Source: Marivita hallyeonensis
GTDB taxonomy: Bacteria > Pseudomonadota > Alphaproteobacteria > Rhodobacterales > Rhodobacteraceae
DNA: 64,000 nt
Direction: 5' to 3'
Assembly (NCBI RefSeq): GCF_900129875.1
Contig: NZ_FQXC01000004.1
Location: forward strand, 186,001-250,000
Part shown: positions 1-64,000 of the stretch, piece after piece
Layout of the letters: the number at the start of each line of letters is the position of its first letter
How positions within the stretch are numbered: the first letter of the stretch is position 1
Notes under the pieces: generated by a model
Databases searched by the model: none
Seen by the model: the letters and a program-made list of their open reading frames with translations, nothing else
What the model was told of the DNA's origin: nothing
Made by a program: the position numbers and the translations under genes

Positions 1-694
1 CGCAGATTTCCTCGGCCACCGCTTCGGGGCCCATGCGCTGCATCTCACGCGCGTCGATGATGTTGAAGCCCAGCGTGTCGGGGTTGTCGGTGCGGATGCC
101 GACCTGAACGGAGCGGCTTGGATCGACCAAACCCAGCTTCACCGCCTTGTAAAGAAACGTGCCGTGATCGATGCGGTCCATGTCATCATCGACCCAGGTG
201 TCGCTATGCGCATCGAATTGGAGAAGTGAGAGCGGCCCGTATTTCTCGGCATAGGCTTCGAGGATCGGCAAGGTGATATAGTGATCCCCACCAAGGGTGA
301 CCGTGGCCGTGTCCTGCGCAAGGATACCCGCGATGTGCGACTTCAGCGCCTCGGGGAAGTCCGAGACCTTCGCATAGTCGAAGGCCAGATCGCCGTAATC
401 CGCAATCGCGAATTCCTCCAACACGTTGTAGCCCCATCCGAACGGCGCATCTGGCGATTGCAGGGCCGAGGCCTCCCGGATTCCGCGCGGACCGAAGCGT
501 GTCCCGGGGCGGTTCGTCACCGCCTGATCGAACGGCACGCCGGTGACGGCCACGTCCACCCCTGTCAGGTCCTTCGTGTACCGCCGCCTCAGGAACGACG
601 GCGCGCCGCCGAACGTGTTCTCGAAACTCGCGCCCTTCAGGTCATCGCGGGTGAAGGCGTGGTCGATTTGGGTTTTGGCGTCTTCGAGGGACAT
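1..694 (-). CDS. speB: agmatinase / ureohydrolase (3' end outside window)
   Basis: Hydrolyses agmatine to putrescine and urea, or a related guanidino substrate; a cytosolic binuclear Mn enzyme of the ureohydrolase family. The 231 visible residues begin MSLEDAKTQI. They carry the first family metal motif GGDH (residues 135-138), the second motif DAHSDTW (161-167) and the substrate-loop His in DHGTF (177). The third motif (DxDxxDP) would lie beyond the left edge, so the gene is cut at its C-terminus. It is followed on its upstream side, with only 3 bp between, by the M20 amidohydrolase on the same strand, so the two probably form one transcript for guanidino or amide nitrogen use. Family membership is firm; agmatine as substrate rather than guanidinobutyrate or a similar compound is inference. 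Confidence 0.9.
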   Translation of the reverse strand, partial: MSLEDAKTQIDHAFTRDDLKGASFENTFGGAPSFLRRRYTKDLTGVDVAVTGVPFDQAVTNRPGTRFGPRGIREASALQSPDAPFGWGYNVLEEFAIADYGDLAFDYAKVSDFPEALKSHIAGILAQDTATVTLGGDHYITLPILEAYAEKYGPLSLLQFDAHSDTWVDDDMDRIDHGTFLYKAVKLGLVDPSRSVQVGIRTDNPDTLGFNIIDAREMQRMGPEAVAEEIC

Positions 695-697
695 GGC

Positions 698-1858
698 TTA
701 CACCCCGTGTCGCGTTTCGATCAGGCGCGCGAAAAAGCTTGCGCCGATGGCCGAGACGTCATCGTTGAAGTCGAACGCCGGGTGGTGGCAGGACGGGCCG
801 ATCCCCTGCCCCAGCATCAGGTAGCTGCCTGGGCGGGCCTGCAGCATGTAAGCAAAATCCTCGGCCCCCATCTCGGGGTCACGTTGCGCGTTGACCTTGC
901 CCGCGCCCGCCACATCGGCGGCGACTTGGGTGGCGAACTCTGTCTGGGCGTCATGATTCACTGTCGCGGGGTAATTGCGCTGGTACTCAAGATCCGCCGT
1001 CACACCGAAGCTCGCCGCCTGTCCGGCGACAATGTCGTGAAACCGCTTTTCGACCAGATCACGCAAATCGGGGTCGAAGGTGCGCACTGTGCCGCCCAGT
1101 TTCACCGATTCCGGGATCACATTCGTCGCATGACCCGCGTTGAAGATGGTCAGCGACACCACAAGCGCGTCACGCGGCGGCGCGTTGCGCGAGGCGATGG
1201 TCTGCAGCGCCTGCCCGATGGAGAGCGCACAGGGAACCGGGTCGATACATTCATGCGGAAACGCGCCGTGCCCGCCCTTGCCGGTAAGGGTAATGTGGAA
1301 ATCATCGACCGCCGCCATGATCGGCCCGGGCGCGGTCGAAAACACACCTTCCTCGGTGAACGGATCGCAGTGAAGCGCGTAGACCTCTTCGATGCCGAAC
1401 CGGTCCATAATGCCTTCCTCGACCATGATGCGTCCGCCGCCGATGGTTTCCTCGGCCGGTTGGAAGATGAGCGCGGCGGTACCTTTGAACTTGCGCGTCT
1501 CTGCAAGGTAGCGCGCCGCGCCAAGCAGCATCGTCGTGTGCCCGTCATGGCCGCAGGCGTGCATCTTGCCGGGGATGGTGCTGGCATAGTCCGCGCCGGT
1601 TTCTTCCTCGATGGGCAGCGCATCCATATCGGCGCGGAGCCCTGTCACGGCGCCGTCGCCCTGTCCGCGGATCAGCGCAACCACGCCGGTCTGCGCGATG
1701 CCTTCGTGGATCTCGTCCACGCCGAACTCCCTCAGACGCTCGACCACGAAACCCGCCGTCTCGTGACAATCGAGGCTCAACTCAGGGTGCATATGCAGAT
1801 GCCGTCGCCAGGTTTTCATGTCCTCGGCGAATTCACCGATCCGGTTCACGATGGCCAT
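698..1858 (-). CDS. M20 family amidohydrolase (hippurate hydrolase-like)
   Basis: A 386-residue metal-dependent amidohydrolase/aminoacylase of peptidase family M20D. Visible metal-binding elements are HACGHDGH (from residue 100; His100, Cys102 and His104 as in this subfamily), the catalytic QPAEE (133-137) and a late GAEDFAYM motif. A dimerisation domain insert lies in the middle (GKGGHGAFPH). I chose the ATG at 1858 (MAIVNRIGEF) because the open frame further upstream runs antisense into mazG and has no conserved sequence. It sits 3 bp upstream of the agmatinase gene on the same strand. The substrate is not predictable; hippurate, N-acyl amino acids or indole-acetyl amides are typical for the family. 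Confidence 0.88.
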   Translation of the reverse strand: MAIVNRIGEFAEDMKTWRRHLHMHPELSLDCHETAGFVVERLREFGVDEIHEGIAQTGVVALIRGQGDGAVTGLRADMDALPIEEETGADYASTIPGKMHACGHDGHTTMLLGAARYLAETRKFKGTAALIFQPAEETIGGGRIMVEEGIMDRFGIEEVYALHCDPFTEEGVFSTAPGPIMAAVDDFHITLTGKGGHGAFPHECIDPVPCALSIGQALQTIASRNAPPRDALVVSLTIFNAGHATNVIPESVKLGGTVRTFDPDLRDLVEKRFHDIVAGQAASFGVTADLEYQRNYPATVNHDAQTEFATQVAADVAGAGKVNAQRDPEMGAEDFAYMLQARPGSYLMLGQGIGPSCHHPAFDFNDDVSAIGASFFARLIETRHGV

Positions 1859-1922
1859 GTCTGGACTCCTGCGCTCTGATCCCCCATCCCTGCCACAAGA
1901 GCAGTATTTCATGGGGGCCGCA

Positions 1923-2729
1923 ATGCGTGATGATCTGATCCATGACCCGAAGGGCGGGATGCCCAGACTTCTGGAAATCATGCGCCGCCTGCGGGATCCG
2001 GACACCGGGTGCCCCTGGGACATCGAACAGGATTTCGCGTCCATCGCGCCCTACACGATCGAGGAGGCCTACGAGGTCGCCGACGCCATCGAGCGCGAGG
2101 CGTGGGATGAACTGAAGGGCGAATTGGGTGATCTTCTCTTGCAGTCGGTCTACCACACCCAGATGGCGGAGGAAGCCGGGCTGTTCAGTTTCGACGACGT
2201 GGCGAACGCGATCTCGGACAAGATGGTGGCCCGGCACCCGCACGTCTTTGGCGATGAGAGCCGGGACAAGAGCGCAGAACAACAGGTGCAGGACTGGGAG
2301 AAGATCAAGGCGAAAGAGCGCGCCGGAAAAGCCCAGAAAGGCGTGCTTGATGGTGTGGCCAAAGGCCTGCCCGCGCTCACCCGCGCCATCAAGCTCCAGA
2401 ACCGCGCCGCGCGTGTCGGCTTTGACTGGCCCTCCACGGACGAGGTGCTCGACAAGATCGTCGAGGAAGCGCAGGAGTTGCGCGAGGTCACATCAGAGGA
2501 CGCACGGTTCGAAGAGTTCGGCGACCTCTTGTTCGTGATGGTCAATCTTGGCCGCCACATGGGCCTCGACCCGGAGGCCGCCCTACGCGCCGCCAACGCC
2601 AAGTTTACTCGCCGGTTCGAGTCCATCGAAGCCGCCCTCGCCGCCGAGGGACGCGAGCCCAAGGACAGCACTTTGGAAGAAATGGATGCGCTTTGGGATG
2701 CTGCAAAGATGGCGGAAAAACAGGCGTGA
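1923..2729 (+). CDS. mazG: nucleoside triphosphate pyrophosphohydrolase MazG
   Basis: Hydrolyses (d)NTPs to the monophosphate and PPi, a house-cleaning enzyme that also affects ppGpp levels. The 268 residues match the usual length of two-domain MazG. The N-terminal repeat has GCPWDIEQ then the Mg-binding helices EEAYEVADAIE and ELGDLLLQ; the second repeat has EEAQELREV and EEFGDLLFVMVN. The ATG at 1923 (MRDDLIHDPKGG) fits the family start best; an in-frame ATG at 1911 adds only four residues and is possible. It is divergent from the M20 gene, with 64 bp between the two starts. Confidence 0.93.
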   Translation: MRDDLIHDPKGGMPRLLEIMRRLRDPDTGCPWDIEQDFASIAPYTIEEAYEVADAIEREAWDELKGELGDLLLQSVYHTQMAEEAGLFSFDDVANAISDKMVARHPHVFGDESRDKSAEQQVQDWEKIKAKERAGKAQKGVLDGVAKGLPALTRAIKLQNRAARVGFDWPSTDEVLDKIVEEAQELREVTSEDARFEEFGDLLFVMVNLGRHMGLDPEAALRAANAKFTRRFESIEAALAAEGREPKDSTLEEMDALWDAAKMAEKQA

Positions 2730-2850
2730 CAGACGATTGAAGCACGTATGGCGGCGGAATCCCGGCGCGGTTGTCGCGCACGCTTTGACAATCGCGGGTC
2801 GGGCCTGAAGTGTCCAGAAGACACGCGAGCAGCGGAGAAATGCATCGGCC

Positions 2851-4056
2851 ATGGATCGTCTCAGCACACAGGGTCTGTTTGATCCCTTGCGCCTGCCATG
2901 CGGCACCGTGCTCAAGAACCGACTTGCGAAATCCGCGATGTCGGATTCGCTGGGCGATGGTCGCGGCGGGCCGACGGATGCGCAAATCAGGCTTTACGAA
3001 CGGTGGGCCAATGGTGGTGTCGCGCTGTCGATCATCGGAGAGGTTCAGGGCACACCAGACTTCCCAGAGAAACCGGGCAATCTGGTTCTTGACGCACGGT
3101 CCGACCAGCAACGGTTTGAAACCCTTGCGCGACGCGGGTCCTCCAACGCCGCAAGCCTCTGGTTACAACTCGGCCATGCAGGCGCCATGGCGGATGCTCA
3201 GATCAGCAACCCGAAAGGACCAAGCGCGCTCGAGGTGCCGGGTCTCACCTGCGGTGCGCTTTCGCCCGACGAGATCGCCTCTCTGCCCGCCGCCTTTGCC
3301 CGCACCGCCGGACGTGCGAAAGCGCTTGGCTTCGGCGGTGTCGAAATCCATGCAGCACACGGCTTTCTTCTGAGCCAGTTTCTTTCGCCGCTCTTCAACA
3401 CACGCACCGACGATTATGGCGGCAGTCTTGACAACCGCATGCGCCTGACGCTCGAAACCGTGGCGGCTGTGCGTCGCGCGGTGGGTCCTGATTTCCCGGT
3501 CGGACTGAAGCTGAACGCAACCGACCAGCTTGACGGTGGATTCCAGCAGGATGAGGCACTTGATGTTATCGCTGCGCTCGATCAGACGGGTCTCGACCTG
3601 ATCGACATCAGCGGCGGTACGTATTTCCCCGGCGCGCCGTCCTCTTCGGAACGGGCCGGGTCAGGACCCTATTTTGTTGATTTTGCCGATCGCGCCCGCA
3701 CGAAGACGACGATACCCCTTATGGTGACAGGTGGATTCAAGACGTTCGAGCAGGCGGATGCTGCTATTCGTGATGGCAAAGCCGACATCATCGGACTTGC
3801 GCGCGCGCTGATCGTGGATCCGGACCTCCCCGACAAATGGCGGAACGGAACGGCACGCAGCCCGTCATTTCCACGTTTCGATCGACCGCCCGAGGGCGGC
3901 GTGACGGCCTGGTACACGATGCAGATGACGCGGATTGCAAACGCGAAACCTGCCCTGCGCCCTGACGCGCTTGTCAGGGCGATCGCCGATTATGAAGCGC
4001 GCGATGAGGATCGCGGAAAGATCTGGACCAAACATTTCGACAGCCTGCAAGCATGA
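2851..4056 (+). CDS. NADH:flavin oxidoreductase, Old Yellow Enzyme family
   Basis: A 401-residue FMN-dependent (beta/alpha)8 enzyme, the single-domain type without an Fe-S/NAD extension. Visible are the FMN-binding WLQLGHAG (104-111), the active-site HAAHGFLLSQFLSP (His167 and His170, the usual substrate-binding pair) and TDDYGGSLDNR (187-196), all diagnostic of the family. The late segment VTGGFKTFEQA and GLARALIVDP holds the FMN-phosphate loop. Such enzymes reduce enoates or other activated alkenes with NAD(P)H; the physiological substrate cannot be read from sequence. The gene stands alone and ends at a strong hairpin shared with the convergent acpP. Confidence 0.9.
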   Translation: MDRLSTQGLFDPLRLPCGTVLKNRLAKSAMSDSLGDGRGGPTDAQIRLYERWANGGVALSIIGEVQGTPDFPEKPGNLVLDARSDQQRFETLARRGSSNAASLWLQLGHAGAMADAQISNPKGPSALEVPGLTCGALSPDEIASLPAAFARTAGRAKALGFGGVEIHAAHGFLLSQFLSPLFNTRTDDYGGSLDNRMRLTLETVAAVRRAVGPDFPVGLKLNATDQLDGGFQQDEALDVIAALDQTGLDLIDISGGTYFPGAPSSSERAGSGPYFVDFADRARTKTTIPLMVTGGFKTFEQADAAIRDGKADIIGLARALIVDPDLPDKWRNGTARSPSFPRFDRPPEGGVTAWYTMQMTRIANAKPALRPDALVRAIADYEARDEDRGKIWTKHFDSLQA

Positions 4057-4060
4057 CGAA

Positions 4061-4093
4061 AAAAACGCGCCCCGAGCTGGAGCGCGTTTTTTT
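4061..4093. terminator. bidirectional rho-independent terminator between OYE gene and acpP
   Basis: Inverted repeat of A-run plus CGCGC against GCGCG plus T7, loop about 11 nt, between two convergent genes. It has a T tract on the plus strand and an A tract on the other side, so it can stop transcription from both directions. Confidence 0.8.
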
Positions 4094-4116
4094 GAATTCG
4101 TCAGACGTGAGGCGCG

Positions 4117-4350
4117 TTACTGCGCGTCTTTGATGAACTTCACCGCGTCGCCAAAGGTCTGGATGGTTTCGGCAGCGTCGTCCGGGATCTCGATGCCGAA
4201 CTCTTCTTCGAAGGCCATGACCAGCTCAACGGTGTCGAGGCTGTCCGCGCCGAGGTCGTCGATGAAAGATGCATTCTCTACGACTTTGTCTTCTTCCACA
4301 CCGAGGTGCTCGACAACAATTTTCTTAACGCGATCTGCGACGTCGCTCAT
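4117..4350 (-). CDS. acpP: acyl carrier protein
   Basis: A 77-residue acidic carrier of fatty-acyl chains, modified with 4'-phosphopantetheine. The attachment motif DSL is present with Ser37 in GADSLDT, followed by the acidic helix II ([16 protein letters not shown]) that docks to FabD/FabG-type partners. Length and sequence are those of a canonical bacterial AcpP. It is downstream of fabG on the same strand but separated by 265 bp, enough for its own promoter, as is common for this very highly expressed gene. Confidence 0.98.
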
Positions 4351-4615
4351 GTTTTCTTCCTCACAGTTTCGTCGGCACGGAGGCCGGGTTCGCCCTTGCC
4401 CGGGCAGTCATTGGTCGTGCCCACACGGGCGCCGGTTTATATCACACTGAATTGTGTCGACCAGGGATACCCCTCGCGAGGCTGGTCCAAAACCTGCGCC
4501 GCTATAGCACATGGGAACCGGATGGCAAACGCTTTCGGCGCAAAGAATTGCCTTCGATTTTCGCAGTGAAAACAGCGGTTTCTGCATCTGCGAAACGTCG
4601 GTTTTCCGTTTGAAG

Positions 4616-5353
4616 TCAGAGCATTGCCATACCGCCGTTCACGTGAAGTGTGGTGCCCGTCACGTAGGCTGCCTCCGGGCTTGCCAAATATAGAACGGCC
4701 GCTGCGATCTCTTCCGGTGTCCCCATCCGTCCCGAAGGAATCTGTGTCAGGATGGCAGATTTCTGATCGTCGGTCAGCTTGTCGGTCATGGCCGTTTCAA
4801 TGAACCCCGGAGCCACCGCGTTAACGGTGATTCCGCGGCTTGCGACCTCGTAGGCCAGCGATTTGGACATGCCGACCATGCCCGCCTTGGCGGCGGCGTA
4901 GTTGCCCTGCCCCGGGTTTCCGGTTGCGCCCACCACCGACGAGATGTTGATGATCCGCCCCCAGCGGGCCTTCATCATCCCGCGCAGCACGCCCTTGCAC
5001 AGGCGGAAGGTCGAGGTCAGGTTGACGTCAATGACACTTTGCCATTCCTCGTCCGACATCCGCATGAAGAGGTTGTCGCGCGTGATGCCCGCGTTGTTGA
5101 CGAGTATGTCGAGGCCACCCATCGCTTCGACCGCCTGTTTGGGCAGGGCTGTCACGGCCTCGGCATCACTCAGGTTGCAAGGCAGCACATGGGCGCGGTC
5201 GCCAAGCTCTGCAGCCAGCGCGTCGAGCGGTTCGGTGCGCGTGCCGGACAGCCCGACGGTTGCGCCGGCCTGATGAAGATGCCACGCGATGGCACCTCCG
5301 ATACCGCCTGATGCGCCTGTGACCAGAGCGGTCTTGCCGGTCAAATCGAACAT
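4616..5353 (-). CDS. fabG: 3-oxoacyl-ACP reductase
   Basis: NADPH-dependent reduction of 3-ketoacyl-ACP in type II fatty-acid synthesis. A 245-residue short-chain dehydrogenase with the cofactor motif TGASGGIG (12-19), NNAG (86-89), the catalytic Ser in INISS (138-139), and YAAAK with Tyr152 and Lys156. The C-terminal NGGMAML ending is typical of FabG. It lies between fabD and acpP, the conserved fab order. A 24-bp palindrome lies in the 90 bp separating it from fabD. Confidence 0.96.
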   Translation of the reverse strand: MFDLTGKTALVTGASGGIGGAIAWHLHQAGATVGLSGTRTEPLDALAAELGDRAHVLPCNLSDAEAVTALPKQAVEAMGGLDILVNNAGITRDNLFMRMSDEEWQSVIDVNLTSTFRLCKGVLRGMMKARWGRIINISSVVGATGNPGQGNYAAAKAGMVGMSKSLAYEVASRGITVNAVAPGFIETAMTDKLTDDQKSAILTQIPSGRMGTPEEIAAAVLYLASPEAAYVTGTTLHVNGGMAML

Positions 5354-5382
5354 GGTGGGGTCCTCTTCATGATTTCTTCACC

Positions 5383-5422
5383 GAGCGCTGACAGAAAATT
5401 CGTACGAATTTTCTGGGCGCTC
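5383..5422. repeat. long palindrome with core TTCGTACGAA between fabD and fabG
   Basis: Positions 5392-5415 form a perfect 24-bp palindrome centred on CGTACG. Outside it GAGCGC (5383-5388) pairs with GCGCTC (5417-5422), extending the stem. A second perfect 24-bp palindrome with the same TTCGTACGAA core occurs at 23065-23088. It may act as an RNA hairpin between fabD and fabG or as a protein-binding DNA site; the sequence does not decide this. Confidence 0.75.
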
Positions 5423-5443
5423 TCCAGTAAATTCTGTTGCGCG

Positions 5444-6379
5444 TCAGGCGGCCTCGGTGGCGGCTTTCACGTCCTCCGCCGTGCCCACGGCGCGCGTGGT
5501 CGCGGCGCGGTCGATGCGGCGCACCATACCGATCAGGGCCTTGCCTGCTCCGATCTCCCAGAACTCATCGACTCCTTGCTGCATCATCCAACTGACGGAT
5601 TCCCGCCAACGCACCGCACCGGTGATTTGCTGGACAAGCAATCCCCGGATGGTCGACGGATCACTCACCGCCTCGGCCACCACGTTCGCGACCACGGGAA
5701 CAGCGGGTTCCCCGATCTCGACACGGTCAAGCACGGTTGCCATGACATCCGCTGCAGGCGCCATCAGGGCGCAGTGGAACGGGGCGCTAACGGGCAACAT
5801 CACCGCGCGTTTCGCGCCCGCGTTTTTCGCGAGATCGACCGCACGTTCGACCGCCGCCTTGTGGCCCGAGACCACCACCTGGCCGGGGTCGTTGTCATTT
5901 GCCGCAGCGCACACATCTCCGGCGCAGGCCTGTGCCGCCACCGATTGCACCGTCTCAAGATCGAGGCCAAGGATGGCCGCCATTGCCCCTTCGCCAGCCG
6001 GGACCGCCTTTTGCATCGCCATCCCGCGCGCGCGCAACAACCGTGCCGCATCCGCCACCGAAAGCGCCCCTGCGGCGGTCAGGGCGGAATATTCCCCCAG
6101 CGAGTGTCCCGCGACATAGGCAGCGGAGGTGATCGCGATACCTTCGGCCTCCAAGGCGCGCAGCGCGGCGATCGAAGTCGCCATCAGTGCGGGTTGCGCG
6201 TTCTGGGTCAGGGTCAGCGTCTCCAGGTCGCCCTCCCAGATCAGCGCGCTCAGCTTTTCGCCCAGCGCCTCATCGACCTCGTCGAACACGGCCTGCGCCG
6301 CCGGATAAGCGTCGGCCAGGTCTTTCCCCATGCCAATGGTTTGCGCCCCCTGCCCGGGAAAAAGGAAAGCTCGGCTCAT
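5444..6379 (-). CDS. fabD: malonyl-CoA:ACP transacylase
   Basis: Transfers malonyl from CoA to AcpP, supplying the extender unit for fatty-acid synthesis. The 311 residues (family about 310) contain FPGQGAQ (8-13), the nucleophile elbow GHSLG with Ser93, and the catalytic His202 in SAPFHC. The ATG at 6379 (MSRAFLFPGQG) gives the canonical N-terminus; the open frame further upstream is not conserved. It heads the fabD-fabG-acpP group on the minus strand. Confidence 0.97.
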   Translation of the reverse strand: MSRAFLFPGQGAQTIGMGKDLADAYPAAQAVFDEVDEALGEKLSALIWEGDLETLTLTQNAQPALMATSIAALRALEAEGIAITSAAYVAGHSLGEYSALTAAGALSVADAARLLRARGMAMQKAVPAGEGAMAAILGLDLETVQSVAAQACAGDVCAAANDNDPGQVVVSGHKAAVERAVDLAKNAGAKRAVMLPVSAPFHCALMAPAADVMATVLDRVEIGEPAVPVVANVVAEAVSDPSTIRGLLVQQITGAVRWRESVSWMMQQGVDEFWEIGAGKALIGMVRRIDRAATTRAVGTAEDVKAATEAA

Positions 6380-6539
6380 CTGGCGTCTCCGTCTCTGGTC
6401 TTCTGTCCTTGGGAAGCCCTTACATTTTGCACCGATCCGACGCAACGTCCGCGCAGGCTTTCTGTGCATCTGCGAAGATTGCGCTGCGGGGGCGATGGCT
6501 TAGGTGTTCGGCCAAGTCGTTGAAAGGAAGACACACTCC

Positions 6540-7736
6540 ATGCCCGTATCCAATACCACCGCGCAATATGGTTCTGTCGCCAAGGTCTTTCACTGGCTGA
6601 CGGCGCTTGGCATCTTTCTTGTCATCCCGCTCGGGATCATTGCAAACGACTTGCCCTATGACACGGCAGAGGAACTGGCGCAGAAGGCGTGGCTCTTCTC
6701 ACTGCACAAGACGGTGGGCATCACCATCTTCTTCGTCGCCCTTGCCCGCATCGTCTGGGCGCTGACGCAGCCCAAACCCGCAGCCTTGCACCCCGATCGC
6801 AAGGAAGAGTCGCTGGCGGCTGAAACCGTACATTGGTTGCTCTATGGCTCTCTGGTGCTTGTACCGCTCTCGGGTTGGGTGCACCACGCCGCTACGGAAG
6901 GCTTTGCGCCGATCTGGTGGCCCTTCGGACAAAACCTGCCGCTGGTTCCCGAAAGCAACACCGTCGCCGAGGCTGCCGCCGGTCTCCACATTGTGTTTGA
7001 ACGGGTTCTGATCCTTTCACTGCTGTTGCACATTGCGGGGGCGGTTAAACATGCTGTCATAGACAAGGACGGCACCCTGTCCCGCATGTGGTTCGGCGCA
7101 GGAAAAGCCGAAGGCAAAGAGGCACCCCGCAAGCATGGCCTGCCTGCCGCCCTCGCCATCGTGATCTGGGCCGCGGCGCTTGGCATCGGTGGGACGCTGG
7201 GCGTCTACCAAAAGGGCTCTGTCGCGGCTGCAGTTGCGCTGCAGGAAGTGGAAAGCGACTGGCAAGTGCGGGACGGCACGCTCGCTATCACCGTGCAACA
7301 AATGGGATCGGCAGTGCGCGGCGAGTTCGCCACTTGGACCGCACAGATTGCGTTTGACGACACGGTCACGGAAGGGGTCGCGGGCAACGTCACCGTCGAG
7401 GTGGCCATTGCGTCACTGTCGCTCGGGTCCGTGACCAATCAGGCGATGGGTGCGGATTACTTCAACGCGGAGGCTTTCCCAACCGCGCAATTCACCGCTG
7501 ATATCCTCAACACGGCAGATGGCTACGTCGCCGAAGGGACGCTTGCCCTGAAGGGCGTCGAGCAGCCGATCACCCTGCCCTTCGAGCTGACGCTCGACGG
7601 ACCCTTGGCGACGATGGAAGGCAGCACGACGCTCAACCGCCAGAATTACGGCATCGGCGACGGCATGACGGATGAAAACCAGCTGGCCTTTGATGTGGTG
7701 GTGAACGTTGCACTCACGGCGCAGCGGGGCGAGTGA
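6540..7736 (+). CDS. cytochrome b561 domain fused to YceI domain
   Basis: A 398-residue fusion. The N-terminal half (about 1-180) is a four-helix cytochrome b561-type membrane domain with candidate heme ligands His18, His56, His150 and His164. A fifth membrane helix (about 206-225) then leads into a C-terminal YceI/lipocalin-like domain (about 235-398) that should lie in the periplasm. YceI proteins bind long isoprenoids, and b561 domains exchange electrons with quinones, so a periplasmic quinone- or isoprenoid-linked redox role is a reasonable inference. The ATG at 6540 is preceded by GAAAGGAAG. A stand-alone secreted YceI gene lies 0.7 kb downstream on the other strand. Confidence 0.88.
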   Translation: MPVSNTTAQYGSVAKVFHWLTALGIFLVIPLGIIANDLPYDTAEELAQKAWLFSLHKTVGITIFFVALARIVWALTQPKPAALHPDRKEESLAAETVHWLLYGSLVLVPLSGWVHHAATEGFAPIWWPFGQNLPLVPESNTVAEAAAGLHIVFERVLILSLLLHIAGAVKHAVIDKDGTLSRMWFGAGKAEGKEAPRKHGLPAALAIVIWAAALGIGGTLGVYQKGSVAAAVALQEVESDWQVRDGTLAITVQQMGSAVRGEFATWTAQIAFDDTVTEGVAGNVTVEVAIASLSLGSVTNQAMGADYFNAEAFPTAQFTADILNTADGYVAEGTLALKGVEQPITLPFELTLDGPLATMEGSTTLNRQNYGIGDGMTDENQLAFDVVVNVALTAQRGE

Positions 7737-7749
7737 TCTGCACAACCGG

Positions 7750-8241
7750 TCACTTCTTGCCCACTGAGCCGCCCAGTTCTTGCAGATCGCTGTGTTCGGC
7801 CACCGTCCAAGGCAGACCGTCATTGCGGAAGATGCGCTTGCCCTGCCGCGGATAGTCACCCACGTCATGGGCCAACCTTTCCCCCACGACCAGACAGCGC
7901 AGCGTCTCGTCCCCGGTGTTGCGGATCGAATGCGCCAGCCCGCCCTTCCGGTAGCCGAGAAAATCGCCCGGACCGATGGGGTGCGCCTCGTCCCCGAGAT
8001 ACGCGGTTGCGTGTCCACTAAGAACATAGACGCATTCGTCCTCGTGGTGATGCAGATGGTGCTCGGTCGTCTCATGGCCCGGGGCGACCTCGACAAGGTG
8101 AACGCCAATCCCTGTCAGACCGGTGGCATCGCCCAGCGACTTGTTCAGGCGTTTCGCATTGGCGTTCAGAAAATGCGTCTTGTCGGTACCCGGCATCGCC
8201 GCGATGTCGGACTGTTTGAGGATATACGGTGTCTCGCCCAT
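7750..8241 (-). CDS. cupin domain-containing protein
   Basis: A 163-residue single-cupin protein. Cupin motif 1 is the His-rich run HHLHHHEDE (61-69), a mononuclear metal site, followed by the strand-loop pattern ending in GPGDFLGYRKGGLAHSIRNTGDE as motif 2. No signal peptide. It is convergent with the b561-YceI gene (13 bp apart) and lies downstream of the secreted yceI on the same strand, separated by a strong terminator. Substrate unknown; cupins of this kind are often sugar- or small-acid-binding or dioxygenase-like. Confidence 0.82.
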   Translation of the reverse strand: MGETPYILKQSDIAAMPGTDKTHFLNANAKRLNKSLGDATGLTGIGVHLVEVAPGHETTEHHLHHHEDECVYVLSGHATAYLGDEAHPIGPGDFLGYRKGGLAHSIRNTGDETLRCLVVGERLAHDVGDYPRQGKRIFRNDGLPWTVAEHSDLQELGGSVGKK

Positions 8242-8340
8242 TCGTTGTAACCTTCTGCGGTGGTGGTGACAGGAGCAAGCCCGATCCGATCACCGGATGC
8301 AACACACCGCACGGACCGGCAGGCTTTTGCCTTCGCGCAA

Positions 8341-8373
8341 AAAAAATCCCCGGGCGTGATCGACCGGGGATTT
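8341..8373 (-). terminator. terminator of the secreted YceI gene
   Basis: AAATCCCCGG (8344-8353) pairs with CCGGGGATTT (8364-8373) around a 10-nt loop; read on the minus strand the hairpin is followed by a run of T (the A run begins at 8339). It lies 28 bp beyond the stop codon of the yceI gene. Confidence 0.85.
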
Positions 8374-8401
8374 CCGTGAGTGGTGGTTTATCGGGTGTGC
8401 G

Positions 8402-8986
8402 TCAGCTCGCGTCTTCCATCACCTTGGAGGCTTCGATGGAAATCTGGATGTCGACCTCATCGCTCACGAAGGGGGCGAAATTGCCGACGTTGAAGTCGCT
8501 GCGCAGGATGGTCGTCGTGGCGTCGAAACCGGCCCAGGGCTGGTTCGCCATCGGGTGTTCGCTTGCCTGGTTCAAGGTCGCTGCGAGGGTGACCGGGCGC
8601 GTCACTTCGTTCAGCGTGAGATCGCCGGTGATGTTGGCGGTATTGTCGCCGGTCACTTCGATGGACGTGGACGTGAAGGTCACCATCTCGTCTTCACCTG
8701 CGCCGAAGAAATCTTCGGACATGAAATGGTTGAAGCGCGCTTCCCAGCCGGTGAACATGGAACGAACCGGGAAAGACACGGTCACAGTCGAATTGGCCGG
8801 GTTGTCCTGATCGAAGCTGATCTCGCCGTCAAAGCCCGAGAACATGCCCCAGGTCGTGGAGTATCCAAGGTGATCGTAGGAGAAAAGAATTTGGCTGTGG
8901 CTGGCGTCGAAGACATAGGCTTCCGGTTCGGCCTGGGCCGCGAAGGGTGCGGCGACCAGCGCTGCAGCGAGGAAAGTCTTTTTCAT
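8402..8986 (-). CDS. secreted YceI family protein
   Basis: A 194-residue periplasmic protein of the YceI (polyisoprenoid-binding, lipocalin-like barrel) family. Residues 1-19 form a Sec signal peptide ending AAQA, and the mature part starts EPEAYVFDASHS, the usual YceI opening with the conserved Asp/His. Further family features are SLTFDITGDLTLNEVTRPVTL-like strands: TGDLTLNEVTRPV is visible. The ATG at 8986 (MKKTFLAAAL) is the only start that gives a signal peptide. Probably binds an isoprenoid lipid; it may work with the fused b561-YceI protein encoded nearby. Confidence 0.9.
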   Translation of the reverse strand: MKKTFLAAALVAAPFAAQAEPEAYVFDASHSQILFSYDHLGYSTTWGMFSGFDGEISFDQDNPANSTVTVSFPVRSMFTGWEARFNHFMSEDFFGAGEDEMVTFTSTSIEVTGDNTANITGDLTLNEVTRPVTLAATLNQASEHPMANQPWAGFDATTTILRSDFNVGNFAPFVSDEVDIQISIEASKVMEDAS

Positions 8987-9119
8987 GGGTCCGTCCTGTT
9001 TAAGGTTGCGATGCTTTGAAATTGTCTCAGCCCGCAATGATCTCAACTGGCGGAAATCCCACAGTTTCTGTGTTCAAATGAACATAAGCGGCGATTTGCC
9101 GATGTGCCGTGCGGAATTG

Positions 9120-9335
9120 TCAGCGTCGGCCCACAAAGCACAGGCCCGCAATGCCCATGACAACAATCGACAGCGCCAGACCCAGGATGCGGGCCTCGGG
9201 CAGCGCGTCCTGCACGGCAATCCAGATACCGGGTACGGCGATCAGGCAAGCCACCCCGAACAACCGCCGCGTCCACCGGGACACCGATCTTGCCGGACGG
9301 GCATTTCCGAAAAACGGATCGTTGAACTCAACCAT
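9120..9335 (-). CDS. small two-helix membrane protein
   Basis: A 71-residue protein beginning MVEFNDPFFGNARPARS, with two predicted membrane helices (about 26-44 and 50-68) and a basic C-terminus (GRR). A good Shine-Dalgarno sequence, GAGGAGTGAG, precedes the ATG at 9335, which is the main reason to call it real. No family recognised. It lies alone between the yceI gene and a 0.33-kb gap. Confidence 0.6.
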   Translation of the reverse strand: MVEFNDPFFGNARPARSVSRWTRRLFGVACLIAVPGIWIAVQDALPEARILGLALSIVVMGIAGLCFVGRR

Positions 9336-9670
9336 GTCTCACTCCTCACAGCGCCGGAATTGTCTCCGACTTGCAAACAGTGTGTTTTCAGAATGGGACA
9401 AGGTTACGACACCGACGGGACTGTTGCGTGCCAATCAGAGGGCGAAAATACGGCGCCGAACTCAGATGACGGGTTTGAGCCCCTATTGACCGATGCTGTG
9501 CATCGCATGAACGGCCGTGAAGCGCTGAGCGTCGACTTTTTTGCTAGGGCCTAAACAACGCCGTGAAATGGGCTTCGTGATACTGCAGTCGCAGTCTTTG
9601 TCGACGCGATTCACTTCACGCCACATTTGCGCCTTTCTCCAACGCAAAGAGTCCAAGTAATCTAGATGGT
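9336..9670. other. intergenic stretch without a recognisable gene
   Basis: 335 bp between two minus-strand genes. Short open frames here lack ribosome binding sites and conserved sequence. The right part is more AT-rich than the window average, like the orphan gene next to it. It must hold the promoter of the small membrane protein, but I cannot assign one with confidence. Confidence 0.4.
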
Positions 9671-10594
9671 TCAAAAGACTGGAAAAATCAGCATATTGTT
9701 TAAGGCATCAATAACCGCGGCGGTATTTGCCAGATCCTGCATAATGCTATCGACGGTCACGCAATCACGACTCAAACCTACGGTTGCACATCCGACCCCA
9801 ACCAATTCAACCCCACCTCCAATATGGAATTCTATATGTGGCATATCCATTCTATCGTCTCGGTCTTGCAGAGTATGGACATCACAGGTTGCCTTATAGC
9901 ACTTTGCATACAGATAGCGCCCTGTAACCAATGGCCGGTTCGACAGGAATTCCTGAATGTCTGTAATGCGATCGCCATTTAACTTATAACGATGTGTCAC
10001 GCGCCGGAAATGGTCATTATATTCCTCAAGAAATTCCGTCGGGGGTGCGCTAGGGTCCAACACAAGATCAGTTTCTGAACTGACCCGATCATACAATTGC
10101 GCGCCAAGCAAATTCTGGCGCTTGGTTGTGCCGAGCCATATCACCTTCTCGATCATTAGATCGCGCCGCCTGTCCGCGCCGAGGCCCAGTTCGCTGAAAA
10201 GTTCGTCAGTCAAATGAAGCACCTCAAAACGACGTCCGGCGTAGTATCGGCGCAAAAGGCGGCCATTGCCGTCAAATTGGTCGGCTTTTCGTGGGTGCCC
10301 CCATCCCGATGCGATAGGATGGCCCAGCTCATTCAGAGGCACATACAAGCGAGCGCGGCGCTCAGAAGGTGTGTCGTACATACCTGGCTCTAACTGGATC
10401 GTGAAGAAATCCATCGGCAAGGTGTTGCAATCAACCTCCATACACAGGCGCGTCCAAGACTGATTGCGTTCAGCCAGTGTAGGTGCCCAGTCTAGTTTTT
10501 CGGGACTGGACGGCTGATCGGGCAGAGCAAGTAAAAGCGTCACCGCCCACATACACACAGCGCCAAGCAAAATTGATCGCCAAAACAAAATCAC
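9671..10594 (-). CDS. exported Cys-rich orphan protein, function unknown
   Basis: A 307-residue protein with an N-terminal signal anchor or signal peptide (about residues 1-24, ILLGAVCMWAVTLLLAL), so most of the chain is outside the cytoplasm. After it the cysteines fall in pairs: LCMEVDCN, KCYKATCD and GCATVGLSRDC, suggesting three disulfides. No family recognised. Codon and base use are visibly more AT-rich than in its neighbours, with runs such as those at 9690-9860, which suggests recent acquisition. It borders a region with several disrupted or unusual genes (10.8-19 kb). Not part of an evident operon. Confidence 0.72.
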   Translation of the reverse strand: MILFWRSILLGAVCMWAVTLLLALPDQPSSPEKLDWAPTLAERNQSWTRLCMEVDCNTLPMDFFTIQLEPGMYDTPSERRARLYVPLNELGHPIASGWGHPRKADQFDGNGRLLRRYYAGRRFEVLHLTDELFSELGLGADRRRDLMIEKVIWLGTTKRQNLLGAQLYDRVSSETDLVLDPSAPPTEFLEEYNDHFRRVTHRYKLNGDRITDIQEFLSNRPLVTGRYLYAKCYKATCDVHTLQDRDDRMDMPHIEFHIGGGVELVGVGCATVGLSRDCVTVDSIMQDLANTAAVIDALNNMLIFPVF

Positions 10595-10822
10595 TGAACA
10601 GCTCCATTCGATCTGTCAGCCATCGTCAAATAGTTTTCTGGCTTGAGCATGGCAGGTTTGCGGAAACAATAGTCAGTTCAAGCATAGCTGTTTTCGTGAA
10701 TGCTGTGCCAAGCAAGAGCTGCCGGTAAGCACGCAAAGCGGTCTCTGTGTACAGGGATCAAAAGGCGGTTTCGTCCCGCAAAGCGACAAATGATAGTGCA
10801 CCGCCATGCCATGTATGTGCCG

Positions 10823-11012
10823 CTACCGAACGAGTGTGTGATTGGCTGTCTGATAGCTCGCGACGGAGTCGGGCAATTCTGAGATCCCAAGGCCCGGCGC
10901 GGCTGAGATCTTCATTACTCCGCGTGTCTCCGTGTCGCCCCAGGGCGCAAAGGCATCACGCAGCGGGTTGGGATTTACGTCCACCTCCAAAAAGCCATCC
11001 CCGCCTGCCGCC
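10823..11012 (-). repeat. copy A of a 190-bp duplicated gene end (racemase-like C-terminus)
   Basis: The last 62 codons plus stop of the intact racemase-like gene. The same stretch is found on the plus strand at 18828-19017, ending at the same TAG. Similarity drops at once beyond the 5' boundary (GGCGGCAGG at 11012) and fades just after the stop. Confidence 0.85.
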
Positions 11013-11965
11013 GCCAGAAGATGGGCCGAGGCGATCAGGCCGATGCCGCCGCCAAGGAAATGTGGGCAAAAGCGCAGCCCGCTCTGGCGGATCGCTTGTG
11101 CGACCTGCCAGCAGCCTGACAGGCCGCCCCATTTTGCGATATCCGGTTGCAGGACGCTGAAGACGTCTGAGCCAATCGCGTCGCTGAACCCGCCAAGGCC
11201 GGTAATGTTCTCGCCCCCGGCCAAAGGCACATGTGCTGCCTTACGCAACGCCTGCCAGTCGGGCAGAGGCGCGTCCGCGGGTAATGGCTCTTCCAGCCAG
11301 CCAAGGGGCAAGTCGGTGGTCCGGTCGAGAAAGTCTTTCGCCGCGCTGAAATCCCACGCCTGATTGGCGTCGGCACAAAGCGTGTCGCCCTCCTTCAGAC
11401 CGTCAAACGCTGCGCTTAGCAGGGCGACATCGCGGTCCGCGTCGAACCCGACCTTCACCTTGAAGGCCGAAAACCCGGCGGCGCGGCTTGCCGGGATTTC
11501 CGTTGCGGCCTGCGCGATGGCGATGCCGCTGGCGTAGCAGGGCACCTCGGGCGCGGCGTCCGGGTTCAGGAACCGGGCGACCGACACGTCGGCACGACGG
11601 GCCAGCAGATCGACATAGGCCGTATCCAGCCCCGCGATCACCTGTCGGAACGGCCCCCATTCCCCGCATTGCAGCGCGCGGATATGGGTCTTCCGGGTGA
11701 GCGTGTCGAAGAGGCCCGTCAGACCATTGAAGCTCTGACTGATCAGCAGGTCGGCAAAGTCCTCTGCCACCAGCCGCGCGCGGTGTTCGGCTCCGGCGGC
11801 GGGCCAGTTGGCGAAGATCTCACCAAAGCCGAACGCGCCGTCGCTGTCCTCCAAACGCACGAACACTGCAGGGCGGTTGGTCATCACGCCAAAGGACGTG
11901 GCTACTGGCGTGTCGATGGGAGCGCGATAGGCCGAGACGTCGATGCGGGTCAGAGTGATAGGCAT
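10823..11965 (-). CDS. mandelate racemase/muconate lactonizing enzyme family protein
   Basis: A 380-residue enolase-superfamily enzyme. The capping domain spans about 1-120 and the barrel carries the full mandelate-racemase-type set: KVK with Lys169 and Lys171, Asp199 (DANQAW), Glu225 (LEEPL), Glu252 (GGEN), Asp275 (QPD) with Lys278 in the same strand, and His302 (CPHFLGGG). This supports a Mg-dependent acid-sugar dehydratase or racemase acting by proton abstraction alpha to a carboxylate; the substrate is open. The last 190 bp (10823-11012) recur, with about 15 differences by eye, at 18828-19017 in a broken locus. Confidence 0.87.
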   Translation of the reverse strand: MPITLTRIDVSAYRAPIDTPVATSFGVMTNRPAVFVRLEDSDGAFGFGEIFANWPAAGAEHRARLVAEDFADLLISQSFNGLTGLFDTLTRKTHIRALQCGEWGPFRQVIAGLDTAYVDLLARRADVSVARFLNPDAAPEVPCYASGIAIAQAATEIPASRAAGFSAFKVKVGFDADRDVALLSAAFDGLKEGDTLCADANQAWDFSAAKDFLDRTTDLPLGWLEEPLPADAPLPDWQALRKAAHVPLAGGENITGLGGFSDAIGSDVFSVLQPDIAKWGGLSGCWQVAQAIRQSGLRFCPHFLGGGIGLIASAHLLAAAGGDGFLEVDVNPNPLRDAFAPWGDTETRGVMKISAAPGLGISELPDSVASYQTANHTLVR

Positions 11966-12081
11966 GGGCCAAGAGGATCAGAGCGCGCAGCGGTCGGCAA
12001 GGTTTGATATGCCTGTCGCGCATGCGTCAGGCACACGTCCGCGCCCGTCCCACGGCGGGCGCTGAGCGCTGATATGGCCTT

Positions 12082-14037
12082 TCAGAGCTGCATGCGGAAC
12101 AGCGCAAAGCCGTCGTCGTTGGTCCCGGCCTCTTCCAAAGTCATGCCCTGTAGCTCGCTGGCGTATTTCGCGCCCGACGGTCCGGTCTCGAAGATCACCG
12201 ACGTGCCCTCCATCGGCTTGAACCGCCAGTTGAAATCGGCGCGGGGGCTAACGGTGCCTTGCTCCACGATAAAACGCACGATCACGTCGCGGTTGGTGTC
12301 GGGACCTTCGAAGACAATGGTGTCGCCCGTGCCCGGGAAACTGCCTCCGCCACCCGCGCGATAGTTGTTGGTGGCGATGATGAACTCGGCGTTCGGGTCG
12401 AGCGGCGCGCCATTGTAGCTCAGGTTCACGATACGGTTGGCGTCCGGGTTGATGACTGCCCCGTCGCGGTCGAACTTCGATGGCTGACTGAGGTCGATCT
12501 CGTAGGTGACTCCATCGATCACGTCGAAATTGTAGCTCGGGAAATTGGCGTTCAAGAGCGGCGCGTCGGCAGCCCCGGCCTCGACCTGGTTGAACATGCC
12601 GGCCGAGCGTTCGAGCCAATCTTTCACCTGCGCGCCCGTCACGCGCACGGCGCGCACCGTGTTCGGGTAGAGGTAGAGGTCCGCCACATTCTTGATGGCG
12701 ACATCGCCGACCGGCACATCGGTGTAGTAGTCGGGGCCGCCCCGGCCTCCCGCTTTGAAGGGTGCGGCGGCCGACAGGATCGGAAGGCCCTCATGCGGCG
12801 TGCCTTGCATCATTTGTTCGATATACCAACGCTGGGCGTTCGATACGATCTGCACCGACGGGTCGTCCGCCACCAGCGCGAAATAGCTGTGCAGCGCGGC
12901 GTCGGTCTTGCCTACCGCGCGGCGGACATAGGCGAGTGTTTCTTCATGGTCCTGCGCGGTTGCCTCGAGCACGGGCTGGAAATCCTCGACCAGTGCCGTG
13001 ATCGAGCGATCTTCATTGCGCTGGTAGATCGGGCGCGCCTCAGAGGTGTGGCTGACCACGCGCCAGCCACCGCCGTCACGTTCGAGCAGGAGATCGACCA
13101 GCCCCATATGGCTTCCCCAGAATCCGGCCATGACCCCCGGCTTGCCGCCGATGGTGCCCGCGTCAACGTCGAGACCCGGTGTCTCGGCATAGGTGGAAGA
13201 GGGGAAGACGAGGTGCGAATGCCCCGACAGGATCACGTCGATCCCGTCGACCCCGGCCAGCGGGATCGAGGCGTTCTCCATCATGTCCTCGGCTTCTGCC
13301 GCACCGATGCCGGAATGGGACAGCGCGATGATGATATCGGCCCCTTCCTCGCGCATTTGCGGGACGTAGGCGCGCGCGGTCTCGAGGATATCCCGCGCGG
13401 TGACATTGCCTTCGAGGTGGCGACGGTCCCAGGTCATGATCTGCGGTGGCACAAAGCCAATCAGACCGACGCGGATCGGATGCGCCTCGCCTGCGCCATC
13501 GACCAGCATCCGGTCGAGGATCGCGTAAGGCGGAACGAGTGTGTCGTCCTCGCGCGGCGTGGCGCCAGCCGTCTTGGCGACATTCGCGGTGACAACGGGG
13601 AAGGACGCGCCTGCAAGCGCCTTCATCAGGAAGTCGAGTCCGTAGTTGAATTCGTGGTTGCCCAGCGTCGAGCCTTCAAACCCCAACACGTTCATCGCAG
13701 TGATGATCGGGTGCATATCACCCTCCTTCATTCCGCGCTCGTAGGCGATGTAGTCGCCCATCGGATTGCCCTGAAGGAAGTCGCCATTGTCGAGCAGGAG
13801 GGAATTCCCCGCTTCGGCACGGATGCCTTCGACAATGGACGCGACGCGGCTCAGGCCGACCCGGTCGCTCGGTCTGTCGGCGTAGTAGTCATACGGATGC
13901 ACGTGGACGTGAAGGTCCGTTGTCTCCATGATCCGCAAATGCGCTTGATTGGTGGACGCCTGGACGGCGTATGGATGCAGCGCGATGAAACCCGCCGTAG
14001 AGGCCAGGAATCCGCGACGATTGAGTTCGATCGGCAT
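12082..14037 (-). CDS. cpdB: 2',3'-cyclic-nucleotide 2'-phosphodiesterase/3'-nucleotidase, Tat-exported
   Basis: Periplasmic enzyme that releases phosphate and nucleosides from 2',3'-cyclic nucleotides and 3'-nucleotides. The 651-residue length matches CpdB. An N-terminal twin-arginine signal is visible (NRRGFLAS, Arg7-Arg8). The metallophosphatase domain has TDLHVHV (Asp41, His43), DNGDFLQGNP, GNHEFNYG and SGHSHLVFP; the C-terminal 5'-nucleotidase domain has NNYRAGGGG, the substrate-binding signature. The ATG at 14037 places the twin Arg correctly. Twin-arginine rather than Sec export is unusual beside the enterobacterial CpdB, but common in this group for metal-loaded enzymes. Confidence 0.94.
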   Translation of the reverse strand: MPIELNRRGFLASTAGFIALHPYAVQASTNQAHLRIMETTDLHVHVHPYDYYADRPSDRVGLSRVASIVEGIRAEAGNSLLLDNGDFLQGNPMGDYIAYERGMKEGDMHPIITAMNVLGFEGSTLGNHEFNYGLDFLMKALAGASFPVVTANVAKTAGATPREDDTLVPPYAILDRMLVDGAGEAHPIRVGLIGFVPPQIMTWDRRHLEGNVTARDILETARAYVPQMREEGADIIIALSHSGIGAAEAEDMMENASIPLAGVDGIDVILSGHSHLVFPSSTYAETPGLDVDAGTIGGKPGVMAGFWGSHMGLVDLLLERDGGGWRVVSHTSEARPIYQRNEDRSITALVEDFQPVLEATAQDHEETLAYVRRAVGKTDAALHSYFALVADDPSVQIVSNAQRWYIEQMMQGTPHEGLPILSAAAPFKAGGRGGPDYYTDVPVGDVAIKNVADLYLYPNTVRAVRVTGAQVKDWLERSAGMFNQVEAGAADAPLLNANFPSYNFDVIDGVTYEIDLSQPSKFDRDGAVINPDANRIVNLSYNGAPLDPNAEFIIATNNYRAGGGGSFPGTGDTIVFEGPDTNRDVIVRFIVEQGTVSPRADFNWRFKPMEGTSVIFETGPSGAKYASELQGMTLEEAGTNDDGFALFRMQL

Positions 14038-14569
14038 GGTGAGTCCCCCTGTTGGAATAGAACAAGGGTACTGCCGAATAGTCTCGGTCACATAGCAATT
14101 TCATCACGCTGGCATGAAACCGCGCTGCTCGATGCGTTGGGGCTGAAAAATCGTGCCGCTGTTTTTTGGGCAAGAGCCTGGACCTTGCGCGGCCTGAAGT
14201 CCTTGGGTCTTCGCCCGTGAACAATATTAACTGGTCCAGAGGACCGGAAAAGCAGGTGACGTCACCTCAGTTGAGTGGACATCCTCTCCCCTATGCAGAA
14301 CCGACAAAGCGGCTCCGAACCTGTGCCCCTGACGAGGCCTATGAAACGCGTCTCTCATGGTCTGAACGCACCATGCGTCCGCAGAGAGAGGGTGGTCACT
14401 TGGGGTGCTCCATCGACAGACGAAACGGGTATCGGATCCAATGCGGCGGAGTATTGGACCGAATGGTTATCGTGGAAGAAACACGGCGTGCGGTCTTCGA
14501 AAAATTGCGCATGCCCTTGATGTTTTCTTGAGAGCTTAAGACAGCCGAAACAAGCCACCTGACAATGGG
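14038..14569. other. 532-bp stretch without a recognisable gene
   Basis: No open frame here shows a ribosome binding site, conserved motif or codon bias like the neighbours. A perfect 14-bp palindrome, AGGTGACGTCACCT, lies at 14254-14267, and a smaller inverted repeat GGTCC/GGACC lies near 14233-14245. The cpdB promoter must be at its left end. The remainder could be a decayed gene or an unrecognised RNA; I see nothing that proves either. Confidence 0.5.
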
Positions 14570-15576
14570 TCAACGGCGCAACAACACCTCGACTCGTCTG
14601 TTTTTTTGGCGCCCGATAGGGTTGTCGCGGCCCTCTGGGGTCACGTTTGGCGCGACTGGGGCGCCTTCACCAAGGCTTTCTGTCTTTAGCCGTCCGTCGT
14701 CTATCCCAAACCGTTGCGTCAAAGCCTGCGCCACCGCATCCGCACGGCGTTGACCAAGCTGGAGGTTGTAGCTTTCATCGCCTTTGGAATCCGTGTGCCC
14801 CCGAATAAGAATGTCCGCCGGTTGCTCTTCCATGATTATTTTGGCGAGCACACGCAGGCTCGGTAAGGCCGATGCCCGCAATACGGATTTGTCGAAGTCG
14901 AACAGAATGTCGCCTGGCATCGCCATCAAGAGCCCTTGAGGCGTTTCGGTCAGCGAGAACTGGCTCTCGTCAAGTGTTGCCAGTGTCGTGCCCGACGGCG
15001 CGGCGTCGGATAGAACTATGACGGATTTGGGAACGGGAATCGTCGTTGATGTGGAAGTCGGAACCGGAGTGAAAACACCAGAACTTGTCAGTTTTTTTTT
15101 GACCCTTCGGAAAAGGTGCCTTCGGGGAGAGCGATCGTGATTTCAAACCGAGGTGTGTGCGAGTTTTCGGATGAACTGCCAGCATCATCGTTGAGGACAA
15201 AAGTCACGTTATCAGTCTCTGGCAAGCGCCCCAAGAAAACAAGCTCACCCTCGAGTTTGGTCATCGCTGGAAGCTCAAACCGTTCGTTGTCCTCTGGCGG
15301 TGAGAGGAACAACCGTGTGCCATCTTCACTTGCAATGAAGCTGTCGTTCCTTCTGCTCAGCAAGCGGATTTCGCGTTTGAAGCCGTTGATCACCTGCACA
15401 GAAACCACTGTTTCCGATAGTCCGGCCTGCACGCTGCTGACTTGGAGAATTACTCCATTGGGGTGGGTTTGCTGGAGATCGACAAGGATTGGATTGCCGT
15501 CCGCAGCCAATGTTTGTGCTTGTACCTGTGCGCCTGCAAGGAGTGACAGAACCAGCGGCACAATCAGTTTAAACAT
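14570..15576 (-). pseudogene. OmpA-family protein split by a frameshift in an A9 run (possible programmed frameshift)
   Basis: Two reading frames that belong to one protein. The first (15576 to 15088) encodes 162 residues: a Sec signal peptide (MFKLIVPLVLSLLAGAQVQA) and an unrecognised beta-rich domain, ending TFSEGSKKN then TGA. The stop comes directly after nine A (plus-strand T9, 15092-15100). From that A run, the frame one base back continues without a stop to 14570: a Ser/Thr/Pro linker (TSSGVFTPVPTSTSTT), then a peptidoglycan-binding OmpA domain with DILFDFDKSVL, IRGHTDSKGDESYNLQLGQRRA and NPIGRQKNRRVEVLL. The downstream part has no credible start of its own. Adding one A, or a -1 slip on A-AAA-AAA, restores a roughly 330-residue envelope protein. 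Whether this is a mutation, a sequencing error or programmed slippage is open. Confidence 0.85.
15092..15100 (-). other. A9 homopolymer at the OmpA frame junction
   Basis: Nine T on the plus strand, read as nine A in the transcript. It contains the -1 slippery heptamer A-AAA-AAA in the zero frame (TCA AAA AAA AAC TGA), with the zero-frame stop immediately after. Homopolymers of nine or more A also promote RNA polymerase slippage. Confidence 0.8.
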
Positions 15577-15764
15577 CGGTCGAGCCTTCCCTTGAATCCG
15601 AGGAAAATATTAGGCCAATTCTCAAAATTTCCTAGCTATCGTCTCGCGAAGCAGCGTTTGAAGGCGTTTTTTGGCTCATTGAAGGGGTGCGGCAAGCTCT
15701 GAATAAAAGGGCACTCTGACAATGCGTAATTCGCGACCTTGGCTTCGTCTTCTAGGTGATGAGC

Positions 15765-15802
15765 GGGGAATGCGCCTTGAAAGGCGCTTGCCGCTATTCC
15801 CC
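15765..15802 (-). terminator. nested inverted repeat over the 3' end of the metzincin-like gene
   Basis: Outer arms GGGGAAT (15765-15771) and ATTCCCC (15796-15802) enclose an inner hairpin GCGCCTT-GA-AAGGCGC (15772-15787). The arms overlap the stop codon. No T run follows, so a terminator role is only likely, not shown. Confidence 0.4.
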
Positions 15803-16402
15803 TGACGTCCAGTTCGCGCGGATACGCCGTCCCGTCTCCGGCGTGATCACCAAGGGAGGCATGTGCACGTAACCGTTTTCCGTTTGAACAGACACAACGT
15901 CATCCGCGGCATTCCGTGCGCGAGTGGCGCTGGGATGACCATGGAAAGCAAGACCTCCGTGATCGTCATTGTGAAGGCCACAGCAGTGGATCAATTCGTG
16001 AAACGCGATCACCAACCGCACGGGACGTCCCAAGGCGCGCATCTGGGAATATTGCCCGGGCGTGGATGGAAGAAAGACGTGGGCCATTTCCATGCGGCCA
16101 CCAATCGAAAAAGTCCGCGTGTTGCCAGCGCTTGCATTTCCGCGCAGGTTCACCGTGGTTGTCGTGCCGGCAAAAGAGGTCGACCGCGTGCCGTCGACGT
16201 TCCAAACGATGACGTTGGCCTGGTCCTCTGCGGCCTCGTCGACAAAGCTCACGCCCAGAGTTCCGCGCGTACTTATGCTGTTGAACTCGGTCATCGCGTC
16301 GGCCACGACACTGCGCCAGTCCCCAACAAGTGAATCCGTGCAATGAATTTTCAATCGACCGGACGCACGAACAGTGTCTTTCCAAGGTGTAGGCATCGGC
16401 AT
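15794..16402 (-). CDS. metzincin-like zinc metalloprotease
   Basis: A 202-residue protein with a complete metzincin zinc signature, HELIHCCGLH (His135, Glu136, His139, Gly142, His144), within FHELIHCCGLHNDDHGG. A Met-containing turn, HMPPL with Met181, follows about 37 residues later, as expected for the Met-turn. The segment before it (SVVADAMTEFNSIS, then strands) resembles the N-terminal half of a matrixin/astacin-type catalytic core. No signal peptide or pro-domain is visible, which is odd for this clan. The ATG at 16402 (MPMPTPWKDT) was chosen over an upstream TTG. The gene is alone between the broken OmpA gene and rplI. Confidence 0.72.
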   Translation of the reverse strand: MPMPTPWKDTVRASGRLKIHCTDSLVGDWRSVVADAMTEFNSISTRGTLGVSFVDEAAEDQANVIVWNVDGTRSTSFAGTTTTVNLRGNASAGNTRTFSIGGRMEMAHVFLPSTPGQYSQMRALGRPVRLVIAFHELIHCCGLHNDDHGGLAFHGHPSATRARNAADDVVSVQTENGYVHMPPLVITPETGRRIRANWTSGE

Positions 16403-16490
16403 AACCCCCTGCGCGGCGCAGAGACGAGCATACCACAAGTTTGGGCTTTCAGGTAATCGACGTGAACAGACGCGCCCGCGTGTTGAAACA

Positions 16491-16523
16491 AAAAAACGCC
16501 CCGCCGAGGGGGGCGGGGCGTTG
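16491..16523 (-). terminator. terminator of the rpsF-rpsR-rplI operon
   Basis: AACGCCCCGCC (16496-16506) pairs with GGCGGGGCGTT (16513-16523) around a short loop; on the minus strand the stem is followed by a run of seven T (A7 at 16491-16497). It lies 22 bp after the rplI stop. Confidence 0.92.
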
Positions 16524-16545
16524 TATGTTTCGAAAGGAGGCGCGA

Positions 16546-17202
16546 TCAGTCGTCGTCGCTGTCCAGCTTTTCGTCCAGCTCGGCTTTTTCCTGAACGGCG
16601 GGTTCGCCGGTCTGCTGTTCGACTTCGGTCTCCAGCTCGTCAAGCTGGGCGGCACCGATATCGTCGAATAGCTCTTGGATTTCGAACTCGGCCTGCGCTT
16701 CTTCTTCTGCGGCCAGTTCCTGAATGGACTTGCCAGAGGCCTGAAGTTCGGCTTCCTCGGGCGAACGAGCCACGTTCAACTCGATGGTGACCATCACCTC
16801 GGGGTGCAGGTGCACCTCGACCTCGTGCAGACCAAGCGTCTTGATCGGCTGACGAATGATGACCTGCTTGCGGTCGATGGTGTAACCTTCGGCAGTGGCC
16901 GTCTCTGCCGCGTCACGGGTGGTGACGGAGCCGTAGAGGTTGCCGCCGTCGGAGGCCTGACGAATCACGATGAACTGCTGTCCCCCAAGACGGTCGGCCA
17001 TGGCTTCGGCCTCTTTCTTGGTCTCCAGGTTCTGCGCTTCGAGCTGAGCTTTCTGGTTTTCGAACGACGCGATGTTCTCTTTCGACGCGGTCAGCGCCTT
17101 GCCCTGCAGGAGCAGGTAGTTGCGCGCGAAGCCGGGCTTTACGTCGACGACGTCGCCCATCTGGCCCAACTTGGCCACGCGTTCCAGAAGGATAACTTGC
17201 AT
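16546..17202 (-). CDS. rplI: 50S ribosomal protein L9 with long acidic C-terminal tail
   Basis: L9 binds 23S rRNA and reaches toward the neighbouring ribosome. The N-terminal domain [30 protein letters not shown] is canonical, followed by the connecting helix and the C-terminal domain ending near [13 protein letters not shown]. At 218 residues it is well longer than E. coli L9 (149). The extra roughly 65 residues are strongly acidic ([18 protein letters not shown] and a DSDDD end) and look disordered; such tails are seen in this order. Third gene of rpsF-rpsR-rplI, 12 bp after rpsR. Confidence 0.97.
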
Positions 17203-17214
17203 GTCAGTCTCTCC

Positions 17215-17442
17215 TTACTTCACTGCGTAGGGCAGCAGGGCGAGGAAGCGGGCGCGCTTGATTGCGCGGGCCAGCTCACGCTGTTTCTTGGCCGACACGG
17301 CCGTGATACGCGACGGCACGATCTTGCCGCGCTCAGAGATGTAGCGCTGCAGCAGCTTGGTGTCTTTGTAGTCGATCTTGGGTGCGTTGTCGCCCGAGAA
17401 GGGGCACACCTTGCGACGGCGGAAAAATGGTTTTGCAGCCAT
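17215..17442 (-). CDS. rpsR: 30S ribosomal protein S18
   Basis: A 75-residue small-subunit protein that forms a heterodimer with S6 on the 16S platform. Typical basic sequence with [36 protein letters not shown] near the N-terminus spread over residues 5-40 (key parts RRRKVCPF and DYKD) and [21 protein letters not shown]-like RNA-binding end (key parts PSRITAV and [12 protein letters not shown]). Lies between rpsF and rplI, 25 bp after rpsF. Confidence 0.98.
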
Positions 17443-17467
17443 GGTTTAGCGTCCTTTCTTCAGGCGA

Positions 17468-17824
17468 TCAATTACGACGTTCGCGGCGGTCGCCACGTTC
17501 GTCTCTCTTTTGCATCTGAACCGACGGACCTTCTTCGTGTTCGTCGACCTTGATGGTCAGAACCCGCATCACGTCGTCATGCAGCCGCATCAGGCGTTCC
17601 ATCTCCTGCACGGCCTCTGCCGGGGCATCGGTGCGCAGATAGGCGTAGTGGCCCTTGCGGTTCTTGTTGATCTTGTAGGCCATCGTCTTGACGCCCCAGT
17701 ACTCCTGTTCGACCAGCTTGCCGCCGTTGTCGGACAGGACCGTACCGAAATGTTCGATGAGACCTTCAGCCTGCGCGTTGGACAAATCCTGGCGCGAGAT
17801 AAAAACATGCTCGTAAAGCGGCAT
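17468..17824 (-). CDS. rpsF: 30S ribosomal protein S6
   Basis: A 118-residue ribosomal protein of the 16S platform, partner of S18. It begins MPLYEHVFISRQDLS and has the conserved GGKLVEQEYWGVKTMAYKI strand region (17-19 residues around position 40-58) and KGHYAYLRTDAP. The C-terminus is extended and charged (KRDERGDRRERRN). The ATG at 17824 matches family starts; longer frames upstream are not conserved. Heads rpsF-rpsR-rplI. The 204-bp leader between it and the broken hydrolase should hold the promoter and any S6:S18 autoregulatory fold, which I could not place. Confidence 0.97.
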   Translation of the reverse strand: MPLYEHVFISRQDLSNAQAEGLIEHFGTVLSDNGGKLVEQEYWGVKTMAYKINKNRKGHYAYLRTDAPAEAVQEMERLMRLHDDVMRVLTIKVDEHEEGPSVQMQKRDERGDRRERRN

Positions 17825-18028
17825 GTGCACTCCGTTTCTGTTCTGGCGCATTTCAAAGGACAGGCGGTTGACCCTTTCGCACCTGCCCACGAGAGACTGC
17901 GCGGTAAAATCGTCTTGCGAAAGGAAGCGCCCGTATACACGGAATGTGCGGGGGATCAAGCCAAAGTGACGGTGCCCCGAGCGGCGCGGTGGTCGATGCC
18001 CGCGCTGCGTGACCTTCAGGCCGTTCAA

Positions 18029-18827
18029 TTAAGCGTAAGAAGATAGAACGAAGCGCCGGATTTCGGCGTAAGCCTCGTCAGGTTTGTCAGCGATCACACC
18101 ATGACCGCATTTTGAATACTTGACGTATGTCAAGTTGTCCCGCGAAAGACCCGCCGCGATTTCTTCACTGAAGACGGGCGGAGTGATGGGATCTTCGTCA
18201 CCCACAAGCAACAGCGTCGAGCACTCAATCCGGCGGGGGTCCGATCGAAAGTCCATGCGCCCATGTTCATTTTTGGGCCCTTTGAACCAAAGCGCAGTTT
18301 CGTTTCGCCAAAGAATGCGGGTTTGCCAGTCAGACGAAACAGACTGATCATAATTGTAGAGTGGCACACAGCGATCACGGTAGAGGGCCCTACCCTCGGT
18401 TGTCGGGGCTTCCCAATAGGCTTTCGCTATATCGCGCATTTCGCTACCGCCGAGGCGCTGGAAGGCTTGGTACACGCTTTCGAATTCAACTTTCGCCGCA
18501 GTGCTGATGAGGACCAGTCCTGCAGCGTTTCTACGATACCGCGTAGCATAGGAAAGGGTTACAAATCCGCCGAAGGAAGTGCCAATAACGATAGGTTTCT
18601 CGATGCCAAGCTCATCACAGAGACCTTTGAGATCATCACCCCAATGCGCAAGATTCTAGGTCGACTCATCGCATAACTGGCTGCGTCCATTTCCCCGGTG
18701 GTCATTGTAAATGACCTGAGCAACATCAGTAAGCTGCGAAAAATCGGACTTGGATACAGTGTGATCAGCACCAGGGCCTCCATGAACCATGATCACAGTT
18801 GGCTTCTGACGCATCGACGGGCTATCA
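18029..18827 (-). pseudogene. alpha/beta hydrolase (proline iminopeptidase-like), nonsense-mutated and 5'-truncated
   Basis: The frame reads through all hydrolase landmarks: oxyanion HGGPG near 18788, DHRGNGRS, nucleophile elbow GTSFGG, acid VGDEDPITPP and catalytic His in KCGHG, ending VLSSYA. It is interrupted by an in-frame TAG at 18656-18658, in the context DEST*NLAHWGDDL, where relatives usually have Trp (one-base TGG to TAG change). The 5' end is also lost: about 13 codons before HGGPG the sequence changes at 18827/18828 into the antisense of a racemase-like fragment, with no start codon in a suitable place apart from a Met (MRQKPTVIMVHG). Downstream of the stop, a GTG-initiated 148-residue frame (18475-18029) would lack the nucleophile. 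Family relatives cleave N-terminal proline or other small esters/amides. Confidence 0.88.
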
Positions 18828-19017
18828 GGCGGCAGGCGGGGATGGGCTCTTGGAGGTTGACATCAATCCGAACCCTCTGCGGGATGCCTTTGCGCCATGG
18901 GGCAACACGGAGACACGCGGAGAAATGAAGATCTCAGCCGCGCCGGGCCTTGGGATCTCAGAATTGCCCGACGCCATCGCGAGCTATCAGACAGCCAACC
19001 ACACACTCGTTCGGTAG
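18828..19017 (+). pseudogene. copy B: orphan C-terminal fragment of a racemase-like gene
   Basis: Encodes about 62 residues (from AAGGDGLLEVDI to SYQTANHTLVR, then TAG) nearly identical to the C-terminus of the intact racemase-like protein at 10823-11965 (residues 319-380). By eye about 15 of 190 bases differ but only about six residues, so most changes are silent. The barrel and all catalytic residues are missing, so it cannot be an enzyme. It abuts the broken hydrolase head-on. Confidence 0.9.
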
Positions 19018-19100
19018 GGACTGAAACGTGGCGTTCGCTGTGCATTTTCTTGTCGCGTGGCGGACATAGTGGCCGGTCGCTGCGTCCGCGCCAATGTCCC

Positions 19101-19595
19101 CTATTTGAGGCGCAAGTCTTTTGGGTTTTGTCGAACGACCAAAGCGACGCGCCACGCGTGGGCAACTCTACTCGCTACGAAAAAGAAAGGCGAAAGGACT
19201 CCATGTTCTTTGGCCTTTCGATCCGACAGGACGCGTTGCGCAGGAAAGTGTCCGTGGGATGCCGCCGAAATCAGGAACCGTTCGGCTTTGTCTGCTTCGC
19301 CACGATCTGCCATCGTCCGATAGACATAGTAGCCCATTGCAGGATCACCGGCATCTTCCAGCCAGCCGACAACTTTGTGTACGGTGGGTATGTCTTCTGC
19401 AGCCAAGGACAGCATGACCACCTCTCGCAGAACCGCGTTCAGGTCTCCGAACCTCGACGTGATCAACACGTTGCGCCTTTGGATCAGTTCGTCGTGATCG
19501 CCCGCAAAACTGCGCAAGCCTGCCCGGCCATATTCCAAGAGGGTCGCCAGGTCCCATGCCTCAATTTCCTCTTCGGTTGGGAGTCGTGTTGGCAT
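19101..19595 (-). CDS. hypothetical helical protein
   Basis: A 164-residue, mostly alpha-helical cytosolic protein beginning MPTRLPTEEEIEAWDLATLL. Two helix pairs (AGDPAMGYYVYRTMADRGE and ADKAERFLISAASHGH) resemble Sel1/TPR-type repeats, but no clear repeat signature is present. The C-terminus (FFFVASRVAHAWRVALVVRQ) is hydrophobic and may be altered by nearby rearrangement: the frame stops close to the duplicated fragment. A GAGAGG ribosome binding site precedes the ATG at 19595. Function not recognised. Confidence 0.6.
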   Translation of the reverse strand: MPTRLPTEEEIEAWDLATLLEYGRAGLRSFAGDHDELIQRRNVLITSRFGDLNAVLREVVMLSLAAEDIPTVHKVVGWLEDAGDPAMGYYVYRTMADRGEADKAERFLISAASHGHFPAQRVLSDRKAKEHGVLSPFFFVASRVAHAWRVALVVRQNPKDLRLK

Positions 19596-19784
19596 GACAA
19601 ACCTCTCGAAAAGCTCCGACCTCTAAATGTGCCACCTTGCCGATCAGCAATCTTCAGCTTCAAAAAGTCTAAAGTTGACGGGACTTTATGACAACGCCGG
19701 CATCGCCAAGACAACATTGGCTGCAATAGGACAGTCTTGCAAAACAAGGTTCACAGCGGCCGGACACAGTGACCACTTTCAAAC

Positions 19785-19816
19785 AAAGAAGGCCGCCCAC
19801 CGGGGCGGCCTTCTTT
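19785..19816 (-). terminator. terminator of tig
   Basis: Perfect 14-bp stem AAAGAAGGCCGCCC (19785-19798) against GGGCGGCCTTCTTT (19803-19816) with a 4-nt loop, 21 bp after the tig stop. T-rich on the minus-strand side. Confidence 0.9.
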
Positions 19817-19836
19817 GAATTCGTATGATGCGACGC

Positions 19837-21171
19837 TTACTCGTCGTCCTCAAGCGCCTCGACCGCCTTCTGCAGATCGTCTTTGGAGACCTCTTTCTCG
19901 GTCACCGTCGCCTGCTCGGCGACGTGATCGACGACCTTGTCTTCGAAGATCGGCGCGCGGAGTTGCTGTTGCATCTGCTGGTTCTGGCGCACGAAGTCGA
20001 AGAACGCGCGCTCCTGACCCGGGTATTGGCGGGCCTGGTTCATGATGGCTTGAGTCATCTCCGCATCAGTTACTTCGATCTCGGCCTTCTGACCCAGTTC
20101 GGCCAGCAACAGACCCAGTTTCACGCGGCGCTCGGCGAGTTTGGTGTGCTCGTCCGTCGGCTCGACCTCGGGGTGATCGTGACCTTGCACGTCCGGGTTG
20201 TCTTCGTGCCAGAGCTGATGCGCGATCTGCTTGGCCTCGGCTTCGACGAGCGACGGCGGCAGGTCGACGGACACTTTCTCGTCCAACTGATCGAGCAAGT
20301 CGCGCTTCATGACCTGACGGGCGGCACCCGCGTATTCGGCCTCGAGGCGCTCGGCAATCTGGGTCTTCAGCGCGGCCAGGTCTTCGGCCCCGAACTTCGT
20401 CGCCAACTCATCGTTGATCTCGGCTGCGACGGGTTCTTTGACGGCTTTCACGGTGCATTCGAACACTGCCGCCTTGCCCTTGAGGTTTTCTGCGCCGTAA
20501 TCGTCCGGGAAGGACACTTCGACGTTCTTTTCCTCACCGGCCTTCACGCCGACGAGCTGCTCCTCGAAGCCCGGGATGAACGAGCCGGAGCCCAGCACAA
20601 GCGGATAGTCCTCTGCGGCACCGCCGTCAAAGGCCTCGCCATCCACTTTGCCGAGGAAGTCGATCACAACCTGATCGCCGTCCTTCGCCTTGGCGTTCTT
20701 CTTGCGGTCTTTGAAATCCTGCGCGGTTTCGGCGAGGTTCTGAAGCGCTTCGTCCACCTCGGCGTCACCCGCCTTGACCACCATTTTTTCCAGCTTCAGC
20801 GCCGACAGGTCGACCTCGGGCATCTCGGGCAGCTTTTCGTAGTTCATCTCGACCTGGATGTCGTCGCCCTCTTTCCAGTCCTCGTTGGTCATCTTGACCT
20901 CGGGCTGGAGCGCCGGGCGGTCACCCGAGTCCTCGAAATGCTTCGACATCGCGCCGTCGATGGTTTCCTGCATCGCCTCGCCCAAAAGGCGCTGGCCGAA
21001 TTGCTTTTTCAGAAGCGGCATCGGCACCTTGCCTTTGCGGAAACCTTTCATCTCGATGTCCGGCTGCGCTTCTTTCAGCTTGTCATTCACCTTTGCGTCC
21101 AGTTCCTCCGCCGAAACGGTGATCGAATAGCCGCGCTTGAGGCCCTCGTTGAGGGTTTCTGTGACCTGCAT
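19837..21171 (-). CDS. tig: trigger factor
   Basis: Ribosome-docked chaperone with peptidyl-prolyl isomerase activity that meets nascent chains at the exit tunnel. The 444 residues fit the family. The N-terminal ribosome-binding domain contains the docking loop GFRKGKVP, the FKBP-type domain lies about 155-245 ([20 protein letters not shown]), and the C-terminal chaperone arms follow. The ATG at 21171 ([17 protein letters not shown]) is the family start, with AAGGA just upstream; an ATG five codons earlier at 21186 would overlap that site. A GC-rich hairpin lies 25 nt upstream of the start. Confidence 0.97.
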
Positions 21172-21195
21172 GTCGTCCTTATCCATTGCATAGGG

Positions 21196-21215
21196 GCCGC
21201 GGAGGCGTCCGCGGC
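21196..21215 (-). promoter_or_regulatory. GC-rich hairpin in the tig leader
   Basis: Perfect inverted repeat GCCGCGGA-GGCG-TCCGCGGC 25 nt before the trigger factor start codon. No T run follows it, so it is more likely a leader RNA structure than a terminator. Role unknown. Confidence 0.5.
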
Positions 21216-21293
21216 GGTCAAAATCTGCGCCCTTCTATTGAGCGCCCCCCAGCTGTGCAAGGCGGATATGCCGGTCACGGGCGTGAAAACATG

Positions 21294-21323
21294 AAAAAAC
21301 CGGCCCCACGCGGGGCCGGCCTT
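21294..21323 (-). terminator. terminator of the CsbD-family gene
   Basis: CCGGCCCC (21300-21307) pairs with GGGGCCGG (21312-21319) with an ACGC loop; on the minus strand the stem is followed by six T. It lies 20 bp after the csbD-like stop codon. Confidence 0.88.
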
Positions 21324-21338
21324 TGGAATGAACTGCGC

Positions 21339-21536
21339 TTAGATATCTGCGAGCACACGGTCCACGGTTTTACGGACCTCGTCCTTCGATTTGCCAAGCT
21401 TCTGTTCCAGCTTGCCGATCATCTGTTCGCGATCGCCCTTGGCTTCTTCGATGTCGTCGTCAGTCAGATCACCGTAGGCTTCACGCAGGCGGCCTTTGAT
21501 CTCGGTCCATTTGCCGGAAATGCGATCCTTATCCAT
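21339..21536 (-). CDS. CsbD family stress protein
   Basis: A 65-residue hydrophilic, charged protein of the CsbD family (general stress proteins of unknown mechanism). It opens [20 protein letters not shown] with the family pattern ISGKWxxIKGxxKExxG, then [33 protein letters not shown]-like helices (key parts LTDDD and [11 protein letters not shown]-type GKLEQKLG). It has its own terminator. It sits at the end of a minus-strand group with the host-attachment-like, small charged and DUF4112 genes. Confidence 0.93.
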
Positions 21537-21602
21537 ATCTGTCTCCTTCTTCGGTGTTGAGCACGGTTGTGTCCGTGCGGGAATTGCCGCGTCCGTTGAT
21601 CC

Positions 21603-22070
21603 TCAGGCGTCAGTCAACGCGTCGGACAGTGCGGCCTCGATATCTTCGATCGGATGGTTCGTGAGCACTTTCGGCACGTCGAGGATGACCCTGTCGGCCA
21701 CCTCTTTGTGCATCTCGTTTCTGAGTTCCGAGAGGACCACGCGGCTGGCCACGATGGCCAAGGCGTCGAAAGCACCCTTGTGAGCGTAACCGTATAACCG
21801 ATCCGAGAGCTCCTTCGCGAACCGTTCCTTCTCAAGCTCGTGCCAGTCGGTGTCATCAACGGCTGAGCGTTGGACGCCCGGACCGTCATTAAACCGGCCG
21901 GGCCGGTTTTCGGCCCAGTCCTGCGCTTTCGGATTGTCCTGCTCGTCTTTGCGCAGCACGTCGAGGTTCATGTCCTGTTCGTCGCCGCGGTTGACAAGAA
22001 AGAGCGCTTTCTCGCCATCTGCGATGAGCACCCATGCGCCTGCGGGCAGTCCTGGCAAACGCTTAGTCAT
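21603..22070 (-). CDS. host attachment family protein (baeRF-like)
   Basis: A 155-residue cytosolic protein of the family annotated as 'protein required for attachment to host cells', related to archaeal release-factor-like folds. Visible family features are the opening AGAWVLIADGEKALFLVNRG, which matches the nucleotide-binding-like first strand, and the late VASRVVLSELRNEMHKEVADRV. The ATG at 22070 follows from overlap with the small charged gene upstream (8 bp). True function unknown; the neighbourhood of CsbD and DUF4112 suggests stress response rather than symbiosis. Confidence 0.85.
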   Translation of the reverse strand: MTKRLPGLPAGAWVLIADGEKALFLVNRGDEQDMNLDVLRKDEQDNPKAQDWAENRPGRFNDGPGVQRSAVDDTDWHELEKERFAKELSDRLYGYAHKGAFDALAIVASRVVLSELRNEMHKEVADRVILDVPKVLTNHPIEDIEAALSDALTDA

Positions 22071-22272
22071 TGTCGGCCTCGTCTTTTTCCATCGATTTGG
22101 TGACGCGTGTCGCACCTGCGGGACGCTCTGCACTGCGCTTCAGCTCATCCTGGGTGCCGACGTCGCGAGGCAGACGCCCGCCGGTGCGACCGGATTGCGC
22201 TATGGCGCCCTCGGCTCCTAGGGTCTCCTCAGTTTCCTTCCGACCATCTTTAGATCGAGCACGTTCAGGCAT
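22063..22272 (-). CDS. small charged hypothetical protein
   Basis: A 69-residue, highly charged, probably disordered protein starting MPERARSKDGRKETEE and ending KSMEKDEADND. It overlaps the start of the host-attachment gene by 8 bp and the end of the DUF4112 gene by 8 bp, which argues for translation in one operon. No family recognised. An ATG at 22272 sits just after a stretch rich in A/G that can serve as ribosome binding site. Confidence 0.65.
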   Translation of the reverse strand: MPERARSKDGRKETEETLGAEGAIAQSGRTGGRLPRDVGTQDELKRSAERPAGATRVTKSMEKDEADND

Positions 22273-22657
22273 ATTTTTTCTCCTCTGCGGTAAGTGGCGC
22301 GTGTCGGCCAAGATCGGCTTCGACAAGCGCGAGATTGCGGCGGTTGGCCTTGAAGAAGAGGTCAAAGGCATCACCGATGACAGGCACGCCACCCAAAACA
22401 AAGTCAGCCGCTGCATTCGCGCCCATCCGGATCAGCGTCCGCTTGCGAACACCGAGGCGGTAGGCTTCGACGATCATGAGAGCGGCAGGTCCAACTGTGA
22501 TCAGATCACCGAGCCCCGGCACGAGGCCGAGAACCGAGTCCCAGCCGAAGCGAATGCGCGTGCCCGGAATGCGAAATTGACTGTCCAGGCGACGCGCCAA
22601 TGTTTGCATACGCGCCAAGCGGCGGTCCTTTTCGGATGCAGTGAGTGGCGCAGGCAT
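22265..22657 (-). CDS. DUF4112 domain-containing membrane protein
   Basis: A 130-residue protein of the DUF4112 family. It has the typical centre FGWDSVLGLVPGLGDLITVGPAAL and the second hydrophobic stretch ADFVLGGVPVIGDAFDLFFKANRRN, each probably a hairpin in the membrane. The ATG at 22657 (MPAPLTASEKDRRLARMQ) gives the expected N-terminal helix. It is the first gene of the four-gene stress-like cluster ending in CsbD. Biochemical role unknown. Confidence 0.88.
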   Translation of the reverse strand: MPAPLTASEKDRRLARMQTLARRLDSQFRIPGTRIRFGWDSVLGLVPGLGDLITVGPAALMIVEAYRLGVRKRTLIRMGANAAADFVLGGVPVIGDAFDLFFKANRRNLALVEADLGRHAPLTAEEKKYA

Positions 22658-22905
22658 TGGGCCCCTTTCCAGCGTTCCTTGCGGCGTCGAGGCTCTGGAC
22701 CTGCGTGAGCAGGCCTCGACACATGCCAAGTTAGCAGGTCAACGCAGCGGTGGCGCGGTCCGTTCCAAAGTTATGTGGTAACGCGCGGTACAGATGAGAA
22801 GCGGTTGACGGCCGTCCGCGAGCTCTCCGTCGTGAACAGATGCGGCACGGTCCGTGGACACATGAGCGCGTTTTGCAGTGCTGCCGATCATGACAAGGAG
22901 AGTCA

Positions 22906-22990
22906 TGGTGCGGGTGAAGGGACTTGAACCCCCACGCCTTGCGGCGCCAGAACCTAAATCTGGTGCGTCTACCAATTCCGCCACACCCGC
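22906..22990 (-). tRNA. tRNA-Leu(UAG)
   Basis: An 85-nt class II tRNA including an encoded CCA. Acceptor stem GCGGGTG pairs with CACCCGC, the D arm has GGTAGACGC, the anticodon arm CCAGA-TTTAGGT-TCTGG shows anticodon TAG, a short variable arm (GCCGCAAGGC) follows, and the T arm holds GGTTCAAGTCC. Decodes CUA and, with modification, other CUN leucine codons. Confidence 0.97.
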
Positions 22991-23064
22991 ATCGAGCGCG
23001 TCTCTAGCAAACCTGCGCGACAGAGGCGAGTGGATTTTTGCCCAAGAATTTACTGGGGAGCGTC

Positions 23065-23088
23065 AAGAATCTTCGTACGAAGATTCTT
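23065..23088. repeat. perfect 24-bp palindrome with core TTCGTACGAA
   Basis: Every base pairs across the centre at GT/AC. It overlaps the stop codon of the NAD(P)H-hydrate repair gene (stop at 23087-23089) and is the second occurrence in the window of the same 10-bp core found between fabD and fabG. Confidence 0.85.
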
Positions 23089-24742
23089 AGGTCGCGAGGG
23101 TTGAGAAAACCTTAGGCAGCATGTCGGGGAGGTCTTCTGCGATCAGCCCCGGTCCAAATTGCAGAGCCGCCTCGCAATGGAGCCACACCGCCGCCTCAAC
23201 AACGCAGAAGAGATCAGGCGAGGTCGGCATCGCCGCAAGACCAGCGATCAAACCGGCCAGAACATCCCCTGCCCCAGCGGTAGCCAGCCACGGCACAGAA
23301 CGAGGTCCAGTGGCGCTGTGCACGCTCGCCCCGCCACCGGGTTGCGCGATCACCGTGTCGACGCCTTTCAGCAGGACGATGCACCCCGCGCGGTCCGCAG
23401 CGATACGCACCGCATCGACCTTGGACAGATCGCCGCGCTCGGCTTGGGACAGGTCCGGGAACAGCCGGGCGAATTCTCCTTCGTGTGGCGTCAGCACCGT
23501 GCGAGCATGGGTATCTGCAAAAAGCGTCGCCGGGTTCTCCTCGAAAGAGATCAACGCATCGGCGTCAAGCACGATAGCGGTCTCGCGCCAGGCCCGATCA
23601 CCGCCGGAATGGGCCAAAGCGGCCCGAACAAATGCGCGTGTACCAGGTCCGACCCCCATTCCGGGGCCAAGACAAAGGGCCGTGACGCGATCATCCGCGA
23701 TCTGGCGAAACGCGTCCGCATCGGCGCAAGGGCGCAACATGACGGCATTCAGGTGACAAGCGTTTTCCTGCAACGCGTCCGGTGGACAAAGCAGCGTCAC
23801 CAATCCCGCCCCAGCGCGCAGGGCAGTTCGGGCTGCCATCCGCCCCGCGCCGCCGCGACCCGGACCACCGGACAGGACCATCACATGTCCAAAGTCGTAT
23901 TTGTGCCCGCCAACCTCCTTGGCGACGCAGGACCCTGGCCAGAAGCGGGTCGGCAGCGGTTTCTGCACAAAAATCGGATCGATCAGCCGAACGCGCTCTC
24001 GGTCCGGTGGGAGCCCGATCATGCTGCGCTCGGTGGCATCTTCACCGGTCAGACCAATGTCCACCACCTCCACCGTTCCGCAAACCGCTGGCCCCATGCC
24101 GATCTTGTGGCCGAGTTTCAGGCTGTGAAAGGCGACGGTCAGATCGGCGCAATTCATTTTGGGTACGAACAAAGCGTCTTCATCTTCGTCCTTGTCCGGC
24201 TGCGGCAACATCCCTGTGTCGAGGTTCAGGCCGGATGGGCAATCGATGGCGAGACGCCGTATCTTGTGGCTACCGCGCCACTTCCGCATGACTTCCGCGT
24301 CCAAAGCGTCCGCCAAGGCATCGGGGAGCGGCCGGGTGAGACCGGTGCCGAACACCGCATCCACGAAGAGGTCCGGTTTTCCGCAGGCGCGCATCGCGTC
24401 GTGGTCCAGCGGTGTCACGGTACCCTGCTCTGTCCACAGGTCATGATTGATCTTGGCGTCTGGTGGCAGCTTTTCCGCATCTCCGAATAGAAAAACGTCT
24501 ATGTCCCAGCCTCGGTCTTTCAACCGCCGCGCGATGACGAAACCGTCGCCGCCATTGTTGCCCGGGCCGCAGAGGATCATGGCGCGATGTGCGCCCGTGG
24601 CCAGCTCGGGCCACCGCGCCAGCGCCGCCGCAACAGCGCCCCGCCCTGCCCGCTCCATCAGCTGCAATCCGGTGACCACCCCCGAGTCGATTTCGGCCAG
24701 TTCAATCGCGCGCATCTGCGCCGAGGTGAGCAATTCCGTCAC
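23087..24742 (-). CDS. nnr: bifunctional NAD(P)H-hydrate epimerase/dehydratase
   Basis: Repairs hydrated NADH/NADPH: the N-terminal YjeF_N domain epimerises R-NAD(P)HX and the C-terminal ribokinase-like domain dehydrates the S form using ADP or ATP. The 551 residues fit the fused form. The epimerase shows CGPGNNGGDGFVIARR (58-72) and the dehydratase shows VLSGGPGRGGAGRMAARTAL, LTPHEGEFARL and GAGDVLAGLIAGLA. The ATG at 24742 (MTELLTSAQMRAIE) matches the family. Divergent from glnB. Confidence 0.95.
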   Translation of the reverse strand: MTELLTSAQMRAIELAEIDSGVVTGLQLMERAGRGAVAAALARWPELATGAHRAMILCGPGNNGGDGFVIARRLKDRGWDIDVFLFGDAEKLPPDAKINHDLWTEQGTVTPLDHDAMRACGKPDLFVDAVFGTGLTRPLPDALADALDAEVMRKWRGSHKIRRLAIDCPSGLNLDTGMLPQPDKDEDEDALFVPKMNCADLTVAFHSLKLGHKIGMGPAVCGTVEVVDIGLTGEDATERSMIGLPPDRERVRLIDPIFVQKPLPTRFWPGSCVAKEVGGHKYDFGHVMVLSGGPGRGGAGRMAARTALRAGAGLVTLLCPPDALQENACHLNAVMLRPCADADAFRQIADDRVTALCLGPGMGVGPGTRAFVRAALAHSGGDRAWRETAIVLDADALISFEENPATLFADTHARTVLTPHEGEFARLFPDLSQAERGDLSKVDAVRIAADRAGCIVLLKGVDTVIAQPGGGASVHSATGPRSVPWLATAGAGDVLAGLIAGLAAMPTSPDLFCVVEAAVWLHCEAALQFGPGLIAEDLPDMLPKVFSTLAT

Positions 24743-24776
24743 TCAAAACACTCCCATAGATTCAATTTTGCCCTAA

Positions 24777-25250
<474 letters not shown>

Positions 25251-25300
25251 CCCGACATCTATCACACAATTATACACTATCAGTGAAAGGGAACGAGAGA

Positions 25301-26707
25301 ATGAGCACTGAAGCGCTTCTCAAAATGATTAAGGACGAAGATGTCGCTTACGTGGACATCCGGTTCACCGATCCACGTGGCAAACTCCAGCACGTGACGG
25401 TGATGGCCGACCAGGTGGACGAGGATTTCCTCGACGAAGGGTTCATGTTCGACGGCTCCTCCATTGCGGGTTGGAAGTCCATTGAAGCGTCCGACATGAA
25501 GCTCATGCCCGACACTGAGAGTGCCTATCTCGATCCGTTCTATGCCGAAAAGACCGTCTGCGTGCACTGCTCGGTTGTCGAGCCGGACACCGGCGAGGCC
25601 TACGAGCGCGACCCCCGTGGTACCGCCGAAAAGGCCGAAGCGTATCTGAAGTCCTCCGGCATCGGTGACGTCGCCTATTTTGGCCCGGAAGCGGAATTCT
25701 TCCTGTTCGACGACGTGCGCTTCTCGAACTCGATCAACAAGGTGTCCTACGAAGTCGACGCGCTGGACGCGTCCTGGAACACAGACACCGAATACGAAAT
25801 GGGCAACACGGGCCACCGTCCGGGCGTCAAGGGCGGCTACTTCCCCGTGAACCCGATCGACGACGGTCAGGACATTCGCTCTGAGATGCTGTCCACGATG
25901 AAGCGTCTGGGCATGAAGGTCGACAAGCACCACCACGAGGTGGCGTCGTGCCAGCACGAGCTGGGCCTGATCTTCGACAGCCTGACCAAGCAGGCGGACG
26001 AGCTCCAGAAATACAAGTACGTCATCCACAATGTGGCACAGGCCTACGGCAAGTCGGCGACCTTCATGCCGAAGCCGATCTACGGCGACAACGGCACCGG
26101 CATGCACTGCAACATGTCGATCTGGAAAGACGGTAAGCCGCTCTTTGCGGGCGACAAGTACGCGGACCTGTCGCAGGAGGCTCTTTACTTCATCGGCGGC
26201 ATCCTGAAGCACGCGAAAACGCTGAACGCCTTCACCAACCCGTCGACCAACTCTTACAAGCGACTGATCCCGGGCTTCGAAGCGCCAGTTCTGCGTGCCT
26301 ATTCCGCGCGTAACCGGTCTGGCTGTGTCCGTATTCCGTGGACCGAAAGCCCGAAGGCCAAGCGCGTCGAGGCCCGCTTCCCCGATCCGTCGGCGAACCC
26401 GTATCTCTGCTTCGCGGCACTCCTGATGGCCGGTCTCGACGGCATCAAGAACAAGATCGATCCGGGCGAAGCCATGGACAAGAACCTCTACGATCTGCCG
26501 GCGGAAGAACTGGAAAGCATTCCGACCGTCTGTGGGTCGCTGCGCGAAGCGATCGACTGCCTGAAGGCCGATCACGACTTCCTGCTGGCTGGCGACGTGT
26601 TCACCAAGGACCAGATCGACGGCTATATCGAGCTGAAGATGGAAGAGATCGAACTCTACGAGCACACGCCGCACCCCGTCGAGTTCGGCATGTACTACAG
26701 CTGCTAA
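25301..26707 (+). CDS. glnA: glutamine synthetase type I
   Basis: ATP-dependent ligation of ammonia to glutamate; dodecamer. The 468 residues match GSI-beta. Visible are the DGSS active-site loop (FDGSSIAGW), the metal motif [13 protein letters not shown]-like [22 protein letters not shown] (ATP site) and NRSGCVRIP, plus the adenylylation Tyr in NLYDLP, so GlnE control is expected. The ATG at 25301 follows GGAACGAGAG; a GTG six codons earlier is less likely. Followed by a strong terminator. Confidence 0.98.
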
Positions 26708-26740
26708 TCCAGCACGGCGATCGCTGACGCCGAGAGAGAC

Positions 26741-26770
26741 AAAAGGGCACCCCGACGGGTGCCCTTTTTT
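26741..26770 (+). terminator. terminator of glnBA
   Basis: AAAGGGCACCC pairs with GGGTGCCCTTT around a short CGAC loop, followed by a T run; 34 bp after the glnA stop. Confidence 0.92.
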
Positions 26771-26919
26771 TGCTGCAAAGTGCCGTGCCGTATCCCGCAG
26801 CCGTCACGGCCCACAAATCGCCATTGTTGTGTCCATCGCGCGCCGCATCCGTTTGCGAGTCAGAAGCATCGCCTGGAACTTGGGCGTCGGTTGTAAGACA
26901 CGAGCCACGGGATAGACCG

Positions 26920-27180
26920 ATGAACGCTGATTTCGAACGTCGCATCGCGCGCCTTCAAGCAAAGGCCGAAGCAGAGATCCCGCAACCGGTCGCTGCGTCG
27001 AGGCGCCAGAGCGACATGCCGCGCGAATCAAGCGAAGCTCCCAAGCGAAATCTGCTCAAAGCGGTGGCTTTGGGGGCGTTCCTGATCATTCTGATCCCAA
27101 CCCTGGCCATTCTCGGGACGATTTTTTTCTCGGAGAACGGTGACACGCTTTTGCAGATCATCGCGCATCTGGCATCGTGA
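26920..27180 (+). CDS. single-pass membrane protein, unknown function
   Basis: An 86-residue protein starting MNADFERRIARLQAKAEAEI, with a charged N-terminal helix (possible coiled coil), a basic stretch, and one membrane helix at about 46-70 (VALGAFLIILIPTLAILGTIFF region). The frame further upstream is not conserved. No family recognised; the composition resembles small inner-membrane proteins of this group. Confidence 0.62.
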   Translation: MNADFERRIARLQAKAEAEIPQPVAASRRQSDMPRESSEAPKRNLLKAVALGAFLIILIPTLAILGTIFFSENGDTLLQIIAHLAS

Positions 27181-27439
27181 TCGCTGCGTCAACGGTCCGA
27201 TTTTTGCCGCAAAGGCAACCCTGAATTATATTTAATTTCAAACAGTTAATGACCTGGCGCGAGCCTGAGGACGCATCGACTTTTGTGACAAACGGCCTTC
27301 CCCTGACCCGAAACTCCGCACGAGTTCGTCAAAAAAAGCACCAAGTTTACGTTTCCGTCAAATTGTCACCCGATTTCGAACACATTCTCACAGCAGAAGG
27401 TATTACGAAATAGTTAATCTGCACCTGAGAGGTTGTGAA

Positions 27440-28204
27440 ATGTCTCGACAAGAAGTCACTGCAATCAGTCTGGTCACGCCGAAGACCCGCGATCATGTTG
27501 TTCGGTCCCTTATTCCCAATGTCGGTCGCGCCCTGGCCAGCCAGCGCGCCACCTATCACCGTCTGCCGCTGACCGGTGACAGCATCGACTGGGTCGTGAA
27601 CGGCTCGGATGAGCTGACCGTGGCGCTTGATGATAGCAAGGATGACTGTGTGATCCTTGTTGCATCGCGCGGTGCAGAGACAGAAGACTGCACAACCCGC
27701 CTTGCCAATGTCGCCGCTGATCTGTGCCGTGATTTCGACGCCCACACAGTATTCTTGAACGGCGCGCAACAGCCAATTCCGGCAGCCGACTTCATCAACG
27801 CGGGCGACGCCGCGCAGGCTCGTGGTGCCAATCGCAGCCGGATCATTCCGCGCAAGGTACGCGTTGCCACCTCTCGTCGCCGCGAAGAGCGTGCGCGTCT
27901 GGCCAAGCAGGACAATCTGACGATGGCCGCGATGCGTTCACATTTGCTGAAGGCAAACTCAGAAGAATTCGAGCACCTTGAACTGGAAGAGCGTCGCGCG
28001 AAATCTGCGCCGCTGCGCCTGTCGGCATGGGCGATGTCGTTCTCGACCGCGTTGATCGCCGCACCGCTGGCGATCCCTTTGCTGGTTCACAATCTGGTGC
28101 GCGGTGAAGATGTGAAATCCGGTGCGATGGCACTTGGTGTGGCCGGGCTTTACGCCGCTTTGGCCCATACGGGCATGGCGCCTGGTCTGACCGAGCTTCT
28201 CTAG
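27440..28204 (+). CDS. hypothetical protein with C-terminal membrane hairpin
   Basis: A 254-residue protein. The first 150 residues are a soluble alpha/beta-looking domain (AISLVTPKTRDHVVRSLIPN, then VILVASRGAETED), followed by a basic helical segment (SRRREERARLAKQ) and two hydrophobic helices at about 196-217 and 229-250. The N-terminal part loosely resembles nucleotide-binding folds but lacks a P-loop. No family recognised. It has 259 bp of AT-richer upstream DNA, enough for its own promoter, and a GC-rich imperfect hairpin about 20 bp after its stop. Confidence 0.7.
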   Translation: MSRQEVTAISLVTPKTRDHVVRSLIPNVGRALASQRATYHRLPLTGDSIDWVVNGSDELTVALDDSKDDCVILVASRGAETEDCTTRLANVAADLCRDFDAHTVFLNGAQQPIPAADFINAGDAAQARGANRSRIIPRKVRVATSRRREERARLAKQDNLTMAAMRSHLLKANSEEFEHLELEERRAKSAPLRLSAWAMSFSTALIAAPLAIPLLVHNLVRGEDVKSGAMALGVAGLYAALAHTGMAPGLTELL

Positions 28205-28325
28205 AACTCGTTTCGGATGCTGCGGAATGGCGGCCGTTCCTCGCGGAGCGGCCGTCAAGCGCTTGCCGATCACACGATATTTGCTAACGTCTGCCCCAAC
28301 TGTTTTCGAGTTGGAGTGTTTCATT

Positions 28326-29141
28326 ATGCGTCGCCTGATCGCTGCCGCCTGCCTTGTCGCCTGCACCACCCTGCCCGCTGCGGCGGCCCAGTGCATCACC
28401 AGCAAAAATGCCTTCAGCCAGTACAAGCAGACGCTGGCACGACAGGCATCTGCGGCGGGGGTCGGGCAACGCGGATTGTCGGCGCTGCAGAACGCCCAGT
28501 TGTCGAACATCACCTGGCGATTTGAATCGAACCCCAGTAACCAGACCGGGACATTGCAGGGCGACCCAGCGCGTTTCCTGGCGAAGCGGTCCGGCAGTTC
28601 GGCGGACGCCTTCATCAACCAGACCCGCCGCAAGATCGCGAACAATCCGAACACCTTCGCCGCGTTGGAGCGCAATTTCGGCGTTCCGGCCTCCATCCTT
28701 GCGACGATCTGGGGATTGGAAACCAGCTGGGGCGGATATCTTGGTGGCACGTCGGTCGTGGACGGGGCGGTCACGCTGTCCTCCTACTGCCGACGCCATC
28801 CCCGGTTCGAGCCGCACGCCATTGCGGCGTTGCAGATGGTGGATCAGGGGATCCTCTCACCTTCGACCAAGGGTGGACCCTCGGGTGAGTTGGGGCATAT
28901 GCAATTCCTTGCCGGGAACTGGATGCGCTACCGCGTCGACGGCAATGGCGACGGCCGGGCAGACCCGTATAACGCGGTCGATGCGCTGGCGACGGCAGCG
29001 AACATGCTGCGCCAGAACGGCTGGCAGGCGGGGCAACCCTACGGCGAAGGGACGCGCAATTTCAACGTGTTGTCGGTCTGGAATGACAGCGGCAACTACT
29101 TGCGAGCCATCGTCTATTCCGCTCAGCGCGCGGGCAGCTGA
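28326..29141 (+). CDS. lytic murein transglycosylase (MltB-like)
   Basis: Cleaves peptidoglycan glycan strands to 1,6-anhydro ends in the periplasm. The 271 residues carry the catalytic Glu132 in IWGLETSWGGYLG, the SYCRRHPRFEPHAIAALQMVD region, GELGHMQFLAGNW and DPYNAVDALATAANML, all typical of the MltB/SLT family 3. The signal region is ambiguous: LVAC (residues 10-13) fits a lipobox, while AAAA-Q near residue 21 fits signal peptidase I. The ATG at 28326 was chosen because it starts the signal peptide. It overlaps the convergent next gene by 19 bp. Confidence 0.92.
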   Translation: MRRLIAAACLVACTTLPAAAAQCITSKNAFSQYKQTLARQASAAGVGQRGLSALQNAQLSNITWRFESNPSNQTGTLQGDPARFLAKRSGSSADAFINQTRRKIANNPNTFAALERNFGVPASILATIWGLETSWGGYLGGTSVVDGAVTLSSYCRRHPRFEPHAIAALQMVDQGILSPSTKGGPSGELGHMQFLAGNWMRYRVDGNGDGRADPYNAVDALATAANMLRQNGWQAGQPYGEGTRNFNVLSVWNDSGNYLRAIVYSAQRAGS

Positions 29142-29887
29142 TCCGCAGGTGCAAACGCAGTCGCAACGGCCGCGCGTGGGATGACGAACGTGTGGATGGT
29201 GAAAAGCACGCCGCCGCTTTTCGGCAAGCGCCAGATCACCTGCCGTTCGCTCCGCAAGTAGGGGGCCGAGGTCTTGTCAGTCAGCTCGCGAGGGGTGTCG
29301 GACGAGCGCGGCTGGTGCAACTCCGGATCCGCGTACCAAAGTGCGTTGAACCGCCAGATCGCACGACCCGGCCGCACACCGTCGAACAGGCGTTGCACCC
29401 GTCGCGCGAGTTGGGCGTCGTAGTCTGGCACGGGCATGTGGATATGCGTTAGCGGATGTCCGATCTTTTCTGACAATCGCCAACTGGCCGGAAAACACAG
29501 CACCGCGCCGGTCAGGACGTGTTCATCGCCGCGCTTTTCCAAAAGGCAGACGTCTTCCTGCAGGATACGGCCCAACGTACGAAACGGCTCCGCGCGGTCG
29601 ATGGGAACTGAGCGGCCATCGGGGCAAAGCACGGTGTCCTCCGCAATGCGGAATCCACTGGGCAAATGTGCGAGAACCTCGCTTAGCATCTCGCCCAGCG
29701 CCGCCTGTGACGGGGCATCCGTCGCCAAAACGTCATCTGCGCGCGTCGCCAAAAACGCTTCGCGATGCGCCATCTGGCCCGCGTAGGCGTCATCCACGAT
29801 GAACCACGGATCGTCGCCGATCGGCGCAACGCCGGGCAGCGGACGCGGCGCAAAGACGTCGTACGGAAGAGCGGTCTGAAAGATCAT
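29123..29887 (-). CDS. heme-dependent oxidative N-demethylase family protein (DUF3445)
   Basis: A 254-residue protein of the DUF3445 family, whose studied members demethylate secondary amines such as dimethylamine with a heme cofactor. Visible family blocks are GRILQEDVCLLEK, LCFPASWRLSEKIGHPLTHIHMPVP and WRFNALWYADPELHQPR, then SERQVIWRLPKSGGVLFTIHTFV. It overlaps the end of the transglycosylase gene tail to tail. Lying next to dddP, it hints at catabolism of methylated osmolytes, but a direct link is inference. Confidence 0.85.
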   Translation of the reverse strand: MIFQTALPYDVFAPRPLPGVAPIGDDPWFIVDDAYAGQMAHREAFLATRADDVLATDAPSQAALGEMLSEVLAHLPSGFRIAEDTVLCPDGRSVPIDRAEPFRTLGRILQEDVCLLEKRGDEHVLTGAVLCFPASWRLSEKIGHPLTHIHMPVPDYDAQLARRVQRLFDGVRPGRAIWRFNALWYADPELHQPRSSDTPRELTDKTSAPYLRSERQVIWRLPKSGGVLFTIHTFVIPRAAVATAFAPADQLPAR

Positions 29888-30124
29888 GAAGTCGGCTTAG
29901 CAAGCTTTCCGGGTCAGCGAAACCGCAGGTCATCGCGATGCAGCGCCGCGCCATCGAGTAGCTTTCAGCGAGGTTTGATTGCGGGCGTGCAAACGGGAGG
30001 CAAACGGGTTTCTGGTGCGATGCACAGAAAACGGGCGCTTTTGATCATGCGCCGTGTCGCAAACTGGCATGAGCGCGGGCGCGGCACAGGTCAATTTGCA
30101 GGTCAGGCCTTGGAAGTCCTGCCC

Positions 30125-31465
30125 ATGAACACGCATTTCCGCGACACGCGCAAAATCGACCCTAACCGCGGGGCGGTGACCGGCGACAACACCCCGAACG
30201 ATCAGGACCGGATCGAGATCGGACCCACCCAACTTGCTTACGCGGAATGGGCGGCGGCGGGATTGGACCTTCCCGATCTGCAAGAGATGCGCCGCTACCG
30301 GTGGTCTCGATTGACGCAGCACATCGTGGACCGGGGGTATGGGGGGCTTTTACTGTTCGATCCGTTGAACATCCGCTACGCGACCGACAGCACCAACATG
30401 CAGCTCTGGAACACGCACAACCCGTTCCGCGCGGTCCTGCTCTGTGCCGATGGTTACATGGTGATGTGGGATTACAAGAACTCGCCTTTCCTGAGCAGTT
30501 TCAATCCCTTGGTCCGCGAACAACGCTCTGGCGCGTCGATGTTCTATTTCGCGAACGGCGACCGCAGTGATCTTGCTGCAGAGGCGTTTGTCGGAGAGAT
30601 CGCAGATCTGATCCGGGACCACGGTGGCGGCAACAGGCGACTGGCCGTCGACAAGATCATGATCGCCGGATACCGCGCACTGACATCGGTCGGGTTCGAG
30701 GTGATGGAAGGCGAAGAGGTCACCGAGAAGGCCCGCGCGGTCAAGTGCCCGGACGAGATCAAGGCGATGCGCTGTGCGTCCCACGCCTGCGAAGCGGCGA
30801 TGGTCGAGATGGAGCGCTTTGCGCGGCGCGAGGTGCCGCAAGGGCAGACTTCGGAAGACGACATCTGGGCCGTCCTGCACGCGGAAAACATCAAGCGCGG
30901 CGGCGAATGGATCGAGACGCGATTGCTGACATCTGGCCCGCGCACCAACCCGTGGTTCCAGGAATGCGGTGGCCGGATCGTGCAGAACAACGAAATCGTG
31001 GCCTTCGACACAGACTTGGTCGGCAGCTATGGCATTTGCGTTGATATCAGCCGGACGTGGTGGATCGGAGATCAGCGGCCGCGCCCCGACATGATCGACG
31101 CGATGAAACACGGGGTCGACCATATCATGTCCAATATGGAGATGCTGAAGCCCGGCGTCATGATCCCCGAACTGACCGCAAACACACATGTGCTGCGGCC
31201 AGAGTTCCAAAAAGGCAAATACAGCTGCCTTATGCACGGGGTTGGTCTGTGTGACGAATGGCCTTTGGTCGCCTATCCTGATCAAGCGGTGCCGGGGGCG
31301 TTCGATTACCCGCTTGAGGCTGGAATGACACTCTGCGTCGAGGCCTTGATCAGCCCCGAAGGCGGTGACTTTTCGATCAAGCTTGAGGATCAGGTTCTGG
31401 TCACCGAAGACGGGTTCGAAAACCTCACCAAATACCCGTTCGATCCGGCGTTGATGGGTGAATGA
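30125..31465 (+). CDS. dddP: dimethylsulfoniopropionate lyase DddP
   Basis: Cleaves DMSP to dimethyl sulfide and acrylate in the cytosol. A 446-residue M24-peptidase-fold protein; all six metal ligands known for DddP are present at the known positions: Asp295 and Asp297 (AFDTDL), Asp307 (CVDISRTWW), His371 (LMHGVGLCDEWP), Glu406 (CVEALIS) and Glu421 (KLEDQVL). The N-terminus MNTHFRDTRKIDP and the DNTPNDQDRIEIGPTQ segment are typical. The ATG at 30125 has GGAAG 9-10 bases upstream. It stands alone, preceded by 237 bp of upstream DNA and followed after 3 bp by a convergent gene. Strong ecological marker for a marine Roseobacter. Confidence 0.96.
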   Translation: MNTHFRDTRKIDPNRGAVTGDNTPNDQDRIEIGPTQLAYAEWAAAGLDLPDLQEMRRYRWSRLTQHIVDRGYGGLLLFDPLNIRYATDSTNMQLWNTHNPFRAVLLCADGYMVMWDYKNSPFLSSFNPLVREQRSGASMFYFANGDRSDLAAEAFVGEIADLIRDHGGGNRRLAVDKIMIAGYRALTSVGFEVMEGEEVTEKARAVKCPDEIKAMRCASHACEAAMVEMERFARREVPQGQTSEDDIWAVLHAENIKRGGEWIETRLLTSGPRTNPWFQECGGRIVQNNEIVAFDTDLVGSYGICVDISRTWWIGDQRPRPDMIDAMKHGVDHIMSNMEMLKPGVMIPELTANTHVLRPEFQKGKYSCLMHGVGLCDEWPLVAYPDQAVPGAFDYPLEAGMTLCVEALISPEGGDFSIKLEDQVLVTEDGFENLTKYPFDPALMGE

Positions 31466-31468
31466 GTT

Positions 31469-32338
31469 TCATTCGAAAACAACGACTTCTGCCAGCACCC
31501 CGCTGTGATCGGACCCGGCCAGTGCACGCGGGCCGGCGCGGCCTCCTCCGGGGGCGAAGACATGGTCGATGGGCAACGGCGCTCCGGCCTTGCGCAGCGT
31601 GGGGAATAAAGGACCGGCGCGTGCGGTATCGGTGGTGACTGCGATCTGGCGCAGGGCATGAGACCACGGCACCATGTTGAAATCGCCGGCAAGAACCACC
31701 GGGTCGTCAAGCGTGGCCAGCACCGGCAGAACCACCTCCAACTGATCTGCCTGCCCATGCGGCCAAGGCCAGAACGCATGCAGGCTGAACGCCCAGAATG
31801 TGCCATCGGGAGAGGTGACACGCAGCCCGACCAGTCCCTGATTTTCCACGCAGATCTCACCCTCGACCGGCCAGCGCGACAGGACCGCGACACGCGCCCA
31901 GGTGGTCAGCGCACAGCTTGCCTGATGGGGATAGGCGTCGCGCAGCTGCTGGACGAGCGGCGCATTGCGCGAGGTGAGTTCCTGCAAGGCGATGACATCC
32001 GGGTTTGCCGCGACAATGTCGGCATAAAGCGCGTCGACCTGATTGTTCTCGAACAGCAGGTTCTTCTGATACACGACAACCGACCCCGGCGGATGCGCCG
32101 TATATTTCTGCGCCACGATCTGCCCCATGGCCCCAAGGCACAACACCGCCACGCTCCATCGCAACGCAGCAGGCCACGGCGACCAGATCACGACCAAAGC
32201 AAGCAGCGCCGCGATGGGCAGACGGAACACAGCGAAACTGTCTCCGGCCGGGTGCACAGCCCCCAGAAACCCGCCCACAAACGCGGCTGTCAGCGCCAGT
32301 GCAACAAAGATCACCAGCACCTGCCCTGCTCTCACCAT
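31469..32338 (-). CDS. membrane-anchored endonuclease/exonuclease/phosphatase family protein
   Basis: A 289-residue protein: two to three N-terminal membrane helices (about 1-75) and a C-terminal EEP domain. Active-site blocks visible are the KNLL-type opening YQKNLLFEN, IALQEL (Glu for Mg), VLAGDFNMVPW and AGSDHSGVLAEV (final Asp-His). Such YafD-like proteins have unclear substrates, phosphodiester or lipid phosphate. The ATG at 32338 was preferred because GGAGG lies 9-10 bases upstream. Convergent with dddP, 3 bp apart, with no terminator between. Confidence 0.87.
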   Translation of the reverse strand: MVRAGQVLVIFVALALTAAFVGGFLGAVHPAGDSFAVFRLPIAALLALVVIWSPWPAALRWSVAVLCLGAMGQIVAQKYTAHPPGSVVVYQKNLLFENNQVDALYADIVAANPDVIALQELTSRNAPLVQQLRDAYPHQASCALTTWARVAVLSRWPVEGEICVENQGLVGLRVTSPDGTFWAFSLHAFWPWPHGQADQLEVVLPVLATLDDPVVLAGDFNMVPWSHALRQIAVTTDTARAGPLFPTLRKAGAPLPIDHVFAPGGGRAGPRALAGSDHSGVLAEVVVFE

Positions 32339-32448
32339 CCTGTGACGCCTCCGACACATTGCTTGCTAAAGGGCCACACTGCCCACACTGTCTACCACAC
32401 CGAAACCGCCAAAAGGGCCGCCTAGCCCGGCCCTGAAGGACCAAGACC

Positions 32449-33657
32449 ATGACGACCGAACGCATCACATTCCCAGGCCATTCCGGCGACACACTGTCGG
32501 CGCGGCTCGACCTGCCCGAGGGGCCGCACCTGGCCACTGCCCTTTTTGCGCATTGCTTCACCTGTTCCAAGGACATTCCGGCGGCGCGGCGGATCGCTGC
32601 GCGATTGTCGGCCATGGGGATCGCGGTGCTGCGGTTCGATTTCACCGGTCTCGGCCATTCCAAAGGCGAGTTTTCAAACACCACGTTCACCTCGAATGTC
32701 GGGGATTTGCACGCAGCCGCCGCCTATTTGCGGGATCGCAACATGGCGCCGTCCATGCTGATCGGTCACTCCCTTGGTGGCGCGGCGGTGTTACGCGCCG
32801 CCGGGGATATGGAGGGCATCAAGGCGGTCGTGACTATTGGCGCCCCTTTCGATCCAGAACATGTGACGCATAATTTTGCGGATGCGCTGGAAGACATCGA
32901 CCAGAAGGGCCAGGCCGAAGTCGATCTTGGCGGGCGTCCGTTCACAATCGGCAAGGCCTTTGTGCAGGACGTGAAAGCGCAGGCTCTGGCCCCGATCATT
33001 GGCAATCTGAAAGCGGCTTTGCTGGTCATGCACGCGCCGCGCGACGCCGTGGTGGGCATTGAAAACGCAACGAATATCTTCGTCGCCGCAAAACATCCCA
33101 AGAGTTTCGTCACGCTGGACGACGCAGATCACCTCGTGACCCGGGCAGAGGACGCGGAATACGCGGCGGATGTGATTTCGGCCTGGGTGGGGCGCTATCT
33201 GGGCCTGACCCCGCCCGCCCCGCCTGTGGGCGCGCCCGAAGGTGTGGTGCGCGTGTCCGAAGCGGATGTGAACGGGTTTCTGCAGGATGTGCAGTCCGGC
33301 CCGCATCACCTTCTGTCGGACGAACCGCTGGCCTATGGCGGCACCAATCGCGGGGTGTCGCCCTATGGTCTGCTGGCCGCCGGACTTGGTGCATGCACGT
33401 CGATGACGTTGCGCATGTACGCGCGGCGTAAGGGCTGGCCGATGACGCATGTTTCGGTCGATGTGAGCCACGACAAGGTCCACGCGCAGGATGCGGGCAC
33501 GCAGACGGACGAGAATATCGACCTGTTCCGGCGACGCATCGCCGTCAGCGGTGATCTGGACGCCGAGCAACGGAAAAAGCTGCTTGAGATCGCCGATAAA
33601 TGCCCGGTTCACAGGACGTTGGAAGCCTCTTCCCGGGTAGAGACAGAGCTGGTCTGA
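32449..33657 (+). CDS. bifunctional alpha/beta hydrolase / OsmC family protein
   Basis: A 402-residue fusion. Residues 1-255 form an alpha/beta hydrolase with nucleophile elbow GHSLGG (Ser108) and a late DDADHLV His. Residues about 265-402 form an OsmC/Ohr domain with both redox cysteines, in GLGACTSMTLRMYARRKGW and DKCPVHRTLE, expected to reduce organic hydroperoxides. This fusion is known in proteobacteria; coupling of ester cleavage with thiol peroxidase activity is the usual speculation. Stands alone, start at 32449 after a short leader. Confidence 0.92.
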   Translation: MTTERITFPGHSGDTLSARLDLPEGPHLATALFAHCFTCSKDIPAARRIAARLSAMGIAVLRFDFTGLGHSKGEFSNTTFTSNVGDLHAAAAYLRDRNMAPSMLIGHSLGGAAVLRAAGDMEGIKAVVTIGAPFDPEHVTHNFADALEDIDQKGQAEVDLGGRPFTIGKAFVQDVKAQALAPIIGNLKAALLVMHAPRDAVVGIENATNIFVAAKHPKSFVTLDDADHLVTRAEDAEYAADVISAWVGRYLGLTPPAPPVGAPEGVVRVSEADVNGFLQDVQSGPHHLLSDEPLAYGGTNRGVSPYGLLAAGLGACTSMTLRMYARRKGWPMTHVSVDVSHDKVHAQDAGTQTDENIDLFRRRIAVSGDLDAEQRKKLLEIADKCPVHRTLEASSRVETELV

Positions 33658-33797
33658 CGCAGGTCTGCACGCGTCTTGGCGTATCACGCGACTGCGGTTC
33701 ATCGGTTGCTTCATAATCGTGTTGAGAATTATGAATTTGTCTCAATACCCGCGCTGTGTCAGTGAAGATCACATCTTCCCTCTCATTACGGCGCGCC

Positions 33798-34814
33798 ATG
33801 ACCCAAGTTTTGCAAGACCTTCTGTCCAAACGTGACTGGCTTCTGGCCGATGGGGCCACGGGCACCAACCTGTTTAACATGGGGCTTGCCAGCGGTGATG
33901 CGCCGGAGCTTTGGAACGAGACCGAACAAAACAAAATCCGCGCGCTCTATGCCGGGGCGGTGGACGCGGGCAGCGATCTTTTCCTGACCAACACCTTCGG
34001 GTCCAACGCGTCGCGTCTCAGGTTGCACGATGCCGGTCACCGCGCGCATGAGCTGTCGCGTCTGGGGGCAGAACTGGCGCGCGAAGTTGCCGATGCGGCG
34101 GGACGTCCCGTTGTCGTGGCCGGGTCCGTGGGACCGACCGGAGAGATCATGCAGCCCGTTGGCACGCTGTCACACGCGAATGCGGTCGAGATGTTTCACG
34201 AACAGGCAGAGGGGCTGAAGGCTGGCGGGGCCGATGTGCTCTGGGTAGAGACCATCAGCGCACCGGAAGAGTATCGCGCGGCGGCAGAGGCCTTTGCGCT
34301 GGCGGACATGCCGTGGTGCGGGACCATGAGTTTCGACACCGCAGGTCGCACGATGATGGGCGTGACCTCGTCCGCGATGGTGGAACTGGTCGACAGCCTG
34401 CCCAACCCGCCCGTCGCCTTCGGCGCGAATTGCGGGACCGGTGCATCCGATCTTTTGCGCACGGTACTTGGGTTTACCGCCACCGGCACAGAGCGGGCGA
34501 TCATCGCAAAAGGCAATGCGGGCATACCGAAATATGTGGACGGGCACATTCATTATGACGGCACGCCGGACCTGATGGCGCGCTATGCGGTGCTGGCCCG
34601 CGACGCAGGTGCGCGGATCATTGGGGGCTGCTGTGGAACCATGCCGGAACACTTGAAAGCCATGCGTGAAGCGCTTGAAACAGAGCCCAAATCCAGCGCG
34701 CCTACTCTGGACCTGATCGTGTCGGAGATCGGGCCTTTCAGCTCGGACAATGACGGCACCGGCGACCAGAGCGGAGCGCCAAAACGCGAACGCCGCGGGC
34801 GGCGCCGTGCGTGA
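33798..34814 (+). CDS. bmt: homocysteine S-methyltransferase domain protein (Bmt/MetH-N type)
   Basis: A 338-residue Zn-dependent homocysteine S-methyltransferase with the family opening LLADGATGTNL and the three Zn cysteines, Cys212 (GANCGTG) and Cys278/Cys279 (IGGCCGTMPEH). It is often annotated betaine-homocysteine methyltransferase. Its neighbours 1.5 kb on, a corrinoid-binding protein and DUF1638, fit the split methionine synthase described in Roseobacters such as Phaeobacter, where this protein is the homocysteine-binding part. The ATG at 33798 (MTQVLQDLL) was chosen from family starts. The C-terminus is a basic tail (KRERRGRRRA). Methyl donor, betaine versus methylcobalamin, is not decided by sequence. 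Confidence 0.87.
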   Translation: MTQVLQDLLSKRDWLLADGATGTNLFNMGLASGDAPELWNETEQNKIRALYAGAVDAGSDLFLTNTFGSNASRLRLHDAGHRAHELSRLGAELAREVADAAGRPVVVAGSVGPTGEIMQPVGTLSHANAVEMFHEQAEGLKAGGADVLWVETISAPEEYRAAAEAFALADMPWCGTMSFDTAGRTMMGVTSSAMVELVDSLPNPPVAFGANCGTGASDLLRTVLGFTATGTERAIIAKGNAGIPKYVDGHIHYDGTPDLMARYAVLARDAGARIIGGCCGTMPEHLKAMREALETEPKSSAPTLDLIVSEIGPFSSDNDGTGDQSGAPKRERRGRRRA

Positions 34815-35004
34815 TCGCTTCCGATTGACGTCATGTGTTCCGACCCGGGCCCAGCCATGCGGGAATACGAAGTGACTTCGCCCCTGCCCGCACTGCCGAA
34901 CGCGCGCCCGGATTGGATCGGTCTTGAAGTGACCTCGGCCCACGCCGCTATCGCGCCGCGCTCAGCCGCCGCCACGTGCTCGACTTTTTCCAAGTCGACG
35001 AGGC

Positions 35005-35024
35005 GAGACCCTTCAAAGGGTCTC
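35005..35024. terminator. hairpin between bmt and the convergent radical SAM gene
   Basis: Perfect arms GAGACCCTT and AAGGGTCTC with a 2-nt centre, placed 10 bp beyond the radical SAM stop. No T run on either strand, so the call is weak. Confidence 0.4.
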
Positions 35025-35033
35025 TACGACACC

Positions 35034-36119
35034 TCAGAACAGCGACAGTTGATCGCCCAGTGCGGGCGGTGGCGCGAAGCGCGTGCAATCAGGCATGGGC
35101 AGGGTTTGATCCAGACCAAGGCGTTTTCGGGCCTTCGTGAACCGGTGCGCAATCAATTGGGCAAATGCCCCCTCGCCTCGCGTGCGTTTGAACCACTCTG
35201 CACTGTAGACCTTCCCGCCGTGCATCTCGCGCAGTTTCGACATCACACGCGACTTTCGGTCGGGATAATGGGCGTCCATCCACTCCTCCCAAAGCGGCGC
35301 AACCTCGTGCGGAAGGCGCAGCATCGCCCAGGTCGCGGCAACCGACCCGGCGTCGCGCGCTGTTTCAAGGATCGCCTCGATTTCGGGATCGGTCAGCCCG
35401 GGCACGACGGGAGAGACCATCACACGGACCGGAATGCCCGCGTCGGTCAGCTTGCGGATCGTCGCCAACCGCCGCTTCGGGCTTGGCACGCGCGGCTCCA
35501 TCCGGCGGTTCAAGTCGGCGTCCAGTGTCGTGATCGTGATGCCGACACGCACCAGATTTTGCGCGGCCATCTCGGACAGGATATCGAGATCGCGCTCGAT
35601 CAGCGTGCCTTTGGTGGCAATCATCACCGGGTGGCGAAAGTCACTGAGTACCTGCAGGCAGGCACGCATGATCCCGCGATCCCGTTCAATCGGCTGGTAC
35701 GGGTCGGTGTTCGTCCCGATGGCGATCGGCGCGACCTTGTAGCGCCGCCGCCGCAATTCATGCGCCAAAAGCGCCGGGGCATCGGGGCGGGCCACCAGCT
35801 TCGTCTCGAAATCCAGCCCCGGCGACAGACCAAGCCAGGCATGGGTTGGGCGGGCAAAGCAGTAGATGCAGCCGTGCTCACACCCCCGGTACGGGTTGAT
35901 CGTCCGGTCAAAGGACAGGTCCGGCGAGTTCACGTAGTTGATCAGGCTGCGCGGGCGTTCTTCACTGACCTCGGTGCGCAGGGTGCCCAGCTCTTCGGGG
36001 ATGTCCCATCCATCACCCTCATCGACGTGCCGAAGACGTTCGAACCGGCCATTGTCCCGGCTCAATGCACCGCGCCCGCGACGGACGTCGGCATCGACTG
36101 TACGTTCAGACCGTGCCAT
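35034..36119 (-). CDS. PA0069 family radical SAM protein
   Basis: A 361-residue radical SAM enzyme with the 4Fe-4S motif CEHGCIYC (Cys80, Cys84, Cys87) in RGCEHGCIYCFARP, the SplB-like spacing of the PA0069 group. GTNTDPYQPIER and ATKGTLIERDLDIL are conserved blocks. The ATG at 36119 was chosen; frame upstream is not conserved. It is divergent from the corrinoid-protein gene (184 bp between starts) and convergent with bmt. Substrate of this family is unknown; its position inside the B12/methionine locus is notable. Confidence 0.9.
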   Translation of the reverse strand: MARSERTVDADVRRGRGALSRDNGRFERLRHVDEGDGWDIPEELGTLRTEVSEERPRSLINYVNSPDLSFDRTINPYRGCEHGCIYCFARPTHAWLGLSPGLDFETKLVARPDAPALLAHELRRRRYKVAPIAIGTNTDPYQPIERDRGIMRACLQVLSDFRHPVMIATKGTLIERDLDILSEMAAQNLVRVGITITTLDADLNRRMEPRVPSPKRRLATIRKLTDAGIPVRVMVSPVVPGLTDPEIEAILETARDAGSVAATWAMLRLPHEVAPLWEEWMDAHYPDRKSRVMSKLREMHGGKVYSAEWFKRTRGEGAFAQLIAHRFTKARKRLGLDQTLPMPDCTRFAPPPALGDQLSLF

Positions 36120-36303
36120 GACCGCGATGTAGAACACATTAGGAACATCGACAAGAGCGAGCGTCGAGGCGGCCTGGCATCCAGGGGTTTCGTCGGTAGA
36201 GCGCGTGGCAATGTCGGAATTCTGCAACTGAGATCGCAAGAAAACCTCAAATAGTCGAAAAGAAACGCGCCCAGCCACGTGGCCGGGACCTGGAGTGACT
36301 CAT

Positions 36304-37008
36304 ATGGCTGACGAAGAAGACGATATCGTTCTGTCGGAATTGGATGACGATGAACTTGTCGAACAGATGTTCGACGACCTTTATGACGGTCTCAAGGAAG
36401 AGATTGAGGAAGGGGTCAACATCCTGCTGGAGCGTGGTTGGCAGCCATATGACATCCTGACCAAAGCGCTTGTCGGTGGGATGACCATCGTCGGAAAGGA
36501 TTTCCGCGATGGCATCCTCTTCGTACCCGAGGTGCTTCTGGCGGCGAACGCGATGAAGGGCGGCATGGCCATCCTGAAGCCTCTTCTGGTCGAAACCGGC
36601 GCGCCCCGTGTGGGCAAGATGGTGATCGGCACCGTGAAGGGTGACATCCACGATATCGGCAAGAACCTCGTCTCGATGATGATGGAAGGCGCCGGGTTCG
36701 AGGTGGTGGACCTGGGGATCAACAACCCGGTGGAAAGCTACCTTGAAGCGCTCGAAACCGAAGCGCCCGACATCCTTGGCATGTCCGCGCTTTTGACCAC
36801 GACGATGCCGTATATGAAGGTCGTCATCGACACGCTGGTCGAGAAAGGCCTGCGCGACGACTACATCGTTCTCGTGGGCGGTGCGCCGCTGAACGAAGAG
36901 TTCGGTAAGGCCATCGGCGCCGACGCCTATTGCCGGGATGCAGCGGTAGCGGTCGAGACGGCCAAAACCTTCGTCGCACGCAAACACAATCAGCTTGCCG
37001 CTGGGTAA
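36304..37008 (+). CDS. corrinoid (B12)-binding protein, methionine synthase/methyltransferase type
   Basis: A 234-residue protein with the helical B12 cap (about 15-95) and a Rossmann cobalamin domain carrying the signature GDIHDIGKNL (Asp114, His116, Gly119; His116 as lower cobalt ligand), SALLTTTMPYM and LVGGAPLN. It is a stand-alone equivalent of the B12 module of MetH or of MtbC/MttC. A GGAG 8 bases before the ATG at 36304 decides the start over an upstream GTG. It should accept methyl groups from a methyltetrahydrofolate-binding partner (not in this window) and pass them to the homocysteine methyltransferase encoded upstream. Confidence 0.93.
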   Translation: MADEEDDIVLSELDDDELVEQMFDDLYDGLKEEIEEGVNILLERGWQPYDILTKALVGGMTIVGKDFRDGILFVPEVLLAANAMKGGMAILKPLLVETGAPRVGKMVIGTVKGDIHDIGKNLVSMMMEGAGFEVVDLGINNPVESYLEALETEAPDILGMSALLTTTMPYMKVVIDTLVEKGLRDDYIVLVGGAPLNEEFGKAIGADAYCRDAAVAVETAKTFVARKHNQLAAG

Positions 37009-37032
37009 GCATGCGCATTTTGACGCTTTTTG

Positions 37033-37058
37033 GGCCTCGCTTTCCGGCGAGGCCTTTT
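37033..37058 (+). terminator. terminator after the corrinoid protein gene
   Basis: GGCCTCGC (37033-37040) pairs with GCGAGGCC (37047-37054), 6-nt loop, followed by TTTTCT. 24 bp after the stop codon. Confidence 0.85.
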
Positions 37059-37104
37059 CTTATGCATGAAACTGCCCCATATTTTAAGGACAAAGGAGGG
37101 CAGC

Positions 37105-37278
37105 ATGCCAGTGACCACCTTCGTTACCATGATTTTGGCCGTCTTTATGGCATCCGGTCTGACCGTCTGGGCGGTTGCAGAATTCGGACTTCTCAAGGTG
37201 CTTCCGGCTTTGATCGCGCTCGCTCTGCTCGCACGGTGGGGCATGGCGCATGTGCCCGGCGATGACGAGCCTGCCTGA
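37105..37278 (+). CDS. small membrane protein upstream of DUF1638
   Basis: A 57-residue protein, almost entirely two hydrophobic helices (about 3-24 and 28-46) with a short acidic tail (PGDDEPA). An excellent ribosome binding site, AAAGGAGGG, precedes the ATG at 37105. Its end overlaps the start of the DUF1638 gene by 17 bp, so the two are probably co-translated. No family recognised. Confidence 0.72.
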   Translation: MPVTTFVTMILAVFMASGLTVWAVAEFGLLKVLPALIALALLARWGMAHVPGDDEPA

Positions 37279-37903
37279 CGACACCACGCTGAGAACCGAA
37301 GGATTGGATGCCCGCGGCAGTGGGCGTGTGCTTGTTATTGGCTGCGGCGCGATTGCCCGCGAAATCCTTGCCATCCGGGACCGGAACGGCTGGTCGCATC
37401 TTGATCTGACCTGTCTGCCCGCGATCCTCCACAATCACCCCGAGCGCATCACCGATGCCGTGCGCACGGCGGTGACTGCGCACCGGGCAGATTACGAGAC
37501 GATCTTCGTAGCCTATGCCGATTGCGGCACTGGCGGCCAGTTGGAGGCGGCCTGTGCGGAGATCGGTGTCGAGATGATCGCCGGGCCGCATTGCTACAGT
37601 TTTTTCGAAGGCAACGAGGTTTTCGCGGCGCGGGACGAGATAACGGCGTTCTACCTTACCGATTTCCTGGTGCGTCAGTTCGATGCGTTTGTGTGGAAGC
37701 CGCTGGGCCTCGACCGCCATCCCGATCTGCGAGACATGTATTTCGCGCATTACGACCGATTGGTGTATCAGGCGCAGACCGACGACCCCGCTTTGACCGA
37801 CAAGGCAAAGCGCTGCGCAGAGCGTCTTGGCCTGCCATTTGAGCGGCGGATGACCGGGTACGGCGATCTGCAGGACACGTTGGCGCGATGGGCGCAGCGC
37901 TAG
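37262..37903 (+). CDS. DUF1638 domain-containing protein
   Basis: A 213-residue protein of the DUF1638 family. Conserved parts include VLVIGCGAIAREILAIRDRNGW, the LPAILHNHPERI segment, YADCGTGGQLEA with a Cys, and AGPHCYSFFEGNEVF with another Cys and His. The family is tied by gene context to corrinoid methyl-transfer systems, in methanogens and Roseobacters alike. Two conserved cysteines and a histidine could bind metal or a corrinoid, which is inference. The ATG at 37262 overlaps the small membrane gene; GTG at 37250 is the alternative. Confidence 0.88.
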   Translation: MTSLPDDTTLRTEGLDARGSGRVLVIGCGAIAREILAIRDRNGWSHLDLTCLPAILHNHPERITDAVRTAVTAHRADYETIFVAYADCGTGGQLEAACAEIGVEMIAGPHCYSFFEGNEVFAARDEITAFYLTDFLVRQFDAFVWKPLGLDRHPDLRDMYFAHYDRLVYQAQTDDPALTDKAKRCAERLGLPFERRMTGYGDLQDTLARWAQR

Positions 37904-37909
37904 CTTACG

Positions 37910-39634
37910 CTACTGCGTCTGCTCCATCAGCACGGCCGACACCGGAACCATCGACACGCGCGCGGCACGGTCCTGCAGGCTCCAGAGAAGGAGCGCGGAC
38001 ACCGTGTCGGGTGTCAGCCGTCCCAGCATTACCGCTGACCCGTCCTGACGCGCGCGGAACGCAGCGCCATCGAGGAACCGGCGCTTGGTCCGGGCATCCT
38101 GCCCCTCCCCATCGAAATCACGCAAGACGCTGACCGTCGCGACATTTTCCCGGCGCGCGATGGCTTCGGCGGTGTTCAACCCGTTCGGCATGAACACGAG
38201 GCCGTGGCCGCTTTCGGCGGCGAAGCTCGTAATTTGCTCGGTTGTTGTGCGCGAGGACTGCAACGCGCCGGACGGAGCTTCGATCAGGGCCACAGAGTCA
38301 GGCAAAGCCGCGACCGCTCCGGCCAGAATCTGTTCCACATCCGTCGGCTGTGCACCCTCTGGCAGGTCCGCGAGGGTCGCAACCTCATAGCCAAGCGCCC
38401 GGTATGCCCGCATCCGTTCGGCCGCGCCGCTTTGCGTCGGATCAAGCGCGAAGGTGACCGGGAACGGGAAGTTTTCGAGCGTGTCCGGCCCAAGCGGCCC
38501 CGATCCGTCATCGATGAGCACGATGGACATCAGCGGCAGGTTTGGATCGGCAAGATCCACCTTGGCCGCGTAGCGCTGCAGCGGTGGAAGACTGTCATCA
38601 ACCGGTGGTGTCTCTGAAGTCTCGGGCGTTGTGCCGTCAGTGACACTTGGCAATCGTGAAGCGCTTTCTCCGTCCCGTTCAATGAGAGACCCCGCCGGTC
38701 GCCCAATCGAAGGCCGCGTGAGAACTGCGGTATCGACAGACCCTTCGTCCGTCGCGTCCGGAGCCGGTGTGTCAGGGACAAGCCGACGCACCTGCGGGCG
38801 CTCGGGCGCCTCCCCGGGCGTCGTAGCCGCCGAGGCCTCGGGCTCAGACGCGTCGGGTGCATCCTGCGTCTCAGTGTCGGGTTCCGGGTCCGGCACAAGC
38901 GCCGTTTCGACCTCGGGCAAGGAGGGCACCGGCGGTTGTGCAGGTTCGGTCGATACCGACAGTCCAATCTCGCTATCCGGCGCGTCGAGCGTGGGTGCGG
39001 ACGGCGGTGTTGGTGTGGCCGCGTCTGACGACGGAGTTGGCTGGGTGGCAGGTGTCTCCGGCGTTTCAGGTGTCGTCAGGGCCGCGACAGCCTCACCGGT
39101 TTCGGGCGCAGGCGTCGGGTCTTGCGCGACATTCTCTGGCGACGCATCGGCTCCCGCTGCAGGCGTGTCCAGTGCAGGCGCATCGGTTTCCGTCGTGACA
39201 TCGGTTACATCCGCCGGGCGGCGTCCCGGCTCGGACGTGACGCCGGGATCGGGGGCGTCGGCTGTGTCGACCTCGGTCGGCGTCGTCTGTTCTGTGGTAT
39301 CCGCCGGTTCGGCCGGTTGATCGGCATTTTCGGAAGTGATGGTTTCCGGCGTGGGTTCTGCGGTTTCCGTTGCTTCAGTCACCGCCTCGGATTCAACCAG
39401 TTCCGGCTCTTGCGTAGGCGGCGTCTGGTTCTCGCCATCGGACGCCGTCTGATCCGGCTCCGGTGTCTCTACGACTACAGCGGTGTCTTGTTCGGGTGCG
39501 GGTGGCGCGTCTACCGCTTCCGCCATCGCCTCGCGCCGCTCGGCCTCTGTGGAGTTGAGAACCGACAGCGCCCCCAGGGTTCCTACGGAAAGAACCGTGC
39601 CCCAGATGGCCCCTGAAACAAACCCTCTTGCCAT
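37910..39634 (-). CDS. divergent polysaccharide deacetylase family protein with long Pro/Thr/Glu-rich linker
   Basis: A 574-residue membrane-anchored envelope protein. Residues 1-28 form a signal anchor (GAIWGTVLSVGTLGALSV). Then comes about 300 residues of low-complexity sequence rich in Thr, Pro, Glu and Ala, likely an extended periplasmic spacer. The last 230 residues are a NodB-like 'divergent polysaccharide deacetylase' domain: MSIVLIDDGSGPLG, FPVTFALDP, ARRENVATVSVLRDFDGEG. Function unclear; members lie beside septal amidase or EnvC genes in some genomes. Convergent with DUF1638, 6 bp apart, and divergent from trpG. Confidence 0.86.
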   Translation of the reverse strand: MARGFVSGAIWGTVLSVGTLGALSVLNSTEAERREAMAEAVDAPPAPEQDTAVVVETPEPDQTASDGENQTPPTQEPELVESEAVTEATETAEPTPETITSENADQPAEPADTTEQTTPTEVDTADAPDPGVTSEPGRRPADVTDVTTETDAPALDTPAAGADASPENVAQDPTPAPETGEAVAALTTPETPETPATQPTPSSDAATPTPPSAPTLDAPDSEIGLSVSTEPAQPPVPSLPEVETALVPDPEPDTETQDAPDASEPEASAATTPGEAPERPQVRRLVPDTPAPDATDEGSVDTAVLTRPSIGRPAGSLIERDGESASRLPSVTDGTTPETSETPPVDDSLPPLQRYAAKVDLADPNLPLMSIVLIDDGSGPLGPDTLENFPFPVTFALDPTQSGAAERMRAYRALGYEVATLADLPEGAQPTDVEQILAGAVAALPDSVALIEAPSGALQSSRTTTEQITSFAAESGHGLVFMPNGLNTAEAIARRENVATVSVLRDFDGEGQDARTKRRFLDGAAFRARQDGSAVMLGRLTPDTVSALLLWSLQDRAARVSMVPVSAVLMEQTQ

Positions 39635-39784
39635 GCTCTTTGCCCTCGTCTTGCCGTCTCACGCCTCTCCGGCATCATCGCTGCACCGGTTGTCGATCCG
39701 CGCCCTTGACGCGCTTTCGTCTGCCTGTGCATGTATACCGCGATTGACCCCTGCCCCACCAGCCCTGTCAGAGAAGAAACGACC

Positions 39785-40366
39785 ATGCTGCTGCTCATCG
39801 ATAACTACGACAGCTTCACATACAATTTGGTGCACTACCTGGGTGAGCTGGGCACAGACGTGAAAGTGGTGCGAAACGACGCCATCGACGTACAGGAAGC
39901 GATCGGCCTGAACCCGGCGGGCATCCTTCTGTCACCCGGACCTTGCGATCCGGACCAGGCGGGGATTTGCCTTGCTCTGACACTTGCGGCAGCGGAGACA
40001 AAAATACCCTTGATGGGCGTTTGCCTGGGCCACCAAACGCTTGGCCAGGCCTTTGGCGGCAAAGTGGTGCGCCATTCCGAAATCGTGCATGGCAAGATGG
40101 GGATCATGCATCACACCGGCAAAGGCGTTTTTGCGGGTCTGCCCTCGCCTTTCGAGGCGACGCGGTATCACTCGCTTGTGGTCGACAAGGACAGTGTACC
40201 GGAGTGTCTTGAGGTCACCGCCTGGCTTGAAGACGGCACGGTGATGGGTCTCAGCCACAAAGAGTTGCCAATGCATGGCGTGCAGTTTCATCCCGAAAGC
40301 ATCGCCTCTGAGCATGGGCATGCCTTGCTGCAGAATTTCGTGAACGAACTAAAGGTACTCGCATGA
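39785..40366 (+). CDS. trpG: anthranilate synthase component II (glutamine amidotransferase)
   Basis: Provides ammonia to TrpE for anthranilate synthesis. The 193 residues contain the class I amidotransferase triad: Cys in [15 protein letters not shown], and His/Glu in [14 protein letters not shown]. The ATG at 39785 ([15 protein letters not shown]) is canonical. It overlaps trpD by 4 bp (ATGA). trpE is not in the window between the deacetylase and trpG. Confidence 0.97.
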
Positions 40367-41379
40367 GCGACGCGATGAAGCCCCTGATCTACGCCGCCTC
40401 CGAAGGGCCGTTGAGCCGCAGCCAGGCAGAACAGGCGTTTGAGATACTGTTCGCGGGTGAGGCGACACCTGCCCAGATGGGTGGTTTCCTGATGGCGCTG
40501 CGCGCGCGCGGCGAGGCGGTGTCGGAATATGCCGCCGCAGCGGCGGTGATGCGGGCCAAGTGTACGGCGGTCAAAGCCCCCGAAGGCGCCATGGATATCG
40601 TGGGCACCGGCGGCGATGGGATGGGCACGCTCAACATCTCGACCGCGACGGCATTTGTTGTGGCGGGGGCCGGGGTGCCGGTGGCCAAACACGGCAACCG
40701 GAACCTGTCGTCCAAATCCGGCGCGGCGGACGCGCTGACCGAGATGGGCGTGAACGTGATGGTCGGACCAGAGGTGGTGGAACGTGCCATCACCGAGGCC
40801 GGGATCGGTTTCATGATGGCGCCGATGCACCACCCAGCAATGAAGCACGTCATGCCGGTGCGGCAAGAGCTTGGGTCGAAGACGATCTTCAACATCCTCG
40901 GGCCACTCACCAACCCGGCGGGTGTGAAGCGGCAATTGACCGGAGCGTTTGCCATCGACCTGATTTTCCCGATGGCGGAAACCCTGAAGGAACTCGGCGC
41001 CGAGAAAGCCTGGCTGGTGCATGGCGATGATGGAACCGACGAGATCTCGATCTCGAAACCAACACAGGTCGCAGTCCTTGAGGACGGGAAAATCCGCGGC
41101 CGCGAGGTGCACCCCGAAGATGCGGGCCTGCCAGCGCATCCGTTTCGGGACATCCTGGGCGGAACACCGTCAGAGAATGCCGAAGCCTTCCGCGCCTTGC
41201 TGGACGGCACAAAGTCCGCCTATCGCGATGCCGTGCTGTTGAATGCGGCCGCGGCGTTGATCGTCGCGGACAAGGCCGACGATCTGGCCTCGGGTGTAGA
41301 GATGGCAACCGAGAGTATCGACAGCGGCGCAGCAAAAGCCCGTGTCGAAGCGCTTGCCCGGATCACGCAGGGGGCGTGA
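40363..41379 (+). CDS. trpD: anthranilate phosphoribosyltransferase
   Basis: Second step of tryptophan synthesis. The 338 residues show [19 protein letters not shown] (PRPP site), [21 protein letters not shown] and [11 protein letters not shown], all diagnostic. Start ATG overlaps the trpG stop. 94 bp separate it from ung, with a hairpin of a Rhodobacterales repeat type between. Confidence 0.97.
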
Positions 41380-41410
41380 CACGCGCATCTGCGATGGATG
41401 ACCGGCCTAT

Positions 41411-41455
41411 GGACTGGGGCTCTGCCCCAGACCCCGAGATATTTTTGAACCAGAG
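41411..41455 (+). repeat. Rhodobacterales-type intergenic hairpin (GGGGCTCTGCCCC)
   Basis: CTGGGGC-TCT-GCCCCAG (41414-41430) is a perfect stem, followed by ACCCCGAGATATTTTT. The combination of a GGGGC/GCCCC hairpin and GATATTTTT resembles a repeated intergenic element I recall as common in Rhodobacterales genomes. It may attenuate read-through from trpD into ung. Confidence 0.55.
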
Positions 41456-41473
41456 AAGCAAGGGACGCGCGCC

Positions 41474-42121
41474 ATGTTGACGCCGCCGCCTGCTTGGAGC
41501 GATTTGCCGTTCTTCCGTGAGACGCTGCCGGACATTCAGACTGCTCTGGCCGACGACACAGGACTGGTTCTGCCGCCACCAGAGCAGGTTTTCGCGGCCT
41601 TGGAGCGAAACGCGCCAGAGGATGTGCGCGTCGTCATTCTGGGTCAGGATCCCTATCCCACACCCGGGCACGCGCATGGGCTGGCGTTTTCGGTCGATCC
41701 TCATGTCGCACCCCTGCCTCGGTCTTTGATTAATATTTTCAAAGAGTTGTCCGAGGATATTGGCCCCGCACCGCCAAATGGCGACCTGCGCTTTTGGGCG
41801 GACCAAGGGGTTCTGCTTTTGAACGATGTGCTGACGGTCCCGGTCGGCGCGGCACGCGGGCACCGGAGGCTTGGATGGCAGACGCTGGTGCCGCAGGTTC
41901 TGGACAGATTGGCAGACGCACCGCGCGCCTTCGTGCTTTGGGGGAACGACGCACGCGCGCATTCGCCCCGGCTCGATGGGCATGGTCACCTTGTCCTCGA
42001 AAGCGCTCATCCCTCGCCGCTCTCCGCGCGGCGCGGGTTTTTCGGCTCCCGCCCCTTTTCCAAGGTGAACGCGTGGCTTAAAGAACAAGGCCAACCGCCG
42101 ATCAACTGGACAACGCCATGA
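41474..42121 (+). CDS. ung: uracil-DNA glycosylase
   Basis: Removes uracil from DNA. The 215 residues have the UDG active site [17 protein letters not shown] (GQDPYP at 57-62), LLLNDVLTV and the closing [13 protein letters not shown]. In this family GQDPYP plus HPSPLS marks family 1. The gene is inserted between trpD and trpC and overlaps trpC by 4 bp (ATGA), so it must share translation signals with trpC. Start at ATG 41474 ([14 protein letters not shown]). Confidence 0.94.
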
Positions 42122-42921
42122 GTGCCACCATTCTGGACAAGATCAAAGCCTACAAGCTCGAGGAGGTCGCCTCCGACAAAGCGCGCGTGCCCCTGTCAGA
42201 GGTCGAGGCAGCGGCAAAAGACGCGGGCCCGGTACGTCCGTTCGGCACGGCACTTCGCAAGGCGCAGGCGGATGGGTACGGTTTGATCGCCGAGGTCAAG
42301 AAAGCCTCTCCTTCAAAGGGTCTGATCCGTGCCGATTTCGATCCGGCAACGCTGGCACAGGCCTATGAGGCCGGTGGCGCGACATGTTTGTCAGTGCTGA
42401 CAGACACGCCCAGCTTTCAGGGCGCAAAAGAGTTTCTTGTCGCGGCCCGCGCGGCGACTGCACTGCCGGCTTTGCGCAAGGATTTCATGTATGACACCTA
42501 TCAGGTGGCCGAGGCGCGCAGCTTGGGCGCGGATTGCATCCTGATCATCATGGCCAGCGTGTCTGACGCGCAGGCGGCGGAACTGGAAGCGGCTGCGTTC
42601 GATTGGGGTATGGATGCGCTGATCGAGGTGCATGACCGGGCGGAACTGGATCGGGCGCTGAACTTGAAGTCGGACCTGATCGGTGTAAACAATCGTAACC
42701 TCAAGACGTTCGAAACCACTCTTGAGACAACACGTGAACTTTCCAGATACGTACCGAAAGACCGGCTTTTGATCTCGGAATCAGGGCTGTTCACCCCCGC
42801 CGATCTCGCCGACATGGCCGCATGCGGCGCGCGCAGCTTCCTGATCGGCGAAAGCCTGATGCGTCAACAGGACGTGGCGGCAGCGACACAGACGCTTCTG
42901 GCCGATCCGGTGGCGGCATGA
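42118..42921 (+). CDS. trpC: indole-3-glycerol phosphate synthase
   Basis: Fourth step of tryptophan synthesis, (beta/alpha)8. The 267 residues show [21 protein letters not shown] (18 or so around 57-76), [29 protein letters not shown] and [10 protein letters not shown]. Overlaps ung upstream and moaC downstream by 4 bp each. Confidence 0.97.
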
Positions 42922-43394
42922 GCGGTCTCACCCATTTCGACGCCAAGGGCGATGCGCATATGGTCGATGTGTCCGACAAGGCCGTGACATCGCGCATTGC
43001 CGTAGCGGAAGGCCACATCAAGATGGCGCGGGAAACCTTTGATATCATTTCGGAAGGCCGCGCCAAGAAAGGCGACGTGATCGGCGTCGCGCGGTTGGCC
43101 GGAATCATGGGAGCCAAGAAGACACCAGAGCTTATCCCGTTGTGCCATCCGCTTCCGATCACGAAGGTTTCGGTGGAGTTGACGCAGGACCCTGACCTGC
43201 CCGGCCTGCGTATCGAAGCGACGGTGAAAACCACCGGACAGACCGGCGTCGAGATGGAGGCTCTGACTGCGGTGTCCACCGCCGCGCTGACGGTTTACGA
43301 CATGGCGAAGGCCGTCGACAAAGCCATGGAGATCGGCGGCATTCGCGTCGTGCTCAAGGACGGCGGCAAATCCGGGCGTTACGAGGCCGTATGA
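42918..43394 (+). CDS. moaC: cyclic pyranopterin monophosphate synthase
   Basis: Second step in molybdenum cofactor synthesis. The 158 residues contain [45 protein letters not shown] and [17 protein letters not shown], the family signatures. ATG at 42918 overlaps trpC (ATGA) and its stop overlaps moeA (ATGA). Confidence 0.97.
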
Positions 43395-44560
43395 TTTCGG
43401 TCGCCGAGGCGCTGGAGCAGCTATTCGCACTGGCATCGCCGCTTGAGGTCGAAACGGTTCCACTTTTGCAGGCCAATGGCCGCGTCCTGGCACGGGATGT
43501 TGCCGCCACACGCAACCAACCCCCGTTCGACGGCTCTGCCATGGACGGCTACGCGGTGACAGAGGCCGCGCCGGGACTGCGATTGCGGGTGATTGGCGAA
43601 TCCGCTGCTGGCCACGGATTTTACCAAACGGTCAAAAACGGCGAAGCGGTCCGGATTTTTACCGGCGCACCGGTCCCGGATGGTGCGACGCGCGTCGTGA
43701 TTCAAGAGGATGTCACGCGCGACGGAGACTGGATCACCCTCGGCGATGCGCTTGATGCCAGCACACATATCCGGCCCGCAGGCGGCGATTTCCGCGTTGG
43801 AGACAAAGTGCAGGCCGGCCGGGTTCTGGGGCCCAACGACATCGCCCTGCTGGCGTCGATGAACATACCCGAAGTTCCGGTTACCCGCCGTCCGGTGGTG
43901 GCCCTGATCTCGACCGGGGATGAGTTGGTGATGCCGGGAGAGTCCCCCGGCCGGGACCAGATCATCGCGTCGAACACGCTGGGGCTGCACGCCCTGATGC
44001 GCGATCTGGGGGCGGAACCGCGCCTCCTGCCCATCGCGCGGGACAATGAGGCCTCCCTGCGCACGGCGCTGGAAATGGCAGCCGCGACGGACCTGATCCT
44101 CACCATTGGCGGTGCCTCTGTCGGCGATCACGACGTGGTGGCCAACCTCGCACCGAAGCTCGGGTTGACGCAGGCCTTCTACAAGGTGGCGATGCGGCCG
44201 GGTAAACCGTTGATGGCAGGGCGCTTTGGCGATGCGATGATGATCGGCCTGCCGGGAAATCCCGTCTCTGCGATGGTGTGCGGTCATGTTTTTGTGGCCC
44301 CGGTGATCCGCGTCATGCTGGGCTTGCCCGCCCAGCCCGCGCCACGCGTCAAAGCCACGTTGGCCGAACCCCTTTCCGAGAATGGCCCGCGTGAACACTA
44401 CATGCGCGCGAAACGGACCGAGGCTGGGCTTGTCGCCTTTGGCGCGCAGGACAGCTCGCTACTCAGCATCCTGAGCGATGCCGACGCCCTGATCGTGCGC
44501 CCACCGCGTGACGCGGCGCGGTCCGTGGGCGACAGAGTCGACTGCATCAATATTCGCTAA
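43391..44560 (+). CDS. moeA: molybdopterin molybdenumtransferase
   Basis: Inserts molybdate into adenylylated molybdopterin. The 389 residues show [59 protein letters not shown] and [11 protein letters not shown]. Last gene of the trp-mo run; lexA follows after 97 bp with its own promoter. Confidence 0.97.
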
Positions 44561-44595
44561 AACTTTACCTTTTCGCGCCACTCTGCCTGTGATTG

Positions 44596-44624
44596 TTGAC
44601 ACAAAACAGGAACATCCGTAGAAC
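44596..44624 (+). promoter_or_regulatory. lexA promoter with alphaproteobacterial SOS box
   Basis: GAAC-N7-GAAC at 44610-44624 is the reverse complement of the alphaproteobacterial LexA box GTTC-N7-GTTC. A -35 TTGACA (44596-44601) and -10 TAGAAC (44619-44624) are spaced 17 bp, so the box covers the -10. This predicts lexA autorepression. Confidence 0.88.
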
Positions 44625-44657
44625 AAACGGTGAGGATCATGTGAGCAGAGGCGAAAA

Positions 44658-45356
44658 ATGCTGACGAAAAAACAACTGGATTTGCTGGAATTCATCAACA
44701 AGCGCGTCGCGCGCGATGGGGTGCCGCCCAGCTTTGACGAAATGAAAGAGGCGCTGGATCTGCGGTCGAAATCGGGCATTCACCGCCTGATCACCGCGTT
44801 GGAAGAGCGCGGTTTCATCCGACGTCTGGCGCATCGCGCACGGGCCATCGAAATCGTGAAGCTTCCCGATACGCTCGCGGCCAAGCAACCGGGGTTCAAC
44901 CCCGTGGTCATCGACGGCGATCTGCCGGATCAGCCAGCGCCCGCGAACGCGGTGGACATTGAAACCACCGATGCCGTGGGTCTTGACCTGATGGGCCGCA
45001 TCGCCGCCGGTGTTCCCATTCAGGAAATCAACGATGTCCCGCCGAAGGTGACGGTGCCTGGAACCATGCTCAGCGGCAGCGGAAAGCACTACGCGCTTGA
45101 GGTCAAAGGCGATTCCATGATCGACGCCGGGATCAACGACGGCGATGTCGTGGTCATTCGCGAAAGCTCGTCCGCCGACAATGGCGATATCGTCGTGGCG
45201 CAGGTCGAGGGCTATGAGGCGACGCTCAAGCGGTACAAGCGCAAGGGCGAGAGCATCATCCTCGAAGCGGCAAATCCGGCTTATGAGCCGCGTATTCTAC
45301 CAGTCGGCGATGTGAAGGTGCAGGGTCGGTTGGTGGGTCTTATTCGCACTTACTGA
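44658..45356 (+). CDS. lexA: SOS repressor LexA
   Basis: Represses DNA-repair genes and self-cleaves when RecA is activated. The 232 residues have the winged-helix DNA-binding domain ([33 protein letters not shown]), the cleavage site Ala117-Gly118 (RIAAGVPI), catalytic Ser153 (KGDSMIDAG) and Lys191 (ATLKRYK). Its stop overlaps the stop region of convergent comEC by 7 bp. Confidence 0.97.
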
Positions 45357-47383
45357 CCTCTGCGCACAGTCGCATCGTTCCACAGGCGCGCGCCGGATCG
45401 GTCGCGCGCCGTTTCTATGTGATACCCGCCATCGGCGTCGACCCTGATGGCCAGACTGCCCGTCTGCTTCAGGTCGTCCGGCGCGAAGACCAGACAGGGC
45501 AGCGTGTTGGTGTCCATCGGCAAGTCAGAACTCGCGATCAGGACCTGCCGCGTTGTGCATCCGTCGAATTGGGCGGCGGCTTTCTTGCCGTGCACATGTC
45601 GAATACTCTCGGGCGGCGCGCGGTCCCAAAGCGAGGCGGCGAAAGCCTGATCCCTGCCCTGTCCGTCATTTTCCAGCCAGACACCCGCGATGAACCCGGA
45701 CCCCTTTGCGCGGGACACCGCGCGTCCATCCGGCGTCATGACACCGACCAGCGTGCCGCCTTCTGCCACGAGAATGTCGGGGCGGTCCGACGCGCCCCAA
45801 AGCGCAACGGCGACGCCACACGCCACCAAGCCTCCCCATCGCGCACGACCTTTCCACAGGATCACCCAAAGCGCCCCGAGTGCAATCAGGGGCAAAACCG
45901 CAGGATCGGGCGTCACGACGGGACGCACCGCATATGTCCAATCATCGAGGGTCTGGGCGACGGCGAGGATCCACTCCAGCCCAAGCCCCATGAGTGTAAG
46001 GCCGATCTGTTCCAGGCCGACCGGTATCGCCGCCACAGCAAAAACCGCTGACGGGATCACCAGAACACCCATCAGGGGCACCGTGGCAAGATTGGCGATC
46101 AGCCCGTATTGCGCGATCTGGTTGAAATGCGCCATCGCGAACGGGGCCGTGGCGGCACCGGCGACCGCAGAGGACAGGATGACAGAAGCCACGTTGCGGG
46201 CCAGCTTGTGCCGTGGGAGCTCTGCCGGGCCATCCCGGAGCGCACCGAAGACAGCCACCAACGCGGTTGTCGCGGCGAAGGACATCTGGAAACCGGGGCC
46301 AAGCACCGCTTCGGGGCGCAGCACCAGCACGACCAGCGCCGCCAATGCCACCGCGCGGAGAGATATCGCGCGGCGGTCGCACATCACGGCGAGTAACATG
46401 ACGGACACCATGACGAAGGCCCGCTCTGTCGCCACATTGCCTCCGGACAGGGCAAGATAGATGGCGGCGACGCAAAGCGCCCCTGCCGCTGCGATCTTCT
46501 TGATAGGCCAGCGCAGGCCGACGGGGGAAATCAGCAGTGCAAGACGGAGCGTGGCGAACACGAACGCGCTGACAAGTCCCATGTGCAGACCCGAGATCGC
46601 AAGAAGATGGGCGAGGTTGGTGTCACGCAGGGCTTGCAGGATGTCCTTGGGAATGGCGCTGCGGTCGCCGGTGATGATGGCCGTCGCAACGCCCCCTGTT
46701 TCGCCGGGCAGCGCGGTCTGTATGCGTTGCGACAGCGCCATGCGCGTGCGAAACAGCGTTTGCCCGTGCCCCGCCTCCTCCCACAAGACCAAAGGCACCC
46801 GAGTATAGCCAACCGCGCCAAGCCGCAGGAACCAGGCGTGGCGGCGGAAGTCGAACCCGCCCGGTTCGACAGCACCGCCCGGCGGGCCGAGATGACCTGT
46901 TGTCATGACGATCATCCCGGGCTCCGGGGCCATCCCCGGCGTCTTGCTGTGCAGCGACAACCGCACGCGGGTTGGCGTTTGCGCGGCATTCACGTCCGTC
47001 AGCCAAACCTGATCGAGTGTGACCCGCAAGGCATCCGACGCGGATCGGTCCAGCGCCACAACGCGGCCGGTGATCGGCCCGTAGTAGCGCCAATCGAGCA
47101 CCGGACCGGCCACCAAATGCGCGCGCACCCCGGCAAGCGAGAATCCGAGCGCCACCATGGCAACCGCGCAAAGAAGGGGCGCACCCACAGATGCGCTGCG
47201 CCAGTAAAGCACAAGCGCGATCAGCCCCGCCGCACCGCTTGCGCCCAGCAACTGCCATGAGGGTTCGAACAGCAGGCTGAAATAGAGGCAAATCCCGATG
47301 CCGAGGAAGACAGGCACCCACGGAAACAGCGCCCCACGTTGCGCGAGCAATGCATCGGTCAGCAAAGACCAGACCCGCGCCAT
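45350..47383 (-). CDS. comEC: ComEC/Rec2 family DNA uptake channel protein
   Basis: Inner-membrane channel for single-stranded DNA in natural transformation. The 677 residues carry the DUF4131 N-terminal region, the competence domain ([37 protein letters not shown] and following helices, key parts [10 protein letters not shown] and [17 protein letters not shown]), then a C-terminal remnant of the metallo-beta-lactamase-like domain in which the usual HxHxDH motif is absent. That loss is common in this order. Divergent from gltX (77 bp between starts). In this order ComEC is also needed for gene-transfer-agent DNA uptake. Confidence 0.92.
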
Positions 47384-47460
47384 GCTTGCCCCCGTCCAAG
47401 GTGCTGGTTAAGAGACCGGTAAGATATCTCCCTCATGGTGAATGAAAGGTAAACGCCCGC

Positions 47461-48873
47461 ATGTCAGGCCAGATCGTCACCCGTTTTGCTCCGTCGCCCA
47501 CCGGTTTCCTGCATATCGGCGGGGCGCGCACGGCCTTGTTCAACTGGCTTTATGCGCGCGGGCGCGGCGGCAAGTTCCTGCTGCGGATCGAGGATACGGA
47601 TAGAGCGCGGTCCACGCCGGAGGCGACAGACGCCATCCTGAAAGGCCTGGAGTGGCTGGGGCTCGACCATGATGGCGAGGTCATCAGTCAGTTCGCCCGC
47701 GCAGACCGACATGCCGAGGTGGCGCATGACTTGCTTGCCAAAGGCGCGGCTTACAAGTGCTTCTCGACCCAGGAAAAGATCGAAGCCTTCCGGGAACAGG
47801 CGCGGGCCGAAGGCCGATCCACCCTCTTCCAGAGCCCGTGGCGCGATGCGGACCCGTCAACCCATCCGGACGCACCTTTCGTCATCCGCCTGCGGACACC
47901 GCAGGACGGGACAACGGTGATCCGCGATCAGGTGCAAGGGGACGTGACCATCCGCAACGATCAGCTGGACGACATGGTGCTGCTTCGTTCTGACGGCACG
48001 CCGGTCTACATGCTGGCGGTGGTGGTCGATGACCATGACATGGGCGTCACCCATGTGATCCGCGGAGACGATCATCTGAACAACGCCGCGCGGCAGATGG
48101 GCATCTATACCGCGATGGGTTGGGATGTGCCGGTCTGGGCGCATATCCCGCTGATCCATGGGCCGGACGGCAAGAAGCTGTCCAAGCGGCACGGCGCGCT
48201 CGGGGTCGAAGAGTATCAGGTCATGGGCTACCCGGCTGCGGGCATGCGCAACTACCTCGCACGTCTTGGCTGGAGCCATGGCGACGATGAGTTTTTCACC
48301 GACGCGCAGGCGAAGGAGTGGTTCGATCTGAGCGGCATCGGCAAGTCCCCGGCCCGGTTCGACTTCAAGAAACTGGAGAATCTCAGTGGGCAACATATCG
48401 CGGCGGCGGACGATGCTGCACTGCTGCATGAATTGAAGGGTTATCTCGCTGCGGCGAAATTGCCCGCGCTGACAGACGCGCAGGAAGACGGGATGGGTCG
48501 TGCGATGTATTGCCTCAAGGAGCGGGCGCGCACCTTTCCAGAACTTATTGAAAAGGCTGAATTTGTTCTGGCTTCACGACCCATTCGACCTGACGAGAAA
48601 GCGGTGAAACAGCTTGATACGGTATCCCGTGGTATACTGGGATCGTTGACGCCGCAGCTGCAAAATGCTAGCTGGACGCGCGACGAGCTTGAAGCCGTCA
48701 CATCCCGAATTGCAGAGGAGCACGGGACCAAATTCGGCAAGCTGGCCGGCCCGATGCGGGCGGCGCTGGCGGGCCGGGCTGTGACGCCGAGCGTGTTCGA
48801 TATGATGCTGGTTCTGGGGCGAGAGGAAACAATCGCACGCCTGACGGATGCATCCGCCGAGGGGGGCAACTGA
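47461..48873 (+). CDS. gltX: glutamate--tRNA ligase
   Basis: Charges tRNA-Glu. The 470 residues have the HIGH-type motif in [14 protein letters not shown] (His18-Gly20) and the KMSKS equivalent KKLSKRHG near residue 240. Start ATG 47461 ([16 protein letters not shown]) is canonical. 82 bp upstream of gltA. Confidence 0.96.
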
Positions 48874-48912
48874 CTTCAGATCAGTGGACCCGATTGGCGA
48901 GAGGGATAGCTG

Positions 48913-48934
48913 GCTTTGAACTTCCGTTCAAAGC
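48913..48934 (+). promoter_or_regulatory. hairpin in the gltA leader
   Basis: Perfect arms GCTTTGAAC and GTTCAAAGC with a TTCC loop, 22 bp before the citrate synthase start and just ahead of its GAAGGGA ribosome binding site. Could be a weak gltX terminator, an operator or a translational control element. Confidence 0.5.
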
Positions 48935-48955
48935 ATTGAGACGAAGGGACCACGA

Positions 48956-50251
48956 ATGTCTGACACCTCCAAATCCGCGACGCTGACCATTGGGAATAAC
49001 TCCTATGATTTGCCGATCTATTCGCCCACCGCCGGGCCGGATGTGATCGATATTCGCAAACTCTACGGCCAGGCGGGGGTGTTCACCTACGACCCTGGTT
49101 TCACATCGACCGCGGCATGCGACAGCACCATCACCTTCATTGACGGTGACAAAGGCGAGCTTCTGCACCGCGGTTATCCGATTGATCAGTTGGCGGCGAA
49201 ATCGCACTACCTCGAAGTGTGCTACCTGCTGCTGTACGGCGAATTGCCATCTGCGAAGCAACTCGAAGAGTTCGAGAACACGATCACGCTGCACACGATG
49301 ATCCACGAGCAGATGCACAACTTCTTCCGTGGGTTCCGTCGCGACGCGCACCCGATGGCGGTCATGGTGGGCGCTGTGGGAGCAATGGCAGCGTTCTATC
49401 ACGACTCGACTGACATCAACGATCCGCGCCAACGCGAAATCGCCTCGCACCGCCTGATCGCAAAGGTGCCGACGATCGCGGCGATGGCGTACAAATACTC
49501 CATCGGCCAACCGTTCGTGTACCCGCGCAACGACCTCGATTATGCGGCCAATTTCCTGCACATGTGTTTCGCTGTTCCGGCCGAGGAATATCAGGTCGAT
49601 CCGATCCTCGCCCGTGCGATGGATCGGATCTTCACCTTGCACGCCGATCACGAACAGAATGCGTCGACCTCGACCGTGCGTCTGGCCTCGTCGTCAGGGG
49701 CGAACCCGTTTGCCTGCATCGCTGCGGGTATCGCTTGTCTTTGGGGGCCTGCTCACGGCGGTGCGAACCAGGCCTGCCTCGAGATGCTCAAGGAAATCGG
49801 CACGCCAGACCGCATTCCAGAATTTATCGCTCGCGCCAAAGACAAGAACGATCCGTTCCGTTTGATGGGCTTCGGCCACCGGGTCTACAAGAACTTCGAC
49901 CCACGCGCGACGGTCATGAAGCAATCGGCGGACGAGGTTCTGGACCTTCTGGGTGTAGAGAACAATCCGATCCTCGCGACCGCGAAGGAATTGGAGCAAG
50001 CCGCCCTGGCCGATCCCTATTTCGCCGAGAAGAAGCTCTTCCCGAACGTCGATTTCTATTCCGGCATCATCCTCGAAGCGATGGGCTTTCCGACGTCGAT
50101 GTTCACGCCGATCTTCGCCCTGAGCCGGACCGTTGGCTGGGTGTCGCAGTGGAAAGAACAGCTCACCGACCCGCAGATGAAGATCGGCCGCCCGCGTCAG
50201 CTCTACCAGGGTGAAACCGCACGCGATTACGTGGATATCGAAAAACGCTGA
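48956..50251 (+). CDS. gltA: citrate synthase (type II)
   Basis: Condenses acetyl-CoA and oxaloacetate at the entry of the TCA cycle. The 431 residues match hexameric Gram-negative citrate synthases. Active-site segments visible are [29 protein letters not shown] and [13 protein letters not shown], with Asp near the end in NVDFYSGI. Start ATG 48956 after GAAGGGA. Followed by a UUCG-capped hairpin. Confidence 0.97.
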
Positions 50252-50281
50252 TCCGGCACTTGCGTGAATCACGTTGACTTT

Positions 50282-50303
50282 CAGGCCGCCTTCGGGCGGC
50301 CTG
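50282..50303 (+). terminator. UUCG-capped hairpin after gltA
   Basis: CAGGCCGCC-TTCG-GGCGGCCTG, a 9-bp stem with an extra-stable UUCG tetraloop, 30 bp after gltA. It ends 6 bp before the next start codon and is followed by only a weak T stretch, so it may act as terminator or as a block on translation of the GNAT gene. Confidence 0.65.
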
Positions 50304-50309
50304 TTGCGT

Positions 50310-50819
50310 ATGGGTGTGTTGAAAACAGAGCGATTGGTCCTGCGTGGACCTTCCTTGGATGACGTCGACGATTTGTTTGCCGTCTATGGCGATCCCCGGG
50401 TTATGCGCTATTGGTCCGAACCGCCGCATGCGGATCGGTCCGTCACCGAAACGATGGTGAAACGGCATATCGCTGCGTTTGATCATGCGCCGCTCTATTT
50501 CGTGATAGAACACAAAGGGCGCGCCATCGGACGTGGCGGTGTTCATGATGGGGACGAGGTCGGGTTCATCCTAGGCGCCGATTACTGGCAGCAGGGTCTG
50601 ATGACCGAGGCGCTGTTCGCGATGATCGACCATTTCTTCGAAGACCTACGCTTTCCGCAACTGACCGCCGATGCGGACCCCCGCAACGCGGCTTCGGTCG
50701 CGACGCTGCAGAAGGTGGGATTTGTGCAGACGGGCGAGGCGAAGAACACGTTTTGCGTGAACGGCGAATGGTCCGACAGCGCATATTTCACGCTAAAAGC
50801 GCCACGGGAAGCGGCCTGA
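50310..50819 (+). CDS. GNAT family N-acetyltransferase (RimJ/RimL-like)
   Basis: A 169-residue acetyltransferase opening VLKTERLVLRGPSLDD, the RimJ/RimL-type start, with the acetyl-CoA region EVGFILGADYWQQGLMTEALFAMIDHFFEDL (key part GADYWQQGLMTEA) and NAASVATLQKVGFVQTGE. Substrate unknown. The ATG at 50310 follows directly on the UUCG hairpin, leaving no normal ribosome binding site. Confidence 0.88.
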   Translation: MGVLKTERLVLRGPSLDDVDDLFAVYGDPRVMRYWSEPPHADRSVTETMVKRHIAAFDHAPLYFVIEHKGRAIGRGGVHDGDEVGFILGADYWQQGLMTEALFAMIDHFFEDLRFPQLTADADPRNAASVATLQKVGFVQTGEAKNTFCVNGEWSDSAYFTLKAPREAA

Positions 50820-50861
50820 ATTTCATCCGTGGATCAACGTCCCGGGATTGAGGCTATTGTC

Positions 50862-51638
50862 TCAACGACCCTCGTACTGCGCCGGACGCTTTTCCAGAAA
50901 GGCGACCACCCCCTCCTTGAAGTCCCGTGTCTTGCCGCACTGGCCTTGCAGTTTTGCCTCCAGAGCCAACTGTGCTTCCAGATCATTGTCGAAAGACCCG
51001 CGGATGGACTGCTTCACGCGTTGGTACGCTGCGGTCGGGCCTTTGGCGAGGTGCAGCGCACGCGCGCGCCAGTGGTCCGAAAAGCTGGCATCAGCCACCG
51101 CTTCCCAGATCATGCCCCAGTCGTCGGCTTGTTTCGCGGTGATCTTGTCGGCGAAAAGCGCCGCGCCCATCGCCTTTGCGAGCCCCATTTGCCGCGGCAG
51201 GTAATAGGTCCCACCGGCATCGGGGATGAGGCCGATCCGCGTGAAGGCTTGGAGGAAGAACGCCGACTCGGTCGCGATCACCACATCGGCTGCCAGGGCA
51301 AGGTTCGCCCCTGCCCCCGCCGCCGCACCGTTCACCGCGCTGATCGTCGGCACCGGGCAATCGAAAATCGCCCGCAGCATCGGCACGTATTCATCGCGCA
51401 AGGTCCGCTCCAGATCGAGGTTCGCGGCATTGGCCCGGTCGCCCAGGTCCTGGCCAGAGCAGAACGATTTGCCCGCCCCCGTCAAAACGACGACACGGGC
51501 GGTCTTGCCCGCGGTCAGGACCGCGTCGGTGATCTCTGCCCGCATCTGGGTGTTGAGCGCGTTCATCACCTCGGGCCGGTTCAACGTCACGGTCGCAATA
51601 TCGTCGGTGATGTCAAATGTGATGGTGTCATAGTCCAT
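50862..51638 (-). CDS. enoyl-CoA hydratase/isomerase family protein
   Basis: A 258-residue crotonase-fold protein resembling PaaG (2-(1,2-epoxy-1,2-dihydrophenyl)acetyl-CoA isomerase). Visible are the oxyanion-hole segments SGQDLGDR and NGAAAGAGANLALAAD, then IGLIPDAGGTYYLPR. The ATG at 51638 (MDYDTITFDITDDIATVTL) is the family start. Acts on acyl-CoA in beta-oxidation or phenylacetate catabolism; no paa neighbours are visible to settle it. Confidence 0.9.
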   Translation of the reverse strand: MDYDTITFDITDDIATVTLNRPEVMNALNTQMRAEITDAVLTAGKTARVVVLTGAGKSFCSGQDLGDRANAANLDLERTLRDEYVPMLRAIFDCPVPTISAVNGAAAGAGANLALAADVVIATESAFFLQAFTRIGLIPDAGGTYYLPRQMGLAKAMGAALFADKITAKQADDWGMIWEAVADASFSDHWRARALHLAKGPTAAYQRVKQSIRGSFDNDLEAQLALEAKLQGQCGKTRDFKEGVVAFLEKRPAQYEGR

Positions 51639-51759
51639 GCCGCGCGCACTCCTTGAAACGGTTGCGCGCATCAAACACGGAAGTCGCAGGATTGGCAAAG
51701 CTGAACGCGGCGTCACGACCGCGATTGCCCGAAGGTCGAATGTGACGCATCATGTTACC

Positions 51760-52122
51760 ATGAGTTATAAACCCGACGGCTATACTGATCTTGCCCCCTA
51801 CCTCGTGATCCCTGATCCAGAGTCCGAGCTCTCGTTTTGTGAAACCGTGTTCGGGGCCGAGCGCCTGCGGGTCATTCCGGATGGCGACAGGATCATGCAT
51901 GCCGAGTGCCGGATTGGCGACACGGTGCTGATGATGGGCGGGGCCGACGGTACGCCAGCGATGCTGCATCTCTACCTGCCCGACCCTGATGCCGCTTACG
52001 GCCGAGCGATCGAAGCCGGTGCAACGTCGATTGAGCCGATGTCTGAAAAAGGTGATGGCGACCGGCGTGGGGGATTCACGTCACCGAGCGGCACGCAGTG
52101 GTACGTGTCGAAACAGGTCTGA
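51760..52122 (+). CDS. VOC family protein (PhnB/glyoxalase-like)
   Basis: A 120-residue single VOC-fold protein: TDLAPYLVIPDPESELSFCETVFGAERLRV, then HAECRIGDTVLMMGG and SPSGTQWYVSKQV. It resembles the PhnB-like subgroup. Start ATG 51760 (MSYKPDGYTDLAPYL) is typical. Divergent from the crotonase gene and convergent with ccmH, 4 bp apart. Function unknown. Confidence 0.87.
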   Translation: MSYKPDGYTDLAPYLVIPDPESELSFCETVFGAERLRVIPDGDRIMHAECRIGDTVLMMGGADGTPAMLHLYLPDPDAAYGRAIEAGATSIEPMSEKGDGDRRGGFTSPSGTQWYVSKQV

Positions 52123-52126
52123 GCGG

Positions 52127-52600
52127 TCAGTCTTTCAGAAGCTCTTCAAGGCGCTTCTTCTCGTCCTCCGAAAGCGCCGCTTCGGTTGGTGCCACGGCAC
52201 TTGCCCGTCCGCGCACATACGTGACGCCGACGCCGAGCGCGATCAGAAAGAGCGCCGGTCCCGACAGCCAGAGGATCAGGTTCCACCCATCGGTGCGGGG
52301 CTTCATCAGGACAAACTGGCCGTAACGTTCGACAAGGTAGTCGAGCACCTCGCTATCGCTGTCACCATCGACCAAACGTTCGCGCACCACGAGGCGCAAT
52401 TCGCGCGCGAGGTCCGCATTGGATTCGTCGATGCTTTCGTTCTGGCAGACCACACACCGGATGCCCTTGGACAGCTCCCGCGCCCGCTCTTCAAGCGCAG
52501 GGTCGTCCAGCATCTCGTCCGGTTGAACGGCGAGTGACGGCACTGCCGCGAAAGCTATGATCAGCGACAGCAGAACCGCTTTCAGTGCCCGCATCGTCAT
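52127..52600 (-). CDS. ccmH: cytochrome c-type biogenesis protein CcmH
   Basis: Periplasmic thiol protein that reduces apocytochrome c for heme attachment. The 157 residues have an N-terminal signal sequence, the redox CVVCQNESIDESNADLA (CxxC at about 49-52), and a C-terminal membrane anchor (LILWLSGPALFLIALGVGV). Its ATG overlaps the ccmF stop by 4 bp (ATGA). Confidence 0.95.
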   Translation of the reverse strand: MTMRALKAVLLSLIIAFAAVPSLAVQPDEMLDDPALEERARELSKGIRCVVCQNESIDESNADLARELRLVVRERLVDGDSDSEVLDYLVERYGQFVLMKPRTDGWNLILWLSGPALFLIALGVGVTYVRGRASAVAPTEAALSEDEKKRLEELLKD

Positions 52601-54564
52601 TCTGCGGGCACGCCTTGCGGTGCGCGGACCTTCTTTTCACCAGCGGCAACGCGATAGCGACGATCCGAGAGCGACAGGAAGCCGCCAAGCGCCATGAGGA
52701 TCGATCCCCCCCAGATCCAGTTGGCAAGCGGTTTGATGTAGGTGCGGATGACCCACCCGCCATCATCCTGCTGATCGCCGATCACCACGTAGATGTCGCG
52801 CAGGAACCGGTAGTCGATAGCCGCCTCGGTTGTGGGCATCTGAGCCACGGGGTAATTGCGCTTTTCCGGTTGTAGAACGATGATCTCTTCTCCGTCCTGG
52901 CGCACGGTCACGTCACCCATGGTCGAGAAATAGTTCGGCCCACGTACGTCGTTGACGGCTGTCAGCTCCAGCTCGAAATCGCCGACTGTGAACGGCTCAC
53001 CGATTTGCGCGACGCGGATATCTTCGTCTTGCCATGCCATGAGGCCAGCGACGCCGATAAACGTGATCCCAAGCCCGGTATGCGCCACCGCCTTGCCCCA
53101 GTCGGCACGCGGCAGGCGCATCAGACGCGACAGGTCGCAGGTTTGGCCGGTGCGGTTCATCAGGTCCATCACCGCGCCCGAGATGATCCACGCCCCAAGG
53201 AACATTCCTACGGGGCCAAGCAGGCTGCGGCCTGTCTGCATGGTCCAGAATAGGCCAAGAAGCGCAAGGCACAGCCCGAACGCGGGCAGCATCTGGCGAA
53301 CCGTGCGGCCCACCTTGGCCCGTTTCCAACTCAGCATGGACCCGATAGGCAGAAGTAGCCCGAGGAGCACCATGAACGGCGTGAAGGCCATGTTGAAGAA
53401 GGGCGGACCGACGCTCAGCTTCGTGTCGAAGAACATTTCGGCCACGACGGGCCACATGGTTCCGACGAAGACAACAAAGCAGCTCACGGCGAGAAGGACG
53501 TTATTGGCCACCAACGCACTTTCCCGGCTGGCCACACTGAACACACCTTTGGCTTCCATCGCGCTGGCGCGCGCCGCGAAAAGCGTGAGCGCGCCGCCGG
53601 TGAAGAAGACCATGATCATCAGAATGAAGACGCCGCGTTCAGGGTCATTGGCGAAGGCGTGGACAGAGGTCAGAAGGCCGGATCGGACAATGAAGGTGCC
53701 GATCAGCGAAAAACCGAATGCGAGGATGGCCAGCAGGATCGTCCAGCTTTTCAGCGCCTCGCGTTTCTCGACCACGATGGCCGAATGCAGTAGCGCGGCG
53801 GCAAGAAGCCACGGCATGAAGGATGCGTTTTCGACCGGGTCCCAGAACCAGAAACCGCCCCAGCCCAGCTCGTAGTAGGCCCACCACGATCCGAGCGCGA
53901 TGCCGATCGTCAGAAAGGTCCACGCGGCCAAGGTCCATGGCCGGACCCAGCGGCCCCAAGCGGCGTCGACGCGCCCCTCGATCAGCGCGGCCACGGCAAA
54001 GCTGAAGCAGATGCTGAGGCCCACATAGCCGAGGTAGAGGAACGGCGGGTGAAAGGCGAGGCCCGGGTCCTGCAGAAGTGGATTGAGGTCCTGCCCGTCA
54101 AAGGGTGGCACCGCGAGGCGCAGGAACGGGTTGGAAGTGAAGAGGATAAAGGCAAAGAACGCGACCGCCACAGCCGACTGAACGGCCAGAACGCGCGCGC
54201 GCAAGGTCGGCGGCAGGCCTTTGCCGAACCACGCGGCCATCGCACCGAAGAGTGTCAGGATCAGCACCCAGAGGAGCATCGACCCTTCGTGGTTCCCCCA
54301 GACACCGCTGATCTTGTAGAGCATCGGCTTTGCGGAATGGCTGTTCAGCCAGACGAGCCGTAGTGAAAAGTCAGAGATGACAAACGCATAGGTCAGCGCG
54401 GCGAAAGAGAACGCGGTCAGCAGGAACTGCACGGTCGCCGCAGGTTCAGCGACAGCCATCCAGCCGGGCCAGCGTTTATGCGCCCCAACCAACGGTACGA
54501 CGGATTGCACGATCGCGACCAGAAACGCGAGGATGAGGGCGAAATGTCCGAGCTCTGTAATCAT
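52597..54564 (-). CDS. ccmF: heme lyase CcmF
   Basis: Large inner-membrane protein (about 14 helices) of the System I heme lyase, joining heme to apocytochrome c. The 655 residues include the tryptophan-rich WWD signature ELGWGGFWFWDPVENASFMPWL (about 229-250) that binds holo-CcmE, and conserved His residues flanking it. The ATG at 54564 (MITELGHFALIL) is canonical. ccmE and other ccm genes are not in the window. Confidence 0.97.
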   Translation of the reverse strand: MITELGHFALILAFLVAIVQSVVPLVGAHKRWPGWMAVAEPAATVQFLLTAFSFAALTYAFVISDFSLRLVWLNSHSAKPMLYKISGVWGNHEGSMLLWVLILTLFGAMAAWFGKGLPPTLRARVLAVQSAVAVAFFAFILFTSNPFLRLAVPPFDGQDLNPLLQDPGLAFHPPFLYLGYVGLSICFSFAVAALIEGRVDAAWGRWVRPWTLAAWTFLTIGIALGSWWAYYELGWGGFWFWDPVENASFMPWLLAAALLHSAIVVEKREALKSWTILLAILAFGFSLIGTFIVRSGLLTSVHAFANDPERGVFILMIMVFFTGGALTLFAARASAMEAKGVFSVASRESALVANNVLLAVSCFVVFVGTMWPVVAEMFFDTKLSVGPPFFNMAFTPFMVLLGLLLPIGSMLSWKRAKVGRTVRQMLPAFGLCLALLGLFWTMQTGRSLLGPVGMFLGAWIISGAVMDLMNRTGQTCDLSRLMRLPRADWGKAVAHTGLGITFIGVAGLMAWQDEDIRVAQIGEPFTVGDFELELTAVNDVRGPNYFSTMGDVTVRQDGEEIIVLQPEKRNYPVAQMPTTEAAIDYRFLRDIYVVIGDQQDDGGWVIRTYIKPLANWIWGGSILMALGGFLSLSDRRYRVAAGEKKVRAPQGVPAE

Positions 54565-54639
54565 GCATCGGAGTATAGGTGCAGCCGGGGCCACGGCCAA
54601 TGCGATTCACCCAATGCCCCGGTTCACATTGTCGCGGGC

Positions 54640-55164
54640 TTACCGCCGATGTCGTCGCCAGTCCTCCAATGCGGCGTTTCCGTCGGCTTCGACCTCGGTT
54701 TCGCGCGGTTCGTCAGTGTCCCGTTCCGGCAGAACGGATTGGACCTTCGACAGGCGCTCAACAAGGTCACGCTGGAAATCTTGCCCCTTGGCCTGATGTC
54801 GTGCACCGAAATAAAAGCTGACAATCGCACCCAGCAACCACCAGAGCGGCTCCGGCACCAAGGCGATCCCCGCCATGCGCGCCGCAAACCAAACCGGATC
54901 GACCATCGCGGCGATGAACAACCCCAGCGTCCCCAACGCAAGTGCCGGACGTGGTACGCGGTTGAGCGCGTCCATGAACCGGTCAAACCAGCCGCGCTGT
55001 GGTGCGTAGAATTCCTCTGCAAACTGACGAAGGGACGCGCCATGCAATTCTTGGTCCCGTCCGGCTTGCGCCTCGGCATTGGGGCGGAAAACCTCCGCCG
55101 TTTCGCGGATCACGTTACGACCCGAACCGAAGACGAGAGAGAACACCTGTTCGATCAACCCCAT
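54640..55164 (-). CDS. 3TM holin, gene-transfer-agent type
   Basis: A 174-residue protein with three closely spaced membrane segments (about 72-88, 92-104, 107-121) and a charged C-terminus, matching the 'holin of 3TMs, for gene-transfer release' family. The N-terminus MGLIEQVFSLVFGSGRNVIRETAEVFRPNAEA is family-typical (key part VFRPNAEA). It overlaps the endolysin gene by 10 bp. Together they form the two-gene lysis module of alphaproteobacterial gene transfer agents, which in Rhodobacter capsulatus also lies away from the main GTA cluster. Confidence 0.93.
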   Translation of the reverse strand: MGLIEQVFSLVFGSGRNVIRETAEVFRPNAEAQAGRDQELHGASLRQFAEEFYAPQRGWFDRFMDALNRVPRPALALGTLGLFIAAMVDPVWFAARMAGIALVPEPLWWLLGAIVSFYFGARHQAKGQDFQRDLVERLSKVQSVLPERDTDEPRETEVEADGNAALEDWRRHRR

Positions 55165-55778
55165 TGCGCGACCCTTTCTTTGAATGCCCTGTCCGAGAGG
55201 TGATAGCGCGGCGCGATGAACTCTTCGGCGCGCTTGATCCATCCGCCCTTCCCGCCTGACCGGCTTTGGGCATATTTCCGGCTTTTGGGGCGTCGGTCCG
55301 CCAAAGCGAAGTAGTAATTGCGCCGTTCGATCCCGTAGGCATCCACGATATGATCGGACGCAGCCGCATGCGCGCGCGCCGTCGCCGCGATGGTTTTGGG
55401 TCCGATGGCCCCATCGACCCGAACCGGGAATCCCATCTTGCCCAGCAGACGCTGCAGGATGTTCACCGCATTCCCTCCGGCGTTCACGTACATGTCGAAC
55501 ACCGTAGGCTGCAGAGGCTCGGGCAGTTCGGCGATCCGCGGGCGCATGAAATAGTGATCAAGGAAAATGCCAATCGCCTGCTCGCGGCTCAGCCGCTGGA
55601 CGTCGCGCGGCGTGACCCGGCCGTCGCCATCCAGATCCAGCCCGAGCCGCCGCATCGTGTGGATCGTGACCCCATGATTGGTCGCGCCACCCGGATCATC
55701 CGGATCGTTCACGTAGCCGCCTTCGCGGCGCACGATCTCTTCCGCGATTGCGCGCACCCGACGTGTTTCCTGTGCCAT
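55155..55778 (-). CDS. GTA-type endolysin (GH108 N-acetylmuramidase)
   Basis: A 207-residue murein hydrolase of glycoside hydrolase family 108. The catalytic Glu19 is in RREGGYVNDPDDPGGATNHGVT, the family signature; the C-terminal half is the predicted peptidoglycan-binding part (VDGAIGPKTI, then GIERRNYYFALADRRP). No signal peptide, so release depends on the holin encoded just downstream. In Rhodobacter capsulatus the equivalent protein lyses GTA-producing cells. Confidence 0.93.
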   Translation of the reverse strand: MAQETRRVRAIAEEIVRREGGYVNDPDDPGGATNHGVTIHTMRRLGLDLDGDGRVTPRDVQRLSREQAIGIFLDHYFMRPRIAELPEPLQPTVFDMYVNAGGNAVNILQRLLGKMGFPVRVDGAIGPKTIAATARAHAAASDHIVDAYGIERRNYYFALADRRPKSRKYAQSRSGGKGGWIKRAEEFIAPRYHLSDRAFKERVAQWG

Positions 55779-55856
55779 TTTCGCCCCGCATTGCCCAACC
55801 GCGCAAACCCTGCGAAGCTTTGGTTAACGGAACGAGAAGACACCGGACGGCACATC

Positions 55857-56315
55857 ATGATCGGCACGCAAAATTCTGATATTGATAGAAAATCTGCTCA
55901 GAAAGTTATTAAGCATCTCGATCTCAGACCGCATCCCGAAGGCGGCCACTACCGGCAAACGTGGATGGCCGACAACGAAGGTCGCGCGACGGGCACATGT
56001 ATCTACTTTCTTTTGGCGGCCGGAGAAGCAAGCCACTGGCACCGAGTCGATGCCGCCGAGATTTGGCACTACTACGCCGGCGCGCCGCTCATCCTGTCCA
56101 TGTCCGACACCGATGCCGGGCCGGCGCAGGACCTCACGCTCGGACCAGATCTTTTCGCCGGGCAAGCGCCACAGATCATCGTACCAGCCCATCATTGGCA
56201 GGCCGCGCGCAGCACTGGCGATTGGACACTGGTCGGCTGTACCGTTAGCCCCGGCTTCGAATTCAACGGGTTCGAACTGGCCGCACCCAGATTTGACATT
56301 CCCCGCGCGGATTGA
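55857..56315 (+). CDS. cupin domain-containing protein (DUF985)
   Basis: A 152-residue DUF985 cupin with the markers LRPHPEGGHYRQTW, FLLAAGEASHWHRVDAAEIWHYYAG and VPAHHWQAARSTGDWTLVGCTVSPGF (key part HHWQAA). Probably binds a metal-chelated small ligand; nucleotide-sugar epimerase relatives exist. Start ATG 55857; divergent from the endolysin gene. Confidence 0.88.
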   Translation: MIGTQNSDIDRKSAQKVIKHLDLRPHPEGGHYRQTWMADNEGRATGTCIYFLLAAGEASHWHRVDAAEIWHYYAGAPLILSMSDTDAGPAQDLTLGPDLFAGQAPQIIVPAHHWQAARSTGDWTLVGCTVSPGFEFNGFELAAPRFDIPRAD

Positions 56316-56328
56316 GACTGAGAATGCC

Positions 56329-56802
56329 ATGACCTCCTATCTTTACCACACGCCCTTGTCCGATGAACAACAACACACGTTCGGCGTGGTTGAGGCCTGG
56401 CCTTTCGCACTTGCCGACCGTGTGCGCTTTGCCGAGCTTGACCCGCTGAACCACGTGAACAACGTGGCGTACCTGACATGGTTCGAAAGCGCGCGGGTCG
56501 CGTATTTCAAGCATATCGGCCTGTCGACATACCGCGACGGCGCCCACGAGCCGCGCATCGTGATCCGCCGAGGCGAGATGGACTGGCTGCAGGAAATGCG
56601 CGCGGACGAAGACTATGCAGTGCTGACCAAGGCCATCAACTACCGCAACACCAGTTTCACGTTGATGCAACAAATCTGGTCCGGTGGTACGAAACGGGCG
56701 GAGTTCCTGTGCGTCATCGTCCTTTTGACCGCGGATGGATCACAACGGATGCCGATCCCGGACACCATCCGCCAGCTGTTCGACGCAGAAATCGAAGGTT
56801 AA
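56329..56802 (+). CDS. acyl-CoA thioesterase (4HBT family)
   Basis: A 157-residue hot-dog-fold thioesterase with the 4HBT motif FAELDPLNHVNNVAYLTWFE (Asp38 region) and the later RGEMDWLQEMRADEDYAV. Start ATG 56329 (MTSYLYHTPLSDEQQ). 13 bp after the DUF985 gene, so probably in one transcript. Substrate acyl-CoA not predictable. Confidence 0.88.
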   Translation: MTSYLYHTPLSDEQQHTFGVVEAWPFALADRVRFAELDPLNHVNNVAYLTWFESARVAYFKHIGLSTYRDGAHEPRIVIRRGEMDWLQEMRADEDYAVLTKAINYRNTSFTLMQQIWSGGTKRAEFLCVIVLLTADGSQRMPIPDTIRQLFDAEIEG

Positions 56803-56812
56803 TAAGACCCGG

Positions 56813-58396
56813 CTACGAGCGCCGTTTGACGTAGGCCAAAAGCGCCTGCGTGCTGCCGTCTTTTTCATCCGCCGGCGCATCGCCGCTGACAAGCGGTCCA
56901 AGCGACGTGGCAAGTTCCTTGCCCAGTTCGACCCCCCACTGATCGAACGAATTGATGCCAAGGATCACACCTTCGACAAACACGCGGTGTTCATAAAGAG
57001 CGATGATCTGGCCCAGCGCTTCGGGCGTCAGCTTCGGGATCATCAGCGTAGTTGACGGGCGGTTGCCCGGGAAAACCCGGTGCCGCGCTTGTCGCTCCAA
57101 TTCCTCCCCGGTCAGCCCCTTTTGCGCCATCATCGCGCGCGCCTCGTCCAGGGATCGGCCCCGCATCAGGGCTTCAGACTGTGCAAGGCAATTCGCGATC
57201 AGAAGCGCGTGATGGTGCCTCAAGTCTGTCTCGTGCCCTTCGGCCGCCACCATGAACTCACAGGGGACAACGCGCGTGCCCTGATGGATCAACTGGTAGA
57301 ACGCGTGTTGTCCGTTGGTACCGGGCTCGCCCCAGACGACGGGTCCCGAATTGACCGGAAGCCCCCGCCCGTCCATGGCAACCGATTTGCCATTCGACTC
57401 CATTTCGAGCTGTTGCAGGTAGGCCGGCAGACGTGACAGTCGGTTGTCGTAAGGCAGCACGGCGCGCGTCGCGTGGCCCAATCCCTGATTGTGCCAGATG
57501 CCGACCAGCGCCAGCATCACCGGCATATTTTCGTGCAAGGCGGCGGACTTGAAGTGCCGATCCATCGCCTGCCCTCCGCGCAGGAAGGCTTTGAATGCAT
57601 CCGGCCCTATCGCGACCATGAGCGACAGGCCAATCGGCCCCCACATCGAATAGCGCCCTCCGACCCAGTCCTCGAAGCCGAGGACACGCTCAGCCGGAAT
57701 ACCCCACTCCGCTGCCGCCTCGGCATTGGAGGACAGTGCGATGAACCGACCGTCGGTGGACACCCCGTGATCCTGCAGCCACGCCCGCGCGGTACGCGCA
57801 TTGGTCATGGTTTCGATAGTGGTGAAAGTCTTTGACGCCACGATGAACAGCGTCTTCTCGGGATCACAACCGCGCAGCGTGTCGGCAATATCTGCTGCAT
57901 CCACGTTCGACACGAAATGGCATCGCGGGCCGTCGCAATAGGGTGCGAGAGCCAGGTACGCCATGGCGGGGCCAAGATCCGATCCGCCGATGCCGATATT
58001 GACCACGTCGGTGATGTCTGAATCCCGCACTTCTTCCGCAACGCGCACCATGCGATCCAGCGTGTCCAGAACGCCCGGCATAACGTCCTGTCCGTCAACG
58101 AAGACGGCATCCCCATCAAGATTGCGCAGCGCCGTGTGCAAGACCGCGCGGCCCTCTGTTTCGTTGATGATATCACCTGCGAACATCGCGTCCCGGCGCG
58201 CTTCCACGTCAGCGTCGCGCGCCAGCGCAAGCAAGACGTCGCGCGCGCCATCATCGATCTGCATTTTCGAGTAATCGAACAGCAAATCCAGCGCGGTCAC
58301 GCTGAACCCCTCCGCCCGTCTCGCGTCCTCTGCGAACAAGTCCAGGATCTTGCGATCTTCGGCCGCCTTGGCCGCCGCTTTCAACTCAGTCCACAT
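56813..58396 (-). CDS. pgi: glucose-6-phosphate isomerase
   Basis: Interconverts glucose-6-P and fructose-6-P. The 527 residues show [48 protein letters not shown] and the closing [13 protein letters not shown]. Active-site Glu/His lie in the segment after the [15 protein letters not shown] block. Third gene of zwf-pgl-pgi, 5 bp after pgl. Convergent with the thioesterase gene. Confidence 0.97.
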
Positions 58397-58401
58397 GTCG
58401 T

Positions 58402-59079
58402 CTACTCAGCCCAGTGTACAATTGCGCCGCTCAGAACCGCGTTGATCGGCGCGTCTTCCAGCCGCTTGCCTTGCGCATTCTCCAACGCTTTGCGTTTGTC
58501 GTCTCCGAAGATCAGGACATGCTTGCGCATCGCTTCGTTGAGCACACGTGCGCTCAACGTAACCCGCGGCTCCGGAGCGCCCGGAGCGCGCATCGCCACA
58601 AGAACCGGCGCATGTGGATCCAAGGCTTCCGCCAGCTGGTCCGCGCCCGGGAAGATCGACGCAGTGTGCATGTCGGTGCCCATGCCCAAAAGCACAACGG
58701 CAAGGGGGAGTGCGTTGGCGATCTGCACCTCAATCTCGGCGAGCACTTCCTCCGGCTCATGCGCCGGGGCGTATATGGGCAAAAGCCGCGCTTTGGCCGC
58801 GCGGTCGACCAAAAGACGTTCGCGGATCAGCCGCGTGTTCGAGCGGTCGCTGTCTTCGGGCACCCAGCGTTCATCGGTCAGCATGACATCGACCCGGTCC
58901 CAGTCGAGGTCGGCGGCACACAGCACGTCGAACACCGGCCCCGGCGAAGTACCGCCTGGCACCGCCAGTACGACACGGTCTTCGTGTGTCAGGATGCTGC
59001 GCAGGTCGCCCGCCAGGTTGTTGGCAAGATCCATGGCAAGCATGTCGCGGTCTGGATACGTCTGCAGGTCGTAGCTCAC
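58402..59079 (-). CDS. pgl: 6-phosphogluconolactonase
   Basis: Hydrolyses 6-phosphogluconolactone after Zwf. The 225 residues carry [17 protein letters not shown] (lactone-binding), [22 protein letters not shown] and [17 protein letters not shown], diagnostic of the DevB/SOL family. I prefer the GTG at 59079, which overlaps the zwf stop by 4 bp (GTGA) and has GGGAG about 9 bases upstream; an ATG at 59097 would add six residues. Confidence 0.94.
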
Positions 59080-60530
59080 GCCTTGATCTCCCGCCATTTG
59101 CGTCCGTCCCGGTGCATAAGCATGAGCGCGTCCTCTGGTCCCGCCGTTCCCGGCTCGTATTCCTTGGGCACATCATTGCGCGTCTGCCAGCCTTCGATCA
59201 AGGGATCGGTCCAGGCCCAGGCGGCTTCAACCTCATCACCCCGCATGAAGAGTGTCTGGTTTCCACGGATCACATCCATGATGAGACGTTCATACGCATC
59301 GGGCGCTTCTTCCGCATCCGGCCCCAGGGCATCGGCAAAACTCATGTCGAGCGGCACGTCCAAAAGGCGCATGCCCCCCGGTCCCGGTTCCTTGATCGTC
59401 ACATCGAGCGTCATGCCCTCGTTCGGCTGCAAGCGGATCGCGAGCACGTTGCGGTGGCGTCCTGCATCCACCCCAAAGATCGAATGCGGCGCGTCCTTGA
59501 ACACCACGGCGATCTCGGACGTGCGCGCCTTCAATCGTTTGCCCGTCCGCATATAGAAAGGCGTACCCGCCCAGCGCCAGTTCGAGATGTGGCACTTCAT
59601 GGCAATGAAGCTCTCTGTGCGCGATTTCGGGTCTTCGACATCGTCACGATAGCCCGGCCCGTTGTCATCTGCACCGTACTGGCCGCGCACGATGTGGTGC
59701 CAATCCACCGGCTCCAACGCACGGATCACCTTGAGTTTTTCGTCCCGCACCGCGTCCGGATCGAACTTGGCGGGCGGCTCCATCGCGATGAGGCAGAGAA
59801 GCTGCATCAGGTGGTTCTGCACCATATCCCGCATCGCGCCAGACTTGTCGTAATACCCGCCGCGCCCTCCGACGCCGACCGTTTCGGCGACGGTGATCTG
59901 GATGTGGTCGACGTATTGTGAGTTCCAAAGCGGCTCGAACAGCATGTTACCAAAGCGGACGGCCATCAGGTTCTGGACAGTTTCCTTGCCGAGGTAATGG
60001 TCGATCCGGTAAATCTGATGCTCGTCAAAATGTTCCGCCAGCGTGGCATTCAGCGCCTTCGCGCTTTGCAAGTCGTGTCCAAAAGGCTTTTCAACCACGA
60101 CGCGGCTGTCGGGCGTGGTAAGCCCGAACGTGTGCAGTCGTTCAGCCAAATCGCCGAACAGCGACGGGCCGACGGAAAAGTAAAACGCCCTCACAACGCC
60201 ATCGCGCAGCGTCGCCTGAAGCTCCTTCCAACCGCCGTCGCCTTTGGCGTCGCTTTTCACGTAATGGATGCGATGCAGAAACGCGTCGAGCGACGCGCTT
60301 TCACGGGACAGGACACCACCGAACTCGGCGATGGCCTCCGCGACCATGAGCCGATACTCCGCATCATCCAGATCGGACCGCGCCGACCCGATGATTTGCG
60401 AACCTTCTGGTACCTGACCAGCGCAGAAGCGGCGATAAAGCCCGGGCAGGATCTTGCGACGCGCCAGGTCACCTGTGCCGCCGAAGATGACAAGGTCAAA
60501 GGGATCAACTGGGATAACTCGAGACACCAT
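59076..60530 (-). CDS. zwf: glucose-6-phosphate dehydrogenase
   Basis: First step of the oxidative pentose phosphate/Entner-Doudoroff route, making NAD(P)H. The 484 residues show FGGTGDLARRKILPGL (coenzyme fold), EKPFGHDLQSAKALN and the active-site RIDHYLGKETVQN. Start ATG 60530 follows AAGGACAGC. First gene of zwf-pgl-pgi; the operator-like palindrome upstream suggests sugar-responsive repression. Confidence 0.97.
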   Translation of the reverse strand: MVSRVIPVDPFDLVIFGGTGDLARRKILPGLYRRFCAGQVPEGSQIIGSARSDLDDAEYRLMVAEAIAEFGGVLSRESASLDAFLHRIHYVKSDAKGDGGWKELQATLRDGVVRAFYFSVGPSLFGDLAERLHTFGLTTPDSRVVVEKPFGHDLQSAKALNATLAEHFDEHQIYRIDHYLGKETVQNLMAVRFGNMLFEPLWNSQYVDHIQITVAETVGVGGRGGYYDKSGAMRDMVQNHLMQLLCLIAMEPPAKFDPDAVRDEKLKVIRALEPVDWHHIVRGQYGADDNGPGYRDDVEDPKSRTESFIAMKCHISNWRWAGTPFYMRTGKRLKARTSEIAVVFKDAPHSIFGVDAGRHRNVLAIRLQPNEGMTLDVTIKEPGPGGMRLLDVPLDMSFADALGPDAEEAPDAYERLIMDVIRGNQTLFMRGDEVEAAWAWTDPLIEGWQTRNDVPKEYEPGTAGPEDALMLMHRDGRKWREIKA

Positions 60531-60567
60531 GGCGCTGTCCTTCCGATTCTGGCGTGTCCGCCGCTTT

Positions 60568-60579
60568 GTTAGCGCTAAC
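60568..60579 (-). promoter_or_regulatory. LacI-type operator at the zwf promoter
   Basis: Perfect 12-bp palindrome GTTAGCGCTAAC, within TGTTAGCGCTAACT, matching the general LacI-family operator shape with a central CG. It lies 38 bp upstream of zwf. On the minus strand a candidate -35 TTGTGA and -10 CATAGT (17-bp spacing) end where the operator begins, so bound repressor would cover the promoter. The regulator gene is not in the window. Confidence 0.7.
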
Positions 60580-60748
60580 TATGCAGATGTAAATCCGTTT
60601 TCACAAAATCAGGCGCAGAGTACCACGCGACCGTGGCGCTGCAATCGACTTGCCCAAAGAAGCGGCAATCCCCCGCGCGGCCGTGATGATGCCGCTTGAT
60701 CCTGCCCGGTCGCCATGCGACGACGCCGTCACCGACACGGAGACACCC

Positions 60749-61690
60749 ATGGCAGCGCGCAAGATCATCATCGATACCGATCCGGGACAGGACGATGCGG
60801 TCGCGATTCTCCTTGCGCTCGCCTCTCCGGAAGAGATCGAGGTGCTCGGCATCACTGCGGTGGCAGGCAACGTACCTCTGCCGCTGACCGAAAAGAACGC
60901 GCGGATCGTGTGCGAACTGGCCGGCAAGCCCGAGACACGGGTCTTTGCTGGTTGCGACACGCCAATAGCACGCAAGCTTGTAACGGCAGAGCATGTGCAC
61001 GGCAAAACCGGGCTGGACGGTCCAGAGCTTCCCGATCCGACGATGCCGTTGCAAGCGCAACACGGCGTCGATTTCATCATCGACACGCTTCGTTCAGAGC
61101 CTTCGGGAACAGTCACTCTGTGTCCGCTCGGCCCGCTTACCAACATTGCGGTGGCGCTACAGCGTGCTCCGGACATCGCTGGACGCATTCAGGACATCGT
61201 GCTCATGGGTGGCGCCTATTTCGAGGTCGGCAACATCACGCCCGCTGCCGAGTTCAACATCTACGTCGATCCGCAAGCCGCTGATATCGTATTCAAATCT
61301 GGCGCCCCGATTACGGTCATGCCACTTGATGTGACACATAAGGCGCTGGTGACGAAACCGCGCAACGATGCGTTTCGCGCAATTGGCAGCCCGGTTGGCG
61401 TCGCCGTCGCGGAGATGACGGATTTCTTCGAACGCTTCGATAAAGAGAAATACGGCAGCGCTGGCGCTCCACTGCACGATCCGTGTGTGACCGCCTATTT
61501 GATCAACCCCGATCTTTTCACCGGGCGGCGGATCAACGTGGAGATCGAGACGCAATCCGAACTGACCCTTGGCATGACGGTCGCGGACTGGTGGGGTGTC
61601 ACCGACCGCCCACCAAACGCGATGTTCATGGGCGACATCGACGCCGACGGCTTCTTTGCGCTTCTCACAGAACGGCTGGCCCGCCTATGA
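60749..61690 (+). CDS. inosine-uridine preferring nucleoside hydrolase
   Basis: Hydrolyses nucleosides to base and ribose, salvage of purines or pyrimidines. The 313 residues open with the Ca-binding DTDPGQDDAVAILLAL, the family signature, and later have TLCPLGPLTNIAVAL, LMGGAYFEVGN, AEFNIYVDPQAADIV and HDPCVTAYLINPD. Start ATG 60749 is preceded by CGGAGA. Divergent from zwf. Confidence 0.93.
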   Translation: MAARKIIIDTDPGQDDAVAILLALASPEEIEVLGITAVAGNVPLPLTEKNARIVCELAGKPETRVFAGCDTPIARKLVTAEHVHGKTGLDGPELPDPTMPLQAQHGVDFIIDTLRSEPSGTVTLCPLGPLTNIAVALQRAPDIAGRIQDIVLMGGAYFEVGNITPAAEFNIYVDPQAADIVFKSGAPITVMPLDVTHKALVTKPRNDAFRAIGSPVGVAVAEMTDFFERFDKEKYGSAGAPLHDPCVTAYLINPDLFTGRRINVEIETQSELTLGMTVADWWGVTDRPPNAMFMGDIDADGFFALLTERLARL

Positions 61691-62133
61691 GATCGCTTCA
61701 CCTCGCCACCGTCGAAGACCTGCCCAAGCTCCTCCCCCTTGTTGCGGCGTTTCACGAACACCAGGGCTTCGACACGACGCCGACGCATCAGCACGACGCG
61801 ATACTCCCGTTGCTCGAAGGCCTTCCGCATGGCGCGGTCTGGTTGATCGGACCACGTCGCGCGCCGGTGGGTTATGTGGTCGTCTCCTTCGGCTGGTCCG
61901 TCGAATACGGTGGGATGGATGCGATCGTTGATGAGCTTTACATCCGCACAGCGGTGCGCAAGCGCGGGATGGGGTCGGAAGCGATCAATGCGCTGGCCAG
62001 AGCGCTGAAAGACGGCGGCATCCGCGCGCTGCATCTCGAAGCGGATCAGGACAATCAGACGCTCGTCAAGTTTTACGAGCGCCTGAAGTTCGAGACGCGG
62101 AACGGCTACGCCTATATGTCTCGGATCTTGTAG
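61687..62133 (+). CDS. GNAT family N-acetyltransferase
   Basis: A 148-residue GNAT enzyme opening HLATVEDLPKLLPLVAAFHEHQG, with the acetyl-CoA motif IVDELYIRTAVRKRGMGSEAINALARALK (key part VRKRGMGSEA) and a closing FYERLKFE. Its ATG overlaps the nucleoside hydrolase stop (ATGA). Substrate unknown. Confidence 0.88.
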   Translation: MRSLHLATVEDLPKLLPLVAAFHEHQGFDTTPTHQHDAILPLLEGLPHGAVWLIGPRRAPVGYVVVSFGWSVEYGGMDAIVDELYIRTAVRKRGMGSEAINALARALKDGGIRALHLEADQDNQTLVKFYERLKFETRNGYAYMSRIL

Positions 62134-62174
62134 GATCTCGCGCGGGGCTGGAGGCTGTGCCGCCCAGCCCCTAT

Positions 62175-63602
62175 ATGTCGGACATGACCCTGCACATCCC
62201 GTTCGACAACAGCTACGCCGCCCTGCCCGACAGCTTCTATGCCCGCGTCGCGCCGACGCCGGTGCGGGCGCCGGAACTGATCGCGTTCAACACCGATCTG
62301 GCAAAGACGCTTGGGATCGACGGGGCCGAAGATCCGGCTCTCGCCTCGGTTTTCGCGGGCAATACCCTTCCAGACGGCGCTACGCCGATTGCCCAGCTCT
62401 ACGCCGGGCACCAATTCGGCCAGTACAATCCTCAACTGGGCGACGGCCGTGCGGTTCTGCTGGGCGAAACCATCGGGACCGATGGCATCCGGAGGGATAT
62501 TCAGCTCAAGGGATCGGGACAGACGCCGTTCTCCCGCATGGGCGACGGTCGCGCGTGGCTGGGACCGGTCCTGCGCGAATATGTGGTGAGCGAGGCGATG
62601 CACGCCTTGGGCGTCCCGACGACGCGAGCGCTCGCAGCAGTCCGCACCGGGGAAACGGTGGTGCGGGAAGCGCCCCTGCCCGGCGCCGTCCTAACCCGCG
62701 TGGCGCAAAGTCATCTGCGTGTCGGCACGTTCCAGGTCTTCGCCGCGCGGGGCGACATCGACGGGTTGAAAACACTGTTCGACTACGCCGTGGACCGCCA
62801 CGCGCCGGACGCCACCGATCCGGCCAGCTTTCTTGACACCGTGATGCGCAAACAGGCGGCATTGGTGGCACAGTGGCTGAGTCTTGGGTTCATCCATGGC
62901 GTGATGAACACCGACAATTGCAGCATTTCGGGCGAAACCATCGACTACGGGCCGTGCGCCTTCATGGACAGCTATCACCCCGAGACGGTCTATTCATCGA
63001 TCGACCGGTTCGGGCGCTATGGCTATGCTGCGCAGGCCGACATCATCGTGTGGAACATGGCCCAGCTTGCCACCGCGCTACTCAACCTGATGCCGGACCC
63101 CGAAGCCGCCGTTGAACCGTTCACCGCGCAGATCCACGGCATGCCCGAAATGATCCGCGCAGAGTGGCTAAAGCAGTTCGGGGCGAAGATCGGCCTCAGC
63201 GCACCGACGCAAGATGACGCGCGCCTAATCGTCGATCTGCTTGCCGCAATGCAAGAGGTGGAGGCCGATTTCACCAATACCTTCAGAGGGCTGATTGACG
63301 GGAGCGCACGCGACCATTTCCCCGATCCCACTTTGTACGACGCTTGGTCGGACCGCTGGCAAGCCCGGCTTGAGGCCGAAGAAGACCCGCACGCGGTGAT
63401 CCGCGCGGCCAATCCGGTGCTCATCCCGCGCAATCATCGCATCGAAGAGATGATCGCGGCGGCGGTCGACGGTGACGACACGCTATTTCACCGCTTGGTT
63501 GCAGCTTACGCCAAGCCCTACGATGACACGCAAAGCAACATCGATCTGCGCAATCCGCCCGCACCGAACGAAGTCGTGCAGGCAACGTTCTGCGGGACTT
63601 GA
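62175..63602 (+). CDS. selO: protein adenylyltransferase SelO (YdiU)
   Basis: Pseudokinase-fold enzyme that transfers AMP to Ser/Thr/Tyr of target proteins. The 475 residues show YAGHQFGQYNPQLGDGRAVLLGE, QLKGSGQTPFSRMGDGRAWLGPVLREY (key parts LKGSGQTPFSR and RAWLGPVLREY), and the metal block NTDNCSISGETIDYGPCAF. The C-terminus ends TFCGT, placing Cys where some orthologues have selenocysteine. ATG 62175 was chosen; GTG at 62157 is an alternative in frame, neither has a clear ribosome binding site. Confidence 0.93.
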   Translation: MSDMTLHIPFDNSYAALPDSFYARVAPTPVRAPELIAFNTDLAKTLGIDGAEDPALASVFAGNTLPDGATPIAQLYAGHQFGQYNPQLGDGRAVLLGETIGTDGIRRDIQLKGSGQTPFSRMGDGRAWLGPVLREYVVSEAMHALGVPTTRALAAVRTGETVVREAPLPGAVLTRVAQSHLRVGTFQVFAARGDIDGLKTLFDYAVDRHAPDATDPASFLDTVMRKQAALVAQWLSLGFIHGVMNTDNCSISGETIDYGPCAFMDSYHPETVYSSIDRFGRYGYAAQADIIVWNMAQLATALLNLMPDPEAAVEPFTAQIHGMPEMIRAEWLKQFGAKIGLSAPTQDDARLIVDLLAAMQEVEADFTNTFRGLIDGSARDHFPDPTLYDAWSDRWQARLEAEEDPHAVIRAANPVLIPRNHRIEEMIAAAVDGDDTLFHRLVAAYAKPYDDTQSNIDLRNPPAPNEVVQATFCGT

Positions 63603-63758
63603 GCGCGGACATTCCAGGCGGGTTTGAGACCTGAGACTGGCACCCCGACCACTGCAAGCGCCAATGCCGAACGAACCCGTCGTGCCGCGACCGTTGCGCA
63701 TGTCGCCAGACACGGCCGAATCTGTCATCGTGCCAACAACCAACACGGGAGACACGAC

Positions 63759-64000
63759 ATGAGCCTCATGGGAACCTTGGCAAAAGTAGCCATCGGATAT
63801 GCAACTGCACGCGGGGTGGATCACCTGTCCGGCGGCAAGGGTCTTGGCGGGCTCATGGGAGGTGCGCAGGTGCCGGGCGACAATCCGATGGCGCAAATCC
63901 AGGCCCAGATGGGCCAGATGATGGGCGGCGCAGGGGGCGAAAACCCGCTCGCGGGCATCATGGAAAAACTGCAATCGGGTGGCCTCGACCTGTCCTCGCT
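63759..64000 (+). CDS. unknown Gly/Met-rich protein (3' end outside window)
   Basis: 80 visible residues starting MSLMGTLAKVAIGYATARGVDHLSG, with Gly-rich and Met/Gln-rich stretches (GGLMGGAQ, AQMGQMMGG). The opening recalls DUF533/TerB-like or DUF937-like proteins, but too little is visible for a firm call. ATG 63759 follows GGGAGACAC. Cut by the right edge. Confidence 0.6.
   Translation, partial: MSLMGTLAKVAIGYATARGVDHLSGGKGLGGLMGGAQVPGDNPMAQIQAQMGQMMGGAGGENPLAGIMEKLQSGGLDLSS

Follow-up and report, generated by a model that had tools for sequence, protein, structure and literature searches.

The gene considered here lies on the reverse strand of a 64,000-nucleotide stretch of the Marivita hallyeonensis genome (the window) and is divided between two reading frames. 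The first part, a zero-frame ORF encoding 162 aa (15088..15576, -), starts with an ATG found 8 nt after a Shine-Dalgarno-like AAGGGAAGG recognized by eye (15585..15593, -), and its translation comprises a signal-peptide-like N-terminus of about 20 aa (15517..15576, -; extent estimated), devoid of a lipobox cysteine, and a domain predicted to be rich in beta structure (the beta domain), which matches the model built from six such sequences, the window's own among them, with an E value of 9e-58. The ORF closes with GAA GGG TCA AAA AAA AAC TGA, giving a short product that ends in GSKKN*. Its nine A (15092-15100, -) are preceded by TC (TC-A9, 15092..15102, -, in the register TCA AAA AAA AA.), and the zero frame holds both A_AAA_AAA and A_AAA_AAC. 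The initial annotation had correctly counted the nine A but had placed the TGA (15088..15090, -) directly after them, where a C intervenes (AAC TGA); the resulting CTGA stands where relatives with two genes have ATGA or GTGA. Its description of the second part was accurate: from the run, the -1 frame continues for 173 codons and a stop (14570..15091, -) through a linker rich in Ser, Thr, and Pro into a complete OmpA-like peptidoglycan-binding domain (PF00691; 14624..14905, -), matched with an E value of 4.1e-20 and 72.4 bits, above the Pfam cut-off of 27.2. This frame stays open down to position 14570 but begins only 51 nt before the run ends. It has no start of its own and no signal peptide; the earliest ATG, GTG, or TTG, 162 nt past the run, already borders on the OmpA domain.

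The A9 is the only A/T run of at least nine in the 64-kb window. Shuffling the window gave a mean of 0.19 such runs, with 13 of 100 shuffles containing one or more, so that relatives are needed to settle the question: the presence of the run is by itself unremarkable, and it is its position and conservation that are remarkable. The beta domain is rare. Among the 17 genomes searched in the genus, it occurs only in that of the window and in none of the 16 congeners. It was found in one of 394 genomes sampled from the family (after removal of a weak match, L010, with E 0.005, whose open frame corresponds by eye to a longer protein of a different kind), one of 390 from the order, three of 385 from the class, and five of 299 from the phylum, these samples overlapping and being searched with different queries. 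A protein search of plasmids matched five of 72,556 records. With one of the class matches, L018, as seed, we retrieved matches in 13 of 298 genomes of its family, 14 of 151 of its genus, and two of 11 and one of one in two further genera; the family and the first of these genera each include L031 (E 5e-4), later dropped as it does not match the beta model. The L018 protein also matched two plasmid records, both already known, and none among the phage records searched. A scan of named genomes led to Sphingomonas baiyangensis (L037) and S. spermidinifaciens (L038), which have the same sequence as L039 and L040, from the genus of L018, over 1,300 bases around the site. After removal of duplicates, 33 beta-domain loci remained.

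These loci show four layouts. Seven of them (the window, or WIN, and L018, L020, L021, L037, L038, and L041) share the split gene described above, hereafter the slippage layout; according to their taxon codes they represent four genera and two families, and the window beta domain is 32–41% identical to those of the other six species. Ten loci (L022-L026 and L042-L046) have a tandem arrangement, with a short beta gene and then a second gene with its own beta domain, which in nine of the ten (all except L046, without OmpA) continues through a linker into OmpA in one frame. At an E value of 0.001 or below, each of the seven slippage genomes has one beta-domain match and each of the ten tandem genomes has two. 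Another 14 loci (L012-L015, L017, L027, L029, L047-L051, L083, and L084) combine a beta gene with an OmpA gene endowed with its own N-terminus, and at the remaining two (L011 and L030) a beta gene was found without an adjoining OmpA gene. With L011, L030, and L046 excluded from the OmpA counts, 30 loci have an OmpA partner, and at each of them the second frame lies at -1 with respect to the first. Where the two genes are separate (23 loci), the stop of the first always shares bases with a start codon, as (A/G/T)TGA in 22 and as TGATG in L083, and these overlapping codons presumably serve as starts.

The initial annotation had proposed to compare the run length and the split among relatives. 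At all seven slippage loci the run consists of exactly nine A preceded by TC, in the register TCA AAA AAA AA(C/G), with OmpA in the -1 frame; no run of at least seven A occurs between beta and OmpA at any of the 23 loci whose OmpA-bearing gene has its own start. Elsewhere in the six GC-rich slippage genes (63–67% G+C), TCA accounts for only one of 155 serine codons and AAA for ten of 88 lysine codons, a usage from which TCA-AAA-AAA would be expected about 8e-5 times per gene, or approximately once in 12,000 such genes, although the seven slippage species are related and do not amount to independent trials. In 98,231 bases from 24 loci, the six slip sites are the only A/T runs of at least nine, and synonymous change between slippage species is strong elsewhere in the beta part (pS 0.43–0.83). 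In L041, a stop closes the -1 frame 18 nt ahead of the point where the run ends, and the next start in this frame comes 162 nt past the run, so that the frame has to be entered at the run or very near it. Selection on the -1 frame points in the same direction: the OmpA part has dN/dS values of 0.16–0.39 (21 pairs) and the beta part 0.16–0.89 (19 of 21 pairs, two saturated ones left out), rough figures given that many pairs are near saturation, which indicate that purifying selection acts on the OmpA part and that the -1 frame is a real coding frame. The linker directly after the run yields 0.39–1.14 (21 pairs), with values above 1 only for L020-L018 and L020-L037, and this weak constraint adds little either way. 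The zero-frame tail varies between slippage species, and the comparison thus does not show selection on the extreme end of the short form.

The recurrence of the A9 and of the split in seven species supports the suggestion made at the outset that the gene undergoes programmed -1 frameshifting or polymerase slippage, and it weighs on three other explanations. The one offered initially as the alternative, a one-base deletion or a sequencing or assembly error in a normally single-frame gene, draws some credit from the error-prone nature of homopolymers and from the window gene having no close relative for comparison, but it would have to account for the same A9 and the same split in seven distinct species, none of them with ten A, and for purifying selection on OmpA in the -1 frame; in addition, two of these species are identical over 1,300 bases in two collections (possibly the same assemblies). 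The relatives are also far from all having one continuous frame, the situation that the initial annotation had associated with a mutation or an error: the long in-frame genes of the nine tandem relatives, which lack this run, each adjoin a separate short gene, and another 14 loci have two separate genes. We regard a deletion or an error as very improbable. An equally slim chance is left to phase variation, in which replication slippage would alter the run length and switch the long form on and off. An A9 in the gene of an exported protein could act as a contingency tract, but free variation should have produced 8, 10, or 11 A somewhere, and the length variation that characterizes contingency loci is not seen between the species, all seven having nine (one sequence per species). 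The least probable of all is that two independent proteins are made, with ribosomes that end the first ORF restarting on the OmpA ORF by means of the CTGA overlap. The separate-gene relatives do carry, likewise in the -1 frame, a start that overlaps the end of the first gene ((A/G/T)TGA, or TGATG in L083), and CTGA is kept in WIN, L020, and L021; however, the slippage loci have lost this start, three of the seven having CTG at that position, one CTT, and three GTC. In four of the seven the zero-frame stop is found at another place, and the OmpA part made in this way would be devoid of a signal peptide.

The reading that we favour is a single gene with a programmed slip at the conserved A9. Judged from the genome comparison, programmed slippage of either kind, by the polymerase or by the ribosome, is very likely, and it is probable that RNA polymerase is responsible, by adding one A and producing an mRNA with ten A. 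The second possible route would be a ribosomal -1 slip at A_AAA_AAA or A_AAA_AA(C/G). The addition of an A and the -1 ribosomal slip would both lead to the identical peptide ...GSKKK-LTSS..., and the protein therefore cannot tell them apart. The mRNA without a slip would encode a short exported beta-domain protein, and the slipped mRNA a protein with the beta domain, the linker, and the OmpA domain, able to hold the beta domain to peptidoglycan. That slipping takes place in the cell, the step at which it does so, and its frequency are what we infer from the nucleotide sequences.

Between the two routes, we consider polymerase slipping about twice as probable as ribosomal slipping. Genes with programmed transcriptional slippage typically contain an unbroken A/T run of about nine or more within the coding sequence, and the seven loci each have exactly A9, with the run and the -1 frame conserved and selection acting on OmpA. 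Programmed -1 ribosomal frameshifting on an mRNA with nine A, comparable to that of Escherichia coli dnaX or IS elements, is rather unlikely. In its favour, the A_AAA_AAA that the initial annotation had noticed in the window is in the zero frame of all seven species, along with A_AAA_AAC in four and A_AAA_AAG in three, and the X_XXY_YYZ heptamer typical of -1 frameshifting is thus in the zero frame at every locus. According to the available portion of PMC4066793, A_AAA_AAG ranks with the most efficient motifs of E. coli and A_AAA_AAC is inefficient there; poor as the latter is, bacterial IS elements very likely make use of it, with one proven case in which no stimulator has been established. 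The slippage loci offer partial candidates for a stimulator: an SD-like tetramer lies within 25 nt upstream of the site in four of the seven (L018, L037, and L038 have none), and the same GAGG occurs 24 nt upstream in L020, L021, and L041, the last of which has an additional GGAG at 14 nt upstream. The usual stimulators lie nearer than 24 nt upstream. A search limited to SD-like elements and to structures other than pseudoknots revealed no stimulator shared by all seven loci, and downstream structure does not stand out, with z values from -2.4 to +2.2 for 28 folded stretches, only one of them below -2 (L037), and no common structure visible by eye. Ribosomal slipping also leaves part of the conservation unexplained: all nine A are kept, where A_AAA_AAA needs two fewer and A_AAA_AA(C/G) three fewer. 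A_AAA_AAA alone would explain the TCA and both AAA codons, and, this heptamer being present in all seven species, what is left in favour of the polymerase is the final two A, the AAC codon, and the missing stimulator. The full A9, the AAC heptamer in four of the seven species, and the lack of a common stimulator make polymerase slipping somewhat better supported. In a large share of bacterial genomes A/T runs are avoided from length nine, and the A9 of Thermus thermophilus dnaX gives approximately 50% slipped product (as stated in the accessible part of PMC1088944).

The tandem relatives provide counterparts for both putative products of the slipping gene. The protein expected from slipping, composed of the beta domain, GSKKK, the linker, and OmpA, can be aligned through the linker with the nine in-frame long proteins of the tandem loci, with short gaps located near the slip site, as exemplified by ...DGSKKKVSSL...GTGSSFG...TELNATQTDRGTLVSLPGDVLFDFDKA in L018 and ...RGGSVPEVSAL...EGGSSFG...SELGAVDSERGTVVSLAGDVTFDFDKA in L024. 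The simplest reading is that one slippage gene makes the short and the long forms that tandem genomes encode separately. The structure predicted for the L024 long protein consists of two ordered domains with a low-confidence stretch between them, the confidence of the whole model being modest (mean pLDDT 73, pTM 0.44). For the window, the initial idea of a short secreted domain and a peptidoglycan-tethered form holds well, but in the six other slippage species the short form carries a cysteine in a lipobox-like motif, and it would accordingly be a lipoprotein there. The long form would then be held to peptidoglycan and the short form be free in the periplasm (window) or lipid-anchored (the six others), where it presumably has a role of its own.

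The beta domain is predicted, with good confidence, to form a beta sandwich (mean pLDDT 83), and Foldseek matched it to YcdA (4r4g, E 3e-4), MPT63 (1lmi, E 6e-4), and YjhA (3cfu, E 3e-3), with TM scores of 0.26–0.58. Adaptin-appendage domains and a Listeria protein score similarly, and the resemblance is thus one of a broad fold. YjhA and YcdA bear DUF4352/Ig-like domains. At the sequence level, the beta domain of the window protein has no Pfam match, DUF4352 (PF11611) does not match this protein at an E value of 1, and none of 17 members reaches the cut-off of the DUF4352 profile (best E 0.032; weak matches in three of the 17). The beta domain therefore appears DUF4352-like in its predicted fold but stays below the family threshold in sequence. 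It differs in this respect from the secreted Ig-like proteins of the DUF4352/YcdA/YjhA/MPT63 type, which are its best or near-best predicted-fold matches and have no significant sequence match to it. A search of solved structures by sequence gave a single match (E 0.81), which we took as chance. The long form resembles OmpA-family lipoproteins of the Pal/YiaD type in its C-terminal PF00691 on an exported protein, but its N-terminal beta domain sets it apart from them, as does the fact that slipping is the only way to reach its OmpA domain. The OmpA part alone scores below both NCBIfam equivalog cut-offs, with 109 bits against 175 for YiaD and 71 against 125 for Pal.

To our knowledge, few bacterial recoding genes outside mobile elements have a clear purpose. 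Here, the split is kept over deep divergence and the two genes of related genomes probably show both products, and the purpose of the recoding site can thereby be read from genomes. In automatic annotation, genes of this kind may well be called pseudogenes or truncated, and their OmpA half be overlooked. The seven loci could also serve as a natural system in which to set RNA polymerase against ribosome slipping on an A9 in high-GC alphaproteobacteria. Known examples show likenesses and differences. In T. thermophilus dnaX, where the A9 is a site of RNA polymerase slippage, a sense-strand A9 in a non-mobile cellular gene likewise gives two length variants from one gene, but its unslipped frame encodes the long protein, whereas that of the window gene encodes the short one (PMC1088944, available part), and the protein and pathway are different. 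Shigella mxiE, with a run of U (same part of PMC1088944), and Citrobacter rodentium tssM1, with an A11 (PMC4256274, in the portion available), are two-ORF genes whose long form is also made through slipping. Both forms of tssM1 are reported to be needed, and in tssM genes runs are not common, in contrast with the exactly nine A found here in seven species of four genera (PMC4256274, same portion). GeneTack has predicted 146 clusters of bacterial recoding genes (cited in PMC4066793, available portion). Our text search of the literature, covering titles and the beginnings of abstracts, returned no OmpA-family gene with slippage or frameshifting, and a listing in a supplement or a GeneTack table is possible. 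In PMC3711429 the letters 'ompa' turn up three times, each time within a longer word (comparative, compatible, comparison). Within 300,000 of the 475,107 characters of PMC5009743, the 12 inspected of 39 'ompa' places all belong to longer words, and 'outer membrane' and 'sphingo' do not occur, and the available part of PMC1088944 mentions neither OmpA nor outer membrane. Programmed A9 slippage is already known in bacteria, and the OmpA-family gene looks like a new, well-conserved case.

The window gene is the only case in its genus and in the sampled family, and it sits on a long branch. Congener G009 (L073) has a 5'-nucleotidase that is 90% identical to that of the window, with its neighbour gene at 0.25 kb and no beta-OmpA gene between them. 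Eight other congeners can be read from the 5'-nucleotidase to rplI and show different spacing, another (L077) ends at a contig end, and tblastn (E 1e-5) with either half of the gene found no match in the ten congener loci. As the congeners lack the gene at what is a variable spot, the window copy is most simply read as a horizontal arrival there, bringing its own slip site; it could be a recent arrival, and its expression is putative. Concerning the older history, approximately unbiased (AU) tests reject neither the slippage genes as one clade (p 0.51 for OmpA, 0.30 for the beta domain) nor, for the beta domain, a clade formed by the two tandem beta groups (p 0.36) or by the slippage genes and the tandem short ones (p 0.28), and the trees thus do not decide between slippage first and tandem first. 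We tentatively entertain the possibility that a short beta protein and a long tethered copy have been reached in two interchangeable ways, A9 slippage and an overlapping tandem operon, the slippage gene being ancestral and a duplication having later split the products and replaced recoding.

Several other features were observed around these loci. The interval between the 5'-nucleotidase and rplI in the window (approximately 14040-16545) varies widely, nine congeners holding between about 0.14 kb (L079) and about 4 kb there. It includes an ORF (15794-16438, -) with a HELIHCCGLHND motif, which we take to be metzincin-like, and without a Pfam match; one of the ten congeners (L073) has a homologue, 67% identical, in the same place. 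The second gene of the L046 tandem (2112-2786) continues after its beta domain into a non-OmpA sequence, presumably of EAL type, a junction due to recombination or misassembly. A lipoprotein-like ORF, similar by eye among the three, follows the slippage gene in L018 (127 aa, no Pfam match), L037, and L038. A lysozyme inhibitor, as which the third gene downstream in L018 was considered, is not supported, as no Pfam match was found. At the Rhizobiaceae plasmid loci L013, L014, and L015, a small gene with paired CxxC, zinc-ribbon-like by eye, comes directly after the OmpA gene. Elsewhere in the window, an ORF of 72 aa (18799-19017, +) seems to be a truncated duplicate of the gene at 10823-11965 (-), presumably a member of the enolase superfamily, with whose C-terminus it shares 90% identity over its last 62 aa.
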